Shown here one piece after another: positions 1 through 35,835 of a stretch of 35,835 bases of DNA (the first letter of the stretch is position 1; every line of letters starts with the position of its first letter). The notes beneath the pieces were generated by a model that was not told the origin of the DNA, made no database searches, and worked only from the letters and a program-made list of their open reading frames with translations. Where the stretch lies: contig DQIP01000222.1 of the NCBI GenBank assembly GCA_020793565.1, positions 1-35,835 on the forward strand, written 5' to 3'. A program made the position numbers and the translations under genes. The stretch is from Candidatus Methanovorans sp. (GTDB lineage Archaea; Halobacteriota; Methanosarcinia; Methanosarcinales; Methanosarcinaceae).

Positions 1-363
1 ATTTCATTACTGATAATGCATGCCACAGTAGGGTCACTCCGAATGGAGGGAGTGGCATTTCTGCAATTCAAGATATGAGTTTCTTGTCACAGCGCCGCAG
101 GCGGCGTATTCCAAACATTAACATATACCACTTTCACTTTTGTGTACTCTATTTTCCTCTTTTGTGCAGGCGAATTGCCCAGGTGTCAAAAACCGCTGAA
201 CAAATACAATTCCGCTAATCGTAAAGTGAAAGGAAAAATAACTGAAAGAAAAAAATATTTCATCCGAATATCATTTAAAACAGTAGGATAAACGCTACAA
301 TCCATATCTTCTATTTCATAATTTCAGCAGGTGTATCACAAGTAACATAATATGCAAGGATTC
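1..363. other. Gene-free left flank
   Basis: I see no convincing gene here. The stretch contains a short hairpin near 39-58 (CACTCC against GGGAGTG) and a perfect GC palindrome at 93-106 (CGCCGC-AG-GCGGCG); the rest is AT-rich. It lies downstream of pycA, so either hairpin could help end that transcript, but no T-tract follows them on the minus strand. The right end (356-363) is the left target duplication of the element at 364-476. Confidence 0.4.
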
Positions 364-476
364 GTATCCACTTCAAAAAGCAGGGTAATATGCATATTTG
401 GATTATAGAAACCAAGTGCATAAGCAGCTTTCAATTTCAAAATGGAACCAGTTACCCTTAGATTTGAAGCGGATAC
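364..476. mobile_element. MITE A, copy 1 (113 bp, 8-bp target duplication)
   Basis: The ends are imperfect inverted repeats of about 25 bp: the left begins GTATCCACTTCAAA and the right, read in reverse complement, begins GTATCCGCTTCAAA. Both arms end in a GGGTAA block. The element is flanked by perfect 8-bp direct repeats AAGGATTC at 356-363 and 477-484. A related element in the same orientation, with its own 8-bp duplication, lies at 30468-30581. No open frame is present, so it would be non-autonomous and moved by a transposase encoded elsewhere. It sits just downstream of the pycA stop codon. Confidence 0.8.
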
Positions 477-518
477 AAGGATTCGATTAAAGCATAGCAG
501 GAAACCTGTAAAGGTTCA

Positions 519-2000
519 CTACTTCGCCTGATCCTTAGCAGCACTCACATAAGCCCCGATGGCCGCACTTACCGCTGCAACCTTCTGGTTGCAATTATCG
601 AGTGCAGACGCAAGTGTAGCGCCTTTTTCGGCATCATCCTTGACGATGTTTTTCACCTCATCAATTATGTTATAGTCATCGATAAAGTGAGTTGTGAGGT
701 CTCCACTTCTGAATGCCTCATGCCTGAGTACAGCCTTGTGGAATGGAATATTGGTAGTAACACCTATAACCACATATTCATACAGTGCCCGCTCCATCCT
801 TGCGATCGCTTCCTCACGGTCGCGCCCCCAGACACTCAATTTAGAGATCATTGAATCATAATACGGCGATATTGTATAACCCACGTGTACTCCGCTATCT
901 ATCCGAACACCCGGCCCCCCTGCAGACCGGTATCTCCGGATCTTGCCAGGGGATGGTGCAAAATCGTTTAGCGGGTCTTCAGCATTGATCCGGCATTCAA
1001 TTGCCCAGCCATTGATCTTAATATCCTCCTGACTGTATGGCAACCTGTCACCACAAGCAATGTGCATCTGGTCTTTCGCAAGGTCTATACCAGTCACCAG
1101 TTCGGTTATGGTGTGCTCAACCTGAAGGCGCGTATTCACTTCAAGGAAATAATACTCACCCTTTGAGTAAAGGAACTCCACCGTACCTGCATTCTCATAA
1201 CCAATCGCTTTTGCAGCTTTTATGGCTGTTCCACCCATCTCTTCACGAAGTTCCGGTGTCATTATAGGTGATGGTGCTTCCTCTATCAATTTCTGGTGCC
1301 TGCGCTGAATGGAACATTCCCTGTCTGACACATAAACCACATTCCCATGCTTATCCGCAAGTATCTGGAACTCGATATGCCTCGGCTCATCCACATATTT
1401 CTCAATAAAAACAGTTGAATCGCCAAATGCCGATTTTGCCACAGATTTGATCATAGTAAGCGCATGGCCGAACTCATCCTTTGAATACACGATCTTCATA
1501 CCGATCCCACCACCGCCTGCAGAAGCCTTGATGATCACGGGATATCCGATAGAATCTGCGATCTCCACAGCCTCTTCCACATCCTCGATCGGTTTTTCAG
1601 TGCCAGGTACAACAGGAACACCTGCTTTGATCATAGCAGTACGTGCTGCAATTTTGCTTCCCATCTGCTCAATGACATTGCTCGGGGGGCCAATAAATGT
1701 TATTTCATTTTCTTCGCACTTTTTTGCAAAAACAGCATTTTCAGACAAAAATCCATATCCTGGATGGATACCATCAGCACCTGACTTTTTTGCGACATCA
1801 ATTATTACATCCATATTCAGGTAACTCTGGCTGGATGGTGCCGGGCCTATAGGATAAGCATCATCTGCGTATTTTGCAAAAATTGCATTCTTGTCCGCTT
1901 CCGAATACACAGCAACAGTAGGAACACCCAATTCGCGGCATGCACGCATAGCACGGATTGCGATCTCACCCCTGTTTGCAACGAGAACTTTATTAAACAT
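519..2000 (-). CDS. pycA: Pyruvate carboxylase subunit A (biotin carboxylase)
   Basis: The ATP-dependent biotin carboxylase half of two-subunit archaeal pyruvate carboxylase: it carboxylates the biotin carried on PycB, using bicarbonate. The 493 residues match the family length. Visible features are the N-terminal fold ([10 protein letters not shown]), [10 protein letters not shown] near residue 79, the ATP-grasp glycine loop [12 protein letters not shown] at about 158-169, the catalytic [10 protein letters not shown] at 287-296 and the C-terminal biotin carboxylase domain. The stretch [20 protein letters not shown] is also typical. It lies 24 bp downstream of pycB on the same strand, so the two are surely cotranscribed. 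Acetyl-CoA/propionyl-CoA carboxylase has a similar subunit, but the PycB partner settles the assignment. Confidence 0.95.
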
Positions 2001-2024
2001 GATTCTTACTTCCAGGTCTTATCC

Positions 2025-3746
2025 TTATTCTATTGCCATTAGCACATCGCCGGAACTTACCGAATCACCGTCAGCAATGAATATCTCCTTCACAACACCG
2101 CGATGTGGTGTATGTACTCCATTTTCCATCTTCATTGCCTCAATGACACATATCGTATCTCCTTCTGCAACAGTATCACCAACCTCAACTTCGATCGATA
2201 ACACAATGCCCTGCATGGAACTGGTGACTGCACCCTCTACAGGTCCAGGCGTAACTTTTGCCGGTGCATCTGCAATCGACACAACACCACCGGTGGGTTC
2301 TATCTTCACATCAAATACGTCGCCGTCAACCTCAACCCTGAATTCCGTAGGAATTGCAGATGATGGTGCACAGACGTCTGCTTCTGCCCTGACAGGCACA
2401 AGAACTTCTTCTTCAGCCTCACCTTTCAAAAACTTCGGAGCAATTGCAGGATAGAGAATATAAGTCAGCACATCCTCTTCCTTTTTCACAAGACCGAGAC
2501 TTTCTGCTTCCTTTTTCATGCGCTCATATTCCGGTTCCAAAAGATCAGCCGGACGGCATGTTATCGGTTCTTCATCACCTATGATCTTTGCGATCATCTC
2601 ATCGCTGATAGGTGCAGGTGAACGACCATATAAACCCCTCACATAATCCTTTACCTCATTAGGAACTACCTTATATCGTTCGCCCATAAGCACATTCATA
2701 ACAGCCTGCGTTCCCACTATCTGGCTCGTTGGCGTAACAAGAGGCGGATACCCAAGTTCAGCGCGAACCCTTGGCATCTCTGCGAGTACATCGTCGTACT
2801 TGTCGAGTGCATTCTGCTCTTTTAACTGTGAAACAAGATTAGACAGCATTCCGCCTGGTATCTGGTACAAAAGAACGTTCGTATCGATCTGCTCTGATAT
2901 CGGGTCAAGAATACCGCGATACTCATCTTTTAACCTCTTGAAATACGCAGCGATCCCTGCCATAAGTTCAAGGTCAAGTTCAGTATCATAAGGTGTTCCG
3001 GCAAGTGCTGCAACCATTGTTTCAGTAGGTGGCTGTGATGTTCCCCCGGATAATGGGGATAGTGCCGTATCCAATATATCCACACCTGCCTCACTGGCTG
3101 CCATATAACTCATCGGTGCCATGCCTGATGTGCAGTGGCAGTGAAGTGCGATTGGAAGGGATACTTCTTTTTTGATGGCCTTTATGATAACATGTGCTTC
3201 ATGAGGTGAGAGAAGGCCAGCCATATCCTTTATGCACAGGGAATCGCATTCAAGTTGCTCCAGGTCCTTTGCAAGTTCCACGTACATTTCAACTGTGTGC
3301 ACCGGACTGATCGTATAACAGACAGTACCCTGCACATGTGCACCTTCCCGGTTTGCCACTCTGATCGCAGTTTCCATATTACGCACGTCATTTACCGCAT
3401 CGAATATCCTGAATATATCAATGCCGTTATCATGTGCCTTTGTGACAAACTTGTCAACCACATCATCGGAATAATGGCGATATCCTACCAGGTTCTGACC
3501 CCGGAGAAGCATCTGTGCAGGAGTATCTGGCATGTGTTTTTTAAGTTCCCGTAAGCGTTCCCACGGGTCTTCATTAAGGTACCTGATACATGTATCAAAA
3601 GTTGCTCCTCCCCACATCTCAAGGGAAAAATATCCGACCTGATCCAATTTTTCAACGATGGGTAACATATCACGCGTACGCATACGCGTGGCAAGAAGGG
3701 ATTGATGTGCATCCCGAAGAATTGTTTCTGTAAGTTTGACTTTCAT
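2025..3746 (-). CDS. pycB: Pyruvate carboxylase subunit B (carboxyltransferase + biotin carrier)
   Basis: Transfers the carboxyl group from carboxybiotin to pyruvate, giving oxaloacetate for aspartate-family amino acids and the partial citrate cycle of methanogens. Of its 573 residues, the first 300 or so form the TIM-barrel carboxyltransferase: RDAHQSL at 11-17, the metal ligands HCHC around 202-205 and CIKDMAG with Lys173, the position usually carbamylated. A conserved PycB helical domain follows. The C-terminus is a biotinyl domain with EAMKMEN, biotinylated lysine near 539. An alanine/proline-rich linker (about 485-500) joins the parts. Oxaloacetate decarboxylase alpha subunit is similar, but no beta or gamma membrane subunit is nearby. 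First gene of pycB-pycA. Confidence 0.95.
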   Translation of the reverse strand: MKVKLTETILRDAHQSLLATRMRTRDMLPIVEKLDQVGYFSLEMWGGATFDTCIRYLNEDPWERLRELKKHMPDTPAQMLLRGQNLVGYRHYSDDVVDKFVTKAHDNGIDIFRIFDAVNDVRNMETAIRVANREGAHVQGTVCYTISPVHTVEMYVELAKDLEQLECDSLCIKDMAGLLSPHEAHVIIKAIKKEVSLPIALHCHCTSGMAPMSYMAASEAGVDILDTALSPLSGGTSQPPTETMVAALAGTPYDTELDLELMAGIAAYFKRLKDEYRGILDPISEQIDTNVLLYQIPGGMLSNLVSQLKEQNALDKYDDVLAEMPRVRAELGYPPLVTPTSQIVGTQAVMNVLMGERYKVVPNEVKDYVRGLYGRSPAPISDEMIAKIIGDEEPITCRPADLLEPEYERMKKEAESLGLVKKEEDVLTYILYPAIAPKFLKGEAEEEVLVPVRAEADVCAPSSAIPTEFRVEVDGDVFDVKIEPTGGVVSIADAPAKVTPGPVEGAVTSSMQGIVLSIEVEVGDTVAEGDTICVIEAMKMENGVHTPHRGVVKEIFIADGDSVSSGDVLMAIE

Positions 3747-4181
3747 TAAACACCTCTGTGGATAAGAAATATTGGTTATTTTGTGTATTAGTTGATGATT
3801 GACTGTGCTAAATGAAATTGTACCTAATTGTATAACTCCTTTTATGTAGTTTCTGGTATTGGTTTATATGCAAAATGTTATATGCCGTGTTTGGCAGCAA
3901 CTTGTTTTTTGGGTGTATATTTCGGGTATGTAAAATGATTTTGTCAAGTATTTTGGTGCTAGACCAAATACCGATTTATACCCGGAAATTGTTTCGTAAG
4001 TGGCGAATGAGCGTTCGTTTGCTCGAATATCTTGTATTCGGACACGTTTACAATTAACTTTAACTTACACAAAGGGCAGTCTTTAAGTCCGAGTAATTTA
4101 TCTATATTATAATTATCATTATCACTTATTACTAGATTCACCATACATAACATAAAGATTCAACACATCGGGAGATTTTCA
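3747..4181. promoter_or_regulatory. Divergent promoter region between pycBA and thrC
   Basis: This 435-bp AT-rich stretch has no credible gene. Two direct copies of TTATATGC lie at 3864-3871 and 3878-3885; read toward pycB they are GCATATAA, TATA-box-like, which would give a leader of roughly 90 nt. On the thrC side an AT-rich TATA-like block spans about 4096-4112, and the SD-like GGGAGATT lies just before the start at 4182. Positions are judged by eye only. Confidence 0.4.
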
Positions 4182-5396
4182 ATGTACCACTTAAAATGCA
4201 TCGAATGCGGCAGGAAATATTCAAAAACAGATGTAGTCTATACATGTGAATGTGGCGGGCTGCTAGACGTGATCTATGATTACAAATCGATTGAATTTGA
4301 CATGGACCAGATCAAAAATGTACCCCCGTCTGTCTGGAAATACCGCAAACTCCTTCCGATTGAGAGGGAACCGGTATCGATAAGTGAAGGTGGAACGCCG
4401 CTCTATAAGTGTGATCGGCTTGCAGAAAAGATCGGTATTAAGGAACTTTATGTCAAGCATGAGGGTATGAACCCGACAGGTTCATTCAAGGACAGGGGGA
4501 TGACTGTTGGTGTATCAAAGGCTCTTGAACTTGGCATGAAGACCATTGCATGTGCATCCACGGGAAATACATCTGCATCGCTTGCAATATACGGTGCAAA
4601 AGCAAATATTCCTGCAGTCGTGCTGTTGCCTGAAGGAAAAGTAGCACTTGGAAAGGTTGCACAGGCATTGATGCATGGTGGAAAAGTGTTGAGCATTCGC
4701 GGCAATTTCGATGAGGCGCTTGTACTTGTGCGCAAACTGTGTGATGAAGAGAAGTTCTATTTACTGAATTCCATTAATCCGTACAGGCTTGAGGGACAGA
4801 AGACCATCGGTTTTGAGATCGTTGACCAGCTTGGGATCCGGGTTCCTGATAGGGTGGTGCTACCTGTGGGCAATGCAGGAAATATTACCGCAATTTACAA
4901 AGGTTTCAAGGAATTCATGAAACTTGGTGTTACTGACAGCGTTCCGAAAATGACAGGTATCCAGACGGAGGGTGCATCACCGATCGTGAATGCAATAAAG
5001 GATGGGGCGGACGATATCACGCCTGTGATGAACCCTGAAACGGTTGCGACTGCGATCCGTATCGGTGATCCGGTCAATGCACGCAAAGCACTGCTCGCGA
5101 TCCGTGAATCGAACGGTACGGCAGAAACGGTAACTGATGAGGAACTCCTCCAGGCGCAGAAAGACCTTGCACAACTTGAAGGGATCGGTGTTGAGCCTGC
5201 AAGTGCCACATCTGTGGCAGGGCTTAAGAAACTGGTCGATGCAGGTGTTATCGGACGGGATGAAACTGTTGTGTGTGTCACCACAGGCCACCTGTTAAAG
5301 GATCCCGAAACAGCTATCGGCCAATGTGCCGAACCTGTCATTGTGGATGCGACGATCGAAGCGATCAGGGATGCCGTTTTCGCTGACAGGCAATAA
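4182..5396 (+). CDS. thrC: Threonine synthase
   Basis: PLP enzyme that converts O-phosphohomoserine to threonine. The 404 residues begin with a zinc-ribbon-like module (C6, C9, C22, C24) common in archaeal threonine synthases. The fold type II PLP core follows: the Schiff-base lysine is K103 in NPTGSFKDRGM, the phosphate-binding loop is PVGNAGN near 226, and SEGGTPLYKCDRL is the typical substrate-loop start. The frame ends 8 bp before the first possible start of the leucyl-tRNA synthetase, so the two are probably cotranscribed. An SD-like GGGAG precedes the ATG. Confidence 0.95.
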   Translation: MYHLKCIECGRKYSKTDVVYTCECGGLLDVIYDYKSIEFDMDQIKNVPPSVWKYRKLLPIEREPVSISEGGTPLYKCDRLAEKIGIKELYVKHEGMNPTGSFKDRGMTVGVSKALELGMKTIACASTGNTSASLAIYGAKANIPAVVLLPEGKVALGKVAQALMHGGKVLSIRGNFDEALVLVRKLCDEEKFYLLNSINPYRLEGQKTIGFEIVDQLGIRVPDRVVLPVGNAGNITAIYKGFKEFMKLGVTDSVPKMTGIQTEGASPIVNAIKDGADDITPVMNPETVATAIRIGDPVNARKALLAIRESNGTAETVTDEELLQAQKDLAQLEGIGVEPASATSVAGLKKLVDAGVIGRDETVVCVTTGHLLKDPETAIGQCAEPVIVDATIEAIRDAVFADRQ

Positions 5397-5425
5397 AAGG
5401 TAATATGCGAAATTTTGGTGAAACA

Positions 5426-8329
5426 ATGCAGCAGGATTACAAACCACATGCGATCGAGAAAAAATGGCAGGACCTGTGGAGTGAAGGAAGGGTATTTGAA
5501 CCTGAAACCGATGAGAGGGATAAGTTCTTTGTTACTATCCCATATCCATACCTGAACGGAAACCTGCATGCAGGACACACGCGAACTTTTACTATCGGGG
5601 ATGTTGTAGCAAGACATAAGCGCATGCTGGATTACAATGTACTCTTTCCAATGGGATTCCATGTTACAGGCACACCAATTGTCGGGCTTGCCGAACTTAT
5701 CCGGAAAAAAGAACCCCAGACAATGGATGTGTATTCGAAATTCCATGGTATTCCGCAGAATGTGTTGAACACGCTTGATACTCCTGAAAAGATCGTGGAC
5801 TACTTCAAGGTCGAAGCCGAAAAGGCAATGCGATCGATCGGCTATTCTATTGACTGGAGGCGAAAGTTCACCACAACCGATGCGCCGTACAAGAAGTTCA
5901 TTGAATGGCAGTTCAATCTGCTGCACGATAAAGGATTGATCACCAAGGGTTCACATCCTGTTAAATGGTGCCCGAATGATGATAATCCCGTAGAGGATCA
6001 CGATATCCTGCATGGTGAGGGTGCGAATATTGTAGATTATACATTTATTAAGTTCAAGTTCGGTGATATTGTCCTGCCCTGTGCAACACTTCGCCCTGAG
6101 ACCGTTTTTGGAGTTACTAACCTCTGGGTGAATCCTGAAATTGAACATGTGAAGATCAAGGTTGAACAGGATGGAAAAGAGGAATTGTGGATCGTAAGCA
6201 GGGATGCATACCATAAACTTACATTTACTGACAGGACGGTTGAGTTTGTAGAAAACGTGCCATCAGAATCGATAATAGGGGTCAGGGTCAAAAACCCGTT
6301 GACAGGCAACGAGGTCATTACCCTGCCGGCATCGTTCGTGAAATCAGGGAACGGAAGCGGAATTGTGATGAGCGTGCCTGCACATGCGCCTTTTGATTAT
6401 CTTGCATTGCGCGACCTTTATGATAAGGACCTGGGCGGGTTTGGCATTACTGAAGACCTGCGCGAGATCGAGTTCATTTCACTCATCAAGGTTAAGGAAT
6501 TCGGGGAATTTCCGGCAATTGAAGCTGTTGAACAATTCAATGTCAGGGATCAGGATGATCCGCGCGCGGAGGAAGCAACTAAAATAGTGTATCGTCGTGA
6601 GTTCCATGGCGGTGTGCTGAAGGATAATACCGGCAAATATGCGGGTGTGGCTGTATCCAGGATCAAGGATGTGCTTACGCGCGACCTGATCGAGCAGGGG
6701 ATCGGTGAGATATTCTATGAGTTCAGCGAGCCTGTTGTGTGCAGGTGCGGTACTGTATGTGTGGTCAATATGGTCAAAGGGCAGTGGTTCTTGAATTATT
6801 CCGATCCTGACTGGAAGGATAAGGTTTATCGCTGCATCGAAAAAATGGAAATCCTGCCTGGGGATCTTCGGGTTGAGTTCAACAATAAGGTTGATTGGTT
6901 GAAGCACAAGGCATGTGCACGAAAGAAAGGACTTGGTACGAAATTGCCGTTCGATAAGGATTGGCTGATCGAGTCTTTGGGTGATTCTACCATTTATATG
7001 TCATATTATACCATCGCGAAGTTTGTTGAAACCAATGTTGGTAGTGGCGTTACACCCGAACAACTGGTTCCGCAACTGTTCGATTATGTGCTGCTTGGAA
7101 AGGGAAATGTGAATGATGTGTCAGCTGCGAGCGGTGTTGATGCCGTCACACTTGACCGGATGAAGCATGAATTTGAATATTGGTATCCTGTTGACCTGCG
7201 GTCATCCGGCAAGGACCTTGTTCCAAACCACATGTTGTTCTTCCTGTTCCACCATGTTGCGATATTTGATGAGGACAAATGGCCAAAAGCCATTGCAATT
7301 AATGGTTTTGTGTCACTTGAGGGGAAAAAGATGAGCAAGTCGAAAGGTCCGCTTCTGACACTTAGTGATGCTGTGGGGGATTATGGTGCTGATATTTCAA
7401 GGATGTATATCCTTTCAAGCGCTGAACAGATCCAGGATGCGGATTGGAAAAATAGCGGTATCGAGGCTGCAAGAAAACAGGTTGAAAGGTTCTATTCCTT
7501 TGCGAAAGATGTGGTGGATTCGGGTTCAACTTCCGGTATGGGCGGCGAACTGAAACTTATAGACCGCTGGATGCTCAGTAAACTCCAGCACCGGATAAGC
7601 GAGACGAACGATGCTCTTACTCATATCAAGACACGCAATGCACTCCAGAATTCATTTTTCCTGCTGTTCAATGACGTGAAGTGGTACCAGCGGCGTGGCG
7701 GCAGTGCATTGGCCTATGATATACTGGATACATGGGTACGCCTGCTTTCTCCATTCACCCCGCATATCTGCGAGGAGGTATGGGAAGCGATGGGGCACGG
7801 CGAAGGTGATCTGGTTTCATTTTCTTCGTATCCCGAATTTAATGGGGATCTTGTGGACAATGTCGCAGAACTCGCAGAGGAATTGGTGAGCAATACGCTT
7901 TCTGATATTGAGGAGATCGTGAAAGTTACAAAAATGTCACCGAAAGAAGTGATATTGTACACATCCCAGTCATGGAAAACGGATGTGTTCAAACTTGCAA
8001 TCAGTATGCAAAAAGACGGAGAACTGAATGTGGGTACACTGATCAAGACCCTGATGGTAAATCCCGATATGAGGCAGCATGGGAAGGAGATTCCAAAATT
8101 CGTGCAGAAACTTGTGCCTGATATTACAATGATGCATTTGGATACTCTGGAGTTGCTTTGTTGTTTTGGCCTGAACGAAGAGTCAATACTTGGTGAGGCT
8201 ATTGCTTTCTTTGAATCCGAGATCGGATGCCCAGTTAAAGTGTACAGCGCGGATGAACCGGAATACGACCCGCAGAACAAGGCAAGGTTTGCGGTTCCGA
8301 TGCGGCCTGCGATCTATCTTGGGAATTGA
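5426..8329 (+). CDS. leuS: Leucyl-tRNA synthetase (archaeal type)
   Basis: Class Ia synthetase that charges tRNA-Leu. Numbered from the start used here, the HIGH-type motif is HAGH at about 48-51 (within PYLNGNLHAGH) and KMSKS is at about 635-639. The CP1 editing domain is inserted between them (LRPETVFGVTNLWV), and the anticodon-binding and archaeal C-terminal regions follow. I use ATG 5426 (967 aa) because GGTGA at 5417-5421 is a textbook archaeal ribosome binding site at 4-nt spacing and because archaeal LeuRS proteins begin only a few residues before IEKKWQ. An in-frame ATG at 5405 (974 aa) with a weaker AAGGT is the alternative. Follows thrC closely. Confidence 0.96.
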   Translation: MQQDYKPHAIEKKWQDLWSEGRVFEPETDERDKFFVTIPYPYLNGNLHAGHTRTFTIGDVVARHKRMLDYNVLFPMGFHVTGTPIVGLAELIRKKEPQTMDVYSKFHGIPQNVLNTLDTPEKIVDYFKVEAEKAMRSIGYSIDWRRKFTTTDAPYKKFIEWQFNLLHDKGLITKGSHPVKWCPNDDNPVEDHDILHGEGANIVDYTFIKFKFGDIVLPCATLRPETVFGVTNLWVNPEIEHVKIKVEQDGKEELWIVSRDAYHKLTFTDRTVEFVENVPSESIIGVRVKNPLTGNEVITLPASFVKSGNGSGIVMSVPAHAPFDYLALRDLYDKDLGGFGITEDLREIEFISLIKVKEFGEFPAIEAVEQFNVRDQDDPRAEEATKIVYRREFHGGVLKDNTGKYAGVAVSRIKDVLTRDLIEQGIGEIFYEFSEPVVCRCGTVCVVNMVKGQWFLNYSDPDWKDKVYRCIEKMEILPGDLRVEFNNKVDWLKHKACARKKGLGTKLPFDKDWLIESLGDSTIYMSYYTIAKFVETNVGSGVTPEQLVPQLFDYVLLGKGNVNDVSAASGVDAVTLDRMKHEFEYWYPVDLRSSGKDLVPNHMLFFLFHHVAIFDEDKWPKAIAINGFVSLEGKKMSKSKGPLLTLSDAVGDYGADISRMYILSSAEQIQDADWKNSGIEAARKQVERFYSFAKDVVDSGSTSGMGGELKLIDRWMLSKLQHRISETNDALTHIKTRNALQNSFFLLFNDVKWYQRRGGSALAYDILDTWVRLLSPFTPHICEEVWEAMGHGEGDLVSFSSYPEFNGDLVDNVAELAEELVSNTLSDIEEIVKVTKMSPKEVILYTSQSWKTDVFKLAISMQKDGELNVGTLIKTLMVNPDMRQHGKEIPKFVQKLVPDITMMHLDTLELLCCFGLNEESILGEAIAFFESEIGCPVKVYSADEPEYDPQNKARFAVPMRPAIYLGN

Positions 8330-8359
8330 GTTAAATTGGTGGTATGCATCCCCCGGTCA

Positions 8360-8384
8360 ATTGGACCCAGTTCAAAAGTCCAAT
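8360..8384 (+). terminator. Hairpin after leuS
   Basis: A perfect 7-bp inverted repeat, ATTGGAC and GTCCAAT, is separated by an 11-nt loop 30 bp past the leuS stop. No T-tract follows, so a role in ending or protecting the 3' end is only inferred from position. It could equally be a leader structure for the next gene. Confidence 0.3.
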
Positions 8385-8498
8385 CATTTCAGTGAATATG
8401 TTAAGTGGAAGGTGTCAAATTCACGGCAGATATATTATTCACTCACACCAAAACACAGTTCAATGCCACCACCAGGATCCCACTTCCAAAAAACAAAC

Positions 8499-9455
8499 AT
8501 GATAATCGCAAACCTGAAATTCCCAAACAACCTATTTCTTGCCCCGATGGCAAATGTCACCAACCTGGCATTTCGGATGCTGTGCAAAAAATACGGTGCA
8601 GCCCTTACATATTCGGAAATGATCAGTGCAAATGCAATTGTGCGCCAGGGCGAAAAGTCCATGCAGCGCGGGTTGACATGTGAAGACGAGCAGCCGTTCT
8701 GCATCCAGGTATTCGGTAATTCCTCGGATACCATAACAGAGGCTGCCCGGATACTTGAAGAAGCCTACCGACCAGCAATAATCGATGTCAACATGGGTTG
8801 CCCCGCACCCACTGTCACAAAACAGGAATGCGGGTCGGCTTTGCTCAACTCGCCAGAACTGATCCATAATATCATCAGTGATCTCACAGGTAATATCAGC
8901 ACACCTGTAAGCGCAAAGATCCGTGTGCTCGATTCTATGGAAAAGACGCTTAAGATCGCAAGGACGATAGAAAGTGCAGGTGCGTGTGCCATCACCATAC
9001 ATGGCAGGACAAGAGAGCAAATGTATAGTGGTACTTCCAGCCTTGAATATGCAAAGAGGATTAAAAAGGAACTGTCCATTCCAGTAATTGTCAACGGTGA
9101 CATAAAAGACGGGATATCTGCAAAGCACGCACTTGAATATACGGAATGTGACGGTTTGATGATCGGGCGTGCTGCGATTGGGACCCCTTACATCTTCAGG
9201 CGCATTTCACATTACCTGGAAAACGGTGAGCCGCTTGAAACAAACCACTGCATCCAGCAGGTGAATGATTTCATCGAATACACAAAACTGGTAGGGAAAT
9301 ATAATATATTCTCACCCGGTAACATCAAGGCGCAGTCCAAAGCATTCACAAAAGGAGTTGCAGACAGCCGGATCATACGCGGTAAACTCAACAGCGCACA
9401 CACTATTGGATCGATAATGGATGTGATGCATGGAATGTGCGATGAGACATCCTAA
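8499..9455 (+). CDS. tRNA-dihydrouridine synthase family protein
   Basis: FMN-dependent TIM-barrel enzyme of the Dus family, which reduces uridines in tRNA D-loops. Seen are the N-terminal FMN-binding LAPMANVTNLAFR, the catalytic-cysteine motif NMGCPAPTVTKQECGSALL, the substrate region TIHGRTREQMYSG, VIVNGDI and the phosphate-binding GLMIGRAAIGTPYIF. The 318-residue length fits. The start is uncertain: ATG 8499 (MIIANLKF) matches the family N-terminus but has no SD; ATG 8463 lies about 28 bp past a TATA-like block (8430-8437) and could be a leaderless start. A longer frame beginning at 8190 overlaps leuS and is not credible. Which tRNA position is modified cannot be told. Confidence 0.9.
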   Translation: MIIANLKFPNNLFLAPMANVTNLAFRMLCKKYGAALTYSEMISANAIVRQGEKSMQRGLTCEDEQPFCIQVFGNSSDTITEAARILEEAYRPAIIDVNMGCPAPTVTKQECGSALLNSPELIHNIISDLTGNISTPVSAKIRVLDSMEKTLKIARTIESAGACAITIHGRTREQMYSGTSSLEYAKRIKKELSIPVIVNGDIKDGISAKHALEYTECDGLMIGRAAIGTPYIFRRISHYLENGEPLETNHCIQQVNDFIEYTKLVGKYNIFSPGNIKAQSKAFTKGVADSRIIRGKLNSAHTIGSIMDVMHGMCDETS

Positions 9456-9693
9456 AATCAAGCCATAAGTGCTTGATTTACCGAAAGACTAAATACTAAT
9501 TTACACCATTAAACATTGCATTTACAACCCTTTCAATCAGTACGTAAATGTACGTAATTCATCAACAGTTTACATATAATAGTTATTAGCGCAAATATAA
9601 TTAAATTGTAGACATGATTAAATATAATTGTGATTCTAGTATATAGGAATTTTAAAACTTATTCCCCACATATTATTATGGAGATATAAATAG
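9456..9693 (+). promoter_or_regulatory. porGDAB upstream region with paired TACGTA boxes
   Basis: A 238-bp AT-rich gap upstream of the por operon. At 9541-9556 the palindrome TACGTA occurs twice exactly 10 bp apart (TACGTAAATGTACGTA), one helical turn, immediately before a TATA-like TTTACATATAAT at about 9569-9580. This spacing is what a dimeric regulator bound just upstream of the BRE/TATA would show. A GGAGA element lies before the porG start. The promoter role is inferred. Confidence 0.45.
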
Positions 9694-10242
9694 ATGAAAG
9701 AGATACGAATTCATGGTCGAGGCGGTCAGGGTTCAGTCACTGCTGCTGAATTGTTAGCCGTTGCAGCATTTGCAGACGGAAAGTTCAGTCAGGCATTCCC
9801 CGCTTTTGGAGTGGAGCGCAGAGGTGCGCCTGTCCAGGCATTTACACGGATCAGTGACAGTACCATCCGACTTCGAAGCCAGGTATATGAACCTGATTAT
9901 GTGATTGTCCAGGACCCAACACTTCTTGAGATCGTTGACGTAGCAAGCGGTGTAAAGGATGAGGGGATAATTCTCATCAACACCGAGTTTGCACCTGAAA
10001 CGTTCAAACTTGACACAAAAGCAAAGATCATAACAATCGATGCAACAAGGATCGCACTCGATGTTATCGGGCGTCCTATTGTAAATACAGTGCTCATCGG
10101 TGCATTTGCGGGTGCGACCGGCGAGATCGATCCAGAGTCAATCCAGAATGCTGTAAAAGAGCGCTTCCCTGGCAAAGTCGGTGAAAAGAATGCAGAGGCC
10201 ATACAGAGGGCCTATGAAATTATGATGGGGGTAAAAAAATGA
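9694..10242 (+). CDS. porG: Pyruvate:ferredoxin oxidoreductase, gamma subunit
   Basis: Gamma subunit of the four-subunit enzyme that interconverts pyruvate + CoA and acetyl-CoA + CO2 with ferredoxin; in an acetyl-CoA autotroph it mainly makes pyruvate. The 182 residues carry the family start [35 protein letters not shown], and [14 protein letters not shown] toward the end. This subunit contacts the CoA-binding domain. Its last four bases (ATGA, 10239-10242) overlap the porD start, showing translational coupling. GAFAG and the gene order identify pyruvate rather than 2-oxoglutarate or indolepyruvate oxidoreductase. Confidence 0.95.
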
Positions 10243-10499
10243 AGATCATACCAGGCGCTATATGCGAACCAGGCACCACCCGTGTTAACAAAACCGGAGG
10301 ATGGAGGACATACCGGCCAATTTATGATTACGACAAATGCATAAAATGCAAGTTGTGTGAACTGTTGTGTCCTGAAAGTTCGGTACTCCCGAAAGATGAC
10401 GGGTTCTTTGAATTCGACTATGATTTTTGTAAAGGATGCGGAATATGTGCAAACGAATGCCCGAAACAGGCAATTGAAATGGTCCTGGAGGAAAAATAA
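10239..10499 (+). CDS. porD: Pyruvate:ferredoxin oxidoreductase, delta subunit (2x[4Fe-4S])
   Basis: An 86-residue ferredoxin-like subunit that carries electrons from the thiamine-diphosphate site to external ferredoxin. Two [4Fe-4S] motifs are visible, [12 protein letters not shown] and [12 protein letters not shown], each with CX2CX2CX3CP spacing. The N-terminal [19 protein letters not shown], a lead segment before the first cluster, is typical of PorD. It overlaps porG by 4 bp, and its stop codon directly abuts the porA start. Confidence 0.95.
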
Positions 10500-11714
10500 A
10501 TGACAGCAACTCATGATGTAGACATGGAAAAAATGGTAGTTGTTGAAGGATCGTATTCGGTCGCACATGCGGTAAAGGTATGCAGGCCCAATGTGATCTC
10601 TGCATATCCTATCACCCCTCAGACCCATATCGTAGAAGACCTATCCCAGTTCATGGCAGATGGCGAGATACCAGGCTGCGAATACCTCAATGTTGAATCG
10701 GAATTCTCCGCCATATCGGCACTTGTAGGTGCATCGGCCGCAGGCGCGAGAACCTATTCGGCAACAACATCACAGGGACTTGAATTAATGCACGAGGTCC
10801 TGTTCAATGTTTCAGGTATGCGCCTGCCTGTTGTTATGACAGTAGTAAACAGGGCAGTCAGTGCACCCATTAATATCTGGAACGATCACCAGGATTCAAT
10901 CTCCCAGCGTGATACCGGCTGGATACAGTTGTATGCAGAGGATACACAGGAAGCGGCGGACATGACTGCACAGGCGTTCAAGATCGCTGAGGATAAGGAT
11001 GTGCTCATGCCTGCAATGGTCTGTATGGATGGTTTCATATTATCACATGTGTATGAGCCGGTCGTCCTGCTTGAGCAGGACCTGGTAGACCAGTATCTTC
11101 CGACATTTGATCCTGAGTTCGTGCTTGATCCGAAGAACCCGATGAGTTTTGGTGCGTTTGCAGATCCATCCACCTATACCGAGTTCCGGTACCTTCAGGA
11201 GAAGGCAATGGGTGTGGCACTTCGTAAGATAGAAGATGCTGCAAACGAGTTCAATGAGATTTTTGGCAGGTACTATGGTGGGTTAATTGAAGAGTATAAT
11301 ACCGAGGATGCCGAGATCATTATCATGGCAATGGGTTCGATTATCGGTACGCTCAAGGATGTAATTGATGCACACAGCAGCAAAGGTGAAAAAATCGGGC
11401 TTGTTAAGGTCAGGTCATTCAGGCCGTTCCCAAAATTTGAGATCAAAAAAGCTCTCAAAGATGCAAAGATGGTTGTAGTGCTGGATAAGAATATATCAAT
11501 TGGATTGAACGAGGGTGCATTATTCACCGAGACCAAGGCATGCCTGTATAATACGCACATAGATGTTCCGGTTGCAGGATACATGATTGGTCACGGGGGG
11601 CGTGATATTCCCGTAAGCACGATCGAGAAGATCATTGACGAGGCAAAGGCTGCGATGAAAACAGGTATTGATATTGAAAGCCAGTTCACAGATTTGAGGG
11701 AGGAGTTGCTATGA
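10500..11714 (+). CDS. porA: Pyruvate:ferredoxin oxidoreductase, alpha subunit
   Basis: Alpha subunit, carrying the pyrimidine-binding transketolase-like domain and a C-terminal domain. The 404 residues fit the family. Recognisable segments are [35 protein letters not shown] near 35-50, [20 protein letters not shown] with the conserved glutamate, [14 protein letters not shown] and the C-terminal [18 protein letters not shown]. The last four bases (11711-11714) overlap the porB start (ATGA). It acts in the cytoplasm as part of the porGDAB complex. Confidence 0.96.
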
Positions 11715-12607
11715 GTCCGGAGTTAAAGTCTAAGCCAAAGTCATTGTTAGCCCCCGGACACAGGGGATGTGCCGGATGTTGTGACGCAATGGCTGCAAAG
11801 TTCACATTGATGGCAGCAGGCGAGGACTGTATTGTGATCAATCCGACAGGATGCCTTGAAGTGATGACAACACCATACCCCGAATCCGCGTGGGAGGTCC
11901 CCTGGATACATTCCCTGTTTGAGAATACGGCTGCGGTTGCATCAGGAATTGAGGCAGCACTCAAGGCTAAGGGCACAATCGGAAAGACAAAGATCATTGC
12001 GATAGGAGGCGATGGTTCAACACTCGATATCGGAATACGGTCAATATCCGGTGCTTTTGAACGTGGACACGATTTTACGTATGTGTGCATTGATAATGAA
12101 GCATACATGAACACTGGTGTACAGCGAAGCGGCGCAACACCGTTCGATGCATCGACGACCACAAGTCCGGCCGGCAAGGTGTCGTTTGGTAACCAGCGTC
12201 CGAAGAAGAACATGCCTGCGATCATAGCCGCACATGGTTCCCCATATATTGCGACAACTTCGATAGCATACCCAAAGGATATGATCCGCAAGGTGAAGAT
12301 CGCGAATGAGACAGTTGGACCTACTTATATCCATGCACATGCCCCGTGTACGACAGGATGGGGATTCGATACTTCAAAGACAGTGGAGATTGGGAAACTG
12401 GCTGTTGAGACTGCACTGTGGCCAATGTTCGAGATGGAGGACGGCGAGATCACAAAGGTCAGGAAGATCAAGAACCCAAAACCTGTTGAGGATTATCTCA
12501 AGATGCAGCGCAGGTTTAAGCATCTCTTTTCTATGGAAGGCGGAGAGGAAGAGATCAAGAAGATCCAGGCGATCGCTGATAAGAATGTGGTGGATTTCGG
12601 GTTGTGA
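11711..12607 (+). CDS. porB: Pyruvate:ferredoxin oxidoreductase, beta subunit
   Basis: Beta subunit, holding thiamine diphosphate and the proximal [4Fe-4S] cluster. In its 298 residues I see the cysteine motif [11 protein letters not shown], a further cysteine in [10 protein letters not shown], and the thiamine-diphosphate/Mg motif [10 protein letters not shown] leading to [20 protein letters not shown]-like [17 protein letters not shown] and a C-terminal cysteine-free tail complete it. Last gene of porGDAB; a T8 tract 16 bp after the stop probably ends the transcript. Confidence 0.96.
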
Positions 12608-12622
12608 TATACCCGAAAATCC

Positions 12623-12630
12623 TTTTTTTT
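12623..12630 (+). terminator. T8 tract terminating porGDAB
   Basis: Eight consecutive T residues lie 16 bp after the porB stop and before the convergent deoxyribosyltransferase stop (12657). Archaeal RNA polymerase terminates on such T-runs without a hairpin. Position and strand fit, but this is inferred. Confidence 0.5.
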
Positions 12631-12656
12631 ATTTGAAGTTTTTGTGGTGGATTTAA

Positions 12657-13145
12657 TTATCTTTCAGCACACACCATCGCAATCTCTGAATTTGATATCA
12701 AGAAAGCGCTTTTTGTAAAAGGACTCAGTAAATATGCCAGATCAGAAAAAGATTTTGCGATTCGTCCTTTTACGGCTCCTATGATCAAAGGGTTATCCAT
12801 ATCTCCCATTAAAGAGCGTGAATCGGTTTTTAGCCCAAAACATTCCTTTTTATAGGCATATGCAAGACCGATTTCTACGCATGCTCCTTCATCAGGCACC
12901 CTTCCATCCATAACAAAGACAACAAGATCACAACTTTTTATGATTTCTTCGTCTTTCTGAAATATCATTTGTATTGCTGTACGTTCCTCAATACCATTGT
13001 CTATCAATTCTGACAACAAATGCCCGTCTTGTTGTGGTAAAAATGTATCAAAGCCAATATTTTTCAAGAATTCATTTAGTTTAACATTGAATTCCAATTC
13101 TGACTTTGAGAAAAGTGGACCAGCTATGTAAACAGTTTTTTTCAT
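12657..13145 (-). CDS. Nucleoside 2-deoxyribosyltransferase family protein
   Basis: Predicted to cleave or exchange the N-glycosidic bond of 2'-deoxyribonucleosides (or deoxynucleotides). The 162 residues begin with the family motif VYIAGPLFS (about 5-13), followed by CDLVVFVMDGRVPDEGACVEIGLAYA near 72-97, where D80 and catalytic-position E91 are in place. No signal peptide or membrane segment. The ATG overlaps the end of the HD hydrolase gene by 4 bp, so the two are translationally coupled. The base composition is visibly more AT-rich than the flanking por and nth genes, consistent with transfer. Whether it acts in salvage or in defence is unknown. Confidence 0.85.
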   Translation of the reverse strand: MKKTVYIAGPLFSKSELEFNVKLNEFLKNIGFDTFLPQQDGHLLSELIDNGIEERTAIQMIFQKDEEIIKSCDLVVFVMDGRVPDEGACVEIGLAYAYKKECFGLKTDSRSLMGDMDNPLIIGAVKGRIAKSFSDLAYLLSPFTKSAFLISNSEIAMVCAER

Positions 13146-14320
13146 TTATATCTCCTCTTTACCCTATCTGGAATGGTAATTTTATTGAACATAAATTCAA
13201 AATATCTATCTGTCATTCCCGCTATATAATCTCTTACTATTTCAGCTGGTGATGCTTCTTCAAAATACTCTGGCGCAACCCAATCCAAATTTATCATATC
13301 TGAGTATATGAAAGACTCTTTATTTTTATTCTCTAAATCTTTTAAGAACTTATTGAAAATAGTACCATACATATGTTCAATCTTCTCAGATTCCTTCATA
13401 AGCAGGGGGTTATGATATATGTATTTTTCATTAAACTCATAGAAATCATGGACACATTTTGATACGTTATCGGAAAACGATATGGTATTTTTCCCAAAGC
13501 TGTTATTTATGACATCCTTAATTAACGTATCTAATACCGCCCAATTGATCTCTTTTACATCACTTATACCAAATAAGTCAATGCAGTTTTGTGGAAAATC
13601 ATCCAAATCTTGTATTATGTTTACTTCCAAAGCATCCTGCAAATCACGTCCTAAATACGCAATCGTATCAGCAATTCTTACGACGCATCCTTCAATAGTC
13701 ATGGGACATATATCTTTTTTCAATTTTATGCCTTCAATTTTTGACTGAAATGACTCCCAACTCATATCTCCATATGGTTTTAGACTTTTGCCGTGTACCC
13801 CTCCATTATGACAAAGAATACCATCTAAAACTTGAATCGTAAGGTCACAATCTTCGATAACGTCAAGAAATTGAATGCTTTGAACATTGTGCAAAAATTT
13901 TCCAATACCATTTTTCTCACAAAGGTCACTTAGTATTTTCTCTCCAAAGTGGCCATATGGTACATGCCCGATATCGTGGCCAAGTGAAATCGCTTCGATT
14001 AAATCCTCGTTAAGACTAAGGGATCGACCTATTGTTCTCGCTATTTTTGAAACAAGTTGCACATGAAGTACACGATGGGTTATATGATCATTATCCACTA
14101 AAAAGAAAACTTGTGTTTTATCAATATATCTCGCATACGCCCTCGAATGGATTATTCTATCGCCATCCCTGTAGAACGGTGGGCGAATAATGGGCTCTTC
14201 ATGTTTCATTTGTTTTCTTCTTAAATACTGTGAATTTTTAGTTGCTATGGGTGCATATAGATCTTCTTTGCCACATATTATATCATCAATATTAGTTAGC
14301 AAATTTTCTTTTATTTCCAT
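13142..14320 (-). CDS. HD-domain dGTP triphosphohydrolase-like protein
   Basis: Predicted to hydrolyse deoxynucleoside triphosphates to deoxynucleoside and triphosphate. The dGTPase signature is clear: RDGDRIIHSRAYARYIDKTQVF-like opening near 51-72, H82 in THR, the HD pair H115-D116 in LGHDIGHVPYGHFGE, HNVQSIQFL near 144, and the last metal ligand D218 in RIADTIAYLGRD. The length (392 aa) fits the family. SD GGAGAAGG precedes the ATG. It overlaps the downstream deoxyribosyltransferase by 4 bp; the products of the first enzyme (deoxynucleosides) are the substrates of the second. AT-rich compared with its neighbours. Substrate base preference cannot be read from sequence. Confidence 0.88.
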   Translation of the reverse strand: MEIKENLLTNIDDIICGKEDLYAPIATKNSQYLRRKQMKHEEPIIRPPFYRDGDRIIHSRAYARYIDKTQVFFLVDNDHITHRVLHVQLVSKIARTIGRSLSLNEDLIEAISLGHDIGHVPYGHFGEKILSDLCEKNGIGKFLHNVQSIQFLDVIEDCDLTIQVLDGILCHNGGVHGKSLKPYGDMSWESFQSKIEGIKLKKDICPMTIEGCVVRIADTIAYLGRDLQDALEVNIIQDLDDFPQNCIDLFGISDVKEINWAVLDTLIKDVINNSFGKNTISFSDNVSKCVHDFYEFNEKYIYHNPLLMKESEKIEHMYGTIFNKFLKDLENKNKESFIYSDMINLDWVAPEYFEEASPAEIVRDYIAGMTDRYFEFMFNKITIPDRVKRRYK

Positions 14321-14493
14321 AATCCTTCTCCTCTTTTTTGTACTGTAAATAATACTACATCGTACTTAAGTTATTGGAAAGCGGAGTGAAAGTATTCATT
14401 TATCTATCTTTTTATCAAAGATATTATGAAGATAAGAAGATATAGGAAAAGTAAGTTCAATAGTATAAAAGAACATTGAGGGATATATTGTCA

Positions 14494-15165
14494 ATGAACT
14501 CAAAAAACAAAACAAAAGGTATCGAAAACAATACCCATAATTTCGACCGGATCTGGTCATTACTCCAGGCTGAATACCCTGATGCAGCCCCGGAACTGCA
14601 TTTCAGCAACCCTTTGCAAGTTCTTATCGCTACCATACTCTCGGCGCAGTGTACTGATGCGCAGGTCAACAAGGTTACAGGTGTCCTGTTCAAAAAATAT
14701 CGTAGCGTCGGGGATTTTGCAGATGCGGATCTTCGTGAACTGGAAAAGGATATCTATTCCACAGGTTTTTACAGGAACAAGGCAAAGAACATCAAGAAAA
14801 GCGCCCAAATGATCATCTCTGATTTTGATTCACACATCCCGGACACAATGGAGACTATTCTCACGCTTCCCGGGGTTGCCAGGAAGACCGCAAATATCGT
14901 GTTGGCAAGGGGATACGGTGTCATTGCGGGGATCGCTGTTGATACCCATGTAAAAAGGTTATCCAAACGACTCGGTTTTTCCGGGCACACCGATCCTGTG
15001 AAAATAGAAAAAGATTTAATGGATATTGCCAGAAGAGAAGACTGGGAAGCCCTGTCCATGACGTTGATACTCCATGGGCGCAGGGTGTGTGTTGCACGAA
15101 AACCAAAATGTGGGGCATGTGTCGTGAGTATATTGTGCCCGTCAAGATATGGCAATGAACAATAG
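14494..15165 (+). CDS. nth: Endonuclease III (DNA glycosylase/AP lyase)
   Basis: Base-excision repair enzyme that removes oxidised pyrimidines and nicks the abasic site. The 223 residues carry ILSAQCTDAQVN near 48-59, the helix-hairpin-helix LPGVARKTANIVLA with catalytic Lys131, the catalytic Asp150 in AVDTHVKRL, and a C-terminal [4Fe-4S] loop with exact CX6CX2CX5C spacing (CVARKPKCGACVVSILC). I chose ATG 14494, with GAGGG upstream; an in-frame TTG at 14476 would add six residues. The 3' end overlaps the channel gene by 17 bp. Confidence 0.95.
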   Translation: MNSKNKTKGIENNTHNFDRIWSLLQAEYPDAAPELHFSNPLQVLIATILSAQCTDAQVNKVTGVLFKKYRSVGDFADADLRELEKDIYSTGFYRNKAKNIKKSAQMIISDFDSHIPDTMETILTLPGVARKTANIVLARGYGVIAGIAVDTHVKRLSKRLGFSGHTDPVKIEKDLMDIARREDWEALSMTLILHGRRVCVARKPKCGACVVSILCPSRYGNEQ

Positions 15166-16012
15166 GCAATATGGGGATATATTGAAAAACGATACCTCCG
15201 ATTTCGGGTCTGGCAACGGATTGAGACACCGGATATATGCAATAATGTTTGAATCTGACACGCCTGCCGGCAAATTTTTTGATGAGGCGTTGATCTTCAG
15301 TATCATGTTAAGCGTTATTGTTGTGATGCTTGATAGTGTCAGTGCTGTAAATGCATCCCATGGCAACCTGCTCCATTCGCTTGAATGGATGTTTACGATC
15401 CTATTTACGATCGAATATTTCCTGCGCCTGTTTTCAATTGGGCGCCCGGTCAGGTATGCGACCAGTTTCTTTGGGGTCGTTGACCTTCTGGCGATCATAC
15501 CAACCTATGTCAGCCTGTTCCTGCCAGGAAGCCAATATTTAATTGTTATCAGGGTCTTGCGTTTGCTTCGAGTATTTCGTATACTCAAACTCGTCAAATA
15601 TCTTAACGAAGCGGACATGCTAACAAAGGCTTTGCGTGCCAGTCAACAGAAGATAATAATATTCCTGTTCGCTGTTGTGAACATGGTAATTATACTTGGT
15701 TCTGCAATGTATGTTATAGAAGGAACAGAGCACGGGTTTACCAGCATCCCACTAAGTATATATTGGGCTGTGATCACGCTTACGACCGTTGGCTATGGGG
15801 ATATAGTTCCGCAAACGCCTCTCGGGCAGGGGCTGGCTATGTGTATCATGATAATCGGATATGGTATCATAGCAGTACCGACAGGGATCGTAACTGCCGA
15901 GATCGCTTATGTTTCAAAGGAAAAGCCTACAAGCAGGATATGTCCGGAGTGCAGTGCGGAAGGACATGATGCGAATGCGGAGTTCTGCAAGATATGTGGG
16001 GCAAAGTTGTGA
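15149..16012 (+). CDS. Voltage-sensor potassium channel with C-terminal zinc ribbon
   Basis: A single-subunit Kv-like channel of 287 residues. After a soluble N-terminus come S1-S4 (from about 45); S4 is RVLRLLRVFRILKLVK at 135-150 with regularly spaced arginines. S5, a pore helix, the selectivity filter TTVGYGD at 212-218 and S6 follow. The cytoplasmic tail ends in a zinc-ribbon-like CPEC...CKIC module (C265, C268, C280, C283), not part of a standard Kv core. It starts inside the end of nth, so the two are cotranscribed. A second ATG two codons later is possible. Selectivity for potassium follows from the GYG filter; gating is not known. Confidence 0.9.
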   Translation: MAMNNRQYGDILKNDTSDFGSGNGLRHRIYAIMFESDTPAGKFFDEALIFSIMLSVIVVMLDSVSAVNASHGNLLHSLEWMFTILFTIEYFLRLFSIGRPVRYATSFFGVVDLLAIIPTYVSLFLPGSQYLIVIRVLRLLRVFRILKLVKYLNEADMLTKALRASQQKIIIFLFAVVNMVIILGSAMYVIEGTEHGFTSIPLSIYWAVITLTTVGYGDIVPQTPLGQGLAMCIMIIGYGIIAVPTGIVTAEIAYVSKEKPTSRICPECSAEGHDANAEFCKICGAKL

Positions 16013-16026
16013 TTGTGGGTGCAATG

Positions 16027-16032
16027 TTTTTT
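16027..16032 (+). terminator. T6 tract after the channel gene
   Basis: A short T-run 15 bp after the channel stop, in the convergent gap before the phosphodiesterase end. A plausible archaeal termination signal, weak on its own. Confidence 0.3.
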
Positions 16033-16103
16033 ATTCATATTGGATAAAATCTGTTGCTTTGCACACATGATTTGACTTGTGCGGCAGCCTGGAAAATTCG
16101 GTT

Positions 16104-16646
16104 TCATTCCCTGTCACCCCCATGCTTTCCAAGATTTCGTGAAAATGTAACATAATCGCAGCATTTTCCCTTGAGCTCAATTATCCTTCCGGAAACAGAA
16201 CCGTTCTTGATTATTAATTCAACTACAGTAGGATCCGCCATTCTGGGCGATGTGGGAGAACCCGGACACACGATCATAACATCACTCTTCTCAATAAGCG
16301 GGCTGTGTATGTGCCCGAAGATCAGGATGTCAACTCCCATCTCAAGAGCAAGATAGCGCACTGCGGTAGTATTTGTAATCGATAAGCCACCCTTGTGTAC
16401 AACACCGATCTTTATGCCTTCTACCTCGAACTTGATCCGGTCAGGCAACAGTTTCTTTAATTTCACCTCATCGGAATTTCCACAGACAGCTTTTAGTTTT
16501 CCTGTGGACGCAAAGACTTTATAACATTCCATGGATGTGAAATCTCCGGCATGAACAATGATGTCGCAATCATCAATAATATCAATAATATTATGGGGAA
16601 TATGTGCGTCATGTATGTGTGTATCAGAGACTGCGATCAGTTTCAT
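16104..16646 (-). CDS. Metallophosphoesterase, MJ0936/YfcE-like
   Basis: Small calcineurin-like phosphoesterase of 180 residues. Metal-binding motifs in order: SDTHIHD (D8, H10), HAGD (D35), GNSDE (N57), H84 in VVHKGG and GHIHSP (H112, H114). Relatives such as MJ0936 hydrolyse model phosphodiesters; the physiological substrate is unknown. The motif usually read GNCD is GNSD here and the first late histidine sits in HKGG instead of HGH, small departures from the common form. The ATG at 16646 has GGGGAAA in front; an in-frame upstream extension to 16733 has no such signal and reads as low-complexity Asn/Phe. Confidence 0.88.
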   Translation of the reverse strand: MKLIAVSDTHIHDAHIPHNIIDIIDDCDIIVHAGDFTSMECYKVFASTGKLKAVCGNSDEVKLKKLLPDRIKFEVEGIKIGVVHKGGLSITNTTAVRYLALEMGVDILIFGHIHSPLIEKSDVMIVCPGSPTSPRMADPTVVELIIKNGSVSGRIIELKGKCCDYVTFSRNLGKHGGDRE

Positions 16647-16756
16647 TATATTTTCCCCAAAAACAGATTGACAATTATACCTTTTAACGTTTGAGAAGTT
16701 GTAGTTTAAGAAGTTATAGTTAAAGTTTAACATATAGCCAAGACTATAATATTTTT

Positions 16757-16886
16757 GAGACTGTCGGAAAAGTCCATATTTAGAAAGGTTATAACTTATT
16801 GAATAAATTGCTCACAACGCAGCATAGCGTTTCACTTGCAAATATTAATTAAATTGTTTCGATTTTACCACTTTTCCGACAGTCTC
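16757..16886. mobile_element. MITE B, copy 1 (130 bp)
   Basis: Perfect 17-bp terminal inverted repeats (GAGACTGTCGGAAAAGT and its complement) bound a gene-free 130-bp element. It is flanked by ATTTTT on both sides (16751-16756 and 16887-16892), a likely 6-bp target duplication, although the sequence is simple. A second copy in reverse orientation is at 23775-23903 and shares the interior as well as the ends. It lies just beyond the 3' end of a regulator gene and upstream of the phosphodiesterase gene. No transposase is present in the window. Confidence 0.85.
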
Positions 16887-16910
16887 ATTTTTAACTATCA
16901 ATCATAACTA

Positions 16911-17732
16911 TTAATCATATAATTGATCTGCGTTAAACTCTTTTTGAATGCTAAGGTCAACCAGTTCATATTCCAGATCATCGTTTTCCAATCGGCTAAG
17001 AAGTGAAGGCACTTCCTCATCGATCGATACAACAAGTGACGATAAGCCATGGAATGCAGCCTCAATAACAGATTCCTTTGCGCCGAACATGACATTTGGT
17101 ATGACACCAATACGCTTCAGTGCTATCACAGATTCAGCCCCGATCACAGCGATATATGATTTTGATTCTGCAAGTGTCCTTAACCTTTCAAGATCAACAT
17201 TCTTTGACCCACCACGTTTGATCCGTGGTATTTTACAAACCGTGATACTTGCATTTTCAAGATCTATCAAGCCATGCAGGTTAGTAACACCAACGTCTTC
17301 GCCGCATTTTACATCGGCGATCGTGACTCCGGTAGCATTTGTAACGTCATTACTACTTACATACAAAAGTCCTTCACGCATCTTCAGGTATACGGCATCT
17401 CCTTTATGCAGTTCGTCATTTGCAATTGCAGTCCAGGTTGACACATGGCTGATAATATCTTCAATAACAAAACTTGCATACCGTTTCATCTCAGCCGCGT
17501 TTTTCAGTACCCATTCCACTCCCCTCTTTGTGATTCGGTACCGTGCTCGTCCTTCGGATATAATGAAGTCCTCGACTGCAAGTTCTTTAATGTACTCGGA
17601 CACAGCTTGTGGCGTAATCCCTATCTTACCGGCAATTTCCTTTTGCCTTACAATTGGTTGATGGGCAGCAACCTCTGTTAAAATCTGAAATTTCGTAATC
17701 CCGCTCTTGCTGTGCAGGATCTCAATAATCAT
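16911..17732 (-). CDS. Winged-helix transcriptional regulator, COG1497-like
   Basis: A 273-residue predicted regulator. The N-terminal third is a winged helix: KFQILTEVAAHQPIVRQKEI, then the recognition helix region GITPQAVSEYIKELAVEDFI (about 38-57) and the wing RARYRITKRGVEWVL. The rest resembles the ligand/effector part of archaeal COG1497 proteins, with alternating beta/alpha segments and no membrane span; a region near 195-225 (SYIAVIGAESVIALKRIG) may bind a small molecule. It begins within the last four bases of the upstream ArsR-like gene, so two regulators are translationally coupled. Effector and targets unknown. Confidence 0.75.
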   Translation of the reverse strand: MIIEILHSKSGITKFQILTEVAAHQPIVRQKEIAGKIGITPQAVSEYIKELAVEDFIISEGRARYRITKRGVEWVLKNAAEMKRYASFVIEDIISHVSTWTAIANDELHKGDAVYLKMREGLLYVSSNDVTNATGVTIADVKCGEDVGVTNLHGLIDLENASITVCKIPRIKRGGSKNVDLERLRTLAESKSYIAVIGAESVIALKRIGVIPNVMFGAKESVIEAAFHGLSSLVVSIDEEVPSLLSRLENDDLEYELVDLSIQKEFNADQLYD

Positions 17733-18235
17733 GTGTCCTCTATCATTTTCAGTCTCTGGCCCATAACCGTCAATTTGTTTGAACGACGCGCTAATGACCG
17801 TATATACAAGGGTGACAGATTAAGTGCACGTACAAGGCTGCTCATTGATTGGTTCCCTTCAGCCACAAGTTTTTCAAGTTGTCCAATTGATTCCTGGAAA
17901 TCATCATATGGCTTAAAGGCCAGCATAACGATATCACTCATATCTTCAAAAGAGCACTGGAAATTTGTCTGTACCCTGGAATACGAAGTTCGATATTCCA
18001 TTGCAGGAGTCTTGCCAGGTTCCGGCATGCGCCACTGGCTTTCGATCAATCCGCCTTTTTTTAGAATGCGAATACTCGTAGAAACGTCATTGCCCATAAA
18101 TTCTTCCAGGTCTTCCTCTGTCATCCACTTTGTCGAAAGTGCATCAAACACATTTTTGTGTGTCCTTGATCCAAATATTCGGAGAAAAGGAACCAGTTCC
18201 GAAGGATCGTTAATAATTCGTGTTCGTTTGCCCAT
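17729..18235 (-). CDS. ArsR-like winged-helix regulator
   Basis: A 168-residue soluble protein with an N-terminal winged helix: RTHKNVFDALSTKWMTEEDL, GNDVSTSIRILKKGGLIES as the recognition region, then a wing with EYRTSYSRVQTNFQC. The C-terminal half is helical (DDFQESIGQLEKLVAEGNQ) and ends in a second possible helix-turn-helix (SMSSLVRALNLSPLYIRSLA). No metal-binding CxC box of the ArsR/SmtB sensors is visible, so metal sensing is not implied. Overlaps the COG1497-like gene by 4 bp. Confidence 0.7.
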   Translation of the reverse strand: MGKRTRIINDPSELVPFLRIFGSRTHKNVFDALSTKWMTEEDLEEFMGNDVSTSIRILKKGGLIESQWRMPEPGKTPAMEYRTSYSRVQTNFQCSFEDMSDIVMLAFKPYDDFQESIGQLEKLVAEGNQSMSSLVRALNLSPLYIRSLARRSNKLTVMGQRLKMIEDT

Positions 18236-18297
18236 ATGATGACCTCTTATTTGTACTATCCTTATAAGGCGCTTAATAGTAATAAAGATGATGCGGA

Positions 18298-19338
18298 TTA
18301 TGCGTTAGATCTCACAATATTAAGACAATTATCCGTATCCCAATCAAAGACCGGATATTGGCGATCTGACTCCCTGGTTTTTTCATGCAATGCATGTGAA
18401 ACAATAGGCAGTGCTATCGTAGCATCAACAAAGACCTGCACTTTTTTAGCCCTCGGTGCGATCTTGCCCCATGACACCCCTTCATCGAACGTACAACCCG
18501 AAAGTCCGCCCCAATGCGGTACATCGGTTGTATATTGTATTGCATAGTCATGACCATTGACATCGGATCCCATGATAGATGCAACTACTTCGGTCTGCTG
18601 GATAAAGTTCTTGGGAACTCCTCCGCCTACATAAACAACTCCGGTTTTCTGTGACCTCTCAACAATTTGTGTGATTTCATCTACATCCTGTATCTGGTCA
18701 ATATTTGCAGTACACCCGTTCCTCCTGGCAATTGCAAGTCCGATCCCGATCGAACTGTCACACAGTGCGGGAGTGAATATAGGCACACCATGTTTATATG
18801 CCGTGACAATAATAGAGTCATCTTCTCCGCCGTGTTTTGCAATTTCCTTGCCAAGTACATGCATGAATTCCCTTGATGAATATGCCCTGTCCTCAAGTTT
18901 TTTTGCAAAATCAGCGATGAAGTGATCAACGCCCCTGAATTCTTTTTCAACAGCAAACACGTCATATATCCTGTCCACGCCATGTTTGTATAGTTTTTCA
19001 TCATTTGCTAAATGTGAACCCACATAGTGGTTCATGCCAAATGCCTCATGGCAGTCATGGAATATATTTGCACCTGTGCTTACAAGACAATCGATCATCC
19101 TGTTCCGTATCATATAAGAAATAATCTTTCGCATACCTGCCGGCACCATTGCACCGCTTAATCCCATAAGGATTGTGAGATTGTCTTCTTTCAACATATT
19201 ATGCCACGCTTGTACCGATTCAGCCAGTTTCCTCCCCTGAAATCCGGTCGTAAGCATAGCATCTGTAAGTTCACTTATGGAACGATTCCCCACATCAACA
19301 GGATTGGTCGGGGTACTTGTGAAAACATTGTGGTTCAT
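18298..19338 (-). CDS. dys: Deoxyhypusine synthase
   Basis: Makes the deoxyhypusine side chain on archaeal initiation factor aIF5A from a polyamine donor, with NAD. The family landmarks are NLTILMGLSGAMVPAGMRK, STGANIFHDCHEA, GVDRIYDVF, VPIFTPALCDSSIG, GGGVPKN and the active-site lysine in SWGKIAPRAKKV (K292 from this start). Retention of this lysine argues for a working synthase and not one of the catalytically altered paralogs. I use ATG 19338 (346 aa); a GTG at 19374 would add 12 residues. It lies 37 bp downstream of the arginine decarboxylase gene, whose product agmatine is a polyamine precursor and, in haloarchaea, a direct donor for this modification. Confidence 0.93.
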   Translation of the reverse strand: MNHNVFTSTPTNPVDVGNRSISELTDAMLTTGFQGRKLAESVQAWHNMLKEDNLTILMGLSGAMVPAGMRKIISYMIRNRMIDCLVSTGANIFHDCHEAFGMNHYVGSHLANDEKLYKHGVDRIYDVFAVEKEFRGVDHFIADFAKKLEDRAYSSREFMHVLGKEIAKHGGEDDSIIVTAYKHGVPIFTPALCDSSIGIGLAIARRNGCTANIDQIQDVDEITQIVERSQKTGVVYVGGGVPKNFIQQTEVVASIMGSDVNGHDYAIQYTTDVPHWGGLSGCTFDEGVSWGKIAPRAKKVQVFVDATIALPIVSHALHEKTRESDRQYPVFDWDTDNCLNIVRSNA

Positions 19339-19375
19339 GTAAATTCCGTAAATATTTCCATATATACTGCGCACT

Positions 19376-19873
19376 TTAGATCACAAAGACAACTGCAGAT
19401 AAAACAGTGGTCCACCGCAGTTCTTCGTCCACATCGGCTGCTCTTGTAATATGTACGGTCTTTATTGGCTCTTCCTTTGTCCATGTGTGATACATGCTTT
19501 TTGCAAGTTGTTCTGCATAATTTCCGGCTGCTGCTTTTGTTTGTCCAAAGGCATGGTGCTCGGAGATGTAGCCATGCATATTGATATCCTTTGGAATTGC
19601 GCAACCAATTGATGATGTGATCAATCTGCTTGGTTCATCCGAAGATATCCTTGACATAACACAAAAAACGATTTGACCCGGACTTAACTCCGCAAGTCCT
19701 TCTTCTTTTGACACGATCATACATTGCGGAGGTAAGATCGAACTCACAGTTACAAGATTATATTTTTCAATCCCTGCATTTCGAAGTGCTACTTCAAACG
19801 ATTCAAGATACTCTGTGTGTCTCCCGACACCGCTTGTGAAAAATGCTTTTTTTGGTACTAAATTCATGTTCAT
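19376..19873 (-). CDS. pdaD: Pyruvoyl-dependent arginine decarboxylase
   Basis: Decarboxylates arginine to agmatine, the first step of archaeal polyamine synthesis. The proenzyme self-cleaves between two serines to generate the pyruvoyl group; here S44-S45 in VTVSSILPP, with N39 upstream and a conserved glutamate E105 in SEHHAFG, matching the Asn/Ser-Ser/Glu set of the Methanocaldococcus enzyme. At 165 residues it is of family length. GVGRHTEYLESFEVAL near the start and TAAAGNYAEQLAKSM-like text near the end are typical. GTGGTAG precedes the ATG. First gene of a pdaD-dys unit. Confidence 0.93.
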   Translation of the reverse strand: MNMNLVPKKAFFTSGVGRHTEYLESFEVALRNAGIEKYNLVTVSSILPPQCMIVSKEEGLAELSPGQIVFCVMSRISSDEPSRLITSSIGCAIPKDINMHGYISEHHAFGQTKAAAGNYAEQLAKSMYHTWTKEEPIKTVHITRAADVDEELRWTTVLSAVVFVI

Positions 19874-19903
19874 TTACAACTACCACATCCGATTAGGTAA
19901 ATA

Positions 19904-19911
19904 ATATAAAA
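19904..19911 (-). promoter_or_regulatory. TATA box of pdaD-dys
   Basis: Read on the minus strand this is TTTTATAT, 31-38 bp upstream of the pdaD ATG, placing a start of transcription about 9 nt before the SD/start. The match to the archaeal TATA consensus is good and no better candidate lies in the gap. Not experimentally supported. Confidence 0.5.
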
Positions 19912-20053
19912 GATTCATTTTTAATAGTAATCATTGCTTTTAACAATAACCCTTTGATACTATTAAATTATTGTGAAAATACAAAATCTAATATGTTTTT
20001 CGAATGTGACCAATAAGTTTATCCAAATTTGTTACCAATTATGGTATGATATA

Positions 20054-20659
20054 ATGACAGGCAATCTTTACGAAAAAATTCATGGCATATTAGATGGCAG
20101 ACAGCTGTCAATAAGCGGTATTACGCGTGAGTTGAGGAATAAAGGCTTCAATGAGCATAGGTTGGTATTAACCGGATATCTTCGTGCGCTTCGTGACCTT
20201 GGGAAACTCAATGAAACAGAAATTCCACCATCAAAGATCTATACACATGTGGACAATGAAGAGTTATTCGAGGATATATATTCATTAATTGCGATACATT
20301 TGAGGAAACTTGATCTCGATGTTCGTGTACCTGTTGGAGTTTTTATCATGTCAGCATTATTTAAGAGACCTGTTTTCAAATATGAGATAATTCTGGCAGG
20401 ACTCAATCAGGGCAATATCATGAAGTATCTGGAAATGCCGGATTGCATCGTGCGTGAATCTGCAGATAAGAATCTTAAAAAATTCCGCGCAGACATTTCT
20501 AAGATAAAGGTACCTTTGTCTGATCCTGCGTATGAAATTATTGGAAATAATGAACAGGTTATGGGACTATCCAACAATATGTTGCTTGAGATGCTCAAGA
20601 ATATTGTTGACATAAGCGGTCTGGTTCCAAAGACAAAGCAAACGAAATTATCGATCTGA
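20054..20659 (+). CDS. Hypothetical protein, possible helix-turn-helix
   Basis: I do not recognise this family. The 201 residues (ATG 20054; an in-frame GTG-type start at 19973 would add 27 residues) are soluble, charged and mostly helical. An N-terminal segment, SISGITRELRNKGFNEHRLV followed by LTGYLRALRDLGKLNE (about 21-55), has the spacing of a winged helix in which RELR...YLRAL would bind DNA. The middle (VFIMSALFKRPVFKYEIILA) is more hydrophobic but not a convincing membrane span. Cysteines are few. GGTATGAT upstream is a weak SD. Its stop codon lies in the first unit of a 23-bp tandem repeat. Confidence 0.6.
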   Translation: MTGNLYEKIHGILDGRQLSISGITRELRNKGFNEHRLVLTGYLRALRDLGKLNETEIPPSKIYTHVDNEELFEDIYSLIAIHLRKLDLDVRVPVGVFIMSALFKRPVFKYEIILAGLNQGNIMKYLEMPDCIVRESADKNLKKFRADISKIKVPLSDPAYEIIGNNEQVMGLSNNMLLEMLKNIVDISGLVPKTKQTKLSI

Positions 20660-20726
20660 TGATGTATCTTATATTCACTTGATGATGTATCTCATATCCA
20701 CTTTATTATGTGTCTTATATTCACTT
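20658..20726. repeat. Three tandem 23-bp repeats
   Basis: Units at 20658-20680, 20681-20703 and 20704-20726 read GATGATGTATCTTATATTCA plus CTT, with 2-4 substitutions among them. They begin in the stop codon of the upstream gene and end in the stop codon of the convergent remnant. There are no spacers, so this is not a CRISPR array. Possible roles are protein binding or slippage-born sequence. Confidence 0.85.
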
Positions 20727-20909
20727 TACAAGTTCCGATGATTGCGGATTTAGCGGATCGTGTGCCACTTCGCGTGCAGTTGGCGAAGATAAGTAGGTAA
20801 CTGTGGCGTACATGCCGGTCCTGTTTACAGTAAAACTAACCTGAAACGCAGGTATTTTGGTGCCTGAACAGGGCACCTGCTTTAAGATGAAGCCCTGCGT
20901 CCCCCTCAA
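20721..20909 (-). pseudogene. Small reading frame without a proper start (gene remnant?)
   Basis: The frame encodes about 62 residues from a TTG and stays open further upstream to a stop near 20964, but no ATG or GTG with an SD is found. The text looks like protein (GFILKQVPCSGTKIPAFQVS, then TVTYLSSPTAREVAHDP), beta-rich, not low complexity, and resembles the C-terminal part of something larger. I do not recognise it. Either a translated small gene with an unusual start, or the tail of a lost gene. Confidence 0.35.
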
Positions 20910-20981
20910 TCTTGCGAGCTGTTCCAGTAGATATAAATAGTCCCTTATCTCACTACCTTTCTCTTCACGCTTTCAAAAAAG

Positions 20982-21389
20982 TCACAGACAATCAGCAACC
21001 TTTGCCAGAGCCTCTTCAACCTGTGAAGGCAGGATGTCCAGATCGTGGTTCTTTTTTATACCGAGTTCAGTCAGAACAATATTTTTGCTAACAGGTATCC
21101 CGGCATGCTCAAGCGTCTCCTTTGCACAGTTCAGGGGACAGCCGTCGATAGCGATTATGTAATCGCACCCTTCAGCAGATTTCACAATTCCTGACCTGTG
21201 TCCTCCGATACCGACCGTACACATCATCGTGCCCACACCTTTTTTTGCAAGTTTCACAGCAACCATGTTGCTGATCTGCCCGACATTCGATGCACCTGCA
21301 CACGGGAATATCCCTACATTATCTGATTCACATGAACATTTTATTTCATCTGTTGCGTCTCCGCATGAACATTTTATTTCTTCAGTCAT
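20982..21389 (-). CDS. DGC-motif putative zinc-binding protein
   Basis: A 135-residue cysteine-rich protein of the DGC (putative zinc-binding) family, named for the motif IDGCPLNCAKETLEHAG (near 82-98). Other family landmarks are FPCAGASNVGQISNMVAVKL and MCTVGIGGHRSGIV. Here the N-terminus is extended by a short internal duplication: EIKCSC appears twice (about 4-9 and 15-20), adding four cysteines. In methanogens this family usually sits, as here, with thioredoxin-like and permease genes. Biochemical role is not established. A cysteine-coordinated metal or metalloid site is inferred. Confidence 0.8.
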   Translation of the reverse strand: MTEEIKCSCGDATDEIKCSCESDNVGIFPCAGASNVGQISNMVAVKLAKKGVGTMMCTVGIGGHRSGIVKSAEGCDYIIAIDGCPLNCAKETLEHAGIPVSKNIVLTELGIKKNHDLDILPSQVEEALAKVADCL

Positions 21390-21410
21390 ATTATCACTTT
21401 TTGCATTTAT

Positions 21411-21830
21411 TTAAACATTAATTTTCACATCTACTTCGACCACGGTCTTCATGGAATTCAATACGATCGAATAGTCTTTAACCCGTTCAACCACTGCCAG
21501 CAGCATATCACTGTCCGCATCTGCCCTGATCTTAGGTTTTACCACGATCCTGGTAAAAACATTCTTACCGTCTACCTTTTCCAGATAACCGATAGCAATC
21601 GATTCATACGAAAGAGGAGTGATATTCGCTTTCTTTGCAAATGCAAGGAATGTGGTCATAAAACACACGTTCATTGAGCCTACAAATAAATCCTCCGGAC
21701 TTATCAATCCGGTGTGCCCTCCGAATTCAGGCGGCGTTGCAACTGAAATATCAGGTTTATCCTTCCCTGTTGATAGGATGCCCTTATGTTCGCCGCTCCA
21801 TTTCAGTTCATTGTGATATTCAAAACTCAT
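21411..21830 (-). CDS. OsmC-family protein
   Basis: A 139-residue OsmC-like fold, the family of thiol-dependent organic hydroperoxide reductases and related proteins. Seen are ISPEDLFVGSMNVCFMTTFLAFAKK with the first catalytic cysteine, the upstream VATPPEFGGHTG, and the C-terminal VERVKDYSIVLNSMKTVVEV. In classical OsmC/Ohr the latter segment holds a second cysteine (xCPVSNS); here the position reads YSIVLNS, so the resolving cysteine is missing. Peroxidase activity by the two-Cys mechanism is therefore doubtful. It lies in a redox cluster between the DGC protein and a mini-thioredoxin. Confidence 0.85.
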   Translation of the reverse strand: MSFEYHNELKWSGEHKGILSTGKDKPDISVATPPEFGGHTGLISPEDLFVGSMNVCFMTTFLAFAKKANITPLSYESIAIGYLEKVDGKNVFTRIVVKPKIRADADSDMLLAVVERVKDYSIVLNSMKTVVEVDVKINV

Positions 21831-21869
21831 ACATACATCTCCCTGTGACGGATACTTAACACTTAATAC

Positions 21870-22100
21870 TCAAGAAATCCATTTTTTTACATCATTCACA
21901 CCCGGCACCCTTCCGGCGATCTTGACCTCGCCATCAACGACCACAGCAGGTGTAATCATGACACCGTATGAGATGATACTATCAAAATCCTCAACTTTCA
22001 CGACCTCGGCATCCACTCCGTTTTCTAAGAGCGCTTTTTCTACAATCTCCTTTGTTTTATTGCATTTTGTACATCCGGTACCCAGTATCTCTATCTTCAT
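21870..22100 (-). CDS. Thioredoxin-like small protein (redox-active disulfide family)
   Basis: A 76-residue mini-thioredoxin. The active site is GTGCTKCNKT (C10, C13), followed by a helix and VMITPAVVVDGEVKIAGRVP with the cis-proline. The start at 22100 is fixed by a good SD, GAGGTC, six bases upstream; a longer frame to 22166 runs into the preceding gene. This family commonly accompanies permease and DGC genes in methanogens and is thought to be a reductant or carrier for them, which is inference. Confidence 0.88.
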   Translation of the reverse strand: MKIEILGTGCTKCNKTKEIVEKALLENGVDAEVVKVEDFDSIISYGVMITPAVVVDGEVKIAGRVPGVNDVKKWIS

Positions 22101-22119
22101 TTTCTTGACCTCATTAGTT

Positions 22120-22305
22120 TTACTTCCCTTTACCTTCATTACTTTTACCAGATTTATTACAGTCAAAACAGATAATCTCGTCTCCTTTCTGATTTGTCGT
22201 ATACTCTTTCCCGCACACGGGACATAGGGCCTTATGCAGGGAACTTTTTTTACCTTTGATTGCTTGTCGCATCATTTCCGGACTAAAACATGAACAGTTT
22301 GACAT
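22120..22305 (-). CDS. Small zinc-ribbon protein
   Basis: A 61-residue protein. An N-terminal CSC motif (MSNCSCFSPEMMRQAIKG) is followed by a zinc ribbon with CPVCGKEY and CFDCNKSG, CxxC knuckles 17 residues apart, and a basic tail. A very strong ribosome binding site (AAAGGAGG) precedes the ATG. It is cotranscribed with the mini-thioredoxin. Not recognised beyond the fold; metal handling is possible. Confidence 0.7.
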   Translation of the reverse strand: MSNCSCFSPEMMRQAIKGKKSSLHKALCPVCGKEYTTNQKGDEIICFDCNKSGKSNEGKGK

Positions 22306-22338
22306 TTGATTGGTTCCTCCTTTCGATCATAACCTCTC

Positions 22339-22521
22339 TTAGATCACAATGCTTAGCGCTTTTGGTTTGCACGCGGGAATGCAGAGCATGCAGAACCGGC
22401 ACATTTCAGGTTTTACCGGCATACAGGTGCCATCATGTATTTCCAGCACCCTGCGGTAGCATGCATCCACACATGCGCCGCAGCCGTTACATTTTTCCGT
22501 ATCTACTGTGATATTTACCAT
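22339..22521 (-). CDS. Small 2x[4Fe-4S] ferredoxin
   Basis: A 60-residue ferredoxin with two complete cluster motifs, CNGCGACVDAC and CRFCMLCIPAC, each CX2CX2CX3C. The prolines that usually follow the last cysteines are absent (YRR and KPK follow). ATG 22521, with GTGAT in front, is preferred over GTG 22530. As part of the cluster it may supply low-potential electrons to a neighbouring enzyme; the partner is unknown. Confidence 0.85.
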   Translation of the reverse strand: MVNITVDTEKCNGCGACVDACYRRVLEIHDGTCMPVKPEMCRFCMLCIPACKPKALSIVI

Positions 22522-22628
22522 TTTAATCACTAATAATCGCTACGAACTATTATATTAAACATAACCTCTTCAATAATTGATCATGCCATCTTTGTACGAT
22601 ATTCTTGTTACTATCATGTATCATCCTG

Positions 22629-23669
22629 TTAATGAACCAAAAAACCAAACGCCAGTCCTGAAACCGTTGCGATCATCACGACAAGCAGTATGTACACAAA
22701 AGCACGCTTCGTACCCATTATCCTGGAGATTACGATCATGTTCGGAAGACTGAGTGCCGGTCCTGCAAGCAGCATTGCAAGCGATGGACCCCTGCCCATT
22801 CCAAGAGTGGTAAGAGCGCTTATTATCGGTACCTCGGTCAATGTCGAAAAATACATGAGAGCACCTGCAACCGATGATATGAGATTTGAAGAAAGGGAAT
22901 TACCGCCTACAGACGATGCAACAAGTTCCTGAGGCAGGACCTCAACAATGATCCCTGCAAAGAATACACCCATCAATAGAAGTGGAGTTATCTGTTTTAT
23001 CAGGAACCACGTTTCTCCCATCCAGTGGGAAAGTTCATCGCGGGTGAACCATTGTAATGATAGGTATACAGTGATAGCGATCAACGGGATCAATGCTGCT
23101 AGTCTCATTGTCCAGGTCGAAAAAATCTCGCCTGCCAGGAGTATTGCCAGCAGAAGGATAAAGAGCAGCGTACTGTGCATGTGCTTTTCTTCTCCGAAGG
23201 TGTCGATCTTTTTGCGCTCGATCGTCCCTCTTTCAAACACAAACGCCATGGATAACCCAACTACAATTGAGAGCAATACAGCCGTGACGGCGCGCGCAGC
23301 ACCAAGGTCATATCCCAGTATCTTGGCTGTGTAGACAACTGCAAGTATGTTGATGGCAGGTGCTGAGAACAGGAATGCTGTTGCCGGTCCGATACCGGCG
23401 CCACGTTTGTATATTCCTGCAAAGAGCGGCAGCACCGTGCAGCTACATACCGCAAGCAGACAGCCTGAGACGGCAGCTACTGAATATGAAATATACCGGG
23501 GAGCATCTGCTCCGAAGAATTTCAATACAGATTCCCTGGAAAAAAGCGAGGCTATCGCACCTGCTAAAAAAAATGCAGGTATCAGGCATATGAGCACATG
23601 AAGTGCAAGATATTCCTGAATTGACAGGATGCCGACTGTGAACAGGTGAATTAAATAATCGAATGTCAT
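22629..23669 (-). CDS. Permease (ArsP/DUF318-like)
   Basis: A 346-residue polytopic membrane protein with about eight to ten hydrophobic spans in two similar halves and a charged central loop (ERGTIERKKIDTFGEEKHMH). The family motif CSCTVLPLFAGIYKRGAGIG, with C75 and C77, and FSAPAINIL are those of the permease group that includes ArsP, an exporter of trivalent methylated arsenicals. The matching second-half motif is STLTEVPIISALTTLGMGRG. Beside an ArsM-type methyltransferase across the intergenic gap, export of a methylated metalloid is the best guess; other members have unknown substrates. Confidence 0.8.
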   Translation of the reverse strand: MTFDYLIHLFTVGILSIQEYLALHVLICLIPAFFLAGAIASLFSRESVLKFFGADAPRYISYSVAAVSGCLLAVCSCTVLPLFAGIYKRGAGIGPATAFLFSAPAINILAVVYTAKILGYDLGAARAVTAVLLSIVVGLSMAFVFERGTIERKKIDTFGEEKHMHSTLLFILLLAILLAGEIFSTWTMRLAALIPLIAITVYLSLQWFTRDELSHWMGETWFLIKQITPLLLMGVFFAGIIVEVLPQELVASSVGGNSLSSNLISSVAGALMYFSTLTEVPIISALTTLGMGRGPSLAMLLAGPALSLPNMIVISRIMGTKRAFVYILLVVMIATVSGLAFGFLVH

Positions 23670-23774
23670 ACATTAAAATAGGCATTAAATCATTGATAAA
23701 GGTTGCGGTTTCAAATGTTTTTGAAACCGCGGTTTGCCATAATACGGTTTTGCCCATTTTAACAAGTTGTAAAT

Positions 23775-23903
23775 GAGACTGTCGGAAAAGTGGTGAAACC
23801 GAAACAGTTTGATTAATATTTGCAAGTAAAACGCCATGCTGCGCTGTGAATGATTTATTTAATAAGTTAGGACCCCCAAAATATGGACTTTTCCGACAGT
23901 CTA
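23775..23903. mobile_element. MITE B, copy 2 (129 bp, inverted relative to copy 1)
   Basis: The same element as 16757-16886 in the other orientation; interior and ends match closely. The left end is GAGACTGTCGGAAAAGT; the right end has one altered terminal base (A for C). TAAAT flanks it on both sides (23770-23774 and 23904-23908), a 5-bp target duplication. It lies between the divergent permease gene and the decayed membrane gene before arsM, so it may have disturbed or now supply promoter sequence. Confidence 0.85.
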
Positions 23904-23965
23904 TAAATATCAAGTCTTTTTGTCATTTGCCTGTCATCCACAGGTACATATAAAAAGTTGGAAGA

Positions 23966-24211
23966 ATAACTACGTTCACTACAAAATTAATTGAAATAAC
24001 AGGTAGCGAGATCAATCTGTCATATCAGGCAGTATTGTTCGCGCTCGTTATCAGGATACTTGTGCTCGGCGGCATCATCAACACATGAATGTGGTAAGTG
24101 TTCATCATTGGATCCCTTATGTTTCTAATGGACTATGTCTCAAGAAAGTGGTTCGATAATGAGCAGATACACGGCTGGATGTATGGGACATGGATGCCGC
24201 CTCAAAAATAG
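23966..24211 (+). pseudogene. Decayed small membrane protein gene
   Basis: One frame of 82 codons reads as a typical small archaeal membrane protein: FTTKLIEITGSEINLSYQAV, then a hydrophobic span LFALVIRILVLGGIIN, a second span VFIIGSLMFLMDYVSRK and the tail HGWMYGTWMPPQK. The position where a start belongs, after GGAAGA, is ATA and not ATG, and two in-frame stops (TGA then TAA, three codons apart) interrupt the loop between the spans. Both stops are explained by single substitutions. They are not TAG, so pyrrolysine read-through cannot rescue them. The frame ends 10 bp before arsM, sharing its SD, which implies it was once the first gene of that unit. Confidence 0.6.
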
Positions 24212-24221
24212 GAGATGCATT

Positions 24222-24980
24222 ATGAAAGGTAAAAAAGAGATTAAAGAACTTGTGAAAGATCGATATGGCAGGATCGCATCAAATGAGGATTCTTGTTGTT
24301 CATGTTGTTCATGTGACACCGATCCTGTTGAACAGGCAAAGTCAATAGGATATTCGGTTCAAGAGATCATAAATATCCCGGAAGGATCTGCTATGGGACT
24401 TGGGTGTGGCAACCCGACAGCACTGGCAGGATTAAAATCGGGTGAAACTGTTTTAGACCTTGGTTCTGGCGGAGGCGTGGATGTTTTTCTTGCATCCCGG
24501 AAGGTTGGTGAGCAAGGGAACGTTATTGGCGTGGATATGACGACTGGGATGGTTGAAAAGGCAAGAGAAAACGCAAGGAAAGGCAACTATACAAATGTTG
24601 AGTTCAGGGCAGGTGAAATAGAGAACTTACCTGTTGAGGACTGTTCCATTGACGTTGTTATGAGCAATTGCGTCGTCAATCTCTCACCTGATAAATTCGC
24701 CACTTTCAGGGAAGTATTCAGGGTTTTGAAGCCGAATGGCAGGATCCTTATATCTGACATAGTTATCGAAGGCGAACTCCCGGGGGATGTCAGACGGAGT
24801 TTAGACGCGTGGACAGAATGTATTGCCGGAGCCCTGGAGAAGCAAGAATACCTGAACACGATCACAAAAGCAGGTTTCAGAGATGTTACGATCGTTGCCG
24901 AACACTCTTTTTACAACCCTGAAATGGACGACAGAATTGCAGGAAAGGTTATCAGTGTTCAAGTGCGAGCACATAAGTGA
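24222..24980 (+). CDS. arsM: Arsenite S-adenosylmethionine methyltransferase-like (ArsM)
   Basis: Predicted to methylate trivalent arsenic with SAM. The SAM site is VLDLGSGGGVDVFLASRKVG (77-96) with GVDMT following. The three cysteines that bind arsenite in ArsM are present: C62 in MGLGCGNP, C150 in MSNCVVNLSPDKF and C200 in WTECIAGAL. An N-terminal cluster of five cysteines (C25, C26, C28, C29, C31) is an additional likely thiol/metalloid site. The ATG at 24222 has GGAG eight bases before it; an upstream frame to 24135 is the out-of-place overlap with the pseudogene. Divergent to the permease cluster. Confidence 0.9.
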   Translation: MKGKKEIKELVKDRYGRIASNEDSCCSCCSCDTDPVEQAKSIGYSVQEIINIPEGSAMGLGCGNPTALAGLKSGETVLDLGSGGGVDVFLASRKVGEQGNVIGVDMTTGMVEKARENARKGNYTNVEFRAGEIENLPVEDCSIDVVMSNCVVNLSPDKFATFREVFRVLKPNGRILISDIVIEGELPGDVRRSLDAWTECIAGALEKQEYLNTITKAGFRDVTIVAEHSFYNPEMDDRIAGKVISVQVRAHK

Positions 24981-25093
24981 GATGCCAAATATTGAAAATT
25001 ATCAAAAAATTGTTTATGAGATCCTGCAATACTTTGCAACTATCTTTTGTCAGATACAGTTGATGCGTATGCAGGTGCCGATAAGGAACTCAG

Positions 25094-25172
25094 CAGGCTG
25101 TCTCAAAACCTACCTCAATTGGATAATTATAACTAATAATTATTCAATTGAGGTGGGTTTTGGGACAGCCTG
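25094..25172 (+). repeat. Near-perfect 37-bp-arm hairpin
   Basis: A 79-bp inverted repeat with arms of 37 bp and a loop of about 5. Three positions are not Watson-Crick (25103, 25111 and 25122 with their partners); all are T opposite G or G opposite T, so a plus-strand transcript would pair fully, using G-U. The ends read CAGGCTGTC, similar to IS termini. It lies 113 bp after arsM and 380 bp before copZ. It may be a palindromic mobile element, a strong 3'-end structure, or both. Confidence 0.85.
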
Positions 25173-25555
25173 TAATGCTCATATTAACCCGGACTACATA
25201 ATCTTATAGATTATAGAGGCTGTCCTGCAATTCAAAAATCCAGGGAAAAGAAGGTTAAATATAGATTTAAATATAAAAAGAAGGATTGATATTGTTGAAT
25301 ACCGTAATTTCGTATGAACATATTAATATTTTTGGTCATGTCTCGTATATGATGACCTTTATGTGCTTTCAGCCCTGAAATATCTTCCATATACAGGATA
25401 AATTTAGGGAATCAGGTATCGTTTAGATGAACATTGTCCAGATAATCCATTCCTCTCAACTTCTTTGATACTTTATTAGATTGATGTAAATTATTTGAGA
25501 TTTCGGAAATAGTATTATACTTGAAAAATATAATAGTTACTGGAGGGTTAATACA
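25173..25555 (+). promoter_or_regulatory. copZ upstream region
   Basis: No gene seen. A degenerate copy of the hairpin end (GAGGCTGTCCTG) occurs near 25216-25227. The rest is AT-rich; a TATA-like AAATATAAT lies near 25525 and the SD GGAGGG near 25542 for copZ. A copper-responsive operator is expected but I can point to no specific site. Confidence 0.35.
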
Positions 25556-25759
25556 ATGACACAAGAAACAATCAAAATTGAAGGAATGACATGCGAACAC
25601 TGCCAGATGAATGTGACAAAAGCAATTTCAAGCGTATCTGGTATTTCCAGTGTTGAAGTAAATCTTAAAGACGGCCAGGCAACTGTAGATTTCGATGAAG
25701 GCAAGACCAATACCGATGCGATCAAGGAAACAGTTGTTGATGCAGGATACAAGGCATAA
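25556..25759 (+). CDS. copZ: Copper chaperone, heavy-metal-associated domain
   Basis: A 67-residue single HMA domain with the Cu(I) motif GMTCEHC (C13, C16) and the ferredoxin-like fold expected of CopZ/Atx1 chaperones. It is strikingly similar to the first HMA domain of the adjacent ATPase (both end VVDAGY), which suggests that one arose by duplication of the other. SD GGAGGG precedes the ATG. It would hand Cu(I) to the ATPase downstream. Other soft metals (Ag) are possible. Confidence 0.93.
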   Translation: MTQETIKIEGMTCEHCQMNVTKAISSVSGISSVEVNLKDGQATVDFDEGKTNTDAIKETVVDAGYKA

Positions 25760-25817
25760 CCTGAACTAAAAATATGTACTGCCAACACATTACTTTCATA
25801 AGGGGTGTGAAAATTTT

Positions 25818-28676
25818 ATGAAAATCGTCATTGCCGTCAATGGAATGACATGCATGCATTGTCACAAAACAGTGACAAACGCCATATCAGGATTGAACGG
25901 TGTCGAGTCGGTTGACGTAAGCCTTGGGGATAACAATGCAACCGTAGTTTTTGATGAAAAAGTCATCGACCTTGATTCAATTAAACAAGCAGTGGTCGAT
26001 GCCGGCTATGGGGTCGGGGATGAAAACGCCCCGGAATCCGGACAAACGGGAGAAGCAGGGGAATCCCCCATCATCATTGAAGATAATAACGAAGATGAAA
26101 TTGCGCGCCATGGATCCGGACAAACGGAGGGCGCAGAGGTATGTCCCATTATCATCGAAGATAGTAACGAAGATGAAACTATGCGCTCTGGATCCGGTAC
26201 CACAGTTGAAAGCACATTCAAAATATCAGGCATGACATGCGCATCATGTTCTGCTAACGTTGAAAGAATACTTAAAAAGCAACCCGGGGTCGCATCCGCA
26301 TCTGTCAACCTGCCAATGGAAAAGGCATCAGTGACCTATGATCCTGCACAAATCACTCCCGGGCAGATGGAAAAGGCCATCATCGGCATCGGTTACGGCG
26401 TTGTTAAAGATAATATCACGTTCGACATTGGTGGCATGACGTGTGCGGCATGTGCCCGGAACATTGAGCGTGTGCTCAAGAAACTCAGAGGTATTGATTC
26501 TGCAACAGTCAATTACGCACTTGCAAAAACGCAGGTGGAATACGATTCATCACAGGTGTCCATAGCAGAGATGATATCCGCCATTGAAGGGATCGGATAC
26601 ACAGCACAACCCAATGTTTATAAGAAAGATATGGAAAAACGCGAACGTGAGGCGCGTGAAGAAGAAATTATAAAACAGCGCAACAATCTCATGATTTCAG
26701 TCGTACTTGGAATACCGATAACACTTGGAAGCATGACTGGCATGTTCCCGAATCTACTTTCGTTCGTGCCCGCGTTCTTAACAAATAATATCGTGCTCTT
26801 TGTCCTGACTACCATAGTAATGCTATTTCCCGGCAGGCAATTCTTTACAGGAACTTACAGGGGATTAAAGCACGGTGTCACCGACATGAACCTTCTTATA
26901 GCAACAGGAACCGGTGCTGCATACAGTATCAGTGTTGCAGCAACGTTCCTTAATCTTGGTCCGGGTTACGGGCACCTGTATTATGATACCGCAGTAATGC
27001 TCATCACATTCATCATATTCGGCAGGTACCTTGAAGCCAAGACCAAAGGCAAGACATCCGAAGCCATCCGAAAACTGATGGGGTTGCAGGCAAAGACCGC
27101 GCATATTCTTGTGGATGGTGAAGAAAAAGAGGTTCCAGTTGAAAAAGTGACAGTCGGCGACATAGTGGTAGTACGTCCAGGTGAGAAGCTTCCGGTTGAC
27201 GGTGTTGTTACCGAAGGCTCATCAGCTGTCGATGAATCAATGATCACAGGTGAGAGCATCTCTGTGGAAAAGAACCGGGGTGACACCGTAATTGGTGCAA
27301 CCATCAACAAATCGGGTTATTTCAAGTTCAGGGCTGCAAAGGTCGGTGCAGACACAGCCCTTGCACAGATAATCGAACTCGTTGAAAATGCCCAGACTTC
27401 CAAAGCACCTATCCAGCGAATTGCAGACGTAGTGGCAGGCCATTTCATACTTGCTGTGCACATAATATCACTCCTTGCATTCTTCTTCTGGTTCTTCATA
27501 GGCTTTGGGATGTTCGGGATTGCACAGTCGGCAGCATTCTCATCAATTAGCCCATTCCTGTTCTCCCTGCTCATCTCTATCACTGTGCTCGTGATATCCT
27601 GCCCTTGTGCGGTTGGTCTTGCAACACCAGCCGCAATCATGGTTGGAACAGGCAAAGGCGCCGAGAACGGGATACTCATAAAAGGCGGCAAGGCTCTGGA
27701 AAATGCACACAAGTTGAACACAATCGTATTCGACAAGACCGGCACACTCACAAAAGGCGAGCCACAACTTACCGATATAATATCAACATCACACTACCCG
27801 GATGAGGAGGTATTGCAAATTGCGGCAATTGCCGAGAAAGGTTCGGAACATCCGCTTGGTGAAGCGATTGTAAGTGGTGCAATACAGCGTAATATTAAGA
27901 TTGGAAATGCCGACTCGTTCAAGTCCATTGCCGGTCATGGTATTGAGGCAGAATATGAAGGCAATCGAATACTGCTTGGCACACGCAAGCTCATGGCTGA
28001 CAACAATATCGATGTTGCTGAACTTGACAAAAGCATGGAAATACTTGAACATTCGGGAAAGACTGCCATGCTCATAGCACTTGACAATGAAGCCATTGGT
28101 ATTGTTGCAGTTGCCGACACACTCAAAGAAAATTCAAAGGAAGCTGTTGAAGAACTTCACAAAAACGGTATAGAAGTTGCAATGCTGACAGGCGACAATG
28201 AAAGAACGGCATATGCCATTGCACAGCAAGTCGGTATTAATCGCGTGTTGTTCGAAGTCCTGCCTGAAGACAAGGCAGCCGAGATCAAGAAACTCCAGAA
28301 CGAGGGAAAGGTTGTGGCAATGGTTGGGGACGGTATCAACGATGCACCTGCCCTGATGCAGTCAGATGTAGGAATTGCTATGGGAGCCGGAACCGATGTT
28401 GCAATAGAATCCGCACAGATCGTGCTTATCAAGAATGACATACTGGATGTGGTGGCGTCAATTCGCCTGAGTGATCTTACGATGCAAAAGATCAAACAGA
28501 ACCTGTTCTGGGCATTCGGTTACAACAGTATTGGCATACCGATCGCTGCCGGCATGTTGTATCCGTTTGTACACAAGATACTGATCACACCCGCACTTGC
28601 AGCCGCATTCATGGCAATGAGCTCGGTATCGGTGACGACGAACTCACTTCTAATGAAAAGGAGCAGAATAAAGTGA
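25818..28676 (+). CDS. copA: Copper-exporting P1B-type ATPase with three HMA domains
   Basis: Exports Cu(I) across the membrane at the expense of ATP. The 952 residues begin with three HMA domains: GMTCMHC (C12, C15), GMTCASC (C141, C144) and GMTCAAC (C209, C212). HMA1 is separated from HMA2 by an unusual acidic linker with two copies of a 26-residue repeat. The ATPase core has the actuator [11 protein letters not shown], the transmembrane metal motif CPC (C595, C597), the phosphorylated D639 in [18 protein letters not shown] in the nucleotide domain and [10 protein letters not shown] near 837. Eight membrane spans fit P1B-1. GGTGTGA precedes the ATG; copZ lies 58 bp upstream. Confidence 0.96.
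26037..26192 (+). repeat. Two 78-bp tandem repeats in the copA linker
   Basis: Units start at 26037 and 26115, each with TCCGGACAAACGG, and a third partial TCCGG starts at 26193, giving an exact 78-bp period. They encode 26-residue units with PIIIED(N/S)NEDE, acidic and cysteine-poor apart from one Cys in unit 2. The reading frame is kept, so this is a live, in-frame duplication. Confidence 0.85.
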
Positions 28677-28710
28677 TGCTGGTAAATTTAATTTATATGT
28701 GGTGATATTT

Positions 28711-28959
28711 ATGGAAGAAAATTTTGTTAATAAAAGGATCGGAAAATATAGCCTGATCGCAAGTTTTGTATCATCTGTTGCTTTGTCAATTATATTCATA
28801 TTGCTGGCAATATTTAAGAACAGTGTAATGACTACGCCACTCTACACACAGGTAGATATTGCGGCAGGTGCGGTCTTTGTGTTCATTCTGGGCATGATCA
28901 TATCAGCATCGATATGGCCGAATATTGTAGGGAAACGCTTGAAAAATACAGGTCAATGA
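28711..28959 (+). CDS. Small two-span membrane protein of the cop unit
   Basis: An 82-residue protein with two predicted membrane spans, SLIASFVSSVALSIIFILLA and IAAGAVFVFILGMIISASIW, and basic ends. ATG 28711 has GGTGAT eight to three bases before it. No metal-binding cysteines or histidines stand out. I do not recognise the family. Its place 34 bp after copA suggests cotranscription and a membrane role linked to copper export, which is inference. Confidence 0.65.
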   Translation: MEENFVNKRIGKYSLIASFVSSVALSIIFILLAIFKNSVMTTPLYTQVDIAAGAVFVFILGMIISASIWPNIVGKRLKNTGQ

Positions 28960-28960
28960 T

Positions 28961-29080
28961 GTGTTTGTTGGGTGCTGTATCATAATCGTGTGTCTGGCAG
29001 TGATCGCGATCATTGTGATAATGGTCCGGAAACCTCTAAAGACCGGGGTCGTGATTGGGGAAGAGGGGGGTATCCTGTAA
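28961..29080 (+). CDS. Possible 39-residue single-span membrane protein
   Basis: GTG 28961 starts a frame of 39 residues that begins with two adjacent cysteines and a strongly hydrophobic helix (CIIIVCLAVIAIIVIMV), then RKPLK as a positive stop-transfer and a short soluble tail VVIGEEGGIL. GGTCAATGAT lies directly upstream and the stop of the previous gene is one base away. The topology is that of a real small membrane protein, but the frame is short and the GTG start leaves room for chance. Confidence 0.4.
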   Translation: MFVGCCIIIVCLAVIAIIVIMVRKPLKTGVVIGEEGGIL

Positions 29081-29097
29081 ATCGGCTGTTTTAGTAA

Positions 29098-29377
29098 CTA
29101 GTGTTGTGTCAACAATGCTATGTTGCTAAACGGAAGGGTTTAAGGCAGATGTGAAAAACGGCGCGACCATATGCGCTTAAGCGCGGCATGTTCCAACACC
29201 ATAAATATGAAATACAATACTGTTTTCAAGCGGTGTCGTATTTGCATATCTTAGAATTGTATGTTTGGATTGTGGATTTGGCAGTAGTGAAATGTCCCAC
29301 CTATGATGGGAACTGGTGCTCCGATCTCTTTAGTTTCGGCAAAATAATACGCCACTTGATAGTTGACACGACACTAG
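29098..29377. mobile_element. MITE C, copy 1 (280 bp)
   Basis: Ends are inverted repeats of 16 bp with one difference: CTAGTGT(T/C)GTGTCAAC. The left 125 bp or so, including a 12-bp palindrome GCGCTTAAGCGC, recurs in inverse orientation at 30612-30736. The interior holds no credible gene. Whether the CTAG at both ends belongs to the element or is a target duplication cannot be told from one copy. The element forms the left border of a segment with the GTPase gene. Confidence 0.75.
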
Positions 29378-29495
29378 GTGGTGACTTCCTCTGTAAAAAC
29401 ACATCTCTTGGGGTCACTGCTACCCCAATTATGGCAGTTTGGGTATACGCCATCTTATGGTACATCCTTATATTCTAATACATCATAGACCCGGC

Positions 29496-30260
29496 ATGAC
29501 AAGTTACAAGAAGATATCAAGGGATGTAATAAAAAAAGCAGATATCCTTCTTGAAGTAGTAGATGCCCGGTTTCCCGACGAGACACGAAACATGGAGGTT
29601 GAGCGTGATATAGTGCGTGCAAAGAAGCCGTTTATAATAGTCTTAAACAAATGCGATCTTGTATCAAAACAACCCCTTGAGAGAACAAAATCCCGCCTGT
29701 CAAAAATTGCACCCACAGTCTTTGTGTCCAGTAAGAACAAGTCAGGAACAACGATCCTAAGACATAAGATCCTTGAAACCGCCAACAAGAAAGGAGGCGA
29801 AATACTGGTCGGGTCCCTTGGCTATCCCAACACAGGCAAATCATCTGTGATCAATGCCGTGACCGGGAGACACAGAGCTGGCACATCCTCAATATCAGGC
29901 CATACAAAAGGAGTGCAGCACATTAATGCAGGTTCGCGTATCAAGTTCATTGATACACCGGGGGTGATTCCCTTTGGTGAGAACGATGAGTGTATACAGG
30001 GTCTGCTTGCAGTGAGGGATTCAACACACCTGCAAGATCCCATCGGCGTGGCCATGACGATAATAGGGAAAATATGCGCTGAAAACAAGACAGTTCTGGA
30101 ATCTTCCTACAATATTACTATAGAGGAACAGGATTCCTATGGGGTGCTTGAACTCATTGGCAAACAGAGTAATTTCCTGAAGAAAAAGGCTGAGGTGGAT
30201 GAAACAAGGGCGGCAGTCAAGATAATCAATGACTGGCAAAATGGGCGGCTTGTGATTTAG
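29496..30260 (+). CDS. Circularly permuted GTPase, YlqF/RbgA-like
   Basis: A GTPase of the circularly permuted group whose members assist ribosome assembly. The motif order is G4-G5-G1-G2-G3: NKCD at 51-54, SSK near 78-80, GYPNTGKSS (P-loop) at 109-117, GHTKG near 135-139 and DTPG at 153-156. The 254 residues from ATG 29496 are a little shorter than typical RbgA; the C-terminal region (after 215) is basic and helical, fit for RNA binding. No strong SD is seen. The gene stands alone between inverted copies of MITE C. An upstream frame to 29439 is less likely. Confidence 0.88.
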   Translation: MTSYKKISRDVIKKADILLEVVDARFPDETRNMEVERDIVRAKKPFIIVLNKCDLVSKQPLERTKSRLSKIAPTVFVSSKNKSGTTILRHKILETANKKGGEILVGSLGYPNTGKSSVINAVTGRHRAGTSSISGHTKGVQHINAGSRIKFIDTPGVIPFGENDECIQGLLAVRDSTHLQDPIGVAMTIIGKICAENKTVLESSYNITIEEQDSYGVLELIGKQSNFLKKKAEVDETRAAVKIINDWQNGRLVI

Positions 30261-30467
30261 GGGCTGCCTGAAAACCCCCAACTGAAATCGCCCCATATTT
30301 TCCATTAAAAATTGGCCTGGCCGGAGCGGATGGTTCTTTTGTCAGGATATATACTAATCCTCGTCAGTTTTTTGTAACTCTTGGTTATCAATTAACCTTC
30401 ATGCATCGGTTTTATTGCAAGATAACTGTGAATTATACTTGCGGAGTAGTTAATAACTGGAAAATTG

Positions 30468-30581
30468 GTATCCATTTCAAAAAGCAGGGTAAAATGCATA
30501 TTCTGATTATTAAAATCAAGTGCCGAAACAGGCTTTCGATTTCAAGATACAGTCATTTACCCTTAGATTTGAAGCGGATAC
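30468..30581. mobile_element. MITE A, copy 2 (114 bp, 8-bp target duplication)
   Basis: Same orientation and same ends as the element at 364-476 (GTATCC...GGATAC), with the shared blocks TTCAAAAAGCAGGGTAA and TTACCCTTAGATTTGAAGCG. Perfect GAAAATTG flanks it at 30460-30467 and 30582-30589. The different duplication at each copy shows two separate insertions. Confidence 0.85.
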
Positions 30582-30611
30582 GAAAATTGCATTTTTTTAC
30601 AGGTATTCCAG

Positions 30612-30736
30612 AGTATTGTATTTCATATTTATGGTGTTGGAACATGCCGCGCTTAAGCGCGCATGGTCGCACCGTTTTTCACATTTGCCTTAACCCCTTC
30701 CGTTTTGCAATATTGCATTGTTGACACGACACTACT
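30612..30736. mobile_element. MITE C, copy 2 (partial, inverted)
   Basis: About 124 bp matching the left part of the element at 29098-29377 in reverse complement, including GCGCTTAAGCGC and the terminal GTTGACACGACACTA. The other end is not found; the match stops near 30612. Its end abuts the afpA stop codon (30735-30737). Confidence 0.75.
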
Positions 30737-31301
30737 ACAGTTTGGTGTTCCGTCGCAACGTTTGGCTAACCCCTACGATATCATATATTTCGTCCGGGCT
30801 TTCCAGAACCGTGATATTCTCCATCTGCGCAAGTTTTTCTGAATTGGACACATCGACTTCACGCATTTTAAGTTCCATCTCCCTTCCTTTTGGAGAATAG
30901 GTTTTCACCGTGCCCCGACTCTGGTCTACAGGCAGTATGTATATTGGGGTATCGCCTTTTGCAGTCTGGGAAACAGTATTGGTGACAAGTGTATCTGCAA
31001 TCCCGTGTACCATCTTTGCAACTGAATTAGCTGTTGCCGGTGCGATCAAAAGGAAATCATAATACCCTACCTGAAGTGGGCCGGCAATAAAAGGTGAATT
31101 TGGACCGGCATCGATTTTGAAATTGGGGAAATCACGCTGTATGTCATCCCACATATGGTACCACTTCATCACTGTTTCACCTTCTTTCGACAAAAAGACC
31201 ATTATCTCAATCTCGGTTTTATTCTTAATGTCAACCATCACATCATAAGTATCATGTATCAGGTCACCCGATCCCGTAATTCCCCATGCGATCCGTTTCA
31301 A
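30735..31301 (-). CDS. afpA: Archaeoflavoprotein, AfpA-like
   Basis: A flavoprotein of the AfpA group, flavodoxin/Rossmann-type, which takes electrons from ferredoxin and passes them to partners such as rubredoxin-like or reductase proteins. Recognisable are RIAWGITGSGDLI at the start, YDFLLIAPATANSVAKMV and GIADTLVTNTVSQTAKG. The start is an unusual TTG at 31301: a strong GGAGGAAGG lies 3 nt before it and the family begins with KRIAWG; no ATG is nearby. The stop codon touches the terminal repeat of MITE C. It closes a minus-strand block of oxygen-stress genes. Length 188 residues. Confidence 0.85.
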   Translation of the reverse strand: MKRIAWGITGSGDLIHDTYDVMVDIKNKTEIEIMVFLSKEGETVMKWYHMWDDIQRDFPNFKIDAGPNSPFIAGPLQVGYYDFLLIAPATANSVAKMVHGIADTLVTNTVSQTAKGDTPIYILPVDQSRGTVKTYSPKGREMELKMREVDVSNSEKLAQMENITVLESPDEIYDIVGVSQTLRRNTKL

Positions 31302-31350
31302 TTTCCTTCCTCCGTTTGTCAATTTTTGCAATTCCTGTTCCTGTAATTAT

Positions 31351-31926
31351 TCAATAATTTCGTGTCCAGGCCTCGAAATATGCCCTATCATGCGCACATG
31401 CCGGGCATTTTTCCACAGCTTCTATGCCCTCATGAACATAACCACAGTTGCGGCATTTCCATTTTATGGCAGTATCCCGCTTAAACACCATACAATTTTC
31501 GATATTCCTGATCAGGGCGCGGTATCGTTCCTCATGAGCCTTCTCTGCCACAGCAATACTTTTAAACACCGATACGATCTCAGAAAAACCCTCATTTTCT
31601 GCAATTTCGGCAAATTCAGGATACATATGTGTATGTTCATGGTTCTCACCATCTGCTGACGCTTCAAGATTCGTTTTCGTATCCCCGATAACACCGGCAG
31701 GGAATGAGCCTGTTATTTCCACTTCCCCGCCTTTGAGGAATTTGAACAACCTTTTTGCATGCTCTTTCTCATTATCGGCAGTCTCCAAAAAGATTCCTGC
31801 GATCTGTTCATATCCCGCCTTTTTCGCTGCAGATGCAAAATACGTATAGCGATTCCTTGCCTGCGACTCACCAGCAAATGCGGTCAACAGATTCTTTTCA
31901 GTTTGTGTTCCTTTCAGGTTTACCAT
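31351..31926 (-). CDS. rbr: Rubrerythrin
   Basis: Non-haem di-iron peroxidase that reduces hydrogen peroxide with electrons from reduced rubredoxin-type donors. In 191 residues: E20 in AGESQARNRY, E53xxH56 in DNEKEHAKR, a glutamate near 110, and E128xxH131 in AEKAHEER form the di-iron site; the C-terminal rubredoxin-like iron site is C158/C161 and C174/C177. GGAGG precedes the ATG at 31926, in a leader (GGAGGTACATACT) very like that of the superoxide reductase gene. An in-frame start at 31953 is less likely. Confidence 0.95.
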   Translation of the reverse strand: MVNLKGTQTEKNLLTAFAGESQARNRYTYFASAAKKAGYEQIAGIFLETADNEKEHAKRLFKFLKGGEVEITGSFPAGVIGDTKTNLEASADGENHEHTHMYPEFAEIAENEGFSEIVSVFKSIAVAEKAHEERYRALIRNIENCMVFKRDTAIKWKCRNCGYVHEGIEAVEKCPACAHDRAYFEAWTRNY

Positions 31927-32018
31927 AGTATGTACCTCCACTTTTACGTCCATATTTTATATTTATAATTTTAAACTTTCACGTGTATCTGATTATTTTG
32001 TTAGATCATACCAATAAT

Positions 32019-32732
32019 TCAATAGCCTACAAAAGATTCCTGTTTGATCCGCTCCTTTGGTACTCCAAGACCATCCAATATCGCTACCATTGAACCAAGC
32101 ATCACAGGAGGACCACACAGGTAAAAGACATAATCCTTGTAGTTCGGGATATCGCGTATAATCATGCTTTCACTGGTTCGTCCCCGAAATCCTTCCCAGT
32201 CGTCATCGGCTCTTGTCAGTACGTAAACGACCTTCAGGTTAGTGTTGCTTTGTTCAATTTGGTCAAGTTCGTTCCTAAAAACAATGTCTTGCTGCGTTTT
32301 GTTACTGCTAATTATGATAACTTTCGTATCAAGTCCTGTATCAGTACAGTACTTACAGATGCTGATCATTGGCGTGATCCCGATACCACCGCTTAACAGC
32401 GCAATGTTACTATATTCCCCCCCGAATGTTAAATTCCCATAGGGGCCATCGATATCCATTACATCACTAACAACCATCGCATCAAGAGTATTGGAAAAAT
32501 CATGACCTGTGAGTTTTTTGGTGATTTCTAAATGATCATTTTCAGTCGGGCTGCTGGAAATTGTAAGAGGCTTGCGCACAATTTCGCCGGAAACCGTAAG
32601 TGTTACAAAAATGTACTGTCCTGCCTTATAATCAAATCCGGCAGGCCTGCTGAACCTGAAACTCTTAACATTATGGGTTCGCGGTATTATTTCAGTTAAA
32701 TTTGCGGTAAAATCCACAGGCAACGTCTCCAC
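32019..32732 (-). CDS. FAD/NAD(P)-binding oxidoreductase (ferredoxin reductase-like)
   Basis: A 237-residue FNR-fold protein: FAD-binding beta-barrel with GQYIFVTL and RKPLTISSSP (the R-x-Y-T/S FAD motif, Tyr replaced), then the nucleotide domain with GGIGITPMIS and FYLCGPPVMLGSM, ending ESFVGY. No C-terminal cysteine set for a [2Fe-2S] cluster is seen, unlike PyrK or hydrogenase gamma subunits. Its start codon directly follows the stop of the iron-sulfur flavoprotein, so a flavin-to-flavin electron chain is likely. The electron partner is not identified. Confidence 0.82.
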   Translation of the reverse strand: METLPVDFTANLTEIIPRTHNVKSFRFSRPAGFDYKAGQYIFVTLTVSGEIVRKPLTISSSPTENDHLEITKKLTGHDFSNTLDAMVVSDVMDIDGPYGNLTFGGEYSNIALLSGGIGITPMISICKYCTDTGLDTKVIIISSNKTQQDIVFRNELDQIEQSNTNLKVVYVLTRADDDWEGFRGRTSESMIIRDIPNYKDYVFYLCGPPVMLGSMVAILDGLGVPKERIKQESFVGY

Positions 32733-33377
32733 TTATTGAATGCCTTTCATGATCTTTGCAGTACTGATCAGTTTATCCATTGAACGATACAGGCTACGAA
32801 GCCCTTCCTTATCCTCTGAAACACCCTCTGCCCCTTTATCCCTGGACCAGAATGTTCCGCCAAGGTTTGCACCGAACGATCCGCCTGCAACCGGTATTAT
32901 CTCACTTATTATATAAAAATTGAGGATGGTCTGGAGTGCAGGTTCCTGCCCGCCGACACGATCACCACCATCAGCTACCGCCATGCCTACCTTGTTCAAA
33001 AATACCTTTGGGTCGCGTGCAACGATTGCGCGACACCTGTCCATCATAACCTTTGTCTGACCGCTGATCGTTCCCTGGTATACGGGCGTCCCGATTATCC
33101 ATGCATCTGCCCGGATCATTTTCTCATACAACCCGACCATATCATCCTTATGAATGCATCCCTCTTTTTTGCGGACGCAGTAATCACAATGGATGCAGAA
33201 TTTCAGCGTTTTCCCGCTCGCAGAAAAATAGTCGGTCTCAACCGAATACTTCTCTTCCGCAAACCTCAATGCTTCATTTACAACATAATCGGTTGCTTTT
33301 TTCCTTGGACTTCCGGATATACCAAGAAGTTTTATGGATCTTTCATTGTCATTATGATTATAATTATCAGACATCAT
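32733..33377 (-). CDS. Iron-sulfur flavoprotein (Isf-type)
   Basis: A 214-residue flavodoxin-like protein with the compact [4Fe-4S] motif of Isf: C61, C64, C67 and C74 (CX2CX2CX6C). FMN contacts are LGISGSPRK near 18-26, GTPVYQGTISGQTKVMMDR and AVADGGDRVGGQE. Isf of Methanosarcina takes electrons from ferredoxin and helps reduce oxygen and peroxide. AAAGGAGCG precedes ATG 33377; two ATGs are adjacent. It abuts the FNR-like gene. Confidence 0.88.
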   Translation of the reverse strand: MMSDNYNHNDNERSIKLLGISGSPRKKATDYVVNEALRFAEEKYSVETDYFSASGKTLKFCIHCDYCVRKKEGCIHKDDMVGLYEKMIRADAWIIGTPVYQGTISGQTKVMMDRCRAIVARDPKVFLNKVGMAVADGGDRVGGQEPALQTILNFYIISEIIPVAGGSFGANLGGTFWSRDKGAEGVSEDKEGLRSLYRSMDKLISTAKIMKGIQ

Positions 33378-33487
33378 CGCTCCTTTAGCATATTATATGG
33401 TAACGTAATCGGTCCCATTAAGTATTCACCAATAAACCCCTTGTGAAAATTGAATGCCGGTATGTAAATAAGGATCGGGATAAGGAA

Positions 33488-33856
33488 TCACTTGACTGTG
33501 ATCACTTTTTCGCATTCCCACATCCCATGAACATTACAGCGAATTACAGCGCGCAGGGTAGTAGTCTCATGTGCACCGCTTTTGACCATGTTAATAGTCG
33601 CTTTTGCGATCATGAATACAGGCGTGAGTATCACCTTGGTAATGAAATTACTACCGGAATAAAGATCGATCCACTGGATGTGATGTGCTTCTTCCATTAC
33701 ATGTGGCATGCTTCCAACCTTTATGGTCACTTCAAACGCCTCGCCTGCGGTTACGGTATCAGGTGCCTCTATTACAGGCACATGTTTCTTTTCCATATCC
33801 GTAAGGTTTGATGCGTCTGCGGGATCATTGACCCCGCAAAACAGACTTTCGGTCAT
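33488..33856 (-). CDS. Superoxide reductase (neelaredoxin-type, lacks desulforedoxin domain)
   Basis: Reduces superoxide to hydrogen peroxide at a His4-Cys iron. In 122 residues the ligands are H25 (KKHVPVI), H52, H58 or H59 (PHVMEEAHHIQWI), C107 and H110 (CNVHGMW). The axial glutamate usual in EKH motifs is displaced by one residue here (EKKH). The N-terminal desulforedoxin domain of classical desulfoferrodoxin is absent; a separate desulforedoxin gene lies at 34807-34929. GGAGGTACAAT precedes the ATG. Rubrerythrin, in the same block, would remove the peroxide. Confidence 0.9.
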   Translation of the reverse strand: MTESLFCGVNDPADASNLTDMEKKHVPVIEAPDTVTAGEAFEVTIKVGSMPHVMEEAHHIQWIDLYSGSNFITKVILTPVFMIAKATINMVKSGAHETTTLRAVIRCNVHGMWECEKVITVK

Positions 33857-33921
33857 ATTGTACCTCCAATTGGTTATTTTTAACAATTGTACGCTATTGG
33901 ATCGAAAATTCGATTCGATAG

Positions 33922-34269
33922 CTACTTCAACATCTCTAATGCATCCTTGCAGACTGCAACTGATGGGGCACCTGCTGTCAGGAAAATTACGTCCATTGTT
34001 TCCATGATCTCCTCTTTTGTCGCGCCTGCGTTAATTGCGCTTTTCATCTGGGATATCGTACATTCATTACACTGCCTGGATGCGACAACTGCAAGAGCCA
34101 TCAATCTCTTTACTTTGCCGGAAAGCGCACCATCTGATAGCATCTTATGGTCGCACCTTTTATACTTTAACAAAAAATCCGGGTCAAGTTCCCCGAGCCG
34201 ATCCAGGATAGGGGGGGTAAATCCCATCTTTTTGTTCATGCTTTCCAGTATGTCTTCGTGTTCGCTCAT
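33922..34269 (-). CDS. Carboxymuconolactone decarboxylase family protein (AhpD-like)
   Basis: A 115-residue all-helical AhpD-like protein. The redox motif reads [10 protein letters not shown] (C67, C70); the histidine that follows four residues after the second cysteine in AhpD is replaced by Gln74. It may act as a thiol disulfide partner for peroxide defence, or as a decarboxylase relative. In the stress block, 66 bp from DUF2180 and 66 bp from the superoxide reductase. Confidence 0.82.
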
Positions 34270-34335
34270 GAATAATTATCTCCATTTTATTAAGTTATTA
34301 AGTTCTTTTATGTATATAGTTCTTATAGTTATTGA

Positions 34336-34560
34336 TTAGTCGAATGCGTCTACCAATGTCTTTTCAATACAATAATTGCACATGATCCTTGGAAGTTCCT
34401 TCTTCAATACTTTCGCAGGTGCTGGATAATTTCCACTCCATACGGGCAGATCCATCCTCTTTGCATGTTCATCACACAGGCCTTTTCCACACACGATACA
34501 AATTGCTACTGCTTCATTATTATTGCCTTCTTCCATGCAGTCATAACATATTAGCATCAA
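34336..34560 (-). CDS. DUF2180 zinc protein (copy 2)
   Basis: A 74-residue protein with CYDC, CIVCGKGLCDEH and IMCNYC, cysteine/histidine sets for two zinc sites in a B-box/RING-like arrangement. Function unknown. It is a diverged tandem paralog of the gene at 34567-34779, 6 bp upstream. GAGGTGATT before the ATG overlaps the end of that gene. Confidence 0.85.
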   Translation of the reverse strand: MMLICYDCMEEGNNNEAVAICIVCGKGLCDEHAKRMDLPVWSGNYPAPAKVLKKELPRIMCNYCIEKTLVDAFD

Positions 34561-34566
34561 ATCACC

Positions 34567-34779
34567 TCAAAAATTCTCCAGCAGCGCTGCATGGCACGGT
34601 TCACATACAATTCTAAGTATATGCTCCACATCCGGTTTTAACCGCACAGGGTAATCCCCATCCCATACAGGAATCTCCTCCCTCTTCAAATGATCATTAC
34701 ATAGACCCATTCCACACACAATACAGATCGCTACTGCGTCAGTATCTTTTCCCATCCTGGCACATTGATAACATTTCAT
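34567..34779 (-). CDS. DUF2180 zinc protein (copy 1)
   Basis: A 70-residue paralog of the downstream gene. Conserved parts are MKCYQCARMGKDTDAVAICI, VCGMGLCNDHLKREEIPVW and the C-terminal RIVCEPCHAAL. The family is largely confined to methanogenic and related archaea. The cysteine and histidine spacing predicts two zinc sites. In this stress block it may sense or buffer zinc or thiols, which is a guess. Confidence 0.88.
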   Translation of the reverse strand: MKCYQCARMGKDTDAVAICIVCGMGLCNDHLKREEIPVWDGDYPVRLKPDVEHILRIVCEPCHAALLENF

Positions 34780-34806
34780 GTATATTCACCTTTTGAAATA
34801 CTCCAA

Positions 34807-34929
34807 TTATTCGATCAATTCCATCTCATCCCCACAACATTCAAGAGCACCGCCGCCTACTTCTGTGACTTTGACCTCATTGCCGCAAATGTTGCAGCGA
34901 TATTTTTCACCGATTTCCGAAACACCCAT
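34807..34929 (-). CDS. Desulforedoxin (free-standing)
   Basis: A 40-residue protein too short for usual gene callers. The sequence after GEKYRC follows desulforedoxin throughout: CNICG with C12 and C15, then [13 protein letters not shown] with adjacent C30-C31, the four ligands of a distorted Fe(Cys)4 centre. A very strong SD (GAGGTGA) lies before the ATG at 34929. In classical desulfoferrodoxin this domain is fused to the superoxide reductase; here the two parts are separate genes about 950 bp apart on the same strand. It probably donates electrons to superoxide reductase or rubrerythrin. First gene of the block. Confidence 0.9.
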
Positions 34930-35423
34930 TGATCTCACCTCCCCTTTACGTCAATATACTAAAATTAATCAGGTATTAGGCATATATTCGCATTGATGCA
35001 AAAACCATTCGTGTATTCACGGATAATACTGTGCATAATTTTACATCATTGTTCTGAAGGATTAAACAGCATTTCTGCATCATATATATCGTATCTTATC
35101 CCCACTTACATTTAAACTATTAAGATAATGTGTGACATTAGTGCATATATACATGTTGGTACCATTAGTGTTCGGTTAAAAATTAAATAATGATAAATAG
35201 CACACATACACCGGAGATGTTTATCATTATCTGGTTTCTGCGCGCGTGTTCCTGTTCGATCAAATAAGAGACCATATTTATACGAACTGGGTTACAGGGG
35301 TATATGGTCGTGTTCCCCACATGCGCTGGGTCTTGCAACATGGATCGTACATTGGGATTTTATCGAAAGCATCTATACAAATACGTTCCGGCTTGTTATG
35401 GTTGTATCAGCATGTACCCGGAC
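34930..35423. other. Gene-free stretch
   Basis: No gene is supported. The left part is AT-rich and should contain the promoter of the desulforedoxin-led block (a TATA-like AT tract lies near 34956-34970 on the minus strand). From about 35220 the composition is richer in GC and one frame is open (35246-35434), but it has no start signal and no family features. Confidence 0.4.
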
Positions 35424-35747
35424 TCATTCGTTGAAATTTTTGGGATTCGGGGACTTCAAAACAAAGAATTCCATAATCGGTAAACTTACATTCTGTATCA
35501 GCATCTTTGTGTTATATGGAAGATTCACTATTGATCCGTGCGGATAATCATGTGCCTCCTGATCACCCAATGACAACCTCATCTCGCCCTGAACGACTAT
35601 AAGGTATACATTTGAATTGGAAAAGTGTTCAGGCATATTCTGTCCCTTTTCCAGTATGATGTGATTTATGTGGACATTATCATCATTTACGATCTTCTCA
35701 ACCAGTTTTGTATCAGAACTCTTAAATTCATAAATAGTTTCAATCAT
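35424..35747 (-). CDS. Small cupin-like protein
   Basis: A 107-residue single-domain cupin: beta-rich, with NMPEHFSNSNVYLIVVQGEM (first cupin motif, only one histidine) and HDYPHGSIVNLPYNTKMLIQ (second motif). The usual HxH of metal-binding cupins is reduced, so metal binding is uncertain. No operon partner is in the window. Small cupins of this kind occur widely; function unknown. Confidence 0.75.
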   Translation of the reverse strand: MIETIYEFKSSDTKLVEKIVNDDNVHINHIILEKGQNMPEHFSNSNVYLIVVQGEMRLSLGDQEAHDYPHGSIVNLPYNTKMLIQNVSLPIMEFFVLKSPNPKNFNE

Positions 35748-35835
35748 TCAATCACCAATTGTAACTATTCAGCCACCCTATAAACCGTTTATTCTTCAAA
35801 AAACACCAAAACCGAAAATTCAATATATAATAACC

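Follow-up and report, generated by a model that had tools for sequence, protein, structure and literature searches.

Two genes of a Candidatus Methanovorans contig, one encoding a dGTPase-like enzyme and the other a nucleoside 2-deoxyribosyltransferase (NDT), lie together between two core genes, and raise the question of whether an archaeon carries a unit that dismantles dNTPs in two steps, and what purpose such a unit would serve. The window, meaning the whole stretch of DNA analysed, is 35,835 nucleotides long. The features relevant to this question are as follows.

11711..12607, plus strand: 2-oxoacid:ferredoxin oxidoreductase beta-like gene (POR-beta), flanking core gene, in 7/7 genus genomes
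12635..14527, no strand assigned: accessory segment between POR-beta and nth, from blastn against the G005, G002, G001 and G003 loci
12657..13145, minus strand: predicted NDT, 162 aa, downstream gene of the unit (Pfam PF05014, 2.7e-21)
13142..13145, minus strand: 4-bp stop/start overlap of dGTPase and NDT, from the ORF coordinates
13142..14320, minus strand: predicted HD-domain dNTP triphosphohydrolase, dGTPase-like, 392 aa, upstream gene of the unit (Pfam HD and HD_assoc)
14476..15165, plus strand: endonuclease III-like gene (nth), flanking core gene, matched in 6/7 genus genomes

Both reading frames and their overlap are as the initial annotation described them, and the overlap, which recurs as the same -4 spacing at paired loci L088, L091 and L097, suggests translational coupling. 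The pair was also correctly said to be AT-rich against its neighbours: its GC content is 33-35%, versus 45-50% for most flanking genes, and GC3 is 0.29 in both genes, the lowest in the window (0.35-0.53 in the remaining tested genes). Codon usage, measured against the window's own genes, divides the pair, with the dGTPase gene the most deviant in the window (z=11) and the deviation of the short NDT gene not significant (z=1.3).

Predicted reactions of the two enzymes

The first protein belongs to the HD dNTPase families PF01966/PF13286, above the Pfam cut-offs, and matches the PADLOC dGTPase model at 164 bits; against the anti-phage dGTPase model NF041026 it scores 102 bits (102.4), far under the curated cut-off of 400. 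The closest solved structure, by both sequence and fold, is the Thermus thermophilus dNTPase 2dqb (TM 0.72/0.80), for which allosterically activated hydrolysis of all four dNTPs is reported (PMC12186491). The HD metal site (H...HD...D) is present as H86, H115, D116 and D218, and the catalytic His/Glu dyad (H126/E129 in CloA numbering) as H124/E127; all of these, together with H82, are invariant among 23 homologues. From its family and intact active site, the first gene is predicted to encode a dNTP triphosphohydrolase, which would convert dNTPs, probably several beyond dGTP, to deoxynucleosides and triphosphate.

A second dGTPase, ~53% identical, is encoded in the same genome, its gene apparently divided between the ends of two contigs (G000:C170, L101:9969-11003, and G000:C176, L102:6930-7112), and no NDT was found with it. 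An RNase III-like gene adjoins its C-terminal piece, and IS630-like transposase ORFs are located near its N-terminal piece.

The second protein falls in the nucleoside 2-deoxyribosyltransferase families PF05014/PF15891, again above the Pfam cut-offs, and its closest structure in sequence and fold is the Desulfotalea psychrophila NDT 7o62 (E 3e-29). The nucleophilic Glu (E91) and supporting Asp residues (D80, D85) are present and, with Y6 and N118, are invariant in nine pair-type sequences. An identity as a dNMP N-glycosidase (DNPH1/Rcl, BlsM, MilB) was rejected, since DNPH1 reaches only E ~0.2-0.9 versus 3e-29 for 7o62 and also ranks lower by fold. The second gene is predicted to encode a deoxyribosyltransferase working at the deoxynucleoside level. 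A dNTPase yields a deoxynucleoside (PMC12186491), and the NDT is nearest to deoxynucleoside-level enzymes; the first enzyme would thus supply the substrate predicted for the second. Glu91 would attack the deoxynucleoside C1', releasing the base, and the NDT would then transfer or hydrolyse the deoxyribosyl group.

The same two steps could instead sanitise the pool, taking damaged or non-canonical deoxynucleotides (e.g. deaminated or oxidised) to the nucleoside and then to the base. NDT-superfamily enzymes such as DNPH1 perform sanitising at the monophosphate level, and the adjoining nth is a base-excision gene. However, the position of nth is ancestral and does not depend on the pair, and no repair neighbour is common to the other paired loci; sanitising is considered a very improbable function.

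NDTs are also found in other arrangements. The sole NDT found in two solo-dGTPase genomes is a fusion behind an N-terminal domain (L238:477-1322, L239:348-1193), which in L239 weakly resembles 2-thiouracil desulfurase. Two actinomycete plasmids carry an NDT gene together with epimerase and HAD hydrolase genes in an operon of the QueD/QueE/QueC-like type (L259:1228-6917, L260:1000-6875), perhaps a deazapurine nucleoside pathway.

The initial annotation assigned the NDT the task of making dNTP loss irreversible, and this is not borne out. A search covering two families of deoxynucleoside kinase, PF01712 and PF00265, returned no protein above cut-off in the host and nine genomes with related dGTPases, and no DeoC was found in the ten genomes; controls were positive in both cases. 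PNP-family proteins are present in all ten. As no PF01712 or PF00265 kinase was found, deoxynucleosides appear to be a dead end in any case, and the task of the NDT would therefore be to recover the base or clear the deoxynucleosides, not to make the loss irreversible. Where known deoxynucleoside kinases and DeoC are lacking, the useful outcome of the two steps would be that the base is recovered and the deoxynucleosides are removed.

A co-inherited pair at a variable site

A survey of the two families shows that the arrangement is recurrent, as the initial annotation anticipated. At 18 distinct loci, dGTPase and NDT genes are adjacent on one strand, with the NDT at +1 and gaps of -55 to +120 bp. 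When all genes within four positions are considered, the NDT is the sole gene recurring near paired dGTPases, so the adjacency goes beyond chance. A maximum-likelihood tree groups all pair-type NDTs in a single clade (100/100), clearly distinct from a second, core NDT; most of the order carries this core NDT, and the genome of the window has it too, at a different locus. Pairwise distances of the dGTPase and NDT correlate (Mantel r 0.92), a value that 0/5000 permutations reach. The two genes are a genuine co-inherited unit, and an old one. Separate recruitment of an NDT in each clade is disfavoured by the single pair-type clade and by distances that mirror those of the dGTPase.

The pair is not a universal core feature, as the dGTPase is matched in 28/100 relatives and the pair in fewer. 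Across the phylum, 73/394 sampled genomes encode a dGTPase of this family, most of them solo. A pair conserved throughout the order, vertically inherited and with ordinary codon use, which by the initial annotation's own standard would have refuted its reading, is not what is observed. Solo orthologues separate the paired genes of the dGTPase tree into three clades, one of which includes a paired sequence from Altiarchaeota (L038); this suggests wide transfer. Patchy distribution and horizontal mobility of the pair are supported.

The insertion site points the same way. By blastn, the window aligns to sister genomes up to 12634 and again from 14528, with other genes in between. The POR-beta/nth interval carries a different AT-rich gene in G005 and G001, and genes for ATPase_2/DUF234, DUF3800 and repeat-like proteins in G002 and G003; the ATPase matches a PADLOC candidate-defence model. 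This interval is an accessory-gene hotspot of the genus, in which the AT-rich genes differ per species (L252, L253, L255, L256) and include some encoding 431-550 aa proteins of no known family. A viral origin of the pair was considered and rejected. No relatives of either protein occur among viral contigs. In phages, the matches are distant NDTs, most of them from Lactococcus phages, and remote dGTPases. The pair was not found in any phage or archaeal virus, and no record is common to the two protein searches.

The two genes do not decay alike. In about five lineages, the dGTPase is broken or lost and the NDT remains open. The active-site region of the dGTPase is missing in G002, the C-terminal part is missing in G084, only the ~25 last residues remain in G006, and the gene is broken or absent in G096; in G097 it is partial, and in its relative G065 the loss is complete. 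The NDT is intact in every one of these genomes, some of which are fragmented assemblies, so that single cases could be artefacts. Two related genomes (L099 and L241) preserve stages of dGTPase loss beside an aroA-like gene, with the NDT kept. The reverse also occurs: G003 lacks the NDT beside an insertion-sequence-like gene, and the NDT of L089 (G082) has an internal stop codon. In most comparisons, orphan NDTs included, NDT dN/dS is 0.06-0.15; the closest comparison, L099-L241, gives 0.54 on very few changes, and that of L088 with L089 was discarded as an artefact of the in-frame stop. By these ratios, purifying selection on the NDT persists once the dGTPase is lost.

Virus restriction or pool control

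The explanation that we tentatively prefer, at somewhat less than an even chance, is that the pair is a mobile two-step module for dNTP-to-base catabolism, an accessory dNTP drain whose role is most likely antiviral. Such a drain would be carried and lost like defence genes, and would most likely hold back the replication of viral or mobile-element DNA. Frequent loss of the dGTPase beside an intact NDT fits a costly effector. Retention of the NDT after that loss argues against this explanation, as it indicates that the NDT has value without the dGTPase.

Defence by dNTP depletion, the function put forward in the initial annotation, is therefore upheld in part. The genes do form a functional pair that is AT-rich, patchy and mobile; on the other side stand vertical solo orthologues and the fact that no enrichment of defence genes has been demonstrated. 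Defence genes do occur near the pair: a type I methyltransferase and a PADLOC candidate PDC-S02 protein at L033, a broken HsdM and a PDC-S02 protein at L088, a type II methyltransferase at L036 and AbiEi-AbiEii at L092. The solo-dGTPase control also has defence matches, mainly to repeated PD-T4-6, along with Mza and a nicking endonuclease. In the PADLOC tallies, which list the top families, generic models dominate, and the paired and solo counts are too small to weigh against each other. The presence of restriction-modification and AbiE genes near the pair is thus suggestive, with no excess over the solo control demonstrated. No inducible or sensing domain was found for the pair, which counts against a defence role, as do the low NF041026 score of the dGTPase and the fact that no virus carrying the pair was found.

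It is also quite possible, though again doubtful, that the pair performs ordinary control of the dNTP pool coupled to base salvage, in which the dNTPase would trim excess dNTPs and the NDT would free the base for phosphoribosyltransferases, with no part in defence. Mobility would then reflect dispensable metabolism. The solo dGTPase orthologues, which lack an NDT, are vertical and conserved in context in several archaeal families, and this favours control of the pool over defence. In Caulobacter, a dNTPase acts in cell-cycle control and leaves phage sensitivity unaltered (PMC12186491), and a Borrelia NDT is reported to serve purine salvage (PMC2764106). Base recovery would be a plausible gain where no known deoxynucleoside kinase or DeoC is present, and the selection maintaining orphan NDTs fits salvage. 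However, patchy occurrence, low GC, a variable accessory-gene site and frequent dGTPase decay are unusual for core metabolism, and a core NDT and PNP-family enzymes are already present in most relatives. As to purpose, the evidence is nearly balanced between virus restriction and pool control combined with base salvage.

A more specific proposal, which we consider unlikely, is that the pair is an undescribed archaeal defence system in which the dNTPase drains dNTPs and a dedicated NDT breaks down the deoxynucleosides, putting them beyond recovery by viruses that bring kinases of their own; related NDTs would do a similar cleaning beside bacterial SIR2-AAA proteins.

Should the two steps be linked in vivo, the pair would be a self-contained dNTP-to-base pathway travelling between archaea, and archaea would have a form of dNTP depletion, which is known in bacteria and animals, with a second step built in. 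Comparing vertically inherited solo dNTPases with mobile paired ones would allow one to examine directly when an enzyme of pool control turns into a defence effector. Even plain salvage would assign a role to a recurrent, undescribed archaeal gene pair.

Comparison with known systems

A search of the available literature found no description of the dGTPase-NDT combination. The nearest two-gene dGTPase system is Clover, in which the partner is different. Clover (the dGTPase CloA with CloB) and the pair have in common a two-gene, dGTPase-centred unit with an accessory distribution (PMC12265719). CloB, however, makes p3diT, whereas the partner here is a PF05014 deoxyribosyltransferase and not a CloB-type nucleotidyltransferase, and CloA, at ~470 aa, aligns poorly with the window dGTPase (TM ~0.6, 19% identity).

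Clover nonetheless provides a model in which the NDT would regulate the dNTPase or make a signal for it, the part that CloB plays for CloA. The architecture, a dGTPase with a small nucleotide-handling partner, is the same (PMC12265719), and NDT-fold partners or effectors recur in conflict systems, including the accessory protein of retron Eco1 (PMC8989520) and plasmid SIR2-NDT pairs. Unlike CloB, however, the NDT is no nucleotidyltransferase, its catalytic residues are invariant, dGTPases without an NDT exist, and NDTs outlast the dGTPase; regulation by the NDT is improbable.

The NDT-like domains of retron accessory proteins or effectors (Eco1, Eco9, Sen2) are a further likeness, being NDT-fold proteins inside a conflict system (PMC8989520). 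The protein in the window differs in standing alone, with catalytic residues intact and neither a reverse transcriptase nor a DNA-binding domain. On bacterial plasmids (Eleftheria, Rhizobium), NDT relatives of 38-45% identity overlap the end of a SIR2-AAA gene by 4 bp; in L262:2274-4432 and L263:2373-4486, this gene encodes a SIR2_2 protein whose C-terminal region is AAA/kinase-like. These are possibly an undescribed conflict pair. The SIR2-linked NDTs sit on long branches of the tree, in no firm position, so they are a parallel to the archaeal pair rather than evidence of kinship.

Taken singly, the dGTPase has in common with Dgt/SAMHD1-type enzymes (TT1383/2dqb, E. coli Dgt and the Shewanella anti-phage dGTPase) the HD fold, the metal and catalytic H/E residues, and the predicted reaction. 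Unlike these enzymes, it is archaeal and genetically coupled to an NDT, and it scores far under the NCBIfam cut-off set for the anti-phage dGTPase. The NDT has the fold and the catalytic Glu, Asp and Tyr motifs of 7o62 and the Chroococcidiopsis NDT, but at ~32% identity it belongs to a separate clade with the motif DGRVPD-x-GAC-x-E and, unlike those NDTs, the pair-type NDT adjoins a dNTPase or a dNTPase remnant in nearly all cases.
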